From contig JAHDEL010000009.1 in NCBI GenBank assembly GCA_020628855.1, positions 53,557-115,417 on the forward strand: a DNA stretch of 61,861 nucleotides, written 5' to 3'. The position numbers were made by a program, and so were the translations under genes. Position 1 is the stretch's first letter; each line of letters opens with the position of its first letter. The DNA is from Saprospiraceae bacterium. GTDB lineage: Bacteria; Bacteroidota; Bacteroidia; Chitinophagales; Saprospiraceae. Below, piece after piece: positions 1 through 61,861 of this stretch. The notes beneath the pieces are model-generated. The model saw only the letters and a program-made list of their open reading frames with translations, did not search any database and was not told where the DNA came from.

Positions 1-1406
1 TTGAGATACCTGCAAAATATGGTACAAGAACATACCAAAGACTTGTAACACCTGCGACTACAACATCAAATGATGTAGCTGCTAAGTATGGTACAAGAAC
101 ATATCAAACTTTAGTATTAGCTGCTGCTACAGAGACTTTTGATGTAGCTGCACAATACAAGACAAGAACTTACCAGCAAGTAGCAAGTCCTGCTACATCT
201 GAGTCTACTACAGTTCCTGCTAAATACGAGACTAGAACATACAAGAGACTTTCTTCTCCTGCAACGACAGAAGTTGTTGAAGTTCCTGCTAAGTATGGTA
301 CAAGAACATACAAGAGATTGACTGCTGGAGCATCTGTTGAAGAAGGACCTTGTGGTTCTGTTTCTACAGGTGGAACAAGATTAGCTGTAAACTTCGGTGT
401 AGGTAATGCTATTCTTACTGCAAACTCTGATTCAGAAATTACTAGAGTAGCTGCTAAGCTTAATGCTAGTGGTGAGTCTGCAAGAATTGTTGGACACACT
501 GATAGTGATGGTTCTGAAGCGAGTAACTTAGATCTTTCTTCTAGAAGAGCTAAAGCGGTATACGATGCATTAATTGCAAAGGGTGTTTCTGCTTCTCAAT
601 TGAGTTATGAAGGAATGGGAGAATCTTCTCCAATTGCATCTAATGCTACTTCTTCAGGAAAAGCTCAGAACAGAAGAGTTGAGATGGTAACTGCTGGTAG
701 TACTTCTGGTGGTGGAGACTGTACTCAATATACAACAAGAACATACCAAAGACTTGTAACTCCTTCTGGAGCTACTCAAGCAGATATTCCTGCACAGTAT
801 GGAACAAGAACATACCAGAGATTGACTAGTCCTGCGACTACAACTTCTGTTGAAGTTCCTGCACAGTACGGAACAAGAACATATCAGAGATTGACTAGTC
901 CTGCGACTACATCATCTGCAGATGTTCCTGCTAAGTATACTACAAGATCTTACGAAAGACTTGCTAGCCCTGCAACTACTCAGTCTGCAGAGGTTCCTGC
1001 TCAATACGGATCAAGAACATACCAGAGATTATCTAGTCCTGCGACTACATCTTCTAATGATGTTCCTGCTAAGTACGAGAACAGAACATACAAGAGACTT
1101 GCTAGTCCTGCGACTACAAGAACTATCGAAGTACCTGCTCAATACCAGACAGTGTCTAAGAGAGTACTTGAGTCTCAAGGTGGGTTTACTGAGTGGAAAG
1201 AAGTTGTATGTGGAGATGCTCCTAATTATGATGATATTGTTAGACAAGTACAGAGTGCTCTTAATGCAAGAGGTTATGATGTAGGAGTTGCTGACAACGT
1301 AATGGGTGCTAAGACTAAAGCTGCTTTAGTTCAATTCCAGAAAGACAATGGTCTTCCAATCGGACAATTAGATTATGAAACACTTAAAGCTTTAGGTGTA
1401 AAGTAA
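1..1406 (+). CDS. OmpA-family, peptidoglycan-binding repeat protein (5' partial)
   Basis: The reading frame is open from the first bases, so the gene starts upstream of the window. Visible order: five copies of a 23-residue repeat (P-A-K/Q-Y-G-T-R-T-Y-Q-R-L-x-S-P-A-T-T pattern), an OmpA C-terminal domain (about nt 350-700; motifs GHTDSDG, LSSRRAKAV and QNRRVEM), seven more repeats, then a C-terminal PG_binding_1 domain (about nt 1230-1400; VQSALNARGYD, VMGAKTKAALVQFQ). OmpA and PG_binding_1 domains both bind peptidoglycan, so this is probably a periplasmic or outer-membrane protein tethered to the wall. The last repeat changes to VPAQYQTVSKRVL, a form known from other Bacteroidota wall proteins. 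The function of the repeats is unknown. A strong terminator follows. Confidence 0.85.
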   Translation, partial: EIPAKYGTRTYQRLVTPATTTSNDVAAKYGTRTYQTLVLAAATETFDVAAQYKTRTYQQVASPATSESTTVPAKYETRTYKRLSSPATTEVVEVPAKYGTRTYKRLTAGASVEEGPCGSVSTGGTRLAVNFGVGNAILTANSDSEITRVAAKLNASGESARIVGHTDSDGSEASNLDLSSRRAKAVYDALIAKGVSASQLSYEGMGESSPIASNATSSGKAQNRRVEMVTAGSTSGGGDCTQYTTRTYQRLVTPSGATQADIPAQYGTRTYQRLTSPATTTSVEVPAQYGTRTYQRLTSPATTSSADVPAKYTTRSYERLASPATTQSAEVPAQYGSRTYQRLSSPATTSSNDVPAKYENRTYKRLASPATTRTIEVPAQYQTVSKRVLESQGGFTEWKEVVCGDAPNYDDIVRQVQSALNARGYDVGVADNVMGAKTKAALVQFQKDNGLPIGQLDYETLKALGVK

Positions 1407-1432
1407 TATAGAGTTTCTCTAGAAGCTTAATG

Positions 1433-1465
1433 AAAGCCTCGGCAGATTTGTCGAGGCTTTTTTTT
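1433..1465 (+). terminator. Rho-independent terminator after the OmpA-repeat gene
   Basis: A 9-bp stem (AAAGCCTCG at 1433-1441 with CGAGGCTTT at 1452-1460) encloses a 10-nt loop and runs into an eight-T tract. It starts 27 nt after the stop codon. Confidence 0.9.
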
Positions 1466-1478
1466 ATGCCTATGCTTA

Positions 1479-1505
1479 TTGTCTAGTTTCCTTTCTATAT
1501 TTTTG
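1479..1505 (+). promoter_or_regulatory. Putative Bacteroidota promoter for glyA
   Basis: TTG (1479-1481), a 16-nt spacer and TATTTTTG (1498-1505) match the TTG / TAnnTTTG form of Bacteroidota housekeeping promoters. The spacer is slightly short. It lies 29 nt before the glyA ATG. Confidence 0.45.
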
Positions 1506-1534
1506 GCACTTATTTTAAACAAAACCTAATCCTC

Positions 1535-2812
1535 ATGTTTGATAGCCAAATACATGATCTGATAGAGCAAGAAAAGCAAAGACAGATTAATGGTGTAGAG
1601 TTAATTGCTTCTGAGAACTTTGCTAGCAAAGAAGTAATCGATGCTATGGCAAATGTGCTCAATAATAAATATGCTGAAGGCTACCCCGGAAAACGCTATT
1701 ATGGTGGATGTGAGGTTGTTGACCAGATTGAGAACTTAGCTAAATCAAGATTGAATCAACTTTTCGGCACTGAATATGCAAATGTCCAGCCTCATTCAGG
1801 AGCACAAGCCAATGCTGCCATTTTTCTTGCTTGTCTTCAAGCTGGTGACACAGTACTCGGTTTTGATTTGTCGCATGGTGGTCATCTATCACATGGATCA
1901 GCTGTAAATTACTCAGGTAAAATCTATGATGCTCAGTTCTATGGGGTGGAAGAAGATACTGGAGTAATTGATATGGACAAGGTTGAGGCGAAGGCTCATG
2001 CCACTAAGCCTAAGCTCATTATTTGTGGAGCATCTGCATATTCGCAAGATTGGGATTATGCAAGGTTTAGAGCTATTGCTGATAGTGTTGGCGCTCTATT
2101 ATTAGCAGATATTTCTCATCCTGCTGGACTCATTGCTACTGGACTCCTAAACAATCCCGTTGAACATTGCCATATTATTAGTACTACAACGCATAAAACG
2201 CTTCGAGGCCCTAGAGGTGGCGTAATAATGATGGGTAAGAACTTTGATAACCCATGGGGGAGGACAACAAAGAAAGGAAATCCAATAAAGATGTCTTCAA
2301 TATTAAATAGTGGAGTATTTCCGGGTATGCAAGGTGGTCCGCTTGAGCATATCATTGCAGCTAAAGCTGTTGCATTTAATGAAGCACTGACACCACAATA
2401 CAAGACTTATACTCAGCAAGTTATTAAGAATAGTCAAGCCATGGCATCAGCATTTATTGATGCAGGTTATAACATAGTAAGTGGTGGGACTGTAAACCAT
2501 CTGATGCTGTTAGATTTGAGGAAGAATACATCTATTTCAGGTAAAGAGGCTGACGCAGCCCTGGGGCATGCTCATATCACAGTGAATAAAAATATGGTTC
2601 CGTTTGACGATAAGAGTCCATTCGTCACAAGTGGCATAAGACTTGGCACGCCTGCAATAACAAGCAGGGGTTTGGTAGAAAGCGATTGCCAAGAAATTGT
2701 TGGGTGGATAGATGCAATCTTAAAGGATCACAGTAATGAAAGTTTGATTAAAGATATCGGGACTAAAGTATCAAATAAGATGAGTCAATACCCTTTGTAT
2801 CCATCAGTTTAA
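1535..2812 (+). CDS. glyA: Serine hydroxymethyltransferase
   Basis: PLP enzyme that interconverts serine plus tetrahydrofolate with glycine plus 5,10-methylene-THF, feeding one-carbon metabolism; cytosolic. At 425 aa it has normal length. Visible signatures are VELIASENF near residue 21, [13 protein letters not shown] (46-58), the PLP-binding [14 protein letters not shown] with Schiff-base Lys221, and SGIRLGTPA near the C-terminus. It stands alone, with its own promoter-like element and a terminator between it and the upstream gene. Its 3' end overlaps the convergent protease gene by 9 nt. Confidence 0.97.
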
Positions 2813-4219
2813 ATAAAAAGTGTAAGGATATTCTCCTGGGTACTTTTCATAAAAACCTTCAAGAAAAATTTGACCTTTAGAAGCTTTCAATTGATTGAGT
2901 AATTGGCCTGAGGATGTGATTCTCTTTCCATTGATAGTCGTGATGATATACCCAGGATCCATGTTGGTCTCATGAATTGTAGAACCGCGAGCAATACTTA
3001 CAACATAGATCCCTTCCTTGCCAAGTCGAATCTTTTCATTGCTATCAAGATCCCTTACTTCGAATCCTAAATCTGTAAACGTCTTATCTTTTCTGACAGA
3101 TATATAGTCAGTTGTATTCAACTGATTGCGTAAGATGACATCCTTTTCGTATTCTTTATTCTCCCTAATGAAACTGAGAGTGACCTTATCACCAGGTCGA
3201 TAGAGTGCGATTTGCTCTGTAAACATGGCAGTATTTGGAGTCGCAACACCATTTACTTTGAGAATAACATCATTTCTATTAATTCCTGCGTCAGCAGCAG
3301 CACTATTTGCTTCAACAAGATCTATCAACACCCCTGCATTGCTCATTAGGCCCAGTGAACGGGCAATTTCTGGAGTGATATTAAAGATATTGACACCTAG
3401 CCAGCCTCTTTGGACACTTCCATATTCTATGATGTCATAGGCTACTTTTTGGACGATATTGCTAGGTATGGCGAATGAAAATCCTTCATAGCTACCTGAA
3501 TGACTTAAGATCGCAGTATTAATGCCTACAAGTTCACCATTTGAATTTACAAGAGCTCCACCACTATTACCTGGATTGATTGCAGCATCAGTTTGAATAA
3601 AGCTTTCGATTCCTTGTCGAGATAATAGGTTAATATCTCTGCCTTTAGCACTTACGATTCCTGCAGTTACACTGCTATGTAATTTGAAAGGATTGCCGAC
3701 AGCTAATACCCATTCTCCTATTTGTAGGGAGTCAGAATTTCCGAAAGGTAGGAACTCCATTGCTGAGGACTCAATCTTTAATACTGCCAGGTCTGTCGAT
3801 TTATCAAAACCTATGACATTACCTTCAAATTCAAATCCTCGATCATCGACTACTTTGATGTCTTTAGTACCATCTACAACATGGAGATTAGTGATAATGT
3901 GCCCTTGGCTACTAATGATAACACCACTGCCATTTGAATTTGATCTCGTATTACTCTGTTTACTTTTTTGATTTGCTGCTAAAATCGCTACTACAGAAGG
4001 TATTGATCGTTTTGCAGCGCTAATAAAATCAGTTGGGTGAGCTGAATAGAAATATTCACGCAAATTGCCTCCTAGGTTGAGATCCTTATTATTGACAACA
4101 TAGGAGTAATTCTTCTCCATTTCTGAAGATTGAACCTTTGTACTCAAACCCTCATAGCACAAGATTGTTATCAAGCTAGTGATAAGACAAATACACAATG
4201 TGAAAACCCAATGCTTCAT
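2804..4219 (-). CDS. DegP/HtrA-family periplasmic serine protease with two PDZ domains
   Basis: Envelope quality-control protease/chaperone of the S1C family, 471 aa. Residues 1-25 form a hydrophobic signal or anchor. The protease domain (about 95-250) has the full catalytic triad: His113 (TNLHVVDG), Asp143 ([10 protein letters not shown]) and Ser219 (NPGNSGGAL). PDZ1 is about 265-360 and PDZ2 about 375-460. The 3' end overlaps convergent glyA; the 5' end faces dapF. Which HtrA paralogue this is (DegP, DegQ or DegS) cannot be decided, but two PDZ domains argue against DegS. Confidence 0.93.
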
Positions 4220-4292
4220 AACCTTAGAACGAAATTATGTCTCTATATTGTTCTTAATCGATGTTCAGATTAAACATCTAAGATACATTAAA

Positions 4293-4300
4293 TAATTTTG
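4293..4300 (+). promoter_or_regulatory. Putative -7 box upstream of dapF
   Basis: TAATTTTG fits TAnnTTTG and lies 33 nt before the dapF start codon. No clear -33 TTG is visible at the usual distance. Confidence 0.35.
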
Positions 4301-4333
4301 TAATAGATAAATAGTTATTAATTAAAGAATTAG

Positions 4334-5128
4334 GTGGAATTTACGTTTTATAAATATCAAGGGACTGGAAATGACTTTGTCATGATTAATGGTATCAGCC
4401 AAACCTTAAATATGGATCTTTTTTCAGAGTCAAAAGTGCGGCAGCTTTGTGATAGAAGATTTGGTATTGGAGCAGATGGTTTGATCATCATGGAGAGGAG
4501 TGAGAAGGCGGATTTCAGGATGCTTTATTATAATGCAGATGGTAGACAAAGCTCAATGTGCGGTAATGGTGGACGATGTATTGTAGATTTTGCCATTGAG
4601 CAGGGTGTTGTTTTCGATCAATGTTCTTTTGAGGCTGTAGATGGAATGCACTTTGGGAAGAGATCTGAAAAACTCATAACTATATCCATGCAAGACGTGC
4701 ATGATTTTGAGCATTTTATCAATGGTGACTACACGATTAACACGGGTTCGCCTCACTATGTTTCTGAAGTAGGTGATGTTGATCAAATAGACTTAATTGC
4801 CTTTGCTAAAGAAATCAGATATAGTGAAGCATATGCTGAAGATGGTATTAATGTGAATGTCGTGTCTAGCTCAGGAGAAGGATTGTCAATGCGTACTTAT
4901 GAAAGAGGTGTCGAGGATGAAACCTATTCTTGTGGAACAGGTGTGACTGCAGCAGCTCTAGTGCATTCACTTAAGTCTAATCTAAAAGGTGAACAGTCAC
5001 TTCAAATAGCAACTAAGGGAGGATTACTTCAGGTAAACTTTATTGCAAATACTAATCAATCATTCACCAATATTATGCTTAGTGGGCCAGTAGTTTGCGT
5101 TTATAAAGGCATTACCAAATTAGACTAA
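4334..5128 (+). CDS. dapF: Diaminopimelate epimerase
   Basis: Interconverts LL- and meso-diaminopimelate for lysine and peptidoglycan synthesis; cytosolic, PLP-independent. 264 aa, full length. Both catalytic cysteines are present: Cys76 in the MCGNGGRC motif and Cys200 in SCGTGVTAAA. YQGTGNDFV (8-16) and GIGADGL (44-50) are also conserved. Translation starts at GTG 4334, where the conserved N-terminus begins; no in-frame ATG lies close upstream. The 3' end overlaps convergent hutI by 9 nt. Confidence 0.97.
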   Translation: MEFTFYKYQGTGNDFVMINGISQTLNMDLFSESKVRQLCDRRFGIGADGLIIMERSEKADFRMLYYNADGRQSSMCGNGGRCIVDFAIEQGVVFDQCSFEAVDGMHFGKRSEKLITISMQDVHDFEHFINGDYTINTGSPHYVSEVGDVDQIDLIAFAKEIRYSEAYAEDGINVNVVSSSGEGLSMRTYERGVEDETYSCGTGVTAAALVHSLKSNLKGEQSLQIATKGGLLQVNFIANTNQSFTNIMLSGPVVCVYKGITKLD

Positions 5129-6373
5129 TTGGAGTTTGCCATTTATCAAGTGATGGGTCAGGGTATTTTGCCCATAATAATAAGATATTTGACTCAAGTC
5201 TGATAAATTATCATGGATTTGGATATTGGCAATCTTCCCTTTTGTAATACTTCCATAATCATGCTGACATTCTAAGGCAGCTGCTGCATTGTATGTTACC
5301 GCATTGAATGCTTCTTCTGGTGTCATTTTCATCTTGATACATCCAAGTGATTGGACAAACTGCATATCTCCTGAAGGTGTGGAACCAGGGTTGAAATCTG
5401 AAGCAAGGACTAATCCCAGACCATAATCGATCATTTCTCTTGCAGCACCAAATGGGATACCTAAGAAGAATGAAGTTCCAGGTAATAGGGTAGGAATAGT
5501 CTTGCTACCTGCTAATGCTTCCCATTCTTTCTCTGTAGTACATTCTAAATGATCAACAGATATTGCATCGCATTCCACTCCAACCTGTACACCACCACTC
5601 ACACCAAGCTCATTAGCATGGATCTTAGGCTTGAGACCATACTGGTTAGCAGCATTCAAGATTAAGCGCGTTTCGTCAATGGTAAAAAATCCTTCATCGC
5701 AAAATACATCGCAATACTCTGCTAAGTTTCTTTGAGCAACTTCTGGAAGCATTTCATTAATCAAGAGATCAATATAAGCAGCTCTGTTTGATTTGTACTC
5801 GAGAGGGATAGCATGAGCTCCAAGAAAAGTTGCCTTTATGCAGACATCAGTTTCTTCTTTGAGCAACTGGATGACCTCAAGCATTTTTATCTCGGATTCT
5901 TTAGTTAAGCCATAACCACTCTTTATTTCGACGACTCCTGTTCCGTGCGCAATCATCGAATTGAGTCTGAGCTTGGAAGCTTGATAGAGTTCTTCAACAC
6001 TAGCATGTTGCATTGCTTTAGCAGAGTTGAGAATTCCGCCACCAGCTTTGGCAATCTCTTCATAACTCTTTCCTTTTATTCGCATGACATATTCCTCATG
6101 TCTGCTCTTCGGAAATACTATGTGTGTATGTGTATCCACATAGGAGGGTAGGGCAATTCCACCTTTGGCATCTAGAGTTTTGATTGCAGAATATTGTTGT
6201 GGTGGATGACCGGTCCCATATTCCACAATTCGCCCAGACTGAATATATATCCAAGCATTCTCCAATACTTCTACATGAGAAAAGTCCTTACCCTTTTTAA
6301 AAGAGTAAGGACTTTCTGATATTCCATAACATCTACCAATATTGGTAATGAGAATTGCATTGTTTTGACTCAT
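5120..6373 (-). CDS. hutI: Imidazolonepropionase
   Basis: Amidohydrolase of histidine degradation: 4-imidazolone-5-propanoate to N-formimidoyl-glutamate. 417 aa. Metal-site motif DTHTH (His82, His84), the HutI hallmark AKAGGGILNSAKAM, then FLGAHAIP, KIHANELG, SVDHLE and LASDFNPGSTP are all present. The other hut genes are absent from the window, so the pathway is scattered in this genome. A -7 box lies only 4 nt upstream of the ATG. The 3' end overlaps dapF. Confidence 0.96.
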   Translation of the reverse strand: MSQNNAILITNIGRCYGISESPYSFKKGKDFSHVEVLENAWIYIQSGRIVEYGTGHPPQQYSAIKTLDAKGGIALPSYVDTHTHIVFPKSRHEEYVMRIKGKSYEEIAKAGGGILNSAKAMQHASVEELYQASKLRLNSMIAHGTGVVEIKSGYGLTKESEIKMLEVIQLLKEETDVCIKATFLGAHAIPLEYKSNRAAYIDLLINEMLPEVAQRNLAEYCDVFCDEGFFTIDETRLILNAANQYGLKPKIHANELGVSGGVQVGVECDAISVDHLECTTEKEWEALAGSKTIPTLLPGTSFFLGIPFGAAREMIDYGLGLVLASDFNPGSTPSGDMQFVQSLGCIKMKMTPEEAFNAVTYNAAAALECQHDYGSITKGKIANIQIHDNLSDLSQISYYYGQNTLTHHLINGKLQLV

Positions 6374-6377
6374 AGGT

Positions 6378-6385
6378 CAAAGATA
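6378..6385 (-). promoter_or_regulatory. -7 box immediately before the hutI ATG
   Basis: On the minus strand this reads TATCTTTG (TAnnTTTG). The predicted transcription start, 6-7 nt downstream, would fall at or inside the ATG (6373-6371), so the mRNA would be leaderless or nearly so. Confidence 0.45.
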
Positions 6386-6392
6386 ATTAAGA

Positions 6393-7199
6393 CTAGTGCA
6401 CAATCGCTTGGATCTCATGATCTCTTATCAATATTTTGCAAAAACTATTGGCTTCTTCGATGGTCTGAAATTGACCTAGAAGGACTTTGTAGAAAGTCAC
6501 GCCGTCCCTATAATCAGCGATCACTAGTATTGGCTCGAGAAATTGCTTGCGAATTGCGTTTACATAAGAATAAGCTTCTCTATAGTCTGGGAACATTCCA
6601 ATTTGCGCATTGAAAGTCTTTGTTTCTCTACTCAGCTTTTCTTTATAGTTTTTGTAAAGCTCCGCAAGCTCTTGCTCATCTTCCACAGTCTTATTTTGAC
6701 CAGATGGCTTCACATTTGGAGGTCTTACTATCACTTTAGAATTATTGCCAGCGTGAAATTCAAGCAGGTTTCTTAATTTTTGCGCGTCAAGTGTTTCTTC
6801 GACTCTTTCAACAAGTTCGCCATCTTTATTAAATATTAAGAAGGTTGGAAGAATTCGAACACCAAATTTTTTCTTCAGTTCATAGCCTTCAGGCTTATCT
6901 ATGTCTACCTTATAAGGTACATAGCTTTCCTCCATAAGCTCAACTACTTTGTTATCCTTAAAAGTAGATTCTTCCATCCACTTACATGGAGTACACCAAT
7001 TAGCATAGAAGTCAACAAAGAATAATTTACCTTCTCCTTGTGCTTTTACTTTCGCAGAATTGAATGAGCCAACATAAAATTTAATATTTGATGAGGGTTC
7101 TGTAGGTAGTGTTGCCTCTACATTTGCATAAGCACTTGCAAATACAAACAAGAGAGCTGTCTGGGTAAAAATGTTCTTGAAGTAATTCATATCTAACAA
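6393..7199 (-). CDS. Exported thioredoxin-fold protein with C-terminal SPOR domain
   Basis: 268 aa. A signal peptide (about 1-26, ending ASAYA) is followed by a thioredoxin-like domain (about 40-150) with the redox motif C69-T-P-C72 inside FYANWCTPCKWME and the cis-proline region RILPTFLIF. A charged linker leads to a SPOR-like domain (about 195-268; FNAQIGMFPDYREAY, KVLLGQFQTIEEA). SPOR domains bind denuded glycan strands at division sites, so this could be a redox protein held at the septal wall; that is inference. Start at 7199 or at the second Met (7190), which gives a cleaner signal peptide. Last gene before the RluE-CvfB-helicase group, separated from it by 150 nt. Confidence 0.85.
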   Translation of the reverse strand: MLDMNYFKNIFTQTALLFVFASAYANVEATLPTEPSSNIKFYVGSFNSAKVKAQGEGKLFFVDFYANWCTPCKWMEESTFKDNKVVELMEESYVPYKVDIDKPEGYELKKKFGVRILPTFLIFNKDGELVERVEETLDAQKLRNLLEFHAGNNSKVIVRPPNVKPSGQNKTVEDEQELAELYKNYKEKLSRETKTFNAQIGMFPDYREAYSYVNAIRKQFLEPILVIADYRDGVTFYKVLLGQFQTIEEANSFCKILIRDHEIQAIVH

Positions 7200-7267
7200 C
7201 TTTTAGAGGTGTAAAACTTTAGTTGTCAGATAAATGGCAAATAATATGCCGAAAAAATATAATATGT

Positions 7268-7297
7268 TTAATATGCTGTTAACTCTTAACATATTAA
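7268..7297. repeat. AT-rich inverted repeat upstream of the thioredoxin-SPOR gene
   Basis: Perfect 8-bp arms TTAATATG (7268-7275) and CATATTAA (7290-7297) enclose 14 nt that contain two TTAAC copies. It could be an operator for the thioredoxin-SPOR gene or a weak terminator for rluE; no T-tract supports the latter. Confidence 0.4.
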
Positions 7298-7349
7298 ATT
7301 ATAATTATATATAATGCTATAAATAGGAGTACTTTAGATCGACAAAACT

Positions 7350-7949
7350 TTAACTTCTCTTAGGGAGTATTTTTTCTTCATCTATTTGCAAAACAGCTCC
7401 TGGATTCATGTAAAGATGTGGAAGAGAATCTAAGTGAAAATTCGCAAAACCAATTCGAATTAGACGCAAAACTGGGAATCCAATAGCAGCACACATTCTT
7501 CTAACTTGCCTATTTTTTCCTTCAGTAATTGTAAGTTCTAGCCATGATGTTGGTATGGAATTACGCTGTCTAATAGGTGGGTTTCTTTCTACAATACTGA
7601 ATCCATTTGATAGGATCTTAACCTCTGCTGGAAGACACCTATGCTCTTTCTTATTTATCCTGATCTTGATTCCACGACTTAATGGTAAAACCTCATTCGG
7701 AGTTGGTATCCCTTCTACTTGAACTAAATAGATCTTTTTCGTTTTAGAGTATGGACTAAGCAATTGGGCATTCAATTGACCTTTGTTTGTTAACATTAGC
7801 AGACCTTCTGTGTCTTTATCAAGTCTTCCTATTGGGTAAACATCTTTTTCAAAATCATAGTCTAGATCAGCAAGAGTGATGTGAGTTTCCACTTCCTTCG
7901 AAAACTGGCTAAGCATGCCATATGGCTTGAAGATGAGGTAGGTTGCCAT
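7350..7949 (-). CDS. rluE: 23S rRNA pseudouridine synthase E
   Basis: RsuA/RluE-type pseudouridine synthase without an S4 domain, 199 aa; RluE modifies U2457 in E. coli 23S rRNA. Seen: KPYGMLSQF at the N-terminus, catalytic motif GRLDKDTEGLL, KIYLVQVEGIPT, the RluE-like NPPIRQRNSIPTSWL, and GKNRQVRRM. The resemblance to E. coli RluE extends through the C-terminus. It sits 2 nt after the CvfB-like gene, so it is probably the third gene of the helicase operon. Confidence 0.92.
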   Translation of the reverse strand: MATYLIFKPYGMLSQFSKEVETHITLADLDYDFEKDVYPIGRLDKDTEGLLMLTNKGQLNAQLLSPYSKTKKIYLVQVEGIPTPNEVLPLSRGIKIRINKKEHRCLPAEVKILSNGFSIVERNPPIRQRNSIPTSWLELTITEGKNRQVRRMCAAIGFPVLRLIRIGFANFHLDSLPHLYMNPGAVLQIDEEKILPKRS

Positions 7950-7951
7950 AA

Positions 7952-8785
7952 TCAGATTTTTCTTATGCCATCTGACTGAATTGTAATTTTTCTTGCTTTG
8001 TAGAGACTACCAATACCTCTCTTGAATGCTTTCTTACTCATTCCAAAGAATTGCTTAATTTCTTCAGGAGCTGATTTATCATTATAAGGAAGAAAACCAG
8101 CATGTTCATCAAGTTTGGTCAAGATTTCTTCTGCACTTACTCCTATATGTTCCACTCCTTGCACATTTAAGACTAAGTCTATTTTTTGATCAGGTCTTAT
8201 TGTCTTAATATATCCCTTGAGTCTATCTCCTAAGGCTAAGGGCTTATGAACATCAGAGTGAAAAATCAGACCAAGATGTTCTTGATTAATGATTGCTTTG
8301 AATCCTAGATCTGATTTTTGATAAATCAATAGATCTACCTCATCATTGACTTGTAGGCTGCATTCTTCATTGTCAATGATATCTTCAATTTTAGTAGAAC
8401 CAATCAACTTCGATTTGATTTCATCAATGTACATGTAGCAGACATAGGAATTGCCCTCTACCATTGGAGTCATTTGTTCGCTGAATGGCACAAAAAGATC
8501 TTTTGGCATTCCGATATCAATGAAGGCACCAAAAGGCGTAACTGATTTGACACTTAAGAATGCAAATTGATGTAAAGTGATAAGCGGTTCTCGTAACGAG
8601 CAGATAAGTCTGCCTTCCGAATCATGATAGACGAATACATTCAGAACAGAACCGGGCGGCGGCGGCACTTCAAATTCATTAGCTGGTAACAAGATTCCAC
8701 CGTCTTCTTGCTCGTCTACCCCTAGGTAAGCCCCATGCACTTTATTCCTCAGAACGGTAAGTTGATTGATTTGACCTAGTTTCAC
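7952..8785 (-). CDS. CvfB/YitL-family S1 RNA-binding protein
   Basis: 277 aa with the CvfB layout: tandem S1-like domains and a C-terminal winged-helix region. Recognisable parts are GAYLGVDEQEDGGILLP, the S1 motif VTPFGAFIDIGMPKDLFVP (about 100-118), and a C-terminal MSKKAFKRGIGSLYKARKI that closes this family. CvfB proteins bind RNA and affect virulence-factor expression in Staphylococcus; no catalytic activity is known. The start codon overlaps the helicase stop by 4 nt, indicating translational coupling. Confidence 0.88.
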   Translation of the reverse strand: MKLGQINQLTVLRNKVHGAYLGVDEQEDGGILLPANEFEVPPPPGSVLNVFVYHDSEGRLICSLREPLITLHQFAFLSVKSVTPFGAFIDIGMPKDLFVPFSEQMTPMVEGNSYVCYMYIDEIKSKLIGSTKIEDIIDNEECSLQVNDEVDLLIYQKSDLGFKAIINQEHLGLIFHSDVHKPLALGDRLKGYIKTIRPDQKIDLVLNVQGVEHIGVSAEEILTKLDEHAGFLPYNDKSAPEEIKQFFGMSKKAFKRGIGSLYKARKITIQSDGIRKI

Positions 8786-10014
8786 CGTCTTTTGCTTTTG
8801 TTTGACGATGGACGTCTTTTTCTACTATAAGACTTTCGAGAACCACCTCTTTGTCCTTTTGGGTTATAGATTGGTCCATCACCTAAGTCATTTGGCAAAT
8901 TCAATTTCATCACTTCTTGCTCAATCAATCTTTCGATTTTGCCAAATTTATGCATATCATCTTCATTAATAAATGTCAAAGCAACCCCTGTAGCATCTGC
9001 TCTTGCAGTTCTTCCTATTCGATGCACATAATCTTCGGCATCTCCTGGGACATCATAGTTAATAACAAGATTAATTCCTTTAATATCTATTCCTCTGGAT
9101 AAGACATCTGTGGCGACTAATACTCTGGTTGTTTTAGCTCTGAATTTGCGCAAAGCAAGTTCTCTATCCTCCTGTCTTAAGTCAGATGATACTGCTTGTA
9201 CTTCATATCCCTGGTTAGAGATTGCCCTAACTATGTCATTGACTTTCTTTTTCGTCGATGTAAATATGATTATCGATTCATAATTAGGTTTGTCGTTAAT
9301 CAATCTCCTTATCAGACTTGATTTTTGGTTATCATAGACTACATAGGCACCTTGCAGAACACCAGCAGCTGGCTTTGATATGGCCAATGAAATCTCTTGA
9401 TAATTTTTCAAAATTCCTTTTGCCAGTGTTCTTATTTTTGGAGGCATTGTAGCGCTAAACATCAATGTTTGTCTGTCTTTTGGAAGGTGACTTTCAATGA
9501 GTTTTATGTCTTCATAAAAACCCATATCCAGCATACGATCAGCTTCGTCTAATATGAGGTAGTTAATAGCTGAACAGTCCACATAACCCATATTGAGATG
9601 GGAAATGAGTTTTCCAGGTGTCGCCACCACAATATCCACTCCACCAATTAGTGCTTTCTTCTGATCTACAAATTCTTTGCCATCTCCACCTCCATAAATA
9701 CTTATTGAGCTGATTCCACTGAAATAAGCAAAAGCTTGGATTTGTTGTTCGATTTGGAGGGCTAGTTCCCTTGTTGGGGCAATAACCATTGTTGAGATCT
9801 TTCCCCTTTTCTGGTTTTCCAGTAGATTCAATACAGGAAGAATGAAGGCTGCAGTTTTACCAGTTCCGGTTTGCGCACAAGCTAATAAATCATGTTTAGC
9901 AAGTATCAATGGTATTGCTTGTTCTTGAATAGGCGTAGCTTCTTTAAAGCCCATGTAAGATAGACCTTCAAGTAAGGTTTCGTTTAATCCAAGTTCTGCA
10001 AAGGTCATGCTCAT
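8782..10014 (-). CDS. DEAD-box ATP-dependent RNA helicase (RhlE-like)
   Basis: 410 aa helicase core with all motifs: Q motif TPIQEQAI, Walker A AQTGTGKT (47-54), PTREL, DEAD (156-159), SAT (187-189), RGIDI and HRIGRTAR, then a short basic tail rich in Arg, Lys and Ser that probably binds RNA. Roles of this class include ribosome assembly, mRNA decay and cold adaptation. First gene of a coupled set with the CvfB-like and RluE genes, giving an RNA/ribosome operon. Start taken at 10014; a Met two codons later (10008) is equally plausible. Confidence 0.94.
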   Translation of the reverse strand: MSMTFAELGLNETLLEGLSYMGFKEATPIQEQAIPLILAKHDLLACAQTGTGKTAAFILPVLNLLENQKRGKISTMVIAPTRELALQIEQQIQAFAYFSGISSISIYGGGDGKEFVDQKKALIGGVDIVVATPGKLISHLNMGYVDCSAINYLILDEADRMLDMGFYEDIKLIESHLPKDRQTLMFSATMPPKIRTLAKGILKNYQEISLAISKPAAGVLQGAYVVYDNQKSSLIRRLINDKPNYESIIIFTSTKKKVNDIVRAISNQGYEVQAVSSDLRQEDRELALRKFRAKTTRVLVATDVLSRGIDIKGINLVINYDVPGDAEDYVHRIGRTARADATGVALTFINEDDMHKFGKIERLIEQEVMKLNLPNDLGDGPIYNPKGQRGGSRKSYSRKRRPSSNKSKRR

Positions 10015-10025
10015 GTATTATGCCA

Positions 10026-10033
10026 CAAAAGTA
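10026..10033 (-). promoter_or_regulatory. Putative -7 box for the helicase operon
   Basis: The minus strand reads TACTTTTG, a TAnnTTTG match 11 nt upstream of the helicase ATG. The implied leader is only about 5 nt. The nearest TTTG upstream is 25 nt away, longer than usual. Confidence 0.35.
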
Positions 10034-10063
10034 GCTTTATTTGGGTAGACACAGAGTACAAAT

Positions 10064-10093
10064 AAAAAAAGGATGGTAAGAACCATCCTTTTT
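10064..10093 (-). terminator. Bidirectional-looking terminator after the Kbp/LysM gene
   Basis: Stem GGATGGT (10071-10077) with ACCATCC (10082-10088), loop AAGA, extended by A5/T5, with a T tract on the minus strand. It begins 5 nt after the stop of the minus-strand gene that ends at 10098. Confidence 0.88.
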
Positions 10094-10097
10094 CAAT

Positions 10098-10565
10098 TTA
10101 TGCATTCATTTGCGGTATTCGCAATGTTTGTCCAGGATAGATCTTGTCAGGATGTTCTAACATTGGCTTATTTGCTTCAAAAATAACGTTATACTTCATC
10201 GGATCGCCATAGACTTTTTTGGAAATCATGGATAAGGTATCTCCCGACTCAACCACATGGAATATAGCTTCAGGTTCAGGATTCGTAACAGTAATATTAT
10301 CTTCTACGCATCCGACACAATCTATATTTCCCATAGCTAAGATAATCTTTTCACGATCCGCATTTGTAGCAGTTGTACCAGAAACCGTTACCATTTCCGA
10401 AACTTCTACATTCAAATCATTGACTGGAATTCCTAATCTTGCTACTTCTTCTTTTAAAAGATCAGTTTTGGTAACAGGTGCAGGTGCGTTTGCCACTTCA
10501 ACTGTTTCTTGTTTTTTGCCGAAAAGTTTTTTTCCAGCTCCTTTAATAAATGAAAATAAACCCAT
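10098..10565 (-). CDS. kbp: BON-LysM protein, Kbp (YgaU) family
   Basis: 155 aa, with the same layout as E. coli Kbp: amphipathic N-terminus MGLFSFIKGAGKKLFG, BON domain (about 35-95) and LysM domain (about 103-152; VESGDTLSMISKKVYGD, IFEANKPMLEHPDKIYPGQTLRIP). E. coli Kbp is a cytoplasmic potassium-binding protein; the LysM fold here need not mean cell-wall binding because there is no signal peptide. An inserted stretch in the BON part contains two close cysteines (DCVGC). A stand-alone gene ended by a strong terminator. Confidence 0.92.
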   Translation of the reverse strand: MGLFSFIKGAGKKLFGKKQETVEVANAPAPVTKTDLLKEEVARLGIPVNDLNVEVSEMVTVSGTTATNADREKIILAMGNIDCVGCVEDNITVTNPEPEAIFHVVESGDTLSMISKKVYGDPMKYNVIFEANKPMLEHPDKIYPGQTLRIPQMNA

Positions 10566-10802
10566 GTTACTATTTTTTTGAGATTAATAAATACGTAGTT
10601 GATACCCTCTTCAGCAGAGAAAGGTTCCGCTGAATACAAAAAAAGAATATTTTCTTTTCCCTCTGGGTAAAAGTACACTTTAGCAATTGGTTAAATCATT
10701 AGGATGCAAAATTTTTGTTGTTGAATAAGTCATACTAAGCATGGCTCATTTGAGCAATAGTTTTCCTTCTATTTTTATACCTTGCGCTTTGATTTAAGAA
10801 AT

Positions 10803-11804
10803 ATGTCCAGAAAAAATGCTGCAATAACAGGAGTAGCTGGTTTTGTCCCAGAAAGAAAGCTTACCAATCATGATTTAGAGCAGATGGTGGAAACCACTGA
10901 TGAGTGGATTTATACCAGAACAGGAATCAAGGAACGAAGAATCTTGGAACCAGGGCTAGGTTTGTCTCACATGGGTGAAAAAGCGGTGAATGAGCTCTTA
11001 CAAAAAACTCAAACATCGCCTGAAGATATTGATCTTATCCTTTGTGCAACTATCACAGGAGATATGATATTTCCCGATACTGCTAATCAGATTGCAGTAA
11101 AAGTTGGAGCTACCAATGCATTTGGCTTTGACATAAATGCAGCTTGTTCAGGATTTCTCTATGCACTCCATACAGGAGCCAAATTTATTGAATCTGGAAC
11201 GTACAAGAAGGTGGTAGTCGTTGGTGGTGATGTTATGTCTAGTATTATAGATTATACAGATCGTACTACCTGTGTCATTTTTGGTGATGGCTTAGGTGCA
11301 GTATTGCTTGAACCCAATGACCAATATGGGATTCAAGATGCAATACTTCAAGCGGATGGAAGTGGAGTAGAATATCTACATGCAAAATCAGGTGGGAGTA
11401 AAATGCCAACATCTGAAGAAACTGTTGCACAAGGATTGCATTATGTTTATCAAAATGGAGGTCCAGTTTTCAAAAGAGCAGTTCAAGGCATGTCTTCTAC
11501 TGTCAAGCAAGTGATAGAGCAAAACAATCTAACAAAAGAAGAGATTGATTGGGTTGTACCTCATCAAGCCAATATGAGAATCATTAATACAGTAGCTAGT
11601 CAACTTGATTTTCCTCTAGAAAAAGTGATGCAGAATATCGAATACTTAGGCAATACAACAGCTGGCACACTCCCGCTTTGCCTGAGGGACTATGAGCCAC
11701 AATTAAAACCTGGAGATAAGATTGTCCTCACAGCATTTGGTGGTGGATTTACCTGGGGAGCACTCTATCTAACTTGGGCTTATGAAGGAAAGAATTTTTC
11801 TTAG
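10803..11804 (+). CDS. fabH: 3-oxoacyl-ACP synthase III
   Basis: Condenses acetyl-CoA (or branched acyl-CoA) with malonyl-ACP to start type II fatty-acid synthesis. 333 aa from the ATG at 10803; an upstream in-frame TTG (10782) adds seven residues with no family support. Catalytic triad Cys115 (NAACSGF), His254 (VPHQANMRI) and Asn284 (YLGNTTAGT) is present; the usual GNTSAA is GNTTAG here. First gene of fabH-efp-accB-accC. The rpmF-plsX genes that often precede fabH are not here. Confidence 0.96.
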   Translation: MSRKNAAITGVAGFVPERKLTNHDLEQMVETTDEWIYTRTGIKERRILEPGLGLSHMGEKAVNELLQKTQTSPEDIDLILCATITGDMIFPDTANQIAVKVGATNAFGFDINAACSGFLYALHTGAKFIESGTYKKVVVVGGDVMSSIIDYTDRTTCVIFGDGLGAVLLEPNDQYGIQDAILQADGSGVEYLHAKSGGSKMPTSEETVAQGLHYVYQNGGPVFKRAVQGMSSTVKQVIEQNNLTKEEIDWVVPHQANMRIINTVASQLDFPLEKVMQNIEYLGNTTAGTLPLCLRDYEPQLKPGDKIVLTAFGGGFTWGALYLTWAYEGKNFS

Positions 11805-11839
11805 ATGAATCCTTTTTAAAAATCATGGTATCGAATCGT

Positions 11840-11847
11840 TATATTTG
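11840..11847 (+). promoter_or_regulatory. -7 box upstream of efp
   Basis: TATATTTG fits TAnnTTTG and lies 25 nt before the efp ATG in the 68-nt fabH-efp gap. It suggests an internal promoter that lets efp-accBC be transcribed separately from fabH. Confidence 0.45.
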
Positions 11848-11872
11848 TGCTTCTCAAATTTAACATTACTCA

Positions 11873-12436
11873 ATGGCTTCAACATCTGATATTAGAAATG
11901 GATTATGCATAAATCATAATCATGATGTCTACTCTGTAATCGAATTCTTACATGTAAAACCTGGTAAAGGCCCAGCTTTCGTAAGGACAAAACTCAAGAG
12001 TTTGACTACAGGAAAAGTGTTAGACCAAACCATTCCAGCAGGACATAAAATCGATGTAGTCAGAGTAGAGAGAAGGAAGTTCCAATATCTCTACAACGAC
12101 GACACAGGATATCACTTCATGGATAATGAAACTTTTGAACAAGCGATGATATCTGAAAAACTCATTGATAGACCAGGCTTTTTGAAGGAGGGTTCAACAG
12201 TTGAGATTTTATTTCATGCAGAGAAAGAAACACCTCTTACTCTAGATATGCCGCAGTATGTGGAAATGGAAATTACTTACACAGAGCCAGGAGTCAAAGG
12301 AGACACAGCCACTAATGCAACCAAACCTGCAACTATTGAGACAGGTGCAGAGGTGCGTGTTCCACTTTTTATCAATGAAGGTGATAAAATTAAAATTGAT
12401 ACTGCCACTGGCAATTATATGGAAAGAGTAAAATAA
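11873..12436 (+). CDS. efp: Translation elongation factor P
   Basis: Three-domain, tRNA-shaped factor that rescues ribosomes stalled at polyproline, 187 aa. The loop KPGKGPAF places Lys32 at the tip that is modified in many bacteria; no modification enzyme is encoded nearby. The C-terminal signature [23 protein letters not shown] is intact. It lies 5 nt before accB, so efp, accB and accC are probably co-transcribed, a frequent Bacteroidota arrangement. Confidence 0.97.
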
Positions 12437-12441
12437 GCAAT

Positions 12442-12939
12442 ATGACTTTCAAGGAAATTCAAGATCTTATCAAGTTAGTTTCGAAGTCAAATCTTTCAGA
12501 GTTTAAGTTGACAACTGAGAAAGTGGATCTGACCATAAGAACTGAAGCATATAACAAAGGAGGAAAAGGAACTCCACAATTTGTAAGTATGCCTCCTCAA
12601 CAAATAGCAGCTCCGGCTCAGCCAGTAGCTGCTCCCGCTCCACCTGCAGCAAGCCCAGCAAAGACTGAAGCAAAACCAGCATCAGATGATACATCTAACT
12701 TGTTGGAAGTGAGATCACCAATTGTTGGTACATTTTACAGATCATCTGGACCTGACAAACCACCATTCAAAAAAGTGGGAGACACAGTCGCTATTGGAGA
12801 TGTCGTGTGTATTGTTGAAGCTATGAAACTGTTCAATGAAATTGAAAGTGAAGTAGCTGGAACAATCGTGCAGGTTTTGGTTGAAGATTCCTCACCAGTT
12901 GAATATGACCAAGTACTTTTCTTAGTTGACCCGAGTTAA
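12442..12939 (+). CDS. accB: Biotin carboxyl carrier protein of acetyl-CoA carboxylase
   Basis: 165 aa. A short N-terminal domain, an Ala/Pro-rich flexible linker (about 50-80) and the biotinyl domain (about 88-163) with the biotinylation site VEAMKLF at Lys129. It carries the biotin that AccC carboxylates in the first step of fatty-acid synthesis. Located 5 nt after efp and 26 nt before accC. Confidence 0.97.
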
Positions 12940-12965
12940 CGGTCGATTGACCAAATATCAAGAGC

Positions 12966-14312
12966 ATGTTTGAAAAAATATTGATCGCTAATAGAGGTGA
13001 AATCGCATTGCGTGTAATTCGTACCTGCAAAGAGATGGGTATTAAGACTGTAGCAATTTACTCTAAGGCAGATGCTGAAAGTCTACATGTAAGGTTTGCA
13101 GACGAAGCTGTTTGCATCGGTCCTGCGAGTTCTGCTGAAAGTTATTTGAGCATACCTAAGATTATGGCTGCTGTAGAAATTACTAATGCGGATGCAATTC
13201 ATCCTGGCTATGGTTTTCTGGCAGAAAATGCTGAATTTGCTGAGATTTGTAATGAATATGGTGTCAAATTCATAGGTCCTAGTGCTCATATGATTAGGAT
13301 GATGGGTGACAAAATCACCGCAAAAGATACAATGGTTAAGGCCAATGTTCCAGTCATACCTGGTTCTGATGGACTATTAACTAATACAAAGGATGCACTC
13401 AAACTTGCTGAAGAAATAGGATATCCGATTATACTAAAAGCAACAGCAGGAGGAGGTGGTAAAGGTATGCGTGTTGTCTGGGAGGCTGATAAACTGGAAG
13501 AGGAGTGGGAAAAGGCTAGAACAGAGGCTAAAGCTTCGTTTGCCAACGATGGTATTTACATGGAAAAGTTCATCGAAGAACCAAGACATATCGAATTCCA
13601 AATAGTTGGAGATCAATATGGAACAGTTGTTCACTTATCTGAAAGAGATTGTTCAATACAAAGAAGGCATCAAAAGTTGGTGGAAGAATGTCCTTCACCA
13701 TTCATGACACAAGCACTAAGAAAGAAAATGGGTGAAGCAGCTGTCAATGCTGGTAAAGCTATTGATTACGAAGGTGTAGGTACAGTGGAGTTTCTTGTTG
13801 ACAAATACAAGAACTTCTACTTTATGGAGATGAATACTAGAATTCAAGTGGAGCACCCAGTCACAGAAGAAGTGATTGACCACGATCTGATAAAGGAACA
13901 AATCAAGGTTGCAGCAGGAGAGAAAGTATCTGGTAAGGATTACTTTCCAAAAATGCATGCGATAGAATGCAGAATTAATGCTGAAGACCCCTATAATGAC
14001 TTCAGACCAAATCCAGGAAAGATTACTTCTTTTCATAGCGCTAAGGGACAGGGAGTGCGAGTTGACACCCATGTGTATGCAGGATACTCAGTTCCTCCGT
14101 ATTATGATTCTATGATTGCCAAACTCATCTGTAAGGCTCAAACAAGAGAAGAGTGTATCAAGAAGATGAAACGAGCACTTGATGAATTTATCGTAGAGGG
14201 AATCCGAACTACTGTGCCTTTCCACAGACAACTGATGGATAATGAGGATTTTGTGAAAGGCAATTTCAATACTGGGTTTCTTAATAACTTCGAATTAAAA
14301 GAACTCGAGTAA
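12966..14312 (+). CDS. accC: Biotin carboxylase subunit of acetyl-CoA carboxylase
   Basis: 448 aa ATP-grasp enzyme that carboxylates AccB-biotin with bicarbonate and ATP. Motifs: [13 protein letters not shown] at the N-terminus, [10 protein letters not shown], the Gly-rich ATP loop [25 protein letters not shown], and [15 protein letters not shown] with metal-binding Glu and catalytic Arg. Normal length. The carboxyltransferase genes accA and accD are not in the window. Confidence 0.97.
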
Positions 14313-14345
14313 TATTCACGTTACACAAGGGTAACTTTCATCATT

Positions 14346-16169
14346 ATGTCAAGATTCTTAAGGCTAATTGCTAGACTTAAAGACTACAAGGCGTATGTCT
14401 ATCTGAGCATTCTGTGCAACATATTGATGGTGGTATTTACAGTGGTAAGTATACCGTTAATTATACCCTTTTTTCAGATCTTATTCGAACGTGAACCTCC
14501 AGCAAAAGTCGCCCCTGCAGATGCAAGTATTTTAGATCAAGGGAAAAATATTTTTATAGATCTCCTAAATACTTATGATAAAGAGACAGCGCTGATCTAT
14601 GTTTGTTTAGGTATTGCAATCTGTTTCTTTCTCAAAAATCTGTTTAGATATTTAGCGCGATATTTCTTGACACCTATTCGAAATGGTATAGTCAGAGACC
14701 TGAGAAAAGAACTCTTTTCTAAATACTTATCTCTTCCTGTAGACTACTTTTCAGAAGAAAGAAAAGGTAGCTTGATCACAAAGTTGACTGCAGATGTCAT
14801 GGAAGTGGAGATGAGTATTTTGCAATTTATTCAAGCAATATTCAAAGATCCGCTTTTAATAATAGGAAGTATTGGATTTATGCTCTATGTGCATCCAGGG
14901 CTTACTGTCTTTGTTTTCTTTTTGATGATCTTTTCAGGTATTCTGATCAGCACAATTTCTCGGAGATTGAAACAACAGTCCAAGGCAGTTCAAGAGTCTC
15001 TTTCTGATCTTACTTCCACTGCTGATGAGGCCATTACAGGAATGTCAGTGATTAAAGCTTTCAATGTCCAAGATATTTGGAAAGCAAATTTTGGAGCATT
15101 TAATGAGAGGTATCGGTCAATAATGAATAGACTTCTTTGGCGAAGAGATCTCTCTTCACCTTTGGCTGAGTTTTTTGGAGTTGGAGTAGTCATCATTGTA
15201 CTGTATTACGGAAGCCACTTAGTCTTTAATGATGCTATTACTCCTGAAGTTTTCTTTGCTTTCATATTTGCATTTTATAATGTCATCGAACCGAGTAAAT
15301 CACTAAGTAACACTTATTACAACGTTCAAAAAGGTATGGCAGCTGTCGATCGAATTGACGATGTTTTACTTTTGCCAAATGAGGATGATGACAAGGATTA
15401 TCCAATAAAACGTCTTGATCAATTCAAAGAAAGCATAGAATTCAGAGATGTTTACTTTAAATATCCTGGAGAAGAAAAGATGACAATTGCTTCTATGAAC
15501 TTAGTCATCAAGAAAGGAGAAAAGATCGCATTGGTAGGAGCATCTGGATCTGGAAAGTCAACCGTCCTGAAGCTCTTGTTAAAATTCCATCTTCCTTCCA
15601 AAGGTCAAATTCTTTTGGATGGAAACGACATTGAAGACATTTCTAATTTTACGCTGAGAGGATTAATAGGTTGGGTCACTCAAGAAGCATTTCTGTATAA
15701 TGCAAGTGTCAAGGAAAATATCATTTTTGGAAGAGAGGAAATTACCCCTAAATCTGTGACGGAGGCTGTGGAAATGGCCCAAGCTAGCACATTCATTTCG
15801 ACTAGTCCAGGCGGACTAGAAGCCTCTGTGGGAGAGCGAGGTAATAAATTTAGTGGCGGAGAAAAACAACGGCTTTCAATTGCTAGGTCTTTGGCAGGTA
15901 ATCCAAGCATATTGTTACTTGATGAACCTACTTCAGCGTTGGATCCTAAAGCTGAGCATAATGTGACACGTGCATTACAGGAGGCAATGAAGGGCAGGAC
16001 GAGTATCATCATAGCTCATAGAATGTCCACAATTATTAATGCAGATAGAATTATTGTCATGGATGAGGGTAAGATAGTTGGAGTTGGAAGTCATGCAGAA
16101 CTCTTGAAAACAAATCGTATTTATCAACAGTATGTAACTTTACAAAATAGCAATGCTGAGAGGACTTAA
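14346..16169 (+). CDS. MsbA-like ABC exporter (fused permease and ATPase)
   Basis: 607 aa: a six-helix type IV ABC exporter domain (about 15-330) and an ATPase domain (about 365-600). Walker A GASGSGKST (398-406), signature FSGGEKQRLSIARSL, Walker B ILLLDEPTSALD and the switch AHRMST are all intact. Closest in style to the MsbA group that flips lipid A or other lipids; the substrate cannot be told from sequence. It begins 33 nt after accC and overlaps the next gene by 17 nt, so it may be the last part of the lipid-synthesis operon. Confidence 0.92.
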   Translation: MSRFLRLIARLKDYKAYVYLSILCNILMVVFTVVSIPLIIPFFQILFEREPPAKVAPADASILDQGKNIFIDLLNTYDKETALIYVCLGIAICFFLKNLFRYLARYFLTPIRNGIVRDLRKELFSKYLSLPVDYFSEERKGSLITKLTADVMEVEMSILQFIQAIFKDPLLIIGSIGFMLYVHPGLTVFVFFLMIFSGILISTISRRLKQQSKAVQESLSDLTSTADEAITGMSVIKAFNVQDIWKANFGAFNERYRSIMNRLLWRRDLSSPLAEFFGVGVVIIVLYYGSHLVFNDAITPEVFFAFIFAFYNVIEPSKSLSNTYYNVQKGMAAVDRIDDVLLLPNEDDDKDYPIKRLDQFKESIEFRDVYFKYPGEEKMTIASMNLVIKKGEKIALVGASGSGKSTVLKLLLKFHLPSKGQILLDGNDIEDISNFTLRGLIGWVTQEAFLYNASVKENIIFGREEITPKSVTEAVEMAQASTFISTSPGGLEASVGERGNKFSGGEKQRLSIARSLAGNPSILLLDEPTSALDPKAEHNVTRALQEAMKGRTSIIIAHRMSTIINADRIIVMDEGKIVGVGSHAELLKTNRIYQQYVTLQNSNAERT

Positions 16170-17220
16170 TCTCATAATCATAACTTGCTTTGCCTTAGAT
16201 GGCTTTGGCCAGAGATTTATCAGTGAGATAAATTTGGGTAATTCGAATGATAGTATTTGGGTAATAGAGGAATACTATCCTAAGCAAGTCAGTACTCCAA
16301 TAATTGGTGATGAGATTTATGATTTTTCGTTTGTTGGTGCTTCCTGTGGCAAACTGATGCAGATTTCTGCTAATGATTCTGTTCTACAAGGCAGTTATGA
16401 GCAGAAAGAAATCTATAAGTTTAATGTTAGTAAGAGTGGACTCAAAGAACTCATCCCTATTGATCTGATTGAAAAGTTTGAGCAATTTGAGATTCTGTTA
16501 ATCGAACCCAGAAAAGTACAGCCATTACTTAGTTTTCCTCTCAAAGAAGGAACGAAAGAAAGTGTGGGTAGTTGGCAAATACATTTAAAACCGAAAAGGA
16601 CTTCAACCTTTTCAAAGTATGATAGCATAAGAGTTGATATTAGCGCAGTTCAGAATGTTGAGATAGCAACGAGTCAAGAAGTGCTTTTCCCTTTTGGGAA
16701 GAGAATAGCTGTCCCAGTAAAGATTGCTTCATCTTATACGATAAATGAGGCAACCGGATACAAGGACGGGTCACCTGAAGAAGCCAAGAATGGAAGCTCT
16801 ATGCTTACAGCAGCAGTGTCGATAAGAGAACTCATCTTCAATACTTATAGAGGAGCTTTATTGGCTGATGTTTCGTACCAATCACACCGTATAAAGAGGG
16901 TACGGATACTTGAAGAGTCTCGAGCAAATTCAAAGTATCGCAAGTGCAATGTCACTGATGCAGCTTTTCAATTGTATCCCAATCCTAATTATGGGCAGAT
17001 GAACATTTATTTGAGCAATCCTCAGTTAGGTAAATATAGACTTTCGGTAATGAATGTGATTGGCAAAGAGCTCTATGCATTGACCTTAGATCATCAGAAT
17101 ACTATCTCAAATTTCAATGTTGAGTTCCCAAACATTCATAAAGGGACATATTTATATTCGATAATTGATCCTAGTGGCAATAGACTATACACAAGAAGGC
17201 TAATGATTATTGGTCTGTAA
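16153..17220 (+). CDS. T9SS-sorted secreted protein of unknown function
   Basis: 355 aa. Signal peptide about 1-19 (LNLIIITCFALDGFGQ); the middle shows no recognisable domain. Residues about 275-355 form a type A T9SS sorting domain (FQLYPNPNYGQMNIYLS, LSVMNVIGKELY, KGTYLYSIID). It is therefore exported by the Sec system and then across the outer membrane by T9SS. The start lies inside the ABC exporter gene (17-nt overlap), suggesting coupling. The 3' end overlaps the convergent S9 peptidase by 14 nt. Function unknown. Confidence 0.82.
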   Translation: MLRGLNLIIITCFALDGFGQRFISEINLGNSNDSIWVIEEYYPKQVSTPIIGDEIYDFSFVGASCGKLMQISANDSVLQGSYEQKEIYKFNVSKSGLKELIPIDLIEKFEQFEILLIEPRKVQPLLSFPLKEGTKESVGSWQIHLKPKRTSTFSKYDSIRVDISAVQNVEIATSQEVLFPFGKRIAVPVKIASSYTINEATGYKDGSPEEAKNGSSMLTAAVSIRELIFNTYRGALLADVSYQSHRIKRVRILEESRANSKYRKCNVTDAAFQLYPNPNYGQMNIYLSNPQLGKYRLSVMNVIGKELYALTLDHQNTISNFNVEFPNIHKGTYLYSIIDPSGNRLYTRRLMIIGL

Positions 17221-19162
17221 GTTTAACTGCATTGACATCTTGATTAAGGACTTGAAGTCTACCTCGAACATCATCAGATAATTCTTCCTGCACCCTCCCT
17301 CCAAGATGCTTATTCAGAAATCGTTCAGATTCAGCATAAAGTGCAAAATTGTTTAGAGGTTTTCTAAATCCGTGTCCTTCATCAAGTGCTAATAAGTAGG
17401 TTACAGGCTGTCCGTTATCCCTCAAGGCAACAACAATTTGATCAGATTCTGCCTGCTTTACCCTTGGATCGTTAGCACCTTGCACTATCAGTAATGGTCT
17501 TACCATGTTTTCAACACTAAACAGTGGACTTGCTGCTTTTAGTAAGGCTTGCCCTTCTTCAGTTGCAGGATCACCAACCATTTCATAGAGCCATTTTCTA
17601 CCAGACTCCCAATAAGGCGGTATTGATTCCAGCAATGTAAAGAGATTGCTCGGTCCGACTATATCTATTCCACAAGCATACAGAGTAGGAGTAAAAGCGA
17701 GGCCAGCTAGTGTTGCATAACCACCATAGGAACCTCCCATAATACCTATTTTATCAGCAGCAGCAATTGAGTTGTTTACAAGATAATGATAACCATAAGT
17801 GATGTCATCTTGCATTAAGCGCCCCCATTGCTTGTCTCCAGCATTGAGGAAGGCTTTACCATATCCTCCGCTAGCTCTAAAGTTAGGTTGAAGAACGGCA
17901 TAACCTCTATTGGCAAGAAATTGCACCAATCCACTATATCCCCATTGGTCCCGAGGTCCTTTCGGCCCTCCATGCACAAGGATAATTGCGGCATTACAAG
18001 CTATATCTTCATTTGGTAAGGTCAAATAAGCAGGAATAGTTAATCCATCTGAACTAGCATATGCAATGCACTGCATCACGCAGAGGTGTTCTTCTATGGA
18101 TTCAAGTTTAGGTTTTGGCACATACTGTAGCCAAAGTTTCTTTGTCTTTCTATCGAAGCAGTAGACTTTTGAAGCATATCTGTCACCATAAACAGCAACC
18201 AAGCATTTAGAGTAATCAGAAGTGAAGCTAGTGAAGCCAATTTCATGATCTTCAAATTTTGATTGGAGAAAATCAAAATCAGATTGCCATTCAGCATCTT
18301 TAAAGTAGCGCACCTTTTTATCATAGAGATAAGATGTGGCAATAACTTCCCTACTATTTTCGTCAATCCAAAGACCACCAAAATCCACCTTGTCTTTTGG
18401 ATCTGACTCTACTTTTGTAAGACTGCCATCCGTAGTATTCATAGTGAATAGGGTAGAAAAATTGATCGAGCCTTTATTTGTCACAAAATAACATGAACTA
18501 TTATCTGAGGACCATCCTGCTATGTATGCGTGTGCCTTCAGCGAATGTTCAAAAATCATAGTACCAATTTTGTTTTCACTTATGGTAAGAAATTGAGTTG
18601 CTCCATCCTCATTCGATCTTGACACAATGCGCAGTTGTTCGTCCCAATCAAAGTAATAGTGAGTGAGTCTTTGTTCATTTTTATAAATGAGTTGAAGTTC
18701 TCCCGATGCGATATTTAGGGTATAGAGATCATGCCAAGCTTTATCTCTGTCATTTAGACCGATGTAAAGTAAATCGTGATCTTGCTTTGATACTAGATAT
18801 ATCTGTGCAGTTACTTCTTTGAGATTAGTAAGATTTCGGCTTATTGGATTTTCTGGTGCATTAAGTGATGCATTATGATTGACTGCAAAGATGTTGTAGT
18901 TTTCGTCTCCATTATTATCGTTGATATAGAGTAAGTACTCGCTATCTCTACTCCAAAATGTTGTAAGAATTGGTGTTTTACTCTTTGTGAGTAGTGTCGC
19001 ATCCTCAAATGGAGCATCAAAATCTTTCACCCAAAGATTTAAGATACCTTGATGCTCTTTGAGAAAGGCAATTTGCTTTCCATTAGGGCTAAGTTTGCCA
19101 TTTGCAATCTCTGGATTGCCAAAGAATATTTTTCTATCAATAAGGGGGGTAGTTGCTGTCAT
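17207..19162 (-). CDS. S9 family (prolyl oligopeptidase-like) peptidase
   Basis: Start set at ATG 19162 (651 aa); the upstream in-frame TTG at 19183 is part of a promoter -7 box. An N-terminal beta-propeller (about 15-350) with WD40-like blades is followed by an alpha/beta hydrolase domain (about 370-640) holding the triad Ser478 (GGSYGGYA), Asp565 (GANDPRVK) and His597 (DEGHGF). With no signal peptide it is probably a cytoplasmic peptidase trimming oligopeptides, like acylaminoacyl-peptidases; exact specificity is unknown. Confidence 0.92.
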   Translation of the reverse strand: MTATTPLIDRKIFFGNPEIANGKLSPNGKQIAFLKEHQGILNLWVKDFDAPFEDATLLTKSKTPILTTFWSRDSEYLLYINDNNGDENYNIFAVNHNASLNAPENPISRNLTNLKEVTAQIYLVSKQDHDLLYIGLNDRDKAWHDLYTLNIASGELQLIYKNEQRLTHYYFDWDEQLRIVSRSNEDGATQFLTISENKIGTMIFEHSLKAHAYIAGWSSDNSSCYFVTNKGSINFSTLFTMNTTDGSLTKVESDPKDKVDFGGLWIDENSREVIATSYLYDKKVRYFKDAEWQSDFDFLQSKFEDHEIGFTSFTSDYSKCLVAVYGDRYASKVYCFDRKTKKLWLQYVPKPKLESIEEHLCVMQCIAYASSDGLTIPAYLTLPNEDIACNAAIILVHGGPKGPRDQWGYSGLVQFLANRGYAVLQPNFRASGGYGKAFLNAGDKQWGRLMQDDITYGYHYLVNNSIAAADKIGIMGGSYGGYATLAGLAFTPTLYACGIDIVGPSNLFTLLESIPPYWESGRKWLYEMVGDPATEEGQALLKAASPLFSVENMVRPLLIVQGANDPRVKQAESDQIVVALRDNGQPVTYLLALDEGHGFRKPLNNFALYAESERFLNKHLGGRVQEELSDDVRGRLQVLNQDVNAVKLTDQ

Positions 19163-19180
19163 CTTTCTAATTTCAGATGA

Positions 19181-19188
19181 CAAAGATA
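19181..19188 (-). promoter_or_regulatory. -7 box of the S9 peptidase gene
   Basis: The minus strand reads TATCTTTG, identical to the boxes before hutI and dgt. The predicted transcription start near 19174 lies downstream of the in-frame TTG, which supports the ATG at 19162 as the real start and gives a leader of about 12 nt. Confidence 0.45.
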
Positions 19189-19211
19189 ACCCCCTGAAGT
19201 GATCTCAGCGT

Positions 19212-19637
19212 TTAACTCCCTAATGCTTCTTTGTACAGGATAGGAGTTGGATACTCTTCTTTCATAACGTGCCTCATTACATCAAAAGAAGTCACAACAC
19301 CTTTGAGCTCATTATTGAGATTTACCACAGGTAATGTTTTGAATCTTTTGTCCATGAAGAGTTCAGCGGCTGTTCCAACTTTATCTTTTGGGGTGATTTT
19401 GATGACCTTCTTATTCATTACATCTTTGACTCGCTTAGATTCAGCTTCTGGCGATTTTCTGAGTTCCTTCCACATGTCATATGTGGTAATCATCCCTAAA
19501 AGCTGACCATCTTCAGCGACAGGTAATTGTTGATATTTGTTCTGTAGCATGTAATCAGCTAATTCTGATAAAGTCTGATTAGGGTGAGCTATATCAGGAT
19601 TAATAGTCATAATCCTTCTGACTTCTTCATTCATCAT
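19212..19637 (-). CDS. CBS-domain pair protein
   Basis: 141 aa made up almost entirely of two CBS domains (about 8-60 and 72-128; GMITTYDMWKEL and GVVTSFDVMRHV close each). CBS pairs bind adenine nucleotides or other ligands and act as energy sensors. No enzymatic domain is attached. It stands alone, 50 nt after the S9 gene on the same strand and divergent from dgt. Its partner is unknown. Confidence 0.88.
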   Translation of the reverse strand: MMNEEVRRIMTINPDIAHPNQTLSELADYMLQNKYQQLPVAEDGQLLGMITTYDMWKELRKSPEAESKRVKDVMNKKVIKITPKDKVGTAAELFMDKRFKTLPVVNLNNELKGVVTSFDVMRHVMKEEYPTPILYKEALGS

Positions 19638-19761
19638 GGTTGGAGAAATTTAATTGTTTTGAAAATAGTATCTATAAGATAGAATAAAATTTGGAATTCC
19701 GCAACCTGTGTAGTATAATATTTGATTGAATATTATAAGAATTATTAGCAACAGTGATTCG

Positions 19762-19769
19762 TATCTTTG
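19762..19769 (+). promoter_or_regulatory. -7 box immediately upstream of dgt
   Basis: TATCTTTG (TAnnTTTG) ends 6 nt before the dgt ATG at 19776, so the transcript would start at or next to the start codon (leaderless). Confidence 0.5.
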
Positions 19770-19775
19770 TGCATC

Positions 19776-21143
19776 ATGCAATGGACAACCTGTTTTTCTG
19801 AGAAATCAATTGATGCACCAAGGAAATCTTCTGGAGCGAGATCTCATTTTCAGAGAGATTATGACCGATTGATTTTCTCTTCACCATTTCGTCGACTACA
19901 GAGTAAGACACAAGTATTTCCTTTGCCAGGAAGTAAGTTCGTCCATAATAGATTGACACATTCATTAGAGGTGGCAAGTGTGGGTCGTTCTCTGGGATCT
20001 ATGATAGGAGATTTTCTGGCAGAGCAGGTGATACCAAGTGGTGCAACTGCAGCAATCAAATTCTACAAGCATGATCTTGACTTTGTCATTGCTTCAGCTT
20101 GTCTTGCACATGATGTAGGAAATCCAGCTTTTGGACACTCAGGAGAGAAAGCTATAAGCAATTACTTTATTGAAAAAGAAGGAGATAGCTTTGAAGGTAA
20201 TATATTGAAATCTTACTTCTCACCAAGTGAGTGGTCAGATCTTATCAATTTTGAAGGCAATGCGAATGCATTACGACAATTGACTAAGAAATTTAAAGGT
20301 AAGAGTCAAGGTGGTCTTGGGTTGACTCTGACAACACTTGCATCGATGCTCAAGTACCCATGTGCTTCTCATCAAATAAATAGAAAACAGAAGCACTTAA
20401 AAAAATACGGCTATTTTCAAGCCGATAAGGAAGCATTTTTACACATTGTAGAAGAACTAGGCATGCTTGCTGATCCTGATCAAGCGGGCGCTTATTTAAG
20501 GCACCCTTTTGTTTACATTGTTGAGGCAGCCGATGATATTTGCTATAGCATCATTGATATGGAAGATGCCCATAGACTAGGGATATTATCATATGAAGAG
20601 ATCAGTAATTCATTCTTGTCAATATTCAAAGAGTTAGCTGGTAACGATTTTGAAAGAACGGCAACTAATGCCGATGCAATTCAAGATAAGAATGAATCCG
20701 TTGCATACTTAAGGGCAAAGCTGATCAATGCCTTAGTAGAAGCTAGTTTTGGAGTCTTTAAAGAAAATTATGAAGCAATATTGCAAGGTACTTTTAATGA
20801 GACTTTATTTGGAGTCATTGAGCAAGGTACACCTGCATTGAAAGAACTGGCGACAATATCTCTCGAAAAGATCTATCGAAACACTCAAGTATTAGAGATA
20901 GAGTTGGCTGGATATAATCTCATGTATCAATTATTAGATCTCTACATACCTGCGGTCTTGTCTAATACTAGAAAGCCACAACAAGAAACAGTATTGAGGT
21001 TAATGCCTCAACAGTTTACAGGTGATATAAACAGCAATTCTTATTATTTGAGAGTCATGAATGTTATTGATCATATTTCAAGTATGACCGATATCTTTGC
21101 AACTGAGCACTTTAGGAAGCTGAAAGGCATAGTAATTGCATGA
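19776..21143 (+). CDS. dgt: Deoxyguanosinetriphosphate triphosphohydrolase
   Basis: HD-domain enzyme that cleaves dGTP (or dNTPs) to the nucleoside and tripolyphosphate. 455 aa from ATG 19776; the in-frame TTG at 19767 belongs to the -7 promoter box. Motifs: RSHFQRDYDRLIFSSPFRRLQSKTQ at the N-terminus (given as a pattern), HNRLTHSLEVA, the HD metal motif CLAHDVGNPAFGHSGE and EAADDICYSIIDMEDA. Dgt homologues set dNTP pools and can limit phage replication. Monocistronic. Confidence 0.95.
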   Translation: MQWTTCFSEKSIDAPRKSSGARSHFQRDYDRLIFSSPFRRLQSKTQVFPLPGSKFVHNRLTHSLEVASVGRSLGSMIGDFLAEQVIPSGATAAIKFYKHDLDFVIASACLAHDVGNPAFGHSGEKAISNYFIEKEGDSFEGNILKSYFSPSEWSDLINFEGNANALRQLTKKFKGKSQGGLGLTLTTLASMLKYPCASHQINRKQKHLKKYGYFQADKEAFLHIVEELGMLADPDQAGAYLRHPFVYIVEAADDICYSIIDMEDAHRLGILSYEEISNSFLSIFKELAGNDFERTATNADAIQDKNESVAYLRAKLINALVEASFGVFKENYEAILQGTFNETLFGVIEQGTPALKELATISLEKIYRNTQVLEIELAGYNLMYQLLDLYIPAVLSNTRKPQQETVLRLMPQQFTGDINSNSYYLRVMNVIDHISSMTDIFATEHFRKLKGIVIA

Positions 21144-21188
21144 AATTGAATTAAATCTGATTATTCTAAACACTTTAACTAGGAGCTT

Positions 21189-21725
21189 ATGAAAGGCATG
21201 GTATTTACGGAGTTCATGGAAATGGTCGAGGGGAAATTTGGCTATGAAATGGTCGATAAAATTATTGTAGACTCAGGAGTAGAATCAAAAGGAGTCTATA
21301 CTTCAGTTGGCACCTACCCGCATTCAGAAATGGTGCAGCTTGTTTTTTCATTGAGCAAGCTTTCTGAGGTAGAAGTACCAAAATTGTTACATGCGTTTGG
21401 GAGATATTTATTTGATACTTTTTCTAAACATTATGCTACATTTTTCGAAGATGTTGATAATGCGTATGATTTCTTTGAGTCCATCGAACAATATATTCAT
21501 GTAGAAGTCTTAAAACTCTACCCTGATGCAGAATTACCGAAGTTCTATACTGAAAAAAGAGACGAAAAAGAACTTCATCTTGTCTATCAAAGTGAAAGAA
21601 AGATGGCTGACTTTGCACTAGGTCTCCTTGAAAAAGGCCTTGAGTACTTTAATGAGGAAGCTACAATTGAGGTCAAGTCTTTAGCTGAAGATGGAAGTAA
21701 AGTCTTATTTCTCATTAGAAAATAA
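21189..21725 (+). CDS. H-NOX haem nitric-oxide/oxygen-binding sensor
   Basis: 178 aa, a complete stand-alone H-NOX domain. The proximal haem ligand is His104 in QYIHVEVLKLYPDAELP, and the haem-propionate motif Y-x-S-x-R is Tyr133, Ser135, Arg137. In other bacteria H-NOX binds NO and inhibits a partner histidine kinase encoded next door. Here the stop overlaps the kinase start (TAATG), a strong sign of partnership. AGGAG lies 6 nt before the ATG, one of few Shine-Dalgarno-like sites in this window. First gene of the H-NOX, kinase and LytTR cassette. Confidence 0.93.
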   Translation: MKGMVFTEFMEMVEGKFGYEMVDKIIVDSGVESKGVYTSVGTYPHSEMVQLVFSLSKLSEVEVPKLLHAFGRYLFDTFSKHYATFFEDVDNAYDFFESIEQYIHVEVLKLYPDAELPKFYTEKRDEKELHLVYQSERKMADFALGLLEKGLEYFNEEATIEVKSLAEDGSKVLFLIRK

Positions 21726-24148
21726 TGTCTGAATTAGAATATATTCAACGTCGGGTAGATCGAGAGATTCAAGCCAGAAAACATGCAGAAACTATTCTGG
21801 AGCAGAAAGCCCTTGAATTATTCGAAGCAAATATTAGACTTTCTAAACTCAATGAACAGTTAGAGCAACGAGTTGAAATACAAGAAAGACAATACAAGCA
21901 GCTTGTTGAAGAAGCTTCTGATTTTATATTCAATTTTTCACCTGAATTAGTACTTACTTTTGTTAATAATCAAGCAATAAAACTTAGCAATCTCAGCAAG
22001 GATGAACTCCTTGGAAAACCAATTGCTGATTTCATTCATAATGATCATAAAGAAGAAGCGAGAGAGTTCTTTAGAAGATTAAGGGATGGTGAGTCTGAAT
22101 CTAGTTATGTAGAGTTTCCAATTGTTTTCGATACAAGTCATCACATATGGCTAGGAATGAATGTCAATATAGTTCAAGAAGACAATGCTTCGTATTATTC
22201 TGTCATCGGTAGGGATATAACCCAAAGAAAACTAGTAGAGAAAGAACTGGCGCTTGCAATGTCAGGTCTTGAGAGAAGTGAGTATAAATATAGAGGTATA
22301 ATACAGAATCTGAACTTAGGAATGGTCGAGTTAGATTCTGAAATGCGCATAGTGCATGCTAATTCAACCTTACTGGAAATGATAGGTTATACCATCGATG
22401 AACTTCAAGGCAAAAGACAAGAAGAAATCTTTGTCGAAAAGGACAATTTACCTGAGTTTTTGCAGCAAGAACGAGTAGATCCCGATACTATAGAACCAGT
22501 CTATGAGTTAAGATTGACATCTAAAAATGAGGACACCTATCATACTTTGGTTAGTGTTGCTCCTATTCATAATATTGAAGGAGATCCAGCAGGACTTGCT
22601 TGCATTCACTATGATATTTCTGAACTCAGAAGGTTAACAGATGACCTTAGAATAGCGAAAGATATTGCTGAAGGAGCACAGAAAGCAGAAAAGAAATTCC
22701 TGGCAGTGATGACTCACGAAATGCGGACACCACTCAATGCTATAGTGGGTATGTCACACTTGCTAAAGGACACAACTTTGGATGAAGAGCAAGCAGAGTA
22801 CATTCATCTGATCACAAATGCAGCCGATATTCTGCAGTCACTAGTTTCTGATGTTCTCGATATTTCTAAGATTGATGCTGGAAAGGTTGAAGTAAACTTT
22901 GAAGAAGTAGAACTCAATGAAATATTAAATAATACAGCCAAATCAGTCCGAGTCAAGCACCCTAACCCCAAAGTAGAACTCCTCTACCAATCATCCATTG
23001 GATCTGAGGTTTGGTCTAGGTCTGATAAACAGCTTATTCAACAGATTGTAACAAATTTATTAGATAATGCGATGAAATTCACACACGAGGGTAGTGTGAA
23101 ATTGTTATTAGAGAATGGCAAGAATGACTGGATTAGAATAGCAGTTGAAGATACAGGAATAGGGATTTCAGAATCCCGGATAGATGCCATCTTTGAAGAG
23201 TTTGAGCAAGCAGATGCAAGTATTCAGGGTATCTATGGGGGAACAGGATTAGGACTTTCTATTTCAAGAAAATTGGCAGGTCTTCTGAATACAGAATTGA
23301 TAGTAAACTCTAAAATAGGCCAAGGGACAACCTTTTATTTCGACCTACCTCAGCTTGAAAAAGTCAACAATCAACAAACTCCTAATCAAATTAGTGAAGT
23401 CTCTGATACTTCAAACTATGTGCTTGTTGCAGAAGATAATTTGATGAATCTCAAGTATGTAACAAAATTACTAGAGAAGAAAGGATTCAAATTTGCAGTT
23501 GCAAAAGATGGTAAAGAGGCGATGGAAAAGTCAGATCAAGAGTCTTTTGATATTATTCTGATGGATATCCAAATGCCATTTGCTACAGGACATGAAGTGA
23601 CAGAATATATCAGGAAGGGAGATGGTCCAAATAAAAAAACACCAATAATTGCTCTCACAGCATCAACCTTAGCAAGTCAAAGACAGAAGTCAATAGAATC
23701 TGGAATGGATGAGTTCATATCTAAACCGTTCTCTCCAGATACTCTATTTAGTTTGATGGATCAATTGGCTGGTAAGGAATCGGATAAGAAGTCGAGTACA
23801 TTAACCATTGATCAAGATTATATTACTGCATATTATGGCGAAGATGTAGAGTATAAATTGGATATGTTCAACACATTTTTAGAGAGTACTCCATTCGAGC
23901 TAGAAAAACTAATCAGGTTAGCAGCAGAAGGAGACCTGGATAAGCTATCTCAAGTTGCACACAAGATTAAGCCCACATTCACAATGGTGGGGTTTCCCCA
24001 ATTGACTAACCTGATGAAAGAAATTGAGCAATCTGCCAGGAATAAAGAAGAATCTGTACGTGAAATAGTTCAAGTCAAATATTCAGTACTCAAAGACGCT
24101 GTTGAGATGATCAAGAAAGAAGTCTCTGAGTTGCAGGAAAAGCAATAA
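21725..24148 (+). CDS. Hybrid histidine kinase (PAS-PAS-HisKA-HATPase-REC-HPt)
   Basis: 807 aa, no membrane segment, so a cytoplasmic kinase suited to a soluble sensor. An N-terminal coiled coil (about 1-55) precedes two PAS domains (about 60-175 and 190-310), HisKA with His331 (MTHEMRTPLN), HATPase_c (about 430-545; N box LLDNAMKF, GTGLGLSIS), a receiver with Asp614 (ILMDIQMP) and an HPt domain with His746 (VAHKIKPTF). It resembles HnoK-type partners of H-NOX. The HPt would pass phosphate to the LytTR regulator encoded 2 nt downstream. Operon with the flanking genes. Confidence 0.94.
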   Translation: MSELEYIQRRVDREIQARKHAETILEQKALELFEANIRLSKLNEQLEQRVEIQERQYKQLVEEASDFIFNFSPELVLTFVNNQAIKLSNLSKDELLGKPIADFIHNDHKEEAREFFRRLRDGESESSYVEFPIVFDTSHHIWLGMNVNIVQEDNASYYSVIGRDITQRKLVEKELALAMSGLERSEYKYRGIIQNLNLGMVELDSEMRIVHANSTLLEMIGYTIDELQGKRQEEIFVEKDNLPEFLQQERVDPDTIEPVYELRLTSKNEDTYHTLVSVAPIHNIEGDPAGLACIHYDISELRRLTDDLRIAKDIAEGAQKAEKKFLAVMTHEMRTPLNAIVGMSHLLKDTTLDEEQAEYIHLITNAADILQSLVSDVLDISKIDAGKVEVNFEEVELNEILNNTAKSVRVKHPNPKVELLYQSSIGSEVWSRSDKQLIQQIVTNLLDNAMKFTHEGSVKLLLENGKNDWIRIAVEDTGIGISESRIDAIFEEFEQADASIQGIYGGTGLGLSISRKLAGLLNTELIVNSKIGQGTTFYFDLPQLEKVNNQQTPNQISEVSDTSNYVLVAEDNLMNLKYVTKLLEKKGFKFAVAKDGKEAMEKSDQESFDIILMDIQMPFATGHEVTEYIRKGDGPNKKTPIIALTASTLASQRQKSIESGMDEFISKPFSPDTLFSLMDQLAGKESDKKSSTLTIDQDYITAYYGEDVEYKLDMFNTFLESTPFELEKLIRLAAEGDLDKLSQVAHKIKPTFTMVGFPQLTNLMKEIEQSARNKEESVREIVQVKYSVLKDAVEMIKKEVSELQEKQ

Positions 24149-24150
24149 TT

Positions 24151-24852
24151 ATGAAATTAAAGACTCTTATAATAGATGATGAAATCATGGCAAGGAAAGC
24201 CATGCATAAGTATTCTGAAAACAACCCGCATTTACAAGTTATTGGAGAGTCTGAAAATGCAGAAGAAGCATTAAAAGTGATGGACAAATTGGAGGTTGAC
24301 CTGATGCTATTGGACATCGAAATGCCTGGTATGTCTGGTCTCGAGCTCCTGGATAAACTGCCTTACTTCCCACATGTAGTGTTTACCACTTCCAAGGCCG
24401 AATATGCTTATGATGCATTTGAGTATGATGTAGTTGATTTTCTCAAGAAGCCTATTACTAAGCCAAGATTCGACAAGGCAATTGATAAGGTTATTACACA
24501 AGTAGAAAAAGAAGAGTCGATTGCTTCTCAAAGTGCAAAGCGTGAGATGTATATCCGAGAAGATGGGAAGTACATACGTATTCCTTTTGACACTATTCTT
24601 TACTTCGAAAATGTGGGTGATTATATCAGTATCAAGACCACAAACGGCAATCATATTATGCATGGAGCCCTAAAGAGTCTCGACAATAAATTAAGTAATC
24701 CTAATTTTCTCAAAGTCCATAGATCATTCATAGTCAATATGGAGAAAATCAAAGATATAGAAGACAATACTTTGGTCATTGACAAAAAAGTAATCCCAAT
24801 AAGTCGGGCGCATAAGCCAATCTTGCTTAAGAGTATCAATTTTATAAGCTAG
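24151..24852 (+). CDS. LytTR-family response regulator
   Basis: 233 aa. Receiver (about 3-120) with phospho-acceptor Asp55 (LLLDIEMPGMSG), then a LytTR DNA-binding domain (about 133-230; ILYFENVGDYISIKT, FLKVHRSFIVNMEKI). LytTR proteins bind pairs of about 9-bp direct repeats with 12-13 bp between them. It is the output of the H-NOX cassette. Two intergenic regions downstream (28788-28843 and 34964-35019) carry direct repeats at 21-bp spacing and are candidate targets. Confidence 0.94.
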   Translation: MKLKTLIIDDEIMARKAMHKYSENNPHLQVIGESENAEEALKVMDKLEVDLMLLDIEMPGMSGLELLDKLPYFPHVVFTTSKAEYAYDAFEYDVVDFLKKPITKPRFDKAIDKVITQVEKEESIASQSAKREMYIREDGKYIRIPFDTILYFENVGDYISIKTTNGNHIMHGALKSLDNKLSNPNFLKVHRSFIVNMEKIKDIEDNTLVIDKKVIPISRAHKPILLKSINFIS

Positions 24853-24920
24853 GTAAGTTAGAAATTTATATTTTATTAACTTCATAGGTGAATCAATCTT
24901 TTTACTCTAATTATTGTGAA

Positions 24921-25859
24921 ATGAAACAATTATATACATTCTTATTTTTACTGCTATTATCAACTTTTGGCGTTTCACAATCTGAAGTGTTTTTGAATAT
25001 AAATCACAAATTAGGAACACAAAACTTTGATTTCAACTCCACAGGAACAACTGCAATGGGCCATGATTTTGAAGTTGAACGCTTGGAGTATTACATCTCT
25101 GAAATCACAGTTAACCATGATGGGACCTCAACACTTATAGAAGATTTATGGATACTTGCAGATGGAGGAAGAGCGGTTGCAGAATCTTTAGGAACTCTAG
25201 ATTTTACAACAATAGAATCAATCACACTACACATAGGAGTCGATGAAGAACATAATCACTTAAACCCAGCTTCTTGGCCATCAACACATCCTTTAGCACC
25301 ACAGGCACCGTCTATGCATTGGGGCTGGACGGCAGGCTATAGATTTGTGGCGATGGAAGGTAGAAGTAATGGTTCTGTTTGGCAGTTGCATGGGCTTGGT
25401 GATAGTAATTATTTTGAGACAACTGTAGATGTAGAGCCACGTGTAGAAGGAGATGTTACTCATATTGATCTTGATGCTAATTACATTGCTGCTCTTAATA
25501 GTATTGATGTTTCTGCCGCACCGATCAGTCATGGTGAGACAGGTCCAGCTAGAATTTGTCTAGTGAACTTCAGCGAGACTGTTTTTTCTCAAGCTTCAAC
25601 AACATCTAACATAGTAGAGGAGGAAATATTTGACTTCTCTCTCTTTCCGAATCCTTCAGCTGATGGAAGAATTGCAGTAGAGTTGCCTCAACCTATTGAT
25701 GCAGTGCTCCAAATTGTAAGTACTTCAGGCCAACTAATTATCGAGAAGGAGCTGAATGCGGGAAAGGGATCAGTTTTTATTAATGAAGGTGGGGTCTACA
25801 TTGTTAATATCATCGCTGAGGATAAGGCATTCAAATCTCAGACCTTTGTTGTTGAGTAA
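24921..25859 (+). CDS. MbnP-family copper-associated protein with T9SS sorting domain
   Basis: 312 aa from the ATG at 24921; an in-frame GTG at 24888 only adds residues before a clean signal peptide (KQLYTFLFLLLLSTFGVSQ). The body (about 20-225) matches the MbnP family: FEVERLEYYISEI, EDLWILAD, the HWGWTAGYRFVAMEG core, then the GETGPARICLVNF closing strand. The C-terminus (about 235-312; FSLFPNPSADG) is a T9SS sorting domain. MbnP in methanotrophs is processed by the di-haem enzyme MbnH, which oxidises a Trp to kynurenine for copper binding. Two di-haem genes follow directly, 5 nt downstream. Confidence 0.88.
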   Translation: MKQLYTFLFLLLLSTFGVSQSEVFLNINHKLGTQNFDFNSTGTTAMGHDFEVERLEYYISEITVNHDGTSTLIEDLWILADGGRAVAESLGTLDFTTIESITLHIGVDEEHNHLNPASWPSTHPLAPQAPSMHWGWTAGYRFVAMEGRSNGSVWQLHGLGDSNYFETTVDVEPRVEGDVTHIDLDANYIAALNSIDVSAAPISHGETGPARICLVNFSETVFSQASTTSNIVEEEIFDFSLFPNPSADGRIAVELPQPIDAVLQIVSTSGQLIIEKELNAGKGSVFINEGGVYIVNIIAEDKAFKSQTFVVE

Positions 25860-25864
25860 ATACT

Positions 25865-26863
25865 ATGCAAAAAGTACTCTCCTTAGTTTGTTTTGTAGTG
25901 TTGCTACAAAGTTGTAAAGAAGAGCCAATTCACAACATAGATTATTTGCCTAAGCTTCCGTCTCATTTTCCAGAGTTGGTCTTTCCTACAGATAATCAAT
26001 ATAGCGATGTTAGATGGGAGCTTGGAAAAAGGCTCTTCCAAAGTAATTTGTTGTCCATTGATAGCACATTGAGTTGTGCATCTTGTCATCATGCTGACAA
26101 AGCATTTACAGATCAAGAAGTTGTGTCTATTGGAGTTGAAAGCAGATTAGGTGATAGGAATACACCGACACTGGCCAATGTAGCCTTTCATCCTTATTAC
26201 ACAAGAGATGGAGGCGTACCTTCCTTGGAAATGCAAGTATTTGTTCCAATACAAGAGCATGCAGAGTTTGACTTTAACATAGTACTTGCAGGAGAGAGAT
26301 TAAATTCGAATGAAGAAATAGTTCAAATGAGTTTAGAAGCCTATGATCGTCTACCGGATCCTTTTGTAATTACAAGTGCTTTGGCTGTCTATGAGCGAAC
26401 TATAGTTTCTTATCAATCTAAGTATGATAGATACTTAACAGGTGAGTATAATTTTACGGAAGAAGAGGAATTAGGTTATAACTTGTTTAAGAGTGAAAGA
26501 TTAGGTTGTAGCGGCTGCCACGGTGGATTCGACTTTAGTGATTATACCTTTGCTAATACTGGTCTTTACATAGAATATTCAGATGATGGTAGGTACAGAG
26601 TCACATTGGATGAGAATGATCTTGCTACTTATAAAGTACCAAGTTTGAGAAATGTTGAACATACCTACCCGTATATGCACAATGGTAGTTTCGGTGACTT
26701 GAGAGACGTTATAAGACATTATGAGCAGGAAGTTAAACAGCATCCAAATTTGGATACTAGAATAAAAAATTTTGAGTTGAATTCTGAAGAAAGAGAGGCA
26801 TTATTGCATTTTCTTTTAACGTTAACTGATGAAGAATTCCTTAATAATCCAATTTATCAATGA
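25865..26863 (+). CDS. Di-haem cytochrome c peroxidase-like lipoprotein (MbnH-like), copy 1
   Basis: 332 aa. Lipobox LLQSC at Cys17 followed by K-E-E, the Bacteroidota surface lipoprotein export signal. Two c-type haem sites: C71-A-S-C-H75 and C215-S-G-C-H219. YMHNGSFGDLRDVIRHY near the C-terminus is typical of the CcpA/MauG/MbnH superfamily. Position directly after MbnP suggests an MbnH role (bis-Fe(IV) oxidation of MbnP) rather than plain peroxide removal. The stop overlaps the next start by 4 nt. Confidence 0.9.
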   Translation: MQKVLSLVCFVVLLQSCKEEPIHNIDYLPKLPSHFPELVFPTDNQYSDVRWELGKRLFQSNLLSIDSTLSCASCHHADKAFTDQEVVSIGVESRLGDRNTPTLANVAFHPYYTRDGGVPSLEMQVFVPIQEHAEFDFNIVLAGERLNSNEEIVQMSLEAYDRLPDPFVITSALAVYERTIVSYQSKYDRYLTGEYNFTEEEELGYNLFKSERLGCSGCHGGFDFSDYTFANTGLYIEYSDDGRYRVTLDENDLATYKVPSLRNVEHTYPYMHNGSFGDLRDVIRHYEQEVKQHPNLDTRIKNFELNSEEREALLHFLLTLTDEEFLNNPIYQ

Positions 26864-27957
26864 GTATGACAAGGATTGATATTATTTTAAGTATAATAAT
26901 GGTAACAATACTTGTCTTTGGTTGCAAGGAAGAACCAATGCAAGTTGCAGAATACGACGAATCTGAATATCTGCTGGCCTATGGCCATTTTCCAGAACCA
27001 TTATTAGAAGAGGACAATCTTCCGTTGACTGTCCAAAAAGTTCAGTTAGGTAGGATGTTATTCTATGAACCTTTGTTATCTAGAGATAATTCTCAGTCTT
27101 GTGCTAGTTGCCATAATCAAAAGGATGCATTCTCAGATACTTTGCAATTTTCGTTAGGCGTCCAAGGGCTACCTGGTAAGAGACAAGCCATGAGTGTGTT
27201 TAATCTGGCTTGGAATACAGACGGATTTTTTTGGGATGGTAGAGCTGAATTACTACGGCACCAAGCATTACTCCCCATAGAAGACGAATTAGAGATGGAT
27301 GAAACGCATGAGAATGTAATAGTGAAACTGCAAAGCGAACCCATGTACAGAGATCAATTTATCCGAGCTTTTGGTGATGATGAGATTACAACGGAGAGGA
27401 TGTCATTGGCAATGGAACAATTCATGCTGTCAATCGTATCCAACGATTCAAAGTATGATAGATATCTCAAAGGGGAAGATGTCTTAACAGACGAAGAAGA
27501 GCGAGGTAGACAGCTTTATTTTGGAGAATTTAATCCATTTTTTCCTGACAAATCTGGGGCGGATTGCGAACACTGTCACGGTGGTATTAATTTTGAGAAT
27601 GACTCCTATCTAAATAATGGTTTGGATAGCGATGCCAATTTCACTGATTTAGGAAGAGAAGACTTTACTGGAGATCCAATGGATCGAGCAAAATTTAAAG
27701 TAACCTCATTGAGAAATATTGCTGTGACACCACCCTACATGCATGACGGTCGATTTAAAACTTTAGAAGAGGTAATAGATCATTATAATGATCAAATAGT
27801 GCAGTCTTCGACACTTGATCCGGCCTTAGGATTTGTTTTTGATCAGGGAGGTCTGGGGCTTACCGAGCAAGATAAAGCTGACTTGATTGCTTTTCTTCAC
27901 ACTTTGACAGATGAGACTTTTTTAACCAACATAGAGTACTCAAACCCTTTTGAATAA
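26860..27957 (+). CDS. Di-haem cytochrome c peroxidase-like lipoprotein (MbnH-like), copy 2
   Basis: 365 aa, second di-haem protein, clearly divergent from copy 1. Lipobox VFGC at Cys22 again followed by K-E-E. Haem sites C81-A-S-C-H85 and C236-E-H-C-H240; YMHDGRFKTLEEVIDHY near the end. The ATGA overlap with copy 1 makes co-translation likely. Why two are needed is unknown: one may modify MbnP while the other acts as a peroxidase or acts on another partner. Confidence 0.9.
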   Translation: MSMTRIDIILSIIMVTILVFGCKEEPMQVAEYDESEYLLAYGHFPEPLLEEDNLPLTVQKVQLGRMLFYEPLLSRDNSQSCASCHNQKDAFSDTLQFSLGVQGLPGKRQAMSVFNLAWNTDGFFWDGRAELLRHQALLPIEDELEMDETHENVIVKLQSEPMYRDQFIRAFGDDEITTERMSLAMEQFMLSIVSNDSKYDRYLKGEDVLTDEEERGRQLYFGEFNPFFPDKSGADCEHCHGGINFENDSYLNNGLDSDANFTDLGREDFTGDPMDRAKFKVTSLRNIAVTPPYMHDGRFKTLEEVIDHYNDQIVQSSTLDPALGFVFDQGGLGLTEQDKADLIAFLHTLTDETFLTNIEYSNPFE

Positions 27958-28012
27958 TTAACAATTATTTTATTGCAACCAGTTTGAATTAATAGTTGTT
28001 TATTTCATAGAT

Positions 28013-28777
28013 ATGTCACGCCTGAGTAACCTAGGAGCAAATTCAACTATTTTGAAGCAAAAGTATACATTAAAAGGTATGTCATGCCAAAGCTGTGAAT
28101 CTAAAGTTAGATCAGCATTATTAACTGTACCTGGTGTTGAAGATGTATCGCCAGATAAAGATAAACAGGAGGTAGAAATTACTTCTGAAGATAAGGTCTC
28201 GTTGTCAAATCTGCAATTTGCACTTAACTCTATAGACTCAAAGTATCTCATCTCTCTTCAAGATCGGACTTTAATTGACCAAAAAGAGTTCAGCTTTTTG
28301 CAGACCTACATACCCTTGATCATCCTGTTTGCTTTTTTACTTGGTATAACTCTCATCATCCAGGTAGCTGCCGCATCTTTTGACTTTTTAGTATGGATGC
28401 GGCATTTTATGGCTGGATTCTTTCTTAGCTTTTCATTTTTTAAGCTGATAAACCTAGAAGGATTTGCGAACAGTTATAGAATGTATGACATCCTTGCAAC
28501 AAGGTGGAAGGCTTGGGGATATGTGTATCCTTTTGTCGAACTTTTTCTTGGACTTGCCTACCTGATCAATTTTGACCCAATAGTGACAAATATGACAGCG
28601 CTTATTGTCATGTCACTTTCTATTATTGGAGTAATCCAAAGTGTATTGAACAAAAGGAAAATACAATGCGCTTGCCTTGGTGCTGTATTTGATTTGCCGA
28701 TGAGTACTATTACTATAATCGAAGATGCATTGATGATTATTATGAGTGGGTTTATGCTATTCAATGCGCTCGGCTAA
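28013..28777 (+). CDS. HMA metal-binding domain fused to MauE/DoxX-like membrane protein
   Basis: 254 aa. An N-terminal heavy-metal-associated domain (about 15-85) has the metal motif G-M-S-C25-Q-S-C28. Four predicted helices (about 98-254) follow, and the loop QCACLGAVFDLPMS (Cys219, Cys221) resembles MauE, a membrane protein needed for methylamine dehydrogenase maturation and related to redox/disulfide carriers. Coming 55 nt after the MbnH-like genes it probably belongs to the copper cassette, moving copper or electrons across the inner membrane (inference). Confidence 0.84.
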   Translation: MSRLSNLGANSTILKQKYTLKGMSCQSCESKVRSALLTVPGVEDVSPDKDKQEVEITSEDKVSLSNLQFALNSIDSKYLISLQDRTLIDQKEFSFLQTYIPLIILFAFLLGITLIIQVAAASFDFLVWMRHFMAGFFLSFSFFKLINLEGFANSYRMYDILATRWKAWGYVYPFVELFLGLAYLINFDPIVTNMTALIVMSLSIIGVIQSVLNKRKIQCACLGAVFDLPMSTITIIEDALMIIMSGFMLFNALG

Positions 28778-28787
28778 GACCAATCTT

Positions 28788-28843
28788 TGTCAAAAAAGTA
28801 AGAGCAATTACCAAAAAACGAAGGATTCCTACCAAAAACCGAA
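28788..28843. promoter_or_regulatory. Three 14-bp direct repeats at 21-bp spacing (candidate LytTR sites)
   Basis: TGTCAAAAAAGTAA (28788), TACCAAAAAACGAA (28809) and TACCAAAAACCGAA (28830). The last two agree at 13 of 14 positions; the first is degenerate (10 of 14 against the second). A period of exactly two helical turns is the LytTR-binding geometry. It lies about 100-155 nt before the receiver/FIST/kinase operon. Confidence 0.55.
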
Positions 28844-28873
28844 ACGTCGTAGTGTTTGGAGGGGTGAATCTGT

Positions 28874-28885
28874 TACTTTAAAGTA
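28874..28885. repeat. 12-bp perfect palindrome
   Basis: TACTTTAAAGTA lies between the direct repeats and the receiver gene at 28942. It may be an operator half of the same regulatory region; no known family consensus was recognised. Confidence 0.3.
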
Positions 28886-28941
28886 GATGTGACAATAGTT
28901 CACGTCTCAAAAATTGAAATGGAAGTTAATAGAATTGAAAT

Positions 28942-29373
28942 ATGCGAGAGAGCTCTATCTCATTTGTTGATCAAAAAAACCAAACTATGATCACAAATGA
29001 AAACCTAACCATATTAGTAGTAGAGGATGACGTAATGAACCAAAAACTGATTACGAGAATCTTACAAAGAAACCAATTGAATTTTGACCTTGCTGTTAAT
29101 GGAAAAGAAGGTGTTACATACGCAAGTCAAAAGAATTATGACCTAATAATTATGGATATCCAAATGCCTTTATTAGATGGTATTGAAGCAACAACAATAA
29201 TCCAACAGTCTGAGATGAATCAAAATACGCCAGTTGTGATTATGACTTCTCTACGCAAAGATGAATTCATGGATAGAATTCTCAATCTGCAAATTGCAGC
29301 AATTCTGCACAAGCCTTTCCTTCCGAATCAATTAATGGCAATCATAGAATCCCGTAATTCAAAGAATAATTAG
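28942..29373 (+). CDS. Stand-alone receiver (REC) domain protein
   Basis: 143 aa CheY-like receiver without output domain; phospho-acceptor Asp72 (IIMDIQMPLLDG), acidic pair at 29-30 and Lys in the HKPF motif. A second possible start at 28987 (residue 16) would begin right at the domain and is also reasonable. First gene of a three-gene operon with FIST (7 nt gap) and a hybrid kinase, so it is a probable diffusible phospho-acceptor or phosphate sink for that kinase. Confidence 0.88.
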   Translation: MRESSISFVDQKNQTMITNENLTILVVEDDVMNQKLITRILQRNQLNFDLAVNGKEGVTYASQKNYDLIIMDIQMPLLDGIEATTIIQQSEMNQNTPVVIMTSLRKDEFMDRILNLQIAAILHKPFLPNQLMAIIESRNSKNN

Positions 29374-29380
29374 AACAACA

Positions 29381-30496
29381 ATGAATAAGCAATTTATCCC
29401 AGGCAATGTCTCTCTAGAGCAGTTAGATAATATTATCCAGACTCTGGAAGGACAAGAAAGTGTTGAAAGTGTTTTGATCTTTTCAGCAGATAAGTCCAAA
29501 TTAAATAAGCCGCAATTTGATCCACTATTGACAAAGACTTCTCTCAACGTACTCGGAGGAGTCTTCCCGCAAGTTATCTATGAAGGAAAAAATTATGAAG
29601 AAGGAACAGTAATTGTTGCGTTAGGAGAACCTGTCAAAACGCTAACGATTGACAATTTTGAGTATGAAAATGTAGAACAGCGGATTGAAAAACATTTTGA
29701 AGGCTTTAATCCTAATCAATCTACTATTTTCCTTTTTGTAGATGCATTAGTGTCAGAGAAGCAGAATGTCACAGATGCCATATATAATCTCTATGGTACA
29801 GTTCCCAAATATGTTGGAGGTGGAACTGGTTCATTAGAATTCAAACCATTTCCATGCGTCTATACCAATCAAGGTATTCAGGAAGGAGTGATGGTGATAG
29901 GGGCATGTAATATAGTTTCTCAAGTAGGTGTGGCGCATGGGTATGATACTTTGGGAGAACCGCTGAAGGTGACCGAAGCAGAAGGGAATAAGATTATCTC
30001 TCTTGATTGGAAACCAGCTGTAGAAGTTTATACAGAAATTGTCGAGCAACACAGTGGTAAAGATTTCAACTTTGAAGATTTCTTTAATTCAGTAAAAAGT
30101 TACCCTTTTGGAGTCGGAAAGTTAGATTCTGAAATGGTAGTTAGAGATCCTTTTGCACATGAAGATGGAGCTCTACTAACACTTGATACTATAGAAAGTG
30201 GGAGTTATGTGAATGTATTGTTTGGTAATAAAGAGAACCTGTTCAAAGGAGCAAGAGAAGCGAGTCAAAGAGCTTCAACTTTGAACTCCAATACAAAAGC
30301 TACTCCATTAATCATTGATTGTATTTCAAGAGCCTTATTTTTAGGAGAAGAACTAGATGAGGAACTCTCATGCTTAGATCCAGACAAATCAGGCTTTGGA
30401 GCTTTGACACTCGGAGAAATAGCGAACAATGGTGATGCCTATCTAGAAGTGTATAATAAGACTTCTGTAGTGTGCAATCTTTATGAAAAAGCTTGA
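29381..30496 (+). CDS. FIST-domain sensor protein
   Basis: 371 aa composed of FIST_N (about 30-215) and FIST_C (about 220-350) regions, with typical YVGGGTGSLEF and FAHEDGALLTLD. FIST domains are thought to bind small ligands such as amino acids and occur beside or fused to signalling kinases. No signal peptide, so cytoplasmic. The 3' end overlaps the kinase start by 14 nt, which implies that the two proteins act together as sensor and kinase. Confidence 0.88.
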   Translation: MNKQFIPGNVSLEQLDNIIQTLEGQESVESVLIFSADKSKLNKPQFDPLLTKTSLNVLGGVFPQVIYEGKNYEEGTVIVALGEPVKTLTIDNFEYENVEQRIEKHFEGFNPNQSTIFLFVDALVSEKQNVTDAIYNLYGTVPKYVGGGTGSLEFKPFPCVYTNQGIQEGVMVIGACNIVSQVGVAHGYDTLGEPLKVTEAEGNKIISLDWKPAVEVYTEIVEQHSGKDFNFEDFFNSVKSYPFGVGKLDSEMVVRDPFAHEDGALLTLDTIESGSYVNVLFGNKENLFKGAREASQRASTLNSNTKATPLIIDCISRALFLGEELDEELSCLDPDKSGFGALTLGEIANNGDAYLEVYNKTSVVCNLYEKA

Positions 30497-32843
30497 ACAA
30501 AAAGTTTTAAATGAGATACTTTTGGAAATCACTCTGGCCATTGGTTCAGAGCAGGATTCTGACAGTATGATCAGAAGTGTACTTAGTCTTTGGATGCGAA
30601 GACTGAGTTGCACTGTAGCTGCAATTGTACTAGATAAACAAGGTGTAGTTTCTCTAGAGCAAATTGTTCCTAAGTATTTAGGTTCTTTACCTGTCCCAGA
30701 CCAGATTGTACAATTTCTTCAACAAAGTCGAACAGTTGAGTATAGCCCAGACTTAAGAGGCTCAAAAGGAGAATTCATTTATTGTTATCCTATTTTTAAG
30801 GAGCACATTTTTATTTTTTATAGACAATCTGAGTTAACTAGAGAACAGTATAATGATATTTATCCAGTCACTCAGTTTTTTGGTAGAAGTATTGAGAATG
30901 CACTCGAAAAATCCTTGAGGCAACAGGCGGAAGCGCAGCTCGACCAAGAGAGAAAGTTACTCAGAACAGTCTTGGATAATATTCCAGATGCCATTTATTA
31001 TAAGAATCTGTCTTTACAAAAAGTATTAACCAACCGTGCAGATCTCATTAACACAGGATTCGAAAAAGAAGAAGACATTTTAAATAAAACGGATCGTGAG
31101 ATTTATGGTCCAGAGTTCGCTGATGATTCTGAGAAAAATGAATTGCGAATTATTCGAACTGGTGAGCCGATTATCAATAAGGAAGAAAAGATTATTAACA
31201 GGCTAGGATATGAAGGGTGGTTGGAGACTTCTAAAATCCCTCTAAAGAATAATTCAGGAAATATAGTTGGAATAGTCGGTATTGGCAGAGATATCACAGA
31301 AAGGAAAAAAATACAACAACAAGTCCAGAGGCTTTCATGGGTCGCCAGTCAATCAACAAATGGAGTAATCATTACTGATGTTTCTGGGAAAGTCGAATGG
31401 ATAAATGCAGGGTTCACCAGATTGACAGGCTTCACTGCCGAAGAAATGATTGGCAAAAGACCAGGTGATGTTTTGCAAGGCCCAGAGTCTGATCCTGAGG
31501 TAGTGAAGGTGATGCACGATGCTTTGAAGCAAGTTATTCCATTTGAAGTATCATTGATCAATTATAAGAAGGACGGGAAACCATATCATATTAAGATAAC
31601 ATGTAATCCACTATATGATGAGTCAGATAATCACATAGGTTTTATGGCAATAGAATCTGATGTGACAGAGATGGTAAAGAACCGCCAAGAATTGATAGAA
31701 GCCAGAAATCAAGCAATTAAAGCTCAAGAGGCAGAGAAGAAATTTCTAGCGAATATGAGTCATGAGATAAGAACTCCGTTGAATGCAATTATCGGAATGA
31801 CGGCTCTCTTGACCGATACTCCATTAAATAATGAGCAAGTTGAGTTTGTCAAGAATCTAGATATGTCTTCTAAATTTCTGCTTTCTCTAATTAGTGATAC
31901 TCTTGATCTAGCAAAGATCGAAGCAGGGAAAATTGAGCCTAGAATTGAGGTTTTTGATCTGAATGAGCTTATTAACGGTATTGTTGGTCAATTTGCTCTG
32001 AAAGCATCAAAGAAAGGAGTAAAGCTGAGCGCCAAATTTGTTAACGTGCCTCGCTACGTCGAAGGTGACCAACTCTTGCTTCTCCAGATATTAAATAATC
32101 TCTTGAGCAATGCTGAAAAATTTACAGAGCAAGGAACCATTACAGTCCATATTTCACGAAGTGAAAAATACAATAACTCAATTCAATTCTCAATAGCAGA
32201 TACAGGTATAGGAATAGCTGACTCGGATTTGGATAAATTATTCAAGAAATTTAATCAACTCGGATCTGGCAATCAGATATTTAATAAAGGGAGTGGTCTT
32301 GGTCTAAATATTACCAAAGAAATTGTAGAGCTGTTAGGAGGTGAGATAGCTGTAGCCAGCAAACTGGGTCAAGGGACAACGTTTACATTCTGTTTGCCAC
32401 TACCAGAAGGAGAGAAACATCAATCAATTAAAGAAGACAACCAAAAGAGCATGAAACCAATGGTGAATTCAGGTAAAATTCTTATTGCGGAAGATAATAA
32501 GATGAACCAACTCTATGTCACGAAACTCCTAGATAAATATGGAGTGGAGTATGACTTGGCAAATAATGGATTAGAGGCTGTAGAATATTCTCAGATCAAT
32601 GATTATCAGCTTATTCTCATGGACATACAGATGCCAATCATGGATGGGTATGAAGCTATTCAGAAAATTCGAAAATCAGGCGGAGAAAATAGCGAAAAAC
32701 CTATTTTGGCTCTTACCGCGTCTGCATTAGTAGAAATAAAGGATAAGGCATTTCGAATCGGAGTTACCGATTTTATCTCAAAACCTTTTACTCCATCACA
32801 ACTCAAATCAACAATAGAAAAGTATTTAGAGCTAGAGGCTTAA
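30483..32843 (+). CDS. Hybrid histidine kinase (GAF-like/PAS-PAS-HisKA-HATPase-REC)
   Basis: 786 aa, soluble. A GAF-like N-terminus (about 1-145), PAS (about 155-275), a second PAS (about 285-405), HisKA with His427 (MSHEIRTPLN), HATPase_c (about 535-650; N box LLSNAEKF, GSGLGLNIT) and a receiver with Asp714 (ILMDIQMP). The second PAS has a LOV-like GKRPGDVLQGPESDP but lacks the flavin-binding Cys, so light sensing by that route is unlikely. The start overlaps the FIST gene; the 3' end overlaps the convergent TPR gene by 12 nt. No HPt domain, unlike the H-NOX kinase. Confidence 0.93.
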   Translation: MKKLEQKVLNEILLEITLAIGSEQDSDSMIRSVLSLWMRRLSCTVAAIVLDKQGVVSLEQIVPKYLGSLPVPDQIVQFLQQSRTVEYSPDLRGSKGEFIYCYPIFKEHIFIFYRQSELTREQYNDIYPVTQFFGRSIENALEKSLRQQAEAQLDQERKLLRTVLDNIPDAIYYKNLSLQKVLTNRADLINTGFEKEEDILNKTDREIYGPEFADDSEKNELRIIRTGEPIINKEEKIINRLGYEGWLETSKIPLKNNSGNIVGIVGIGRDITERKKIQQQVQRLSWVASQSTNGVIITDVSGKVEWINAGFTRLTGFTAEEMIGKRPGDVLQGPESDPEVVKVMHDALKQVIPFEVSLINYKKDGKPYHIKITCNPLYDESDNHIGFMAIESDVTEMVKNRQELIEARNQAIKAQEAEKKFLANMSHEIRTPLNAIIGMTALLTDTPLNNEQVEFVKNLDMSSKFLLSLISDTLDLAKIEAGKIEPRIEVFDLNELINGIVGQFALKASKKGVKLSAKFVNVPRYVEGDQLLLLQILNNLLSNAEKFTEQGTITVHISRSEKYNNSIQFSIADTGIGIADSDLDKLFKKFNQLGSGNQIFNKGSGLGLNITKEIVELLGGEIAVASKLGQGTTFTFCLPLPEGEKHQSIKEDNQKSMKPMVNSGKILIAEDNKMNQLYVTKLLDKYGVEYDLANNGLEAVEYSQINDYQLILMDIQMPIMDGYEAIQKIRKSGGENSEKPILALTASALVEIKDKAFRIGVTDFISKPFTPSQLKSTIEKYLELEA

Positions 32844-34883
32844 GGCATGCATCTGATTAAATATCTTTCTCTTATAACCCAAAAAAGCATTAGCAATAAC
32901 ACCAATTTGGTAAGCAGAATATCCATTATTTACTATTGAACTATTATTAGCATATTTATAATAGCAAGCAATATCTAATTCAGGCGCAATACTATATCCC
33001 ACTTGCGCATGGATGCCAATGATTGGTTGCCAAGAACGCTCTGCCTTTAAATATTGATAGCCGCCACTCAACTGAAGTAAGTACTTCATGCGCTGATGTT
33101 CTACATATTCATTCGAGAATTTTGTAAAAATTGACTCAGCAACCAATAACTCAGGACTGAAATAAGCATCGTTTCTCTCGTAGAAACAAAGGAAATTACT
33201 ATTTAATCCTATCTGCCACGTCATGTGAGAGGTGAGCATGTAATATAGACTGTTAAAAGCCTGTATTGCTGAGTTGCCACCACTAAAATTTTTCCAGTAG
33301 AATTGTGTGAAACTGCCCCATCTGAATCCGTCATAGGCATGATGCTCAAACCCATAAGTGAAGTCTTTGATATTTTGAGATAGCAGAGCTGTATTATAGT
33401 CTAGAACAGAGCGTTCGAGGATTCCTTTGATGTAGTGTCTATTGGAGAAATCATATTTGTGAAAGAGTTTGAAGAGAAAATTAGTTTGATTGCCATCAAG
33501 CAGTGAGGCAGCTTGTAGCCCGAAATGAGCGCTACTCTGGTGCCGTCTAGACCATCTCTGTCTTACACCAACTAGCACGGCGCTGTTTGTGCCAAACATC
33601 GACCTTGTATCATTATATGCCCATCTTTGATTGAAGCAAAACGAAGGTTGTGTCTTGGCAGTCTCCTTGCCATACCATTTAAGCAGGAGAGTATTTGCCT
33701 GATTTCCATTATTATCATTCAAATGGTCAAAAAGCATTTGAGCAGGCATGCTGTTCAGCTTTTCATAATTCAATAACAAAGGCATGGCTTGCTCAGATTG
33801 TAGCTCAGGGTTAAAGTTATTATAGAGCTTGTCAGCCTCCTGATAGTCTTTTTCATCCAATGCATGACGTAACTGTAAGGCATAAGCAAGTGTGGAGTCT
33901 CGTAATTTATTGATGTGAAGTTTAGATTTTTCAGATTTTTCTTCCAGGAGAAGGTGATAAATATATTTTTCGCGCAGCTGATTATGATTGAGGATTGGCT
34001 TCAATTTTGGCAGCTGAGATTGCACAGATTTTCTTGCATTTTGGGCAAGATAGATATCATACAATACCGTCTCTAGTTGGTCATTTCGATTATCATCAGG
34101 GCCCAACATTGACTTGGCCTCTAAAGCTAGTTTTTCTGCTTTCGCAAATTTCAGATTTATCAAATATGTGGTGGATCTCCCCAACAGAGAAGCAATGGCA
34201 TTCGAGTCTTCCAAGGACTGAAAGCAATCCAATGCAAGATCATAGTCTTTGACTCCAAGGGCTGAGTAACCTAAAGCAATTAAGACATCTGTGTCATTAG
34301 GAAATTGCTGGTCTAAAGTCAGCAAATAGCTATGAGCTAGTTGTGGTTGTGTTGCTTTGATATTGTGCGCATAGGCTAGGGTAATAAATTTATAAGATAA
34401 TTTTACTCCTTCGTCTTGACTGAGAAGAAGAGTCTTATCAATTTGTTGTTTCGCGGCTTCATACTGAAAAGCTGAAGATAATGCATTAGCTAAGCCCAGA
34501 TTTGCCACTGTATTATTAGGTGTGACTTTTAGTATTTCTTCATAGATGGGAATTGATTGTTTTGGTTCTTTTGCCCAGAGATAACTTTCAGCAAGATTAA
34601 GTAAAACTTCTTCGTCATGGAGGTAATCATTTGACAATGATTCAAAGAGAGTTATGGCCTCTTGAGGATTACCATTAAGACCTGTTGCTCTGCCGTAGCA
34701 GATTTGGGCTGTCTTATTTTGTGGATAATCTTTCAGAATTGCTGCGAAAAAGGTTTTTGCTTCTGACCATTGCCCTTGTTCTAATAAAGTGAACCCTTGA
34801 CGCATCTCCTGACTATATATAGCGGAGCTGAAGATTATTATCCAAACAGTAAAGAGAAAACGATATGTAAGTATATGTAACAA
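32832..34883 (-). CDS. TPR outer-membrane protein with C-terminal beta-barrel (export-type)
   Basis: 683 aa. The signal peptide (about 1-24, ending SSAIYSQ) starts at TTG 34883: no in-frame ATG or GTG occurs between it and the upstream stop, and the next Met lies after the signal. TPR-like repeats (about 25-390) precede a C-terminal barrel of about 260 residues with alternating aromatic strands (NQRWAYNDTRSMFG to YQIGVIANAFLGYKRKI). TPR plus barrel is the layout of exopolysaccharide export proteins such as PgaA and BcsC. Candidate LytTR-type repeats lie 80 nt upstream. Confidence 0.8.
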   Translation of the reverse strand: MLHILTYRFLFTVWIIIFSSAIYSQEMRQGFTLLEQGQWSEAKTFFAAILKDYPQNKTAQICYGRATGLNGNPQEAITLFESLSNDYLHDEEVLLNLAESYLWAKEPKQSIPIYEEILKVTPNNTVANLGLANALSSAFQYEAAKQQIDKTLLLSQDEGVKLSYKFITLAYAHNIKATQPQLAHSYLLTLDQQFPNDTDVLIALGYSALGVKDYDLALDCFQSLEDSNAIASLLGRSTTYLINLKFAKAEKLALEAKSMLGPDDNRNDQLETVLYDIYLAQNARKSVQSQLPKLKPILNHNQLREKYIYHLLLEEKSEKSKLHINKLRDSTLAYALQLRHALDEKDYQEADKLYNNFNPELQSEQAMPLLLNYEKLNSMPAQMLFDHLNDNNGNQANTLLLKWYGKETAKTQPSFCFNQRWAYNDTRSMFGTNSAVLVGVRQRWSRRHQSSAHFGLQAASLLDGNQTNFLFKLFHKYDFSNRHYIKGILERSVLDYNTALLSQNIKDFTYGFEHHAYDGFRWGSFTQFYWKNFSGGNSAIQAFNSLYYMLTSHMTWQIGLNSNFLCFYERNDAYFSPELLVAESIFTKFSNEYVEHQRMKYLLQLSGGYQYLKAERSWQPIIGIHAQVGYSIAPELDIACYYKYANNSSIVNNGYSAYQIGVIANAFLGYKRKIFNQMHALSL

Positions 34884-35157
34884 GGTATAAAGGTATTTTC
34901 TAATTGCTAATCATTCCCATACTTTCTATAAACGACGTGAATTCTTCGTGTTTTGAAGGTGTTTTCCAGAACACGAGTAATTGATACCAAAAACAGAAAC
35001 ATTTTGACCAGAACCCGAAAAGGCAGCTTTTCTACTGCTTGGTTCTAATACTTTTGAATTGTTATTAATAAGTATCCTGTATAACCCTAGACAAGAGAAA
35101 ATTAATAATGGTCTTACTGGCCAATTATTATGAACAACTTTAAAAAGATGACATTCC
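34884..35157. other. Intergenic region with regulatory repeats
   Basis: A 274-nt gap between two leftward genes. It holds the GH gene terminator (35142-35172), the three direct repeats at 34964-35019 and an inverted CGTGTT/AACACG pair around 34947-34975. A 79-codon frame (35165 to 34926) crosses the repeats and the terminator and does not look like a real gene. Confidence 0.6.
34964..35019. promoter_or_regulatory. Three direct repeats at 21-bp spacing before the TPR-barrel gene
   Basis: TTCCAGAACACGAG (34964), TACCAAAAACAGAA (34985) and GACCAGAACCCGAA (35006) repeat at exactly 21 bp and match the motif at 28788-28843. Relative to the leftward TPR-barrel gene the motif is in the opposite orientation to the other site. 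It is probably bound by the same factor. Confidence 0.5.
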
Positions 35158-35172
35158 CTAGTCATCTTTTTT
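35142..35172 (-). terminator. Terminator overlapping the end of the glycosidase gene
   Basis: An 11-bp stem, GTCATCTTTTT (35161-35171) with AAAAAGATGAC (35142-35152), and an 8-nt loop. The upstream arm contains the last codons of the glycosidase gene and its loop contains the stop codon. It separates that operon from the TPR-barrel gene. Confidence 0.8.
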
Positions 35173-36663
35173 GTTTTCTACCAACAGTAATTCTGCTGAT
35201 TTCTTCAATGAGCCATCAGTCCTGACCAATCCGAAATGTTTTTGTTTTGCTAGGATCCATGGCCGATTTGGAAAGATTCCAGTCGGGATATCTTCGAAAT
35301 CATGGAGTGTCCATAAAAAGAATGGCACGTTATTATTTTGACAATTTGTTATTATCGAATTGATCTCATTGTATTGGCCTTTTTCTGATTTTGATAAAAT
35401 ATTGCTGAATCCATCTCTTGTGCTAAATCCAAACTCTTCTAAAACAATAAGCTTGTTGTATTTACTTCTAATTGACTCGATGTCAGCTTCCCAATGAGAA
35501 AAATCTTTATAGAGATGAAATGAGAAGTAATCAATATGGTCAGCTAAGAGAGGTAAATACTGTCTGTCTGACCAACCAATTGTTATAGGGTGACGATCGT
35601 CTAAATCTCTTATAGATTTTATCATAACCTTTAACCATTGTAAAATTATTTCTTGTCCATGTAACTCAAAATCAAGATCTGGCTCATTCTTCACTGACCA
35701 AGCCAACAGAGCTGGATGAGATTTACCTATGTTTACAATGTTTCTCAGTTGGTACAGCTGATTAGTATAGTGCTTCAAATCAAAGCCCTTAGGAAAATCA
35801 AACAGTGTTGGCACTACCTGCAGACCTGTTTCTTGAGCTATATCTAGGAGTAGTCTAAATGCATTGAGGTTCTGAAGATCAGACCCTTTTTCAAAGTGTT
35901 CTTCACTCAAGAATATTCTTATAGTGTTAAATCCAAGACTATCTATAAGCTTGAAATCTTTCCTCAAAGTCTTTACATTAATGCTGTCCCAAAAGAGGCT
36001 CCAAGGATGCTTTGCGGGATAATAATTTATTCCTCTTGATTGTTCAAGAGAAGCTAACTTTTTGGATAGAGAACCAGATCTCTTAGACCATGTAACTGGT
36101 GTCTTCTGTTCAGCAATCCAGTTTTTTACTTTCCATTTCCCATCAATGACAACCATGATAAGGGTGAAGGTCTCAGTGTTGTAGAAGAGGTGAGGGTGTT
36201 CGGGAAAGAGCGTTATCCTTTCTAAAGTCTTGCTGTTGATACATTCTACCACCGCAACACTCTTATCAAGACTGACATGCTTGAGAACTAAATCAAAAGA
36301 GGTGTGCGTCTTTTCAAATTCACCAACTTGATAGTCCAAGAGTGAAGTGATCTTTTGATATTGATCTTTATCAAAGTAGTCTTGAAGTTTCATTGGTTTT
36401 GACAGTTCAAAAGATCTATTCAACCAAAAAAATGCTTCGACCAATCTTCCTTCTAAATCCAGTGCTACTGATTGATATTGATTGAAGAGATAGTTGTCTT
36501 GCCAGGTAATCTCAGGGTAATAGTCTAACTCATCAAGTAATTGAGTCTGCAAGAGATTACTTCCATCGGCACCAGAGTTATAATACCCAATGATTCTTGA
36601 GAACAACATGATGCTGATGATCAGGAATGCGATCGCAAAAACCCAAGCCAGTCTTCTACTCAT
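35158..36663 (-). CDS. Membrane-anchored clan GH-A glycoside hydrolase with NTF2-like domain
   Basis: 501 aa. An N-terminal anchor (about 5-26), an NTF2-like region (about 72-190; LIMVVIDGKWKVKNW) and a (beta/alpha)8 glycosidase domain (about 205-490). Candidate acid/base Glu327 (SVKNEPDLD) and nucleophile Glu410 (VLEEFGFS) match the GH5-type clan A pattern. Polysaccharide operons usually carry such a hydrolase (PslG, BcsZ) to trim product during export. The start overlaps the lipoprotein gene by 8 nt. Substrate unknown. Confidence 0.84.
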   Translation of the reverse strand: MSRRLAWVFAIAFLIISIMLFSRIIGYYNSGADGSNLLQTQLLDELDYYPEITWQDNYLFNQYQSVALDLEGRLVEAFFWLNRSFELSKPMKLQDYFDKDQYQKITSLLDYQVGEFEKTHTSFDLVLKHVSLDKSVAVVECINSKTLERITLFPEHPHLFYNTETFTLIMVVIDGKWKVKNWIAEQKTPVTWSKRSGSLSKKLASLEQSRGINYYPAKHPWSLFWDSINVKTLRKDFKLIDSLGFNTIRIFLSEEHFEKGSDLQNLNAFRLLLDIAQETGLQVVPTLFDFPKGFDLKHYTNQLYQLRNIVNIGKSHPALLAWSVKNEPDLDFELHGQEIILQWLKVMIKSIRDLDDRHPITIGWSDRQYLPLLADHIDYFSFHLYKDFSHWEADIESIRSKYNKLIVLEEFGFSTRDGFSNILSKSEKGQYNEINSIITNCQNNNVPFFLWTLHDFEDIPTGIFPNRPWILAKQKHFGLVRTDGSLKKSAELLLVENKKDD

Positions 36664-37864
36664 TGGATTTGGGTTTTTTGATTATGGTTGATTGATTATT
36701 TATAGCAAACACAAGTTCAGAATAGTCGCAAGAGGTATAAATTTCATTGAGATCTATCCTTGCTATACCGTCATACAGCTCAATAAATGGAAGAGTTGCT
36801 TGTTCACAACCTACAAGCGAGAGATCAATAGGGCTACCATTCGGCAGTACTTGATTCAAAGTATTCAGTACCGGGCCTATTTGTAGCTCTGTTGCGGATA
36901 GCCAGATGTGGGGCACTTCGATTGCAGCAGTATTGAATACGACGTCTCTCTTGCTGGCAATTAATTGTTCACAAGCGTAAAGATCCAAGTCGATAATATC
37001 TGCTCTAGGAGGATTCTCAACCGTAAATTTGGCACCTCCATTTACAAATACACTAGTATATTTTGCCTTATAGGATGATTTTGAATTATAGAGATATAAA
37101 GTTATCAATGAACCATCTTCAACTTTATATCCTTCAGAGTCTATACCATTCTGCACTTCGATATCAAAGGTTTGTCGGCCATCTGCCAATGGATACAATA
37201 AAGGAAGTGTCAATTCTGCAGACTTTGCACATCCACTAGATCCTTCCAAGGGTAACTCTAATGAGTAGAGATTTGGTCCAGCCAAACCAACCAATACTTT
37301 ATCATTGTTATAGGGAGGAAAGATTTTTTTTGTGAAGTAGTTGTGGTCAACGATCTCTGTACGATCGAATCTACCTTTCTTGCCAAGTAATCGATAACGT
37401 AGAGCTATATCATCATCAACCATATTATTGAGGGAATCAGTGATGATGGTTGTTAGCATTGTTCCTGGTGTGCCATCAAAGGAAGTGGTCTTAGGGCCAA
37501 CATAGGTTAAGATTTCTCCTTCTGGCTTACCCGCCTTGATTCTCAATTCTTGCTGCTCTATCAATCTGTGATCATCAAAGTAGAGCAGTTGGTAACTCCC
37601 AGCAATATTCGCAATCAGTTCAGGTAAGAAGAGCTTACCTTCTTCACAAGAAAGTGTTATCTGACCATGAAGTCCTGTCAGGATTATGGTGTAATTATCG
37701 CATTGTTCTTCACTGAGTGTAACCGATTGCTGGCCAACCTGGGTGTTTACAATAGAGTCTGCTGAATACAAATTTTCGGTTCTGAGTATTTCTTCTTGTG
37801 TGCTTTCGCAACCCAATAGACAAAGGGTAGCAAGAAGCAGGTGTATGTATAGCAGACGGTTCAT
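36656..37864 (-). CDS. Envelope lipoprotein of unknown function
   Basis: 402 aa with signal peptide and lipobox LLGC at Cys19, followed by acidic residues (ESTQEE), which suggests outer-membrane or surface sorting. The rest looks beta-rich and Ig-like (for example ITLSCEEGKLFLP, GVLITLYLY-type strands) but fits no family I recognise. It overlaps the glycosidase start by 8 nt and the polymerase-like gene stop by 4 nt, so it must act with them. Could link the inner-membrane enzyme and the outer-membrane exporter. Confidence 0.8.
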   Translation of the reverse strand: MNRLLYIHLLLATLCLLGCESTQEEILRTENLYSADSIVNTQVGQQSVTLSEEQCDNYTIILTGLHGQITLSCEEGKLFLPELIANIAGSYQLLYFDDHRLIEQQELRIKAGKPEGEILTYVGPKTTSFDGTPGTMLTTIITDSLNNMVDDDIALRYRLLGKKGRFDRTEIVDHNYFTKKIFPPYNNDKVLVGLAGPNLYSLELPLEGSSGCAKSAELTLPLLYPLADGRQTFDIEVQNGIDSEGYKVEDGSLITLYLYNSKSSYKAKYTSVFVNGGAKFTVENPPRADIIDLDLYACEQLIASKRDVVFNTAAIEVPHIWLSATELQIGPVLNTLNQVLPNGSPIDLSLVGCEQATLPFIELYDGIARIDLNEIYTSCDYSELVFAINNQSTIIKKPKSNE

Positions 37865-40800
37865 TCAATGATATATCCATTGGCTTTAAAATCAATCGAA
37901 AAGCCATCACTCAATTTATGGTGTCTGCGCTCTGAAGCGAATCTATTTTGATCAATGTTGAATCCATTTATTTTAATGTCATCGGGAGTGAGACTATACA
38001 TGATTTTGGAAGAGAGATGCTGATGAGTATTGAGAACAAATTGTTTACTTCTCAAAGGACGAACTTCTTTTTCAAGGTAGATATTTTCTACCCACATTAA
38101 TTTGTTGTCCTTTGTATAGAATCCAGCAAGAACTCGAGGAATATTTACGCCTTCATGACCAAAATTATATAACTCTCCATATATAGCACCTTGCTCTTGC
38201 TCTAGGTTCTTAATGCCATAATTAACATATGGAGAATCTGTATTTACCAGGGCCTTGATCTGAATGTTAGCGTGAATGACAGAAGGTAAGGAATCAAAAG
38301 GATTGATATCGTAGTCAATGTCCTTACCAAGTTGAGTAATCAAGTGTTGTCTGCTTATTTCATCGAACTCTATCATAAACGGTGATCGCTCCTTTGGAGC
38401 TAATCTTTGTATGACTTTATCTCTAGCATTATAGCAAATAATTGGAGCTTTCTTTTCGTCAGTCAAACAACCAGAAATGGTGATATAAGCCGGCACAATA
38501 TCAGTATTCATTATTTCACCAATGACAAAGTATTGTCCTTCGTTTTGTATTAAATGAATGTTGTCAAATCCTATATCTGGTCTATCTAATATGTCTTTAT
38601 GGTCTGTGCCACTAGCCATGGCTTCTCTTCTTCCAAGCTTTTCATAATTTACTGTAGGGTTAGTGACGATTTGTTGTGGAGGTATTTTGATTTCATGTTC
38701 GGGTGCTTTGAGATACCATCTGTTATCCCTCTTGATTAGCTTATGGACAGTAGTAATGGTTTGCGATGATAAAGCAGTCACCCACTCAGCATCTACAACG
38801 GCAAGCGCAAGTGTATCTTGCTTAAGTGTAATTGTCTTTTGAATAGAATTAAGCTTACCGAACGAATTAGCAATCCCATCTTCAAGGCTGATGTCTAGAA
38901 ATATTTGGGCTTTATCTGGACGACTAATAGGGTCATAGAAAGTATAGATTTCATCAAAATACTTAAAGTCTAAAGCATGATAATATGCATCAATAATATT
39001 ATCTGGGCTTTGGTGTGTTCTATTAGTAATATAGGCATGTAAGAAACTCGCTAAAAACAGAAATAGCACCAGAATTGCCCACAGGCTATGCCACTTCCAA
39101 TGTGTATTACTATTAGCATTCGATATCACTGTCTGTTCTTTGAAAGACTCACCTCTAAGTCTGAAAAAAATAAGGAAGAAAAAAAGTACTGCAACCATAC
39201 CAATTGGAATCGTGCTCCACATCAGTTGCTGATAGCTTGGGATATTTTTTCGAGGTAAGAGATCAGGTAAAGCAAGTATGTCAGGTTTTTCCCAAACATC
39301 CACATCATTCTCGAGTCTCCTGATTTTGTTCCATCCAGAGAAATAGAGAATTGGTTCATAGAATTTGTCATTACAGAAGATATACTTCAGATTGTACTTT
39401 TCAGGAATGGTCAAAAATTGATTCAATGCACCAAGTCCTTTGAGGCCTTGATATTTGGCGTTCTCGAGTCTTTCAACAACACGAGTGGTCATCTCGGGTA
39501 ATCTTCTCGCACTATGGTAGTTGCCATCTATCGATAATGCATCTGTGTTAGCAGCAAGCCATGCTACTTGGTCACCGAACCCTAAGGTCATGTACCTCCA
39601 TTTATCATGATCATCCCTAGATAAGAAATTAACAATCGGTTGAACATCAATCTTTTTTGGCTGAAAGGGTCTAAAGAATCCAATATTCATGATAAATATT
39701 GTTGACCCAACTGTAACCACTGCGAGTAATGATAACAGTATTTTATAACCAGAAGGACTCAACAATTCAGATAAATACTTCTTAAAGTCTCCTTCAATCA
39801 ATTGATGAATATATTGCCCCCAGAAAGGAAGAGCCAAAATTGTAGCCCAATAGGTAAAGCGATCAAGAGTGAGAATATTAAATGCAGTCTCACCTAACAA
39901 CATACGAGGTATGGGTGTCGTACCACCTGTGCCTAATATGAAAGCCAGTGTTAACGATAGACCAAGAATGATGACTCTTTTCTTGAAAATTTGTTTGAAA
40001 AGAAATGGAAGAAAGAGCAGCATCATTCCCCATGGAATAAGAAAAAAGATCAAACCACTAGATGTCACTTCTATAAACGAATCTCTTGAGCCATGAGGAA
40101 TCGGTATCTGGCTGATAGGGTCTGCTCTTGACCAAGCCCAATATGGCAAGATGGAAAGTATTGTAATACATAGTGTAGCAACACCAAACCCTATTAGGGA
40201 GAAAAACTTTTGCTTTAAAGAGAGTAAAAATCCAACGATAGTGTAGGCATTATCTCTTTCGTAGGTATCATCAAGTAAGGCTAATCCAATAATCGGAAAA
40301 ATGAAAAATACCATTCCGAAGATGGTAGTCACATGATGAGTGCATGTCACAATAGAAAGTAAAAGTAGAGCTAGGATAACATGTTTGGACTTTTTCTTTC
40401 TTACCCACCAGTAAATAAATGGGAGAATATTTAATAGAATGGCTATGCCAGTAATGCTAGGCAATTGCCCGAAAATATGAATGGCTTCAACATAGGATGA
40501 GCAAAGGCCTGCAGCACAGCTGGCATAAGCGGCGGCTCTTTCGCTAACCCAAAGCGAACTAAAGTAAAATACGCCGCGTATAAATATCATAATAGAAGCT
40601 AGGGCTGTAATGATAAAGGCAAGCTTAAATCCAACTAGTTTAGAAAACAGTGCAATGGTCTGATGAATAAGAGGCGGGTAGCTAGTTACTGTGAATCCAG
40701 TATACCACTTGTAATTCCAATGATCAAACCAATGTGAAGCATAATGTTCGGCAAAAAATATGTGTACATAAGCATCATACGTAGTCTCATAAGACTCGAA

Positions 40801-40869
40801 CAACATCGGTCCATGAATTACTAATGCGAGTAATACAGAGAAATAATAAAGTTGCTTATTTGAGATCAA
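37861..40869 (-). CDS. GT-C-like integral membrane protein (PTPS-related family) with NTF2-like domain
   Basis: 1002 aa. About 10-12 membrane helices (residues 5-400, then pairs near 552-570 and 595-612) resemble the '6-pyruvoyl-tetrahydropterin synthase related' membrane family, which has a GT-C glycosyltransferase-like fold. An early loop carries acidic/His residues (ETTYDAYVH, 28-36), the place where GT-C enzymes keep their catalytic acid. A soluble segment lies between (about 410-545), an NTF2-like domain follows (about 620-725; HKLIKRDNRWYLKAP), then a beta-rich C-terminus to 1002. First gene of the leftward operon; likely the sugar-transferring component (inference). Confidence 0.75.
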   Translation of the reverse strand: MISNKQLYYFSVLLALVIHGPMLFESYETTYDAYVHIFFAEHYASHWFDHWNYKWYTGFTVTSYPPLIHQTIALFSKLVGFKLAFIITALASIMIFIRGVFYFSSLWVSERAAAYASCAAGLCSSYVEAIHIFGQLPSITGIAILLNILPFIYWWVRKKKSKHVILALLLLSIVTCTHHVTTIFGMVFFIFPIIGLALLDDTYERDNAYTIVGFLLSLKQKFFSLIGFGVATLCITILSILPYWAWSRADPISQIPIPHGSRDSFIEVTSSGLIFFLIPWGMMLLFLPFLFKQIFKKRVIILGLSLTLAFILGTGGTTPIPRMLLGETAFNILTLDRFTYWATILALPFWGQYIHQLIEGDFKKYLSELLSPSGYKILLSLLAVVTVGSTIFIMNIGFFRPFQPKKIDVQPIVNFLSRDDHDKWRYMTLGFGDQVAWLAANTDALSIDGNYHSARRLPEMTTRVVERLENAKYQGLKGLGALNQFLTIPEKYNLKYIFCNDKFYEPILYFSGWNKIRRLENDVDVWEKPDILALPDLLPRKNIPSYQQLMWSTIPIGMVAVLFFFLIFFRLRGESFKEQTVISNANSNTHWKWHSLWAILVLFLFLASFLHAYITNRTHQSPDNIIDAYYHALDFKYFDEIYTFYDPISRPDKAQIFLDISLEDGIANSFGKLNSIQKTITLKQDTLALAVVDAEWVTALSSQTITTVHKLIKRDNRWYLKAPEHEIKIPPQQIVTNPTVNYEKLGRREAMASGTDHKDILDRPDIGFDNIHLIQNEGQYFVIGEIMNTDIVPAYITISGCLTDEKKAPIICYNARDKVIQRLAPKERSPFMIEFDEISRQHLITQLGKDIDYDINPFDSLPSVIHANIQIKALVNTDSPYVNYGIKNLEQEQGAIYGELYNFGHEGVNIPRVLAGFYTKDNKLMWVENIYLEKEVRPLRSKQFVLNTHQHLSSKIMYSLTPDDIKINGFNIDQNRFASERRHHKLSDGFSIDFKANGYIIE

Positions 40870-41050
40870 AATGTGTAAATCTCAGTTACATATTACAAAA
40901 TAACTTAATATTGTTGTCAATGTGGCATAAAGCAAGAAGAGATTGTGCGATAATTCAGCAAGAAAACGCAGATGTGAAAAATTTTATAGTCATCAGATTA
41001 AATATTTTGCTTCAAGCCACAGTTTACTAATCAGAATACGATGCTCAATT

Positions 41051-41815
41051 ATGAATAAGAAAAAGTTTAAGAATCATTTAGCTAAGCTTAATAGTGTGTA
41101 TGCAACTCTATCTGAAGATGAAGTGATCAGTAGCTTAGAGAAAGAACTACTCAAGAAGTATCTCGTCAATTTATTTGATGCTTTGATGCATGGAGATGAA
41201 GAATCAACTCAGGTCAAAGAAATCAAATCTTCAAAGAAAGAAGAAAAAGCATCAAGAACTGAAAGAGCTGATCGCACTCCGAGAAGCGAACGTTCTTCAA
41301 GGAGTGAAAAGAAAGAAGAGTCTACAGTTGAAAAAGAGTCACATGAGCAAGCAAAAGCGGAGCAAGAGAAAGAAGAGCCTGTTGAAGAACTTTCGTCAAT
41401 GGCAGAGCAAAAAGTAGCAGAAGAAGTGGTAGAAGCCAAAGTGCCTGTAGTCAAAACTATTGAGAAGCCAACAATTCCAAGTCCTCCAGAAAAGTATAAG
41501 TTGCCTGCAGAGCTATTGTCAATCTTTGAAGAAGAGAAGACTTCTGAACTTTCAGACAAACTGGGTTTGTCCAAAGTTGAGGATATAAAAAAGTCAATGG
41601 GAATAAATGAGAAAATTTTCACCATAAAGGAGCTATTTGGCGGTGATCAAGAAAAGTTTAATGCCACTTTGACAAAAATCGAGGCATGTAAAGATTATTC
41701 CGAAGCGACTGAGTTACTTGGTAAGACAATTGCGAAAGAGGAGAATTGGGCTGATGAGAATAAAATCAAAAAAGCTAAGCAATTTGTAAAACTCGTCCAG
41801 CGTAAGTTTCAATAG
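41051..41815 (+). CDS. Conserved hypothetical protein with acidic/basic linker
   Basis: 254 aa from ATG 41051; codons upstream to 40943 stay open but show no protein-like character. An N-terminal helical part (about 1-50), a low-complexity Glu/Lys/Ser/Arg stretch (about 55-145), then a compact C-terminal domain (about 150-250; KIFTIKELFGGDQEKFN, YSEATELLG) seen in many Bacteroidota hypotheticals. No signal peptide. Located 5 nt before the rhomboid gene and likely co-transcribed with it. Function unknown. Confidence 0.8.
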   Translation: MNKKKFKNHLAKLNSVYATLSEDEVISSLEKELLKKYLVNLFDALMHGDEESTQVKEIKSSKKEEKASRTERADRTPRSERSSRSEKKEESTVEKESHEQAKAEQEKEEPVEELSSMAEQKVAEEVVEAKVPVVKTIEKPTIPSPPEKYKLPAELLSIFEEEKTSELSDKLGLSKVEDIKKSMGINEKIFTIKELFGGDQEKFNATLTKIEACKDYSEATELLGKTIAKEENWADENKIKKAKQFVKLVQRKFQ

Positions 41816-41820
41816 AGAAC

Positions 41821-42525
41821 ATGGCAAATCCCGTAAAGAAGTTCTTTAGAGCTTTATACTTTCCATTATTCTTCGTAGTGATACTATGGATAATTCATAT
41901 TTATAAGATTACATTTCTTGATGGTTATCCAAGCTTAGGTATTTACCCAAGAGAAACCTTTGGCCTCCAAGGCATTCTGACAGCACCACTATCGCATGGT
42001 GACTTCGAACATTTAATCTCAAACAGTGCTCCGCTATTAGTCTCTTTGACTATGATATTCCTATTCTATCGTCGAGTAGCTTATCTATCCTTTGTATTGA
42101 TCTATTTGCTCACAGGAGCTGCAGTTTGGTTATTTGCAAGAGAAGTCTTTCATATTGGAGCAAGTGGTGTTGTTTATGGTCTTATCTCTTTCATATTTTG
42201 GTCTGGTATCTTCCGAAGAAATATTAAGTCTATAGTGTTAAGTCTTATCATCGTTGTGATGTATTCTGGTATATTGATTGGGGTAGTGCCCAATCAGGAT
42301 GGAATCTCCTGGGAAAGTCATTTGTTTGGTGCAATCGTAGGGATGTTTGTCGCCTACCTATTGAGGAAGCTGATAGAAAGAGATGAACAACCAAAAAGAG
42401 ATCCTTGGATAGACGATGATGATAGAGAAAACTTTTACCTTGATAGAGATACTTTCGAATTCACGAAAGAGGAAAGGAATCGATTTAGAAGGAATCAGGA
42501 CTTGGACTTAGATACTATGCCTTAA
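41821..42525 (+). CDS. Rhomboid-family intramembrane serine protease
   Basis: 234 aa with about six helices. The catalytic dyad is visible: Ser115 in HIGASGVVYG and His167 in SWESHLFGA; the supporting HGDFEHLISNSAP occurs in the second region. It cleaves membrane-embedded helices; substrates are unknown. A charged cytoplasmic tail (about 188-234, rich in Asp, Arg and Glu) is added. The upstream hypothetical gene is 5 nt away. Confidence 0.92.
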   Translation: MANPVKKFFRALYFPLFFVVILWIIHIYKITFLDGYPSLGIYPRETFGLQGILTAPLSHGDFEHLISNSAPLLVSLTMIFLFYRRVAYLSFVLIYLLTGAAVWLFAREVFHIGASGVVYGLISFIFWSGIFRRNIKSIVLSLIIVVMYSGILIGVVPNQDGISWESHLFGAIVGMFVAYLLRKLIERDEQPKRDPWIDDDDRENFYLDRDTFEFTKEERNRFRRNQDLDLDTMP

Positions 42526-42537
42526 ATTTTAAGAACA

Positions 42538-42609
42538 TAGCCCCTGGAGGGATCGAACCTCCATCTACAATTTAGGAAACTGTCATTCTATCCATTGAAC
42601 TAAGGGGCC
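42538..42609 (-). tRNA. tRNA-Arg (anticodon CCT)
   Basis: 72 nt without encoded CCA. Acceptor GGCCCCT pairs with AGGGGCT (one G-U), D stem GTTC/GAAT, anticodon stem ACAGT/ATTGT with loop TTCCTAA giving anticodon CCT, T stem GGAGG/CCTCC with loop TTCGATC. Reads AGG codons. Lies 12 nt beyond the rhomboid stop on the opposite strand. Confidence 0.93.
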
Positions 42610-42864
42610 ATAATCCTAATTGGGCTAAAATCGATAAAGCGAAACTAAATATATTTTTTTTAACTATTAATAATTTTCATATATTTTTTTGCTTAATCAT
42701 CGATATTCAGTAGAAATTCATCATTTCATATAGAATTTTATTCAATATGATGAAATAATTGGCTATTTGTCAAATAGAAATCAAGTCAGAATTATAACCT
42801 AATAACAAGATACTATAGTAATTTCACGCGCGTTTTGGTCAGGATTGATCAAAAAATTGCGACT
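42610..42864. other. AT-rich intergenic region
   Basis: About 255 nt between the tRNA and the lipoprotein gene. It should contain promoters for both, but no clear TAnnTTTG box in the right place and no other feature was found. Confidence 0.5.
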
Positions 42865-43719
42865 ATGAAATACTATTACATCACATCACTATGTATCCTC
42901 TTCTTAACTGCTTGCGAAGCATTTAGAGATCAAGATCTAGACCCACATTATCTTAAGTTAGATAAGGTAAGTGTTACTACCTCGGTGGACCAGGGTGCGG
43001 CAACCCATAATATTCGAGATGCTTGGGTCTATACTCAAGATGACGAATTGGGTCCATTCGAACTACCAGTCACACTCCCGGTATTATCAGATGTAGATAG
43101 TACTGAATATTCCATTTTTGCGGGAGTCAGGAAGAATGGTCAATCGGGTTCACCGATTATTTATCCATTCCTAAAGCCAGCCATATTTACAATAGATACA
43201 GAGCCTGGAGAAGTGTATGAAAGGGATTTGACTTTCGATTATTATGATAATATTGTTTTCGAATTTATTGAGGATTTTGATGCCAATCATGTGTTTACTC
43301 TCGATGCTGACAATTTTGATGGATCCAATCTCACAATAGTTGAGGATAGTACTAATCTTGGGAATACTGTTGGTCAGCTCTATGTCAATAAAGAGAATTT
43401 TCTTTGTGAGGTAATAACAGCAAGTACTTTTCTGCCAGATAATTTTGCAGGTAGAACATACCTTGAGATTGACTATAAAAACGAAGTGCCACTTGCCATC
43501 GGAGTGCAAAAGAATATCTTCAATAGTTTACAGAATGAGTTTATCATTTTATTACGTGAGCAGGAAGACTTTAATAAGGTGTATGTAGACATTTCCTCAT
43601 ATATTTCAGATGAATCAATAGGTCAGTTTTCTTTAATCTTGAGTGCAAACATTGATCCTTTTGGCAATTTGGAGGAAGGCAGAGTCCTTGTGGATAATGT
43701 TAAATTGTTGCATTTTTAA
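42865..43719 (+). CDS. Hypothetical lipoprotein
   Basis: 284 aa from ATG 42865; the in-frame TTG at 42835 only adds residues before the signal peptide (KYYYITSLCILFLTAC). Lipobox LTAC at about Cys16. The rest is beta-rich and acidic, with no family I recognise. Its stop is 8 nt before the sugar-transferase start, so it may be an accessory of that gene. Confidence 0.78.
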   Translation: MKYYYITSLCILFLTACEAFRDQDLDPHYLKLDKVSVTTSVDQGAATHNIRDAWVYTQDDELGPFELPVTLPVLSDVDSTEYSIFAGVRKNGQSGSPIIYPFLKPAIFTIDTEPGEVYERDLTFDYYDNIVFEFIEDFDANHVFTLDADNFDGSNLTIVEDSTNLGNTVGQLYVNKENFLCEVITASTFLPDNFAGRTYLEIDYKNEVPLAIGVQKNIFNSLQNEFIILLREQEDFNKVYVDISSYISDESIGQFSLILSANIDPFGNLEEGRVLVDNVKLLHF

Positions 43720-43727
43720 ATCATTCG

Positions 43728-45152
43728 ATGAGGAGCCAAAGACGGACAGAACTTGTTATTTATAGAGTTTTTGACTTCTTGTCAGCAATGTTGGCGTGGT
43801 TTCTCTTTTTCATCTTTAGAAAGCGTATTGAGTCACCTGGAATCGAACTCAGTCAGATTTTGGCTGATAATAAATTGTACTACGGTCTTCTATTGATTCC
43901 AACTTGTTGGATATTGCTCTACACCATATTCGAAAGGCACAGAGATATTTATAGGTTCAGTCGGAGCAGTACGTTTATGACTACTTTGACTCTCTCCTTC
44001 GCGGGAGTACTCATGTTATTTTTTACGGTCTTAATAGACGATCAAGTCTTTGACTATACAAGTTATCTTCAACCGTTCCTCAGGTTATTTGTACTGCATT
44101 TTGGAATAACTGTCATTGTGAGGATGCTCTATCTAACATATGCTAAGCACCGTCTTAAGTCTGGTTTGGTAAGCTATAAGACTATAATTATAGGAGGTAA
44201 TAAGAATGCTTCGGAGCTGTATGAGGACATAACCGAGCGAGATTATTCGCTGGGCTATGATTTCATAGGATTTGTAGATAGTAATGGTAATAGCCAAAAT
44301 CAAATCGATGCCTTCCTTCCTAAGCTTGGCAAAATTGCTGACCTAGAAGCAATCATTGAGAATCAGCAAGTTGAGGAAGTAATTATCGCAATAGAAACTT
44401 CAGAACATAAAAAGATCAATCGAATACTTGACCTACTTGAGCCATACTCTGGAAGACTGCTTATAAAGATGATTCCATCAATGTATGATATCATGGTTGG
44501 TCGAGTACAATTAACTCACCTGCATGGTGCGGCTCTAATGTCAGTCGATACAAGCAAATTGATGCCTGCTTGGCAAGGATGGGTAAAGCGCTTAATGGAT
44601 ATATTTATAAGCATAGTAGCTATTATCTTACTCTTTCCTGTGTTTCTAGTAGCAGCTTGGAGAGTAAGGGCTTCATCTTCAGGTCCGATATTCTATAATC
44701 AAGAAAGAATAGGGAAAGGAGGAAAGCCTTTTTATATACACAAATTTAGAAGCATGTTTGTCGATGCGGAGTCAGCTGGACCTCAATTGTCAAACGAAGC
44801 AGATAGTAGAGTCACTTCTTGGGGAAAGATAATGAGGAAGTGGAGGATTGATGAGATTCCTCAATTTTTCAATGTAATCAAAGGAGATATGTCAATAGTG
44901 GGACCTAGACCAGAAAGACAATATTATATAGATCTTATTATGGAATCATCTCCACAGTACAAGCACTTATTGAAGGTGAGGCCAGGAATAACTAGCTGGG
45001 GACAAGTAAAATATGGCTATGCTTCCACCGTAGAAGAAATGGTGCAAAGACTGAAGTTTGATCTTCTCTACATAGAGAATAGATCGCTAGGTCTCGACTT
45101 TAAAATATTGTTCTATACCATTTTAGTATTAATACAAGGGAAAGGCAAATAG
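43728..45152 (+). CDS. Polyprenyl-phosphate sugar phosphotransferase (WcaJ-like)
   Basis: 474 aa. Four N-terminal helices (about 10-130), a CoA-binding-like fold (about 140-265; TIIIGGNKNASELYED), one further helix and the bacterial sugar transferase domain (about 283-474; SSGPIFYNQERIGKGG, KFRSMFVDAE, RIDEIPQFFNVIKGDMSIVGPRPE). It adds the first sugar-1-phosphate to undecaprenyl phosphate in capsule, O-antigen or EPS synthesis. No other glycosyltransferase genes surround it, so it may serve a pathway encoded elsewhere or the leftward 33-41 kb cluster. Confidence 0.92.
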   Translation: MRSQRRTELVIYRVFDFLSAMLAWFLFFIFRKRIESPGIELSQILADNKLYYGLLLIPTCWILLYTIFERHRDIYRFSRSSTFMTTLTLSFAGVLMLFFTVLIDDQVFDYTSYLQPFLRLFVLHFGITVIVRMLYLTYAKHRLKSGLVSYKTIIIGGNKNASELYEDITERDYSLGYDFIGFVDSNGNSQNQIDAFLPKLGKIADLEAIIENQQVEEVIIAIETSEHKKINRILDLLEPYSGRLLIKMIPSMYDIMVGRVQLTHLHGAALMSVDTSKLMPAWQGWVKRLMDIFISIVAIILLFPVFLVAAWRVRASSSGPIFYNQERIGKGGKPFYIHKFRSMFVDAESAGPQLSNEADSRVTSWGKIMRKWRIDEIPQFFNVIKGDMSIVGPRPERQYYIDLIMESSPQYKHLLKVRPGITSWGQVKYGYASTVEEMVQRLKFDLLYIENRSLGLDFKILFYTILVLIQGKGK

Positions 45153-45193
45153 GGGACAACCTAAAAATTAATGTCTCATATATAGAAAAGTTA

Positions 45194-45201
45194 TATATTT
45201 G
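45194..45201 (+). promoter_or_regulatory. -7 box upstream of aroE
   Basis: TATATTTG (TAnnTTTG) lies 25 nt before the aroE ATG, implying a leader of about 19 nt. No obvious -33 TTG. Confidence 0.4.
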
Positions 45202-45226
45202 ATATTTATAATATGAATAACCTGAT

Positions 45227-46009
45227 ATGATAAAGTTTGGATTAGTAGGAAAGAAGTTGTCTCATAGTTTTAGCCCAGAATACTTTAATCAGAAATTTAG
45301 TGATTTGAATTTAAAAGGCATGGTCTACGATGCCTACGAAATCGAGCATATAGACGATGTTACAGCCTTGAAATCAAGAAATGATATTTGTGGATTAAAT
45401 GTTACAATTCCTTACAAAGAGTTGATATTACCATTTATTGATGAAATATCAGATGTTGCTTATACCATTGGAGCAGTGAATACCATAGATATTAATGAAG
45501 GTAAATGGATCGGCCATAATACCGATTACCTTGGATTTTTAGATCTTCTAGAAATTGCGATGCGATCAAATGGCACAATTCAGAGAGCAATGATTTTAGG
45601 GAGTGGCGGAGCAAGCAAAGCTGTGCAATATGCTTTAGAGACTAAGAAAATTTCGTTTATTACTGTGGGTAGAACAGGTAAATACACCTATGATAATATT
45701 TCCGATGAGGTGATTAAGCGCAGTACTCTGATTATCAATACTACACCACTCGGAATGTACCCACATACAGCAGAATACCCAGCGATTAATTACTCAAAGA
45801 TTGGCCCTGGACATTCTTGCATCGACCTTATTTACAATCCTAAAAAAACTGTATTTTTGGAAAGGTGTGAGCAGCAAGGCGCTTCAATCCATAATGGATT
45901 ACACATGTTGATAAGTCAAGCTGAGCATGCTTGGAATATCTGGAACGCTAAACTGACCGAAGAAGAAAACAATGGAAGACTCTGTGCCACCACTGTCACT
46001 CAACTTTGA
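45227..46009 (+). CDS. aroE: Shikimate dehydrogenase
   Basis: NADPH-dependent reduction of 3-dehydroshikimate to shikimate in aromatic amino-acid synthesis. 260 aa. Substrate site SHSFSPEYFN (12-21), catalytic Lys64 (GLNVTIPYKE), Asp100 (GHNTDYLGF), and the NADP-binding GSGGASKAVQYAL. The family's C-terminal GLHMLISQAEHAW is present. The last 38 nt overlap the start of the proline dehydrogenase gene in another frame. Confidence 0.95.
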   Translation: MIKFGLVGKKLSHSFSPEYFNQKFSDLNLKGMVYDAYEIEHIDDVTALKSRNDICGLNVTIPYKELILPFIDEISDVAYTIGAVNTIDINEGKWIGHNTDYLGFLDLLEIAMRSNGTIQRAMILGSGGASKAVQYALETKKISFITVGRTGKYTYDNISDEVIKRSTLIINTTPLGMYPHTAEYPAINYSKIGPGHSCIDLIYNPKKTVFLERCEQQGASIHNGLHMLISQAEHAWNIWNAKLTEEENNGRLCATTVTQL

Positions 46010-47162
46010 TGATACAAAGAAGGCATTTTCCCATAAATCCGATGCCGAACTCCGTAAAACTTATAGGCTCTTTCGATTAATGCGTCATAGTGGACTCGTC
46101 AATATTGGTTCCGCCATAGGCAATGCTGTAATTGGTTTGGATATTGGCCTTGTAAACCGAATCATCAAGAGTACGATTTTCGAACAATTTTGTGGTGGAG
46201 AGTCGCTATTAGATTGTCAAGCAACAATCGATCATCTCTATAAATATCATACACAGACTATTCTGGATTATGGACTAGAAGGTAAATCTTCAGAGGAAGA
46301 TATAGAACACATCAAAGATGAAGTAATCAAAGCCATTGATTTGGCTGCAAGCAATGCCTCTGTTCCTGTGGTGAGTATTAAGATTTCAGGTCTTGCGGAC
46401 AATGCTACTCTTGAGGCAGTTCAGCTGAATCAACAGACTCCTCGACAAGAAGAACAGTATCAAAAACTATTGAATCGTCTTCATGAAATTTGTGAAAGAG
46501 CTAGTGAATTAAAAGTAGGAGTATTTGTAGATGCTGAAGAGTCTTGGATACAGAATACTATTGATGATTTGGTCATGACGCTGATGCTGAGATATAATCA
46601 TAAGTCATGTATAGTCTTCAATACCTTCCAAATGTATAGGCATGATAGGCTAGAATTCTTGAAGCAAAGCCATCAGAATGCCCAAGAGAATGGCATCTTT
46701 TTAGGTGCCAAACTGGTGCGTGGGGCATATATGGAGAAAGAACGCGATCGTGCAGAAGAAGGAGGTTACTTGAGTCCAATACACATAACCAAAAAAGAAG
46801 TTGATCATGACTTTGATGAAGCATTGAGATATTGTGTTGAGCATATCGCAGATATCTCTATGTGCTGTGCTAGTCATAATATCGCATCAAATCAGCTTCT
46901 TGCTCAATTGGTTGAAGAACACAGTATTGAAAGATCAAATCCACATATCAACTTTTGCCAGTTGTACGGCATGTCAGATTATATCTCATTCAACCTAGCA
47001 CAAGAAGGGTATAATGTTGCCAAATATGTTCCATATGGACCGATTAAGGAAGTAGTGCCATACTTGATAAGGCGAGCTAAAGAGAATACAAGTGTGACAG
47101 GAGAGATGGGGAGAGAGCTAACATATTTGACAAAGGAATTAGCCCGTCGGCAACTAGGGTAA
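45972..47162 (+). CDS. Proline dehydrogenase (PutA-like PRODH domain, monofunctional)
   Basis: 396 aa FAD-dependent oxidation of proline to delta-1-pyrroline-5-carboxylate. Motifs: VSIKISGLAD, KVGVFVDAEESW, the FAD/active-site LGAKLVRGAYMEKER, CASHNIASN, QLYGMSDYISFNLA and the C-terminal YLIRRAKENTS. The P5C dehydrogenase that completes the pathway is not here. The N-terminal part overlaps aroE by 38 nt, so translation may depend on aroE translation. Confidence 0.93.
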   Translation: MEDSVPPLSLNFDDTKKAFSHKSDAELRKTYRLFRLMRHSGLVNIGSAIGNAVIGLDIGLVNRIIKSTIFEQFCGGESLLDCQATIDHLYKYHTQTILDYGLEGKSSEEDIEHIKDEVIKAIDLAASNASVPVVSIKISGLADNATLEAVQLNQQTPRQEEQYQKLLNRLHEICERASELKVGVFVDAEESWIQNTIDDLVMTLMLRYNHKSCIVFNTFQMYRHDRLEFLKQSHQNAQENGIFLGAKLVRGAYMEKERDRAEEGGYLSPIHITKKEVDHDFDEALRYCVEHIADISMCCASHNIASNQLLAQLVEEHSIERSNPHINFCQLYGMSDYISFNLAQEGYNVAKYVPYGPIKEVVPYLIRRAKENTSVTGEMGRELTYLTKELARRQLG

Positions 47163-47174
47163 TAAAATGTGTCT

Positions 47175-47540
47175 TTAGTATTGGTCTGTACTAAGCATCA
47201 CTAGGGTGCAAGCGTTGATGATTTCTATGTTTGTTTTCTCCAAATGTTTTACCAATTCAGAGTTTTCACTTCCAGGATTCAATATGAGTCGTTTGGCCCC
47301 AGATAATTTGATTCTATCATAGTATTCTGCTTGATTCTTTGGATTAAGATAAAGTGAAATAGTATCTATACTATGTGTTTTTGGCCATTCAGTATTTATA
47401 CTAACATCTGCTACTTTGTTCCGCTTTATCCCTAAGCCAAAGACAGTATAACCGGCTCTTCGCAAAGCTAAGATTGCTTTGAAAGAGTATCGAGATGGAT
47501 TAGCAGATGCGCCTAAGATTAATGTAGGTTTATCTTTCAT
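47175..47540 (-). CDS. CoA-binding domain protein (YccU-type)
   Basis: 121 aa single Rossmann-like CoA-binding domain, with GASANPSRYSFKAILALRRAG at the N-terminus (20+ residue stretch, key residues GAS and SRYS) and LILNPGSEN near the end. Similar small proteins occur widely; their role is unclear. The start overlaps the O-methyltransferase stop by 4 nt. Confidence 0.88.
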   Translation of the reverse strand: MKDKPTLILGASANPSRYSFKAILALRRAGYTVFGLGIKRNKVADVSINTEWPKTHSIDTISLYLNPKNQAEYYDRIKLSGAKRLILNPGSENSELVKHLEKTNIEIINACTLVMLSTDQY

Positions 47541-48193
47541 TTTTTCATTACTAAATGTAATCCATCACGTATTGGTATTAGACAGTTAGTCAAAGATGCA
47601 TCATTTTGAATCATAACATTCAACTCATGGAGATGTTGACTTGTCTTGTCTTTTTTTGAGTTGATCACTTTACCATACCATAACATATTATCCAGTATCA
47701 ATATTCCACCTGGATTGAGTTGCTTTAGAAGTAAGCTGTAGTATTCTTGATATTCGATTTTTTTTGCATCAACGAAGGCGAGGTCTACTCCTAAGGCTAG
47801 CTCTTTCAAGGATTCTAGTGCTGAGCCATGAATCCAATCGATCGTACAATCAAATGAAAATGCTTTGAAGCGCTCTTGCGTCTTAAGATGGGTTTCTTCA
47901 TCTATTTCAATAGTTACTAGCTTACTCTGTGGCAGCATAGCCTTCGCAAAGCAATAGGTAGCATACCCTGTAAAAGTCCCCAATTCTACTGCTACTTTAG
48001 GTGATTTCAGCCGAGTAATAAGGTGAAGAAAACTCCCTTGCCAATTATCAGTAGACATCTGGGGTTTAAGAGTCTCAGTATGTGTATATCTATCGATTTC
48101 ATTTAAGGCAGTGAAGTTTAGCTTGGAGTTTTTGCTACAATAGTCGGCAACGATACCATATAGTAATTCGGTCATAGTGTTCTGTACTGTCAA
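47537..48193 (-). CDS. Class I SAM-dependent O-methyltransferase (COMT-like)
   Basis: 218 aa of the methyltransferase family 3. SAM motif VELGTFTGYATYCFA, acidic LVTIEIDEE, metal-type VDLAFVDAKK and GGILILDNMLWYGKV. Such enzymes methylate catechol-like hydroxyls using Mg2+; the substrate here is unknown. Co-transcribed with the CoA-binding gene. Confidence 0.92.
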   Translation of the reverse strand: MTVQNTMTELLYGIVADYCSKNSKLNFTALNEIDRYTHTETLKPQMSTDNWQGSFLHLITRLKSPKVAVELGTFTGYATYCFAKAMLPQSKLVTIEIDEETHLKTQERFKAFSFDCTIDWIHGSALESLKELALGVDLAFVDAKKIEYQEYYSLLLKQLNPGGILILDNMLWYGKVINSKKDKTSQHLHELNVMIQNDASLTNCLIPIRDGLHLVMKK

Positions 48194-48243
48194 AAGATTA
48201 AAGATCGTTATTTAAGTATAAATACAACATATTATAAAAATAT

Positions 48244-48251
48244 TATATTTG
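48244..48251 (+). promoter_or_regulatory. -7 box for the Rieske lipoprotein gene
   Basis: TATATTTG (TAnnTTTG) lies 43 nt before the ATG at 48295; predicted leader about 37 nt. Confidence 0.4.
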
Positions 48252-48294
48252 TAATTTGCTGTTGTATAGATGCATGATTAAAATGTTTGAATAA

Positions 48295-48711
48295 ATGGAT
48301 AGGAAGGAATTTATATCAAAGTTAGGGGTAGGTGCTGCATTTGCTCTCACATCTACTTGCCTTGGAGGATGCCTGAAAGATAGTAGGGTTATTGACGAAG
48401 TAGATATTGAGTTAGACTTAGGAGATCCTACATATTCTCAGCTACTTTTTCCAGGTGGATTTGTCATTACAGAAGGTGTCATTGTTGCTCGTACATTTGA
48501 CGACGAATATGTTGCTGCCACAATTACATGTAGTCATGAACAATTTAATAAGATTACCTTCCGACCAGAGGATAATGAATGGTTTTGTACGGAACATTCA
48601 GCGAGGTTTGACCTCAACGGTGAAGGACTTAATCCACTCGGTTCAAAGGGGCTCTCAATTTTTACAGTGGAGTTTGATGTAAGTAACAACCTACTTAGAG
48701 TATTCTCTTAG
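48295..48711 (+). CDS. Small Rieske [2Fe-2S] lipoprotein
   Basis: 138 aa. The N-terminus RKEFISKLGVGAAFALTSTC then lipobox LGGC at Cys26 resembles signal peptides of Bacteroidota Rieske lipoproteins, with RK rather than a twin arginine. The cluster ligands are Cys79-x-His81 and Cys98-x-x-His101 with a normal 16-residue spacer. It is probably a periplasmic electron carrier or the small partner of an oxygenase or oxidase not encoded here. The 3' end overlaps the convergent troB by 17 nt. Confidence 0.88.
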   Translation: MDRKEFISKLGVGAAFALTSTCLGGCLKDSRVIDEVDIELDLGDPTYSQLLFPGGFVITEGVIVARTFDDEYVAATITCSHEQFNKITFRPEDNEWFCTEHSARFDLNGEGLNPLGSKGLSIFTVEFDVSNNLLRVFS

Positions 48712-49477
48712 AAGATCTCTTTTTTGCGTTGGCTACTTTCATTCCCATGGTATGCAGAATATTGAGCTGACCTCCATAGGCTTTAGCTATGTTTACATCA
48801 TTGAAAACAGCGTCTGTATTACCAGCAGCGATTAATCTTTGATTTAGTAATATTACTGAATCAAAGTATTCATTTACAGTAGAGAGGTCATGATGTACGA
48901 CTAATAAAGTTTTTCCTTTAGAAGCTAAGTTTTTAAGAATTGAAATAATTTTCTGTTCAGTTGCAATATCAACACCAACGAATGGCTCGTCGAGAAGATA
49001 GAGATCTGCTTGTTGTGCGAGTGCTCTGGCTAGAAAAACTCGTTGTTGTTGACCACCAGACAAATTGCCTATCTGTCTATCAATCAAGTGGCCGATATCA
49101 AGATCATTGAGAGCTTGTTTTGCGATTATTCTATCCTCATTATCCAATCGTTGAAGTAAAGACTTAAAAGGATATCGACCCATAAGCACAATGTCAAGGA
49201 CAGTGGCGGGAAAATCCCAATCTACCTCATCTTTCTGAGGAACATATGCAATGCGCTTTCTCACCTCATCGACTTCTTCACCAAACACTTCAATGGTTCC
49301 AAAGTCAAAATCTATAAGTTCTAGGATGCTTTTGAAGAGAGTTGATTTGCCAGCACCATTTGGGCCAATAACTCCACAGAGTTTTCCTTTACTAATATCA
49401 AGATTGATATTGGTTAAAATCCTTTTATTGCCGTAGGAGTGACTAAGACCTTGAATATGGAGTGCTGGACTACTCAT
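48695..49477 (-). CDS. Metal ABC transporter ATPase (TroB/ZnuC/MntB type)
   Basis: 260 aa. Walker A GPNGAGKST, signature LSGGQQQRVFLARAL, Walker B LYLLDEPF and H-loop VVHHDLST are intact. DWDFPATVLDIVLMGRYP is typical of the manganese/zinc branch. It follows the substrate-binding gene by 7 nt. The gene order ends here, with no permease downstream. Confidence 0.93.
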   Translation of the reverse strand: MSSPALHIQGLSHSYGNKRILTNINLDISKGKLCGVIGPNGAGKSTLFKSILELIDFDFGTIEVFGEEVDEVRKRIAYVPQKDEVDWDFPATVLDIVLMGRYPFKSLLQRLDNEDRIIAKQALNDLDIGHLIDRQIGNLSGGQQQRVFLARALAQQADLYLLDEPFVGVDIATEQKIISILKNLASKGKTLLVVHHDLSTVNEYFDSVILLNQRLIAAGNTDAVFNDVNIAKAYGGQLNILHTMGMKVANAKKRSSKRIL

Positions 49478-49484
49478 GTTCTAA

Positions 49485-50468
49485 TCAATTCATTTTATAG
49501 AAAACAAAACCAAGAATAAGTAAAAGTGCTAATCCTAGAACAACATAGATGAGTAGGTTAGGTGATTCATTAGCATGTATTTCTTCATGTTTTGTTTGTG
49601 TCATTGCTCTCACAATAGTGTCTGTGTTGTACTTTAGCATCCCAATGTAGGTGCCACTTGATGCATTTTCATCACCTAATGAATCTGCAAAGAGTTCACC
49701 TCCGATAGTTACACCATTGTCTTCCGCTATTTGTTTTAACATCTTTGGGTTAATCGTAGACTCAATAAAGATTGCAGGGACTTTGTATTTCTTGATGGCA
49801 TCAGTTACTCTTTCCATATCAGAAAATTGAGCTTCAGCCTCTGTAGAAATTCCTTGAATTGCTTCAAGTTTGACACCATACGCATCACCAAAATATTTGA
49901 ATGCATCATGCGAAGTAATCAGAACTCTTTGCGACTCAGGGATAGAGGCAATAGACATATTGATATAACCATGCAATTGCTCTAGTTCCTTTATATAAGC
50001 ATCATAGAGTGTCTTGAGTTCTTCCTTTTTATTGGGCAGCAACTTGACAAATGCTTCATGGATGGACTGACAATATTTTATCCCGTTTCTCACATCCATC
50101 CAAGCATGTGGGTCTGTAGCTGCTTTGTAGACATCACTACTGATAGGTGTTACGTATTGGGTGATAGTGATTGTCTCTGCTTCAGTTCCAGAATTGGCTA
50201 TCAAGTCATTGATCCAGCCTTCGAAGGTAAGACCATTGATGAGAATAAGATCAGCATCGCTTACTTTCTTAGCATCACCAGGTGTCGGTTCGTACATATG
50301 AGGATCTGATCCTCTTGGCACTATTAGGTCAACATTGATGTGATCGCCACCCAGTTCTTTTGCCATATCAGCCCACATCGAAGCAGAGGCTAATACAGTT
50401 GGTTTTGTTGTTTGGGCATTTACAAGAACAAGTAAAGAGGAGAACAGTAAGATGAAAAAATTACGCAT
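49485..50468 (-). CDS. Metal-binding periplasmic protein (TroA/ZnuA family)
   Basis: 327 aa. Signal peptide about 1-18 without lipobox; a cluster A-I binding protein with ligands His57 (SDPHMYEP), His121 (DPHAWMD), His187 (ITSHDAFKYFG) and Asp262 (FADSLGDENA), the HHHD set seen in TroA and ZnuA. A C-terminal hydrophobic helix (about 305-325) is unusual and may anchor the protein to the inner membrane. Metal is Mn or Zn; the MntR-like neighbour favours Mn. Confidence 0.92.
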   Translation of the reverse strand: MRNFFILLFSSLLVLVNAQTTKPTVLASASMWADMAKELGGDHINVDLIVPRGSDPHMYEPTPGDAKKVSDADLILINGLTFEGWINDLIANSGTEAETITITQYVTPISSDVYKAATDPHAWMDVRNGIKYCQSIHEAFVKLLPNKKEELKTLYDAYIKELEQLHGYINMSIASIPESQRVLITSHDAFKYFGDAYGVKLEAIQGISTEAEAQFSDMERVTDAIKKYKVPAIFIESTINPKMLKQIAEDNGVTIGGELFADSLGDENASSGTYIGMLKYNTDTIVRAMTQTKHEEIHANESPNLLIYVVLGLALLLILGFVFYKMN

Positions 50469-50470
50469 TG

Positions 50471-51133
50471 TTATATAAGTTTTACAAGGAGATTTGGTAC
50501 AACAGAATGACTGAGTGTCACCTGTGTTTTCGTATCAAGCTCTACGATCATAGATCGATCAAAGCTTTGTTTTTCTAATATTTTTATTTGAGTTCCAAGT
50601 TTGATTTTCAAACCATTGAGGTGTTGCAGAAAGGGAACACTATGTTCCGTTACACCGACAAGCATACATTTCTGACCTATTGGTAGACTTTCAAGTGTAG
50701 ATTGATTTCTCAACATAAACTTGCCTTCGGCATTTGGTATAGGATCTCCATGAGGATCAAATCTTGGGTTGCCAAGGAAGTTATCAAGTCTATTAATTAA
50801 ATGATCTGATCTAATATGCTCAAGTTCTTCTGCGATGTCATGGACTTCTTCCCAAGGGAATTTTAGTTTGTCAAATAAGAACACTTCCCAGAGTCTGTGC
50901 TTTCTGATGAGTTGTGTTGCAGTTTTGTTTCCTGACTCTGAAAGAGAAGCGCCTTTGTATTTTTCGTAATGAATTAATGACTTACCTGATAGCTTCTGCA
51001 ACATATCTGTTACGGATGCTGCTGAGGTACTCACATGCTTAGCAATAGCATTTGTACTTGCAGGCTTATTAGTCTTTTCATTAATCTTAAATATCGCTTT
51101 CAGATAGTTTTCTTCCGCCTGAGTAAGAAGCAT
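50471..51133 (-). CDS. DtxR/MntR-family metal-dependent repressor
   Basis: 220 aa. N-terminal winged helix (about 1-65; YLKAIFKINE, SAASVTDMLQKLS), dimerisation and metal-binding helices (about 70-140; EHIRSDHLINRLD) and a C-terminal FeoA/SH3-like domain (about 150-220). It represses metal-import genes when loaded with Mn2+ or Fe2+. First gene of a tight operon with the binding protein (2 nt) and ATPase, and it has an operator-like palindrome in its own promoter. Confidence 0.93.
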   Translation of the reverse strand: MLLTQAEENYLKAIFKINEKTNKPASTNAIAKHVSTSAASVTDMLQKLSGKSLIHYEKYKGASLSESGNKTATQLIRKHRLWEVFLFDKLKFPWEEVHDIAEELEHIRSDHLINRLDNFLGNPRFDPHGDPIPNAEGKFMLRNQSTLESLPIGQKCMLVGVTEHSVPFLQHLNGLKIKLGTQIKILEKQSFDRSMIVELDTKTQVTLSHSVVPNLLVKLI

Positions 51134-51148
51134 TTACTAAATTTTAAG

Positions 51149-51156
51149 CAAATATA
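51149..51156 (-). promoter_or_regulatory. -7 box of the MntR-TroAB operon
   Basis: The minus strand reads TATATTTG (TAnnTTTG), 15 nt upstream of the ATG at 51133. The operator palindrome lies directly upstream. Confidence 0.5.
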
Positions 51157-51163
51157 GAAATAA

Positions 51164-51181
51164 TTTTAGACTTGGCTAAAA
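51164..51181. promoter_or_regulatory. DtxR/MntR-type operator palindrome
   Basis: TTTTAGACTTGGCTAAAA is an imperfect 18-bp palindrome (7 of 9 pairs match, arms TTTTAG/CTAAAA), like known DtxR/MntR boxes. It covers the space just upstream of the -7 box, an ideal position for repression by the encoded regulator. Confidence 0.6.
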
Positions 51182-51206
51182 ATAACATTTCTGTTATATA
51201 GAAGGA

Positions 51207-51235
51207 AAGAGAGAAGAATTTTGTTCTTCTCTCTT
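51207..51235. terminator. Hairpin after the MopE-repeat gene
   Basis: A 12-bp stem (AAGAGAGAAGAA / TTCTTCTCTCTT) with loop TTTTG, ending 18 nt past the stop of the minus-strand gene. There is no strong T-run on that strand. Confidence 0.6.
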
Positions 51236-51252
51236 GCTCTATTACTTAGTGT

Positions 51253-54200
51253 TTACTCTATAACAAGTTTTTCAAATCTTTCGATTTTTCCTTCTGTATT
51301 CTTCAAAAGGATAAAATACAGACCTGCATTTAGCTGATCAACTCTCATAGAGGTTAACTTGCTATCAATAATAGTTTGGCGGACAACCTTACCTTGATAA
51401 TTAAGGACTAAGAGTGATTGACCGTGCATCTCTGTTGCAGTTTCGATAATGACTTGTGTACTTGCAGGATTAGGATAGATATTGAATGTCAGTTCAGTAA
51501 TGTCAATAGTATTACTAGTCGCATCCATACCATCACAATTCTCGTCAATGCCATTGTTAGGTATATCTTCTGCATCTGGATTAATCATTGCATTGTCATC
51601 ATCGCAATCTTCTTCGAGATCATAACCATCTCCATCAAGATCATCATCTGGAGTTAATGGATCGCAATCATCATCCAGACCATTATAAGCTATTTCTGAA
51701 TTGCCTGGATTGATCAGAGCATTGTTATCATCGCAATCTTCATCAGAGTTGAAACCGTCCATGTCTTCATCAATCACTAATGCATCGCCATCGCAGTCCT
51801 CATCAATAGCGTTGTTCGGTATTTCTGTAGCATCTGGATTAATAGATGCATCGGTATCATCACAATCTTCATCCGAATTGAAACCATCCATATCCTCATC
51901 AATGACTAGGGCAGTACCATCGCAGTCTTCATCAATTGCGTTATTAGGTACTTCTTCCTGACCTGGATTGATCTGAGCATTGTTATCATCGCAATCTTCA
52001 TCTGAATTATATCCATCCATATCTTCATCAATGACTAGGGCAGTACCGTCACAATCTTCGTCAATATCGTTATTCGGTATTTCTGCGGAATCAGGATTTA
52101 CACTTGGATTGTTGTCATCACAATCTTCATCCGAGTTAAATCCATCCATATCATTATCAATAACTAATGCCACTCCATCACAATCTTCATCGACATCATT
52201 ATTAGGGATTTCTGTTTGACCAGGATTAATTGCTGCATTAGCATCATCACAATCCTCATCTGAATTGAAACCATCGCCATCTTCATCAATTTGTTGAGCT
52301 ATACCATCGCAATCCTCATCAATATCATTATTAGGAATTTCTGTCGCTTCAGGATTGATATCAGCGTTGTTATCATCACAGTCGATGTCAGATAAGAAAC
52401 CATCCATATCTGCATCAATGCCCTGGGCTATACCATCACAATCTTCATCAACATCATTGTTCGGTATTTCTGTGGCATCTGGGTTGATATTTGGATCATT
52501 ATCATCACAATCCTCATCTGAGTTGAAACCATCCATATCATTATCAAGATAGACTACTATACCATCGCAGTCTTCATCAATAGCATTGTTTGGTATTTCT
52601 GTTGAACTAGGATTAATACTAGCATCAGTATCATCACAATCCTCTATTTGGTTAAAACCATCACCATCAAGGTCGTCATCAAGAGTTAATGGATCACAGT
52701 CATCATCTAAACCATTGTATGGGATTTCGTTCATTTGTGGGTTAACACCTGCATTACTATCGTCACAATCTTCATCTGAATTAAATCCATCCATATCCTC
52801 ATCAATCACAAGCACAACACCATCACAATCTTCATCAATAGTATTGTTTGGTATTTCTTCAGCGCCTGGGTTGACATTCGGATTAACATCATCACAGTCT
52901 TCTTCAGCTGAGTATCCATCCGAGTCAATATCGATAAAGATGATACCATCACAATTTTCATCAATATTGTTATTGATTATTTCTTCAGCACCAGGATTTA
53001 TAGAAGCGTCACTGTCATCGCAATCTTCTTCTGCATTAAAGCCGTCACCATCTAAGTCATCATCAGGTGTTGCAGCATCACAATCATCATCTATCCCATT
53101 ATAAGGAACCTCATCATTGCCTGGGTTTATCTCAGCATTAGTATCATCACAATCCTCATCAGAATTGTATCCATCTTGATCACCATCAATAATAATGATA
53201 AAGCCATCACAATCTTCATCAATATCATTGTTTGGTATTTCCTCTGCATCCGGATTTATCGCGGCATTAGTGTCATCACAGTCTTCATCTGAATTAAATC
53301 CATCCATATCTTCATCAATAACTCCGAGCACACCATCACAATCCTCATCTACATCATTATTCGGTATTTCTTCTGCATCCATATTGATGTCAGCATCATA
53401 ATCATCACAATCGATATTAGATGTGAATCCATCATTGTCATGGTCAATGCTTCCAGAGATAGGTCTCACATGATCTTTGAATCCGTGCACCACTTCTCCA
53501 GTTTCATCATCAATAACTAGGATAATGATGTGTGACTCAAAGATGTCATGACTTGTTGGAATTTCGTATTCAAATGTATAGTTATCTCCTTGCCCAAGAC
53601 TCATTGAATTACTGATTGCTCCTTGCACGCCTGACCATCCTCCAAGTAGTGCTCTTGCTACATGATTATAAACCATATCAGCAGCAGGGACAGGATTCGG
53701 CAAATCTTCATAGCCTCCCATTGGTCCTGCTGCACCACCAGCGTAATTATTAGCTTGCGCATAACCAGAAGAAGACCCAGTTACATTATTTTCTGTCATA
53801 ACCATGGCTAGGCTAAACGCTCTTTCGAAAGTAGAGTGATGTTGGATTATGGCATTTACTGTGAGTTCACGATTGGAGATATTGTAGTCTTGTTCGATGT
53901 CTAACGAAATTGGTGATATCCTAAAGATTTGATCATAATAGGCTGGTAAAGACGAAGGATCCGTAAGTAATATTCGATCAAACCAAGCAGAAGGAAAGCC
54001 ACTAAAACCAGGAGACCCTGTCATACCAGAATCATAATTTGAGATCGCCATTGGGTCAGAATTATGAACCGCAATGCCAATGAATTCGTCTGGATAATCT
54101 GCTTCCATTTGGTCCATAAATACAGCTCCTCTCGGACACCATACACACCAAGTTCCTGTAGCTTCTTCTGCTACGAGGATTCTAGATGGTGGATCTTCGA

Positions 54201-55098
54201 CACTCACTACTTCGACTGTTTGTACATTATCATCAGGTAGTTCGTCTTCTCCTCCATTGATATTCTCTATACTCACTTCCATGTTGTACTGCCTTGCTTC
54301 AGAAACATCTATGGCAGAATTGAGGTCTACTGAGGCAATACCACCGAGAGGGAAGTCAAGATTGGCAAGACTAATTGTGTCTGTAATGGATTCTGTAGCC
54401 TTCAGGATTATATCAAAACTATTGACAGACTCATAACCATTATTTTGGATTTCTAAAAACATATTGACACGCTCCCTACTATCTACATAGCGAAAACCGA
54501 AAGGTAAGAACGCGCTATTCAGTGCCATATTTCTTGCTTCTTCGACATTGTTGACCTCTATATTGTCAATGGCAAGTCCAAAGTTCCAACCATTTCCATC
54601 TTGATATTCGAATCGCACAAAAAAGAGATCACCAGCATAGTCTGAGATATTTAATTGGATTGTCTGCCAGATATCATCCCCAATATCACTTACGCCATTT
54701 TGAATTTCTGCCAGTTGATCAAAATTTTCTCCATCTCGGCTTCCATAGATGATAGCACGTTCATCTGCACCTTGATAATCACCATTAATAAAGTATGCAT
54801 CAAAAGACAATGAAATACCACCATCTGCAGGAGCATCAGAAAGATTGATAAGAGTGGATGTCAACGATCCATTTCCGTTACCACCTGCACCAAGTGCATC
54901 ATCATTGATAGCATAAAAGCTTCCAGATTCCGGAATAGTGAAGTATTGACTACTCAGTGTAGAGGTTGTCCCAAAGCCCCAGCCATTGTCACTGTACCAT
55001 CCTGCAGGTTGGCCATTTTCAAAGTCTTCAGCATAATAGGTTTGAGCGGAGCAAAATGAAGTTAGCACTCCAAGGAGTAAGATCAGTGTAGTTCTCAT
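51253..55098 (-). CDS. Giant secreted protein: Omp28-like domain, 15 MopE-type metal-binding repeats, T9SS tail
   Basis: 1281 aa. Signal peptide (about 1-18); a jelly-roll domain (about 20-190) of the choice-of-anchor J kind; an Omp28-related region (about 300-545) with the thioredoxin-like motif CVWC (ATGTWCVWCPRG). Then 15 tandem units of about 43 residues follow, of the form I-D-E-D-M-D-G-F-N-S-D-E-D-C-D-D ... E-I-P-N-N-x-I-D-E-D-C-D-G (MopE/PF11617 type), each with two Cys and many Asp, suited to calcium or other metal binding. A C-terminal T9SS sorting domain (about 1200-1281; FNIYPNPASTQ) closes it. Probably a cell-surface adhesin or structural protein. Confidence 0.93.
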   Translation of the reverse strand: MRTTLILLLGVLTSFCSAQTYYAEDFENGQPAGWYSDNGWGFGTTSTLSSQYFTIPESGSFYAINDDALGAGGNGNGSLTSTLINLSDAPADGGISLSFDAYFINGDYQGADERAIIYGSRDGENFDQLAEIQNGVSDIGDDIWQTIQLNISDYAGDLFFVRFEYQDGNGWNFGLAIDNIEVNNVEEARNMALNSAFLPFGFRYVDSRERVNMFLEIQNNGYESVNSFDIILKATESITDTISLANLDFPLGGIASVDLNSAIDVSEARQYNMEVSIENINGGEDELPDDNVQTVEVVSVEDPPSRILVAEEATGTWCVWCPRGAVFMDQMEADYPDEFIGIAVHNSDPMAISNYDSGMTGSPGFSGFPSAWFDRILLTDPSSLPAYYDQIFRISPISLDIEQDYNISNRELTVNAIIQHHSTFERAFSLAMVMTENNVTGSSSGYAQANNYAGGAAGPMGGYEDLPNPVPAADMVYNHVARALLGGWSGVQGAISNSMSLGQGDNYTFEYEIPTSHDIFESHIIILVIDDETGEVVHGFKDHVRPISGSIDHDNDGFTSNIDCDDYDADINMDAEEIPNNDVDEDCDGVLGVIDEDMDGFNSDEDCDDTNAAINPDAEEIPNNDIDEDCDGFIIIIDGDQDGYNSDEDCDDTNAEINPGNDEVPYNGIDDDCDAATPDDDLDGDGFNAEEDCDDSDASINPGAEEIINNNIDENCDGIIFIDIDSDGYSAEEDCDDVNPNVNPGAEEIPNNTIDEDCDGVVLVIDEDMDGFNSDEDCDDSNAGVNPQMNEIPYNGLDDDCDPLTLDDDLDGDGFNQIEDCDDTDASINPSSTEIPNNAIDEDCDGIVVYLDNDMDGFNSDEDCDDNDPNINPDATEIPNNDVDEDCDGIAQGIDADMDGFLSDIDCDDNNADINPEATEIPNNDIDEDCDGIAQQIDEDGDGFNSDEDCDDANAAINPGQTEIPNNDVDEDCDGVALVIDNDMDGFNSDEDCDDNNPSVNPDSAEIPNNDIDEDCDGTALVIDEDMDGYNSDEDCDDNNAQINPGQEEVPNNAIDEDCDGTALVIDEDMDGFNSDEDCDDTDASINPDATEIPNNAIDEDCDGDALVIDEDMDGFNSDEDCDDNNALINPGNSEIAYNGLDDDCDPLTPDDDLDGDGYDLEEDCDDDNAMINPDAEDIPNNGIDENCDGMDATSNTIDITELTFNIYPNPASTQVIIETATEMHGQSLLVLNYQGKVVRQTIIDSKLTSMRVDQLNAGLYFILLKNTEGKIERFEKLVIE
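51520..53448 (-). repeat. 15 tandem 129-bp repeats inside the MopE gene
   Basis: The 43-residue coding unit repeats 15 times. Units 3, 6 and 14 carry a variant ending (Y-N-G-I/L-D-D-D-C-D then extra D-D-D), so the array contains two unit classes, which suggests block duplications. Opposite-strand open frames over it are by-products. Confidence 0.95.
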
Positions 55099-55419
55099 AT
55101 TGTTGGTTTTGTCTCTAATTTAGAGAATCTTCCCCAATTATAGGCATGTGGAATCTGGAATTCAAGTCTGGACAGTCAGAGAGTCTGAAGAGGATACTTC
55201 TCTAATGCAGCGTGATTCGCCAATTGAGAAGTTGAAGAAGTATTTCCCGAAAGGGTAGAGTCAAACAGATTAAGACAATTATTCCATTGCTAAACCACCT
55301 TCTCCCCATTTATATGGATAAGTGAGTACCCCTATTTCAAGGATTGTAAGGGCTAGCCTGTCATCATAGATTTGAGGTATCAATTAAAACTTAATAATTC
55401 ACCAAAAAAATAATCAACG
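55099..55419. other. 321-nt intergenic region with one palindrome
   Basis: A divergent gap between the MopE gene and the gene at 55420. It contains TCTCTAA-T-TTAGAGA (55112-55126), a perfect 15-nt palindrome 14 nt upstream of the MopE ATG, possibly an operator. Nothing else convincing was seen. Confidence 0.5.
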
Positions 55420-56316
55420 ATGAAACAATTAGTTAGTCTTTTTACACATCCTTCAACAGTAGTAATCACATTCACATTCCTTCTGATCGTCACATTTGCA
55501 AATTGTCAAACACATTGGGTAGGAGGAACTCCAGGTAGTGAGTCAGATTGGAACACCTCCGGAAATTGGTCAACAGGAAGTGTGCCAGGTCTCCATGATC
55601 AGGTCATCATAGCTTCGCCTGATTCCAACCTGCCTTATATCCCAATTATTGATGAGGTTGTAGAGCCGATCGCACATCTATCCTTACTCGGTAATGTTGA
55701 GCTAAAAGTAGATCATGGTGGCAAATTAATAATTAATGGCAGTAGTGACTTTAATTATGGGGTGTTCAATCAAGGGCGATTAACAGTGTTCGGAGAATTA
55801 CAAATTCTTGATACAGGGAAAGCAGCTTGTCGATGTGAAGGAGGGAGAATTGATTTTGGAAAAGAGCATATAGTTTACTCCTATATATCGAATACAGAAG
55901 GACAAGATAACTGCAACTTGCTGAATGATTTCTCAGAGTTATTGGCCAGAGTGAAAGATTTAGAACAGGTGACGGATACTGGTATTGCCAATGCAGAATG
56001 GAATCTCGTCAGAAAAGCATTAGCAGAATATCTTGACATCCAAGATGAAACAGCTGAGAACTATGCAGATCGCATGTATCAATATGCAAATGCCTGTTAT
56101 TACACAGAAGACTATAGTGCAGCAATAGAAGCCTATGACGCTATACTGCAGCGATTGGATGTAGAAAAAACCGTCCTATATAGTGCACAATTTGATAAGG
56201 CGATGATTATGAATCAGATTGATAAAAACGATTCACTCATACTCTTCACATCTATTGCTAATAACTATGACCACCCATACCACAGAGATGCTAAGTCTAT
56301 AGTTGAGCGATTCTAA
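55420..56316 (+). CDS. Secreted protein with G8-like N-terminus and TPR-like C-terminus
   Basis: 298 aa. Signal peptide (about 1-29, ending FANCQ). The N-terminal part has the W-N-T-S-G-N-W-S-T-G-S-V-P pattern and beta-rich strands typical of secreted parallel-beta surface proteins; a Cys pair (CRCEGG) follows. From about 190 on it turns helical with TPR-like ANACYYTEDYSAAIEAYDAIL. No sorting domain, so probably periplasmic. It ends at a good terminator. Function unknown. Confidence 0.78.
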   Translation: MKQLVSLFTHPSTVVITFTFLLIVTFANCQTHWVGGTPGSESDWNTSGNWSTGSVPGLHDQVIIASPDSNLPYIPIIDEVVEPIAHLSLLGNVELKVDHGGKLIINGSSDFNYGVFNQGRLTVFGELQILDTGKAACRCEGGRIDFGKEHIVYSYISNTEGQDNCNLLNDFSELLARVKDLEQVTDTGIANAEWNLVRKALAEYLDIQDETAENYADRMYQYANACYYTEDYSAAIEAYDAILQRLDVEKTVLYSAQFDKAMIMNQIDKNDSLILFTSIANNYDHPYHRDAKSIVERF

Positions 56317-56374
56317 TCAAAACAACATTCATTCTACATACTCTGTCTAGAAAGCTAGGTAGTAAAAAGTGACG

Positions 56375-56412
56375 CCGGGAAACTTAATCTAGAATTGAGA
56401 TTCCCGGTTTTT
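56375..56412 (+). terminator. Terminator after the G8/TPR gene
   Basis: CCGGGAA (56375-56381) pairs with TTCCCGG (56401-56407), the stem continues inward (CTTAAT/ATTGAG) and five T follow. Located 58 nt after the stop codon. Confidence 0.85.
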
Positions 56413-56478
56413 AATGCACAAGAGCATTTATTATATTTATTAACTTAAACAAGACTCTGCTTGTACAGGGTCAATGAC

Positions 56479-57141
56479 ATGGAAGTACAACCAATTCGAG
56501 TAATGCTAATCGATGATCATGCCATCCTCCTTGATGGTATTGAGATGCTCTTGCAGAGTGGACAAGGAATTGATGTGGTGGGTAAGCACGCTTCTGGAGA
56601 AGATTTGCTAGCTGATGAAGAAGTGAATACATGTGATGTCATCGTCTTAGACATTAATCTCAAAGGCAAGGATGGCATTACCACTTTTTCAGAGTTAAAA
56701 GCACAAGACTATTCGGGCGAATGTATTTTCTTATCATCCTATAATGACCTCAAGTTAGTCAATGAAGCAATGAAGCTCGGTGCTAAAGGTTATGTGACAA
56801 AATCATCGGCAACAGATTGTCTGGAGATGGCCATCAAGCAAGTAGCAAAGGGTCAGAAGTATTACAGTCCAGACTTACAGGAAAAGATATTGACTTCTTT
56901 TGGTGGTGAAACTCAAAAGGATGATGACCAAATCGAGCGTGGTATGCTTCGCCAACTCACTGAGCGAGAAGTGGATGTACTCAAACTCATTGCACAAGAG
57001 TACACAAGTGATGAGATCGCAAAGAAACTCTACATCGCAAAGAGTACTGTAGACACGCATCGCAAAAACCTTATTAACAAATTACAAGTAAAAAATGCCG
57101 TTGGGCTTGGCCTCTTTGCTGAGCGCAACGGTTTGATCTAA
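56479..57141 (+). CDS. NarL/LuxR-family response regulator
   Basis: 220 aa from ATG 56479; the in-frame TTG at 56461 adds only six residues. Receiver with Asp58 (VIVLDINLKGKDG) and a LuxR helix-turn-helix (about 156-217; LTEREVDVLKLIAQ, AKKLYIAKSTVDTHRKNL). First gene of a three-gene operon; its kinase is encoded two genes downstream (57811), with a His-rich lipoprotein between. Confidence 0.94.
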   Translation: MEVQPIRVMLIDDHAILLDGIEMLLQSGQGIDVVGKHASGEDLLADEEVNTCDVIVLDINLKGKDGITTFSELKAQDYSGECIFLSSYNDLKLVNEAMKLGAKGYVTKSSATDCLEMAIKQVAKGQKYYSPDLQEKILTSFGGETQKDDDQIERGMLRQLTEREVDVLKLIAQEYTSDEIAKKLYIAKSTVDTHRKNLINKLQVKNAVGLGLFAERNGLI

Positions 57142-57160
57142 TAATCTAAATCAAAACAAA

Positions 57161-57811
57161 ATGAAAAATTTATATCTCTACACCTTATGCATTAGCTCTC
57201 TCATATTAACATTAAATTCATGCAGAATTGCAGTTGATGTTCATCATACACATGGGGAGCATGAGGGACATCATGAATATTATGATGATAACAGTCAACA
57301 CGAAAAGGAAAAGCATTCGCTCTGTCGTAAGTTTCTTTATGCTAAGGCCGTTGAGAATTATGATTCTCAAACCATTAAAGATAATTATTTGAATATTGAA
57401 ATAGATATTGAAGATTATGTACAAGGAACTTTTGATAAACCACTTAGGATAGAAGTTTTAGGCAAGGATCAATCTGATGAATCATATTTCACCATAAAAA
57501 TAATAAACCCTTACTCTGACGAAATCCACTATGATTTTATATCATTTACATCTCACCCATTATTTGCTATTGATCAAGAAGAGTCACTTGTAGCAGGATT
57601 TATAAGCTTAAGAAAAAGAGCAGCGTCAGACCCAGTTAAAAGTGAAGCAAATGAACGTATACAGCTTTATACTGACTACGAAGGGAATGTAGTAAAGTTA
57701 TTTTTTCTAGGAAAAAATCTTCCAAGGCATAAACATAAACCAGGTGATACTGAAATTACAAATGGCCATGTAATGGGACATAGAATTGGTGATCCTAGGA
57801 AGTTTCAATAA
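57161..57811 (+). CDS. His-rich lipoprotein in a two-component operon
   Basis: 216 aa with lipobox LNSC at Cys21 and right after it a His/Glu/Asp-rich stretch (about 27-52: H-H-T-H-G-E-H-E-G-H-H then D-D-N and E-K-E-K-H), a likely metal-binding segment. The rest fits no family I recognise. Located between the response regulator (19 nt gap) and the kinase (stop and start overlap, TAATG), so it is probably a periplasmic input or output of that system, perhaps a metal sensor (inference). Confidence 0.8.
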   Translation: MKNLYLYTLCISSLILTLNSCRIAVDVHHTHGEHEGHHEYYDDNSQHEKEKHSLCRKFLYAKAVENYDSQTIKDNYLNIEIDIEDYVQGTFDKPLRIEVLGKDQSDESYFTIKIINPYSDEIHYDFISFTSHPLFAIDQEESLVAGFISLRKRAASDPVKSEANERIQLYTDYEGNVVKLFFLGKNLPRHKHKPGDTEITNGHVMGHRIGDPRKFQ

Positions 57812-59553
57812 TGAGGCAGGCAGCCTGTGTTTTTATCTTGCTTATAATAAGTAGGACAATCTTAGCAATATCTCTTGAAAAATGTGAATACTATTATGAG
57901 AATTACCTAGAAGATAGTCTCAAATACTATTTAGAAGAACATAACAATAATCTCTCTTTGAATGATAGAATTGTATATAACCTTTATCAAGCAAAGCTAA
58001 AGAGATCAAATAATTTTAGATCAGAAGGGATTGAATTATTAAATGAAGCTCTTTCATTATTTAAAGATGATAGTAATGACTGCTTGTTGGGTAGAGTTTT
58101 GGATGAACTAGTTTTAATCTTGAAGGATGGAGGAATTCTAGACAGGCAAAAGGCCTTGGAATACATCAAACAGAGCGAAGAAATTAAAATTGCATCTTGT
58201 AAAAATGAGTTAGATGTTACCTTCTTAATAAAAGGCAATCTTTTTTACATGAATGCTCTCAATGAAGTAAATGAATTTAGGAAAATAGAATACTACAATA
58301 AGGCAATTTCAGCATGGACAAGTACTGCTCAAATATCAAAGGATAGAAAGTTATTAGACCTAGCTCAAATGAACACCTCAACAACCTATATTGGACTGGG
58401 CAAGTATCAATCAGCTATAGAATTTTTATCGGAGCAACAAACCAAAGCAAAAAGATACGGTGACTCTGCGCTTTTGCTTAATATAAGAAAAAATAAGTTA
58501 TCTGCATTGATTAAAAATAGAGACCTCGAATGGGCCACCTCAATAGCGGACTCTTTAACAAGAGAATTAGATGAATCGGCGAAGCCACAAAACCAATTAG
58601 ATATTTATTTTTTGAAATCTAATTTGGCAGATTCTTTAGGTTATTATAAACAAGCATTGGAGTTTAGGGACTCTTCTTTGCATTATCAACATTTAGTTTT
58701 TGATGAATCTAATTATCTGGCTCAAGAAAAGTATCAGAGTGCGAATTTAGAAAAGGAAGTTGCACAGAAAGAATCGAGAATCTTAAGAAACAGACTTTGG
58801 TTGACTGTATTGCTTTCAACATGTTTGCTTTTGATAGGCTCCATTTTTTTAATTCAACGGTCAAGAAAAATTAAAGAGCAAAAAGCAAAAGATGAATTGG
58901 AAAAGGAGAGACTCAATTCAAAAATTGAGGCTGCTTTAGCTAAAATAGAAGGCGAGACCACGGAAAGAAAAATGATAGCAATGAAATTACATGATGAAAT
59001 AGCATCTTCACTTACTGCAGCGCAGATGCATTTAAATGTTATTCAGAAAAAAGCAAATGAGCAAAACGCCAGACTATTGGAAACGAGTTCTGAGCTTATA
59101 AATCAAGTTTCATCTCAAGTGAGAGATATTTCTCATCAACTGATTTCCCCAGTTTTATTAAAATTAGGGTGCGCAGAAGCAATTGATGAGTTAGTGAATA
59201 GATCATCTAATGTCGAATGTCCGATTCAAGTAGATATATCTACTTCAGGAGAAAGACTTGAGTTTAAATTAGAAACTTTTATTTACCAAGCTTTCAGTGA
59301 AATGCTAAATAACGCAATTAAATATAGAGAAGGTGGACAAATAGAATGCAAATATCAGCAGAGTCTTGATAGAGTCGAAATAGTCATGACTAATACTGTG
59401 TCGGAATCACATCTTTTTCAAAAAGAAGGTTTGGGCACAACTAATATAAAGAGCAGAGCTGAAGGACTTGGTGGTCAATTTAACATTACAAAAAAGATTG
59501 CATTAGTGGAAGCCAAATTGACAATTCCACTAACCTTTTCTAGTTTAGATTAA
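57811..59553 (+). CDS. Sensor histidine kinase, HisKA_3 type with TPR sensor domain
   Basis: 580 aa. Signal or first helix (about 1-16), a periplasmic TPR-like sensor (about 30-310), a membrane helix (about 330-348), a coiled coil, then HisKA_3 with His394 (ERKMIAMKLHDEIASSL) and HATPase_c (about 480-578; EMLNNAIKYREGG, GLGTTNIKSRAEGLGG). This is the partner class of NarL-type regulators, matching the gene at 56479. TPR sensors in this class are frequent in Bacteroidota. The 3' end overlaps the subtilase by 4 nt. Confidence 0.93.
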   Translation: MRQAACVFILLIISRTILAISLEKCEYYYENYLEDSLKYYLEEHNNNLSLNDRIVYNLYQAKLKRSNNFRSEGIELLNEALSLFKDDSNDCLLGRVLDELVLILKDGGILDRQKALEYIKQSEEIKIASCKNELDVTFLIKGNLFYMNALNEVNEFRKIEYYNKAISAWTSTAQISKDRKLLDLAQMNTSTTYIGLGKYQSAIEFLSEQQTKAKRYGDSALLLNIRKNKLSALIKNRDLEWATSIADSLTRELDESAKPQNQLDIYFLKSNLADSLGYYKQALEFRDSSLHYQHLVFDESNYLAQEKYQSANLEKEVAQKESRILRNRLWLTVLLSTCLLLIGSIFLIQRSRKIKEQKAKDELEKERLNSKIEAALAKIEGETTERKMIAMKLHDEIASSLTAAQMHLNVIQKKANEQNARLLETSSELINQVSSQVRDISHQLISPVLLKLGCAEAIDELVNRSSNVECPIQVDISTSGERLEFKLETFIYQAFSEMLNNAIKYREGGQIECKYQQSLDRVEIVMTNTVSESHLFQKEGLGTTNIKSRAEGLGGQFNITKKIALVEAKLTIPLTFSSLD

Positions 59554-61319
59554 TAGTCGTAGATATGTATTGTATTGAGTGAATCTACTAATTTGATTTT
59601 AAGATTTGAAGAATTAAAAGAAAGATTTGATGGTGGTGAGAATTCAGTTATAAAGTTATAGTGACTTGGATCAATGAAGAATGAATGCATTGAGTTTTGT
59701 TGTACAGAATTACTCACCACGTCTAAACTTTTCACCCCATTGACACATAATAAGGACAATAGTGGCACCCCGGCAGGGCCAATTTTTTTTCTTACTATAG
59801 GCTTACTTACAACATTAGCATCAATTCGTCCAAAGCCAGTATGCTCGGAATACCCATTTACATATTCTACAGTTCTCTGGGTTCCATTAGCCTGAGGTAT
59901 TTTTTTTGCACTTTGTTTTAGAATCTCTAATATTGTTTTTCGAGAAAGCTTAGAATTCTTTGCCATAATCAAACCAATTACCCCTGCAACAATAGCCGAT
60001 GCAGCAGAAGTGCGAGATGTTATAGTATAACTATCTTCTTTATCAATATCGTTATCCAAATCGCTAGTGCCAAAGGTGAATGCTGGTGCTACAAATGAGA
60101 TATTCGTAGATTCTTTATACTTAAACTTAAATTCATCTCCAGCAGTTGATCCAGAAACAGAGGTGACAAACGATTGTAACCTGATATCATTTTCTTCATA
60201 TTCCTGATTTGAGTTCCCAATTGCCATTACAATAGGGACACCTTTGCCGCTTCGTCCATTCTTTGCTAAGTCTTCTAACTCGCTTCTTATATTTGGATCA
60301 TTCATTGAATGATGCCAAACACTCGTGTAAAATATGGATATATCGTCTTGAAGACTTTCTATAACTCGAGCAAGATTACCATGATTTTCGGTATACTTGA
60401 TTAAGATTATTTTGCAATTAGGACATATTCCAGTTACATTATCTCCGGATGTATTTGGTTGAGAGGCAATTATACCAGCCATCTGAGTACCGTGGTCACG
60501 ACTTGGATCATAAGCCTTAGCATCATTTGAGAAGGAATGAGTGGATCTTTGTAAAGAAACATTATCCTTAAATTCTTGATGAGTAGTCATAAACCCAACA
60601 TCAAGAATGGCAATCTTTATATCACTGCTGCCATCATTCCCTGATTCATGGGCAATATCAGATCCTATAATTTCATGAACTAAAGAATTATCCAAAGGGT
60701 TCGATATGTTAATTAATGAAGGTGAGAATTGCTCCAAAGGAAAGACAATTTCAGGGTCGCTGTATTTAAATAATTTTGATTGTGACATCAGTTTTAATGC
60801 TGGAATAACCATTTTGTTTGGAAGTTCAAACGTAGTAGATTTTCCAAGTTTTAATCTTTCTAATTTTTCTTTATTAATAGGTAAGCTGCTAAATATTTCA
60901 TCTATAAGAGACCCTTGTGCTGGTGTCTTAAGTTTGGCAATAATTCTATTTGTAAATATGCCTATTTGACCAGATTTTGTAAGTTGGATTACTCTGGTCT
61001 TATCAGCATTTACCTTTACTTGACTTTCGATTTCTGTAATGAATGCTTTAGAATAATTACTTCCAATTATAATAGCATTAGAAAATCGAAAATCATATTC
61101 CTGCTCAAAGTATATTGCTCCTTTATTCGCTGTATTGAAGACTCTTGACAATTCACTTGCTTTATTGAAATCCGATTCATCCACATAAATGGCGTCCAGG
61201 TCATCTCTGTAATCGAAATAAATCTTCTCATTATATCGATGATAGAAGTTTTTGTTTGAATTGCATGCCATAAAGAATAGCGTGCCAAACGTAATAAAGA
61301 ATAATTTCAAAACCTTCAC
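59550..61319 (-). CDS. Subtilisin-like (S8) serine protease lipoprotein
   Basis: 589 aa, GTG start at 61319. Lipobox FFMAC at Cys19, so membrane-anchored. A prodomain-like N-terminal region (about 20-220) precedes the peptidase (about 225-500) with Asp240 (IAILDVGF), His276 (SRDHGTQMAG), oxyanion Asn369 (AIGNSNQ) and Ser438. The Ser box is R-T-S-A-A-S-A-I-V-A-G instead of G-T-S-M-A. A C-terminal segment (about 500-589) is unassigned. The 3' end overlaps the kinase gene. Confidence 0.92.
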   Translation of the reverse strand: MKVLKLFFITFGTLFFMACNSNKNFYHRYNEKIYFDYRDDLDAIYVDESDFNKASELSRVFNTANKGAIYFEQEYDFRFSNAIIIGSNYSKAFITEIESQVKVNADKTRVIQLTKSGQIGIFTNRIIAKLKTPAQGSLIDEIFSSLPINKEKLERLKLGKSTTFELPNKMVIPALKLMSQSKLFKYSDPEIVFPLEQFSPSLINISNPLDNSLVHEIIGSDIAHESGNDGSSDIKIAILDVGFMTTHQEFKDNVSLQRSTHSFSNDAKAYDPSRDHGTQMAGIIASQPNTSGDNVTGICPNCKIILIKYTENHGNLARVIESLQDDISIFYTSVWHHSMNDPNIRSELEDLAKNGRSGKGVPIVMAIGNSNQEYEENDIRLQSFVTSVSGSTAGDEFKFKYKESTNISFVAPAFTFGTSDLDNDIDKEDSYTITSRTSAASAIVAGVIGLIMAKNSKLSRKTILEILKQSAKKIPQANGTQRTVEYVNGYSEHTGFGRIDANVVSKPIVRKKIGPAGVPLLSLLCVNGVKSLDVVSNSVQQNSMHSFFIDPSHYNFITEFSPPSNLSFNSSNLKIKLVDSLNTIHIYDY

Positions 61320-61329
61320 CTTGTTTCGC

Positions 61330-61358
61330 TTTGATTTCTTGAAAGATAAATATTTTTG
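61330..61358 (+). promoter_or_regulatory. Promoter of ssrA
   Basis: TTTG (61330-61333), a 17-nt spacer and TATTTTTG (61351-61358) match the Bacteroidota consensus well. A start near 61365 would give a 5' extension of about 75 nt before the mature tmRNA. Confidence 0.55.
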
Positions 61359-61440
61359 GTGTATTCTCAGTTAGATGGGAACACTTCTGACACATCTTAC
61401 GTTACTAAGAAAACTTTAAGGAAAACGTTCTTTAAATTTT

Positions 61441-61827
61441 GGGGCTGAAATGGTATCGACAGGAAAGATTTGCGATACGTAAGCATGCCGGAGCAGTGGT
61501 GATGCACTCCGTTAACAAATGATCTCCAAACTATAATTGGCGAAAGAAACTTCGCATTAGCTGCCTAATTTAGAATTAGCATAGCTTTTTGCACTCTGTG
61601 GGGGAAGTCTGATCAACCGACTATGAGTGTATAATGACCGCTACGCTTCGCGCTGGCACTCGGACTAGAAGAGGTAGGACTTCGATGCACCTTCGAATCT
61701 TAAGAAGATAAGCTGAAAGCTGGTTGTTTGTACACCTGCTTGATGACGAAAATTGAAGAACAAACTAAGCATGTAGAAAGCATATGGTTGCTTTGTCTGG
61801 ACCCGGGTTCGACTCCCGGCAGCTCCA
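61441..61827 (+). ncRNA. ssrA: tmRNA
   Basis: Rescues stalled ribosomes. The 5' end GGGGCTG pairs with CAGCTCC (61820-61826) to form the acceptor stem (one G-U), followed by discriminator A61827. The T arm CCGGG-TTCGACT-CCCGG is clear; CCA is not encoded. The tag frame 61539-61568 (first codon GGC) encodes G-E-R-N-F-A-L-A-A and stop, close to known Bacteroidota tags. Pseudoknot regions follow the tag frame. Confidence 0.95.
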
Positions 61828-61861
61828 CAGAGATGAAGGGAGGAGAAGTCTATCTTGATAT

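Follow-up and report, generated by a model that had tools for sequence, protein, structure and literature searches.

The gene at positions 51253 to 55098 of the window (the whole analysed stretch of DNA, 61,861 nucleotides) raises the question of whether a redox motif and a long series of cysteines, placed on the same polypeptide, also work on one another. The original prediction described an Omp28-like thioredoxin region joined to 15 MopE repeats and a T9SS tail, and suggested that the CVWC motif of this region could help in cis to form the disulfides of the repeats, which would make the protein a self-folding surface fibre. Such help in cis found no support in the present analysis. On balance, and with some reserve, we favour the reading in which the protein is a lineage-specific modular exoprotein that displays a thioredoxin at the cell surface, on a stalk which binds Ca2+ and is braced by disulfides. 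The locus comprised the following features.

51253..55098, minus strand: whole ORF of the T9SS-tailed thioredoxin-MopE fusion, 1281 aa, with an ATG start and an intact frame.
55042..55098, minus strand: putative Sec signal peptide, aa 1-19, an N-terminal hydrophobic stretch assigned by eye.
54544..55035, minus strand: MAM-like / choice-of-anchor-J beta-sandwich, about aa 22-185, from sub-cut-off profiles and a structure match.
54199..54537, minus strand: Ig-like beta linker, about aa 188-300, from AlphaFold2 strands with pLDDT mostly above 80; name and boundaries set by eye.
53446..54198, minus strand: Omp28/HBP35-type thioredoxin domain, aa 301-551, from a Pfam profile and a structure match to HBP35.
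54136..54147, minus strand: CVWC, aa 318-321, at the N-terminal end of the thioredoxin domain's first helix.
51511..53445, minus strand: 15 MopE (PF11617) repeats, aa 552-1196, from Pfam and from cysteines at repeat positions 13 and 36.
51259..51480, minus strand: T9SS type A C-terminal sorting domain, aa 1207-1280, from PF18962 and TIGR04183.
51207..51235, minus strand: hairpin with a 12-pair stem, a possible terminator between the fusion gene and an MntR-like gene.

The predicted succession of an Omp28-like thioredoxin region, 15 MopE repeats and a T9SS tail was confirmed by the ORF, by Pfam and by the structure match. The tail scored 39.7 bits with PF18962 (Por_Secre_tail; cut-off 27) and 35 with TIGR04183 (cut-off 23), and the 1281-aa protein thus carries the C-terminal sorting domain of type A T9SS cargo. 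The description of CVWC and about 30 repeat cysteines in one chain also proved accurate: CVWC lies at 318-321, and the 33 cysteines of the protein comprise exactly 30 in the repeats, two in CVWC and one at position 16. The array is densely acidic, as had been stated: of its 645 aa, 233 are Asp/Glu and one is His, and Lys, Arg and Trp are absent. Cysteine 16 falls in the signal peptide assigned by eye. The earlier description mentioned neither the MAM-like domain at the N-terminus nor the Ig-like linker.

The head was studied by profile and structure comparison. Omp28 (PF11551) gave 34.5 bits in a Pfam hmmscan of the protein, just below the gathering score of 34.9, and 39 bits, above the cut-off, in a six-frame search of the bacterium's own genome; MAM PF00629 (16.5 bits, cut-off 26.4) and NF038128 (17.3 bits) were both sub-cut-off. 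An AlphaFold2 model obtained from an alignment with 55 relatives was confident across the MAM-like, Ig-like and thioredoxin parts. The best structure match of the CVWC-containing part was HBP35 of Porphyromonas gingivalis (5y1a; Z 23.8, rmsd 2.5 over 222 residues, 13% identity), followed by 2axo (Z 17.6, rmsd 4.4, 197 residues), and 5y1a was also the top PDB sequence match (E 1e-4) of a profile made from eight sequences, the fusion protein and seven relatives. For the N-terminal domain, the best meprin MAM match was meprin beta (4gwm; Z 16.2, rmsd 2.7, 150 residues), and a cleaved adhesin domain of gingipain Kgp (4itc) gave Z 13.2.

In the model, the CxxC (model residues 300-303) stands N-terminal to a helix (304-316) of a thioredoxin fold. 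A G-x-P loop, which we take to be the likely cis-proline loop of the Omp28-type domain, was invariant in eight aligned sequences. The CxxC was invariant across 56 aligned proteins, partly through selection, because the rows of both alignments (A1 and A2) had been picked by this motif. It was also present in Omp28 domains chosen without the motif, namely L034, L036, L038, L039 and L056, which were the readable domains among 13 loci (the other 8 gave none), and L168-L171. Because CxxC is present in domains picked in this way, the redox chemistry of the Omp28-type head is probably kept; for the head of the fusion protein itself, we infer redox activity by analogy with HBP35, at the low identity given above.

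HBP35 has a thioredoxin-type CxxC domain of the same fold. According to partial accounts, it has a C-terminal domain and Por/T9SS-dependent secretion, binding of hemin is reported, and its length of 344 aa would leave no room for a MAM-like head or for repeats. In the available part of PMC2907840, HBP35 is stated to reduce insulin, both active-site cysteines being needed, and the HBP35 gene is said to make good the loss of dsbA in E. coli by complementation.

The array was covered by PF11617 in 15 stretches (E 4.6e-116; 379 bits, cut-off 27), and it belongs to the MopE family by that score. From aa 552 on, the repeats follow one another at a spacing of 43 aa, with one repeat of 42, and Tandem Repeats Finder detected a period of 387 bases, equal to three repeats. 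The repeats share on average 68% of their amino acids, and at identical residues the same codon was used at a rate of 0.593, compared with 0.587 expected from codon usage. Considering that codon sharing is at the chance level despite 68% identity, it could be concluded that the protein sequence has been held and that the repeats did not arise by recent copying of DNA.

Every repeat contains exactly two cysteines, at positions 13 and 36. A search with a Cys-blind profile gave 246 matches; when 79 short or weak ones and 13 that were not 38 aa long were left out, the pair was intact in 153 of 154 ungapped repeats from 33 ORFs. The lone exception was a one-residue register slip. The same pair was found in five proteins with complete ORFs and a single MopE stretch according to Pfam (L020, L138, L143, L145 and L146), and the partner cysteine therefore lies inside the repeat if the disulfide is intra-domain. 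Retention of the pair and its presence in single-repeat proteins favour the pairing of the two cysteines that had been proposed; as judged from sequence conservation, they most likely form one disulfide inside each repeat.

In a set of 145 distinct repeats, for which the presence of Cys 13 was a selection requirement, D1, D3 and D5 were conserved at 98%, G6 at 95%, D12 at 99% and C36 at 100%. The spacing of D1, D3, D5, G6 and D12 is presumably that of a calcium loop. Animal thrombospondin type 3 repeats, which have Asp-rich calcium loops and regularly placed disulfides, resemble the MopE array; their repeat length is different, and they are likened to it by pattern, not by homology. When the N-terminal part was modelled with three repeats, AlphaFold2 gave pLDDT below 50 across aa 555-682, and a model of three repeats by themselves, for which nine further self-windows were also used, had a mean pLDDT of 46, with no residue above 70. 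Among the 50 structure matches listed, no EF-hand or type 3 repeat entry was recognised, an absence that carries no weight because the repeats were left unfolded. Five-repeat windows aligned out of register and were discarded.

In the reading that we favour, Sec would carry the protein over the inner membrane and the T9SS over the outer membrane. Each 43-aa repeat would close one internal disulfide, C13-C36, and its EF-hand-like loop, D1-x-D3-x-D5-G6-...-D12, would take up roughly one Ca2+ ion or another divalent cation of this kind. Calcium and disulfides together would turn the array into a stiff acidic stalk that would keep the MAM-Ig-thioredoxin head off the cell surface, and CVWC may act there on external substrates by thiol-disulfide exchange, an activity that HBP35 shows in vitro. 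The cysteines of the stalk would be oxidised before export by a general periplasmic route and not by CVWC in particular. The unfolded state in which AlphaFold2 leaves the repeats counts against a stiff stalk. In MopE*, the one comparable repeat is described in PMC3423442 as invisible in the crystal, and the first 24 residues as implicated in weak binding of Cu(II); a flexible tail that binds metal would agree with this as well.

The origin of the architecture was then considered. The MopE array sits between the thioredoxin domain and the T9SS tail of a common Bacteroidota protein type. Omp28-type T9SS proteins (PF11551), for example the paralogue C46, share with the fusion protein a MAM-like and an Ig-like domain, a TGTWCxWCPRG domain and a T9SS tail. 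In contrast to it, C46 has no MopE array, and none was seen in the best 80 Omp28 relatives, out of at least 577 that were confirmed; 78 of the 80 were readable to the tail (in L075 and L080, a contig edge precedes it). The sole MopE regex match among these 80 loci, in L102, was 'NDCNDK', which is not a repeat. C46 (640 aa) was the nearest relative of the fusion protein (47.5% identity over 528 residues) and its sister in the tree, with a support of 92/88 on a branch that was not starred; both lie within a starred clade that includes a MopE-less protein of a congener.

In the bacterium's own genome, MopE repeats were found on nine proteins, one of them split by an assembly gap, and Omp28 domains on six (five above the cut-off); of these six, only the 1281-aa fusion carried MopE repeats too. 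The MopE carriers include G8/CEMIP, M36 protease, Kelch, LRR, vanadium-peroxidase-like and SprB-repeat proteins. A junction query was run against 150 family genomes, and among the matches listed, five besides that of the own genome reached to the left into the Omp28 part (query start of 20 or less); the MopE ORFs in 11 fetched regions, these five and six more, contained no CxxC. In 61 family genomes, there were 27 strong Omp28 matches (E 3.2e-60 or better) besides the fusion protein. For 25 of them, MopE was judged absent by length only, the frames being at most 692 aa, in which one or two repeats could hide, and reading of the other two proteins, of about 900 aa, revealed none.

The search for further Omp28-MopE fusions, which the original prediction had recommended, therefore yielded no second case within this set and one separate fusion of a thioredoxin domain with MopE. 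This protein, L174 (G002:C74), comes from the same genus and combines a PF00085 thioredoxin domain (WCGPC) with nine MopE repeats and a T9SS tail. Its thioredoxin domain, of the PF00085 type and not the Omp28 type, had no significant BLASTP similarity to the Omp28 domain of the fusion protein, and by these sequence comparisons L174 is an independent thioredoxin-MopE fusion. In the literature, as judged by titles and the opening of abstracts, neither an Omp28-MopE nor a thioredoxin-MopE fusion was found. The component parts are known, and the architecture was not met elsewhere within the searched set. It is best read as a lineage-specific domain shuffle, which would have brought together, in an unusual combination, two halves that are common and usually apart.

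If the favoured reading is true, the widespread MopE repeats of Bacteroidota exoproteins would serve as an interchangeable stalk that is stiffened by calcium and disulfides and in most cases directly precedes the T9SS tail, and the Omp28-MopE fusion would be one shuffled combination among many. The family name 'Cu-binding' should then not be transferred to such arrays.

The protein could instead be a passive spacer or adhesin, whose array and MAM-like head would bind polysaccharide or a Ca2+-bridged matrix and whose CVWC would be inherited and have no special redox role. The likeness of the head to the cleaved adhesin domains of gingipain Kgp and the many kinds of exoprotein that carry MopE arrays agree with this explanation. 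However, it does not account well for the CxxC that was kept in the motif-blind Omp28 domains, with C25 as a possible exception, and we regard it as rather unlikely.

Storage of copper or of manganese/zinc by the array, tied to the adjacent MntR/ZnuA/ABC genes, is improbable. It is suggested by the family name, which comes from a copper protein, by a 24-residue piece of MopE*, and by the metal-transport genes, which adjoin the fusion gene on the same strand. According to the available parts of PMC3423442 and PMC3912023, the N-terminal 46 residues of MopE* are invisible in the crystal, weak binding of Cu(II) is linked to the first 24 of them, and MopE* is less open to proteolysis when Ca2+ is present; the Cu(I) site of MopE*/CorA consists of two His and kynurenine (oxidised Trp). 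MopE of Methylococcus capsulatus (2vov) contains at residues 6-44 one repeat with the same Cys spacing, but it has one repeat only, its copper site is in another part and, in the portion of the literature consulted, the repeat segment is described as invisible in the crystal. The array of the fusion protein, examined alone, lacks the residues of a MopE/CorA-type copper(I) site, having a single His and no Trp, and copper binding, which had been named beside calcium binding as a property to check on a repeat fragment, does not follow.

The gene neighbourhood was also examined. A strong hairpin just past the stop codon (-19.4 kcal/mol for a 66-nt piece, z -4.24) divides the fusion gene from the metal-transport genes, although the hairpin at 51207..51235 was not among the matches of a consensus terminator scan. 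In the congener G001, the MntR-ZnuA-ABC genes directly adjoin the response-regulator/kinase genes, with no fusion gene between them. Because G001 lacks the gene at this place and a hairpin follows it here, the metal-transport neighbourhood is probably incidental.

Action of CVWC in cis, by which it would oxidise or isomerise the 15 repeat Cys pairs and produce a self-folding fibre, appears distinctly improbable. The motif and the 30 repeat cysteines share one chain, and, according to work cited in PMC2907840, HBP35 can help disulfides to form in dsbA cells of E. coli. The best argument left for such help is that two thioredoxin domains unrelated to each other, those of the 1281-aa fusion and of L174, were joined independently to MopE arrays in one genus. 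However, these were the only two proteins with a thioredoxin-type CxxC among 46 MopE proteins, compared with 7 among the 104 ORFs with a T9SS tail in the own genome (Fisher one-sided p 0.82; p 0.79 once the fusion and the other own-genome MopE proteins had been removed from the T9SS background). Within the own genome alone, CxxC was found on 1 of 7 MopE T9SS ORFs and 6 of 97 others (p 0.40). The 46 proteins were what remained of 53 regex ORFs (>200 aa) after removal of six that were 5'-cut and one second half of a gapped gene; Pfam confirmed part of the 53, many of which had been fetched by a match to the fusion or the junction and are thus a non-random sample. The 104 ORFs, ten of them 5'-cut, came from one genome, in which 150 of the 244 candidate tails were scored and listed; they are those among the 150 for which DNA was available. 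In both sets, the motif was [WYFH]CxxC and matches were judged by eye, with C67 and L172 (one each) set aside; in L172, these were FCLLC and CGAC.

Thioredoxin domains were not enriched on MopE proteins in this small test, in which a weak association is possible. Because they were no commoner there than on T9SS ORFs, the idea of help in cis is unsupported. The halves also occur apart. L140 and L172 have arrays of 13 Pfam repeats without a thioredoxin-type CxxC, and MopE repeats without it were found on Kelch, LRR, M36 protease, G8/CEMIP, sulfatase and vanadium-peroxidase-like proteins; conversely, proteins of the CVWC type, namely C46 and the best 80 relatives described above, 78 of them readable to the tail, showed no MopE. 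Along the chain, the repeat cysteines are 243 (nearest) to 867 (farthest) residues from CVWC. A DsbA-like protein (CSWC) is encoded elsewhere in the own genome and could act in trans; VKOR was not found there. It is very improbable that the repeated fusion in one genus is adaptive, with the head controlling the redox state of disulfide-braced calcium stalks on the cell surface, its own or those nearby, and thereby tuning their stiffness or metal affinity.

The own-genome protein C25 has three MopE repeats behind a possible Omp28-related N-domain that lacks CxxC. Profile comparison of this domain with Omp28 gave a probability of 69.7%, which is suggestive, and the protein was kept out of the evidence.

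A higher-order period of 387 bases, corresponding to three repeats, was found in the MopE array at 51511-53445. By eye, a link variant, YNG(I/L)DDDCD..T.DDDLDGDG, was common to repeats 3-4, 6-7 and 14-15 of this array. Two other MopE proteins and the genes beside the main ORF were also considered:

L174:970-3789 (-), congener: thioredoxin domain (PF00085), nine MopE repeats and T9SS tail
L017:739-4308 (+): MopE protein
48695-51133 (-): MntR/DtxR-like regulator, ZnuA-like binding protein and ABC ATPase
55420-56316 (+): small exported protein, divergent from the main ORF

As judged from sequence, the L174 protein is an independent thioredoxin-MopE fusion. The N-domain of the L017 protein may be an Omp28 relative devoid of CxxC (hhalign probability 69.7%).

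The order of the three metal-transport genes was identical in the congener genomes G001 (L161) and G003 (L162), and no permease gene directly adjoined the trio in the window. A hydrophobic stretch was seen by eye at the C-terminal end of the ZnuA-like protein.

The C-terminus of the divergently encoded protein was weakly TPR-like, and a partial homologue in G001 was located at the opposite side of the kinase/subtilase genes.

The 3.4-Mb own genome contained at least 150 T9SS tail matches, 150 of the 244 candidates having been scored.
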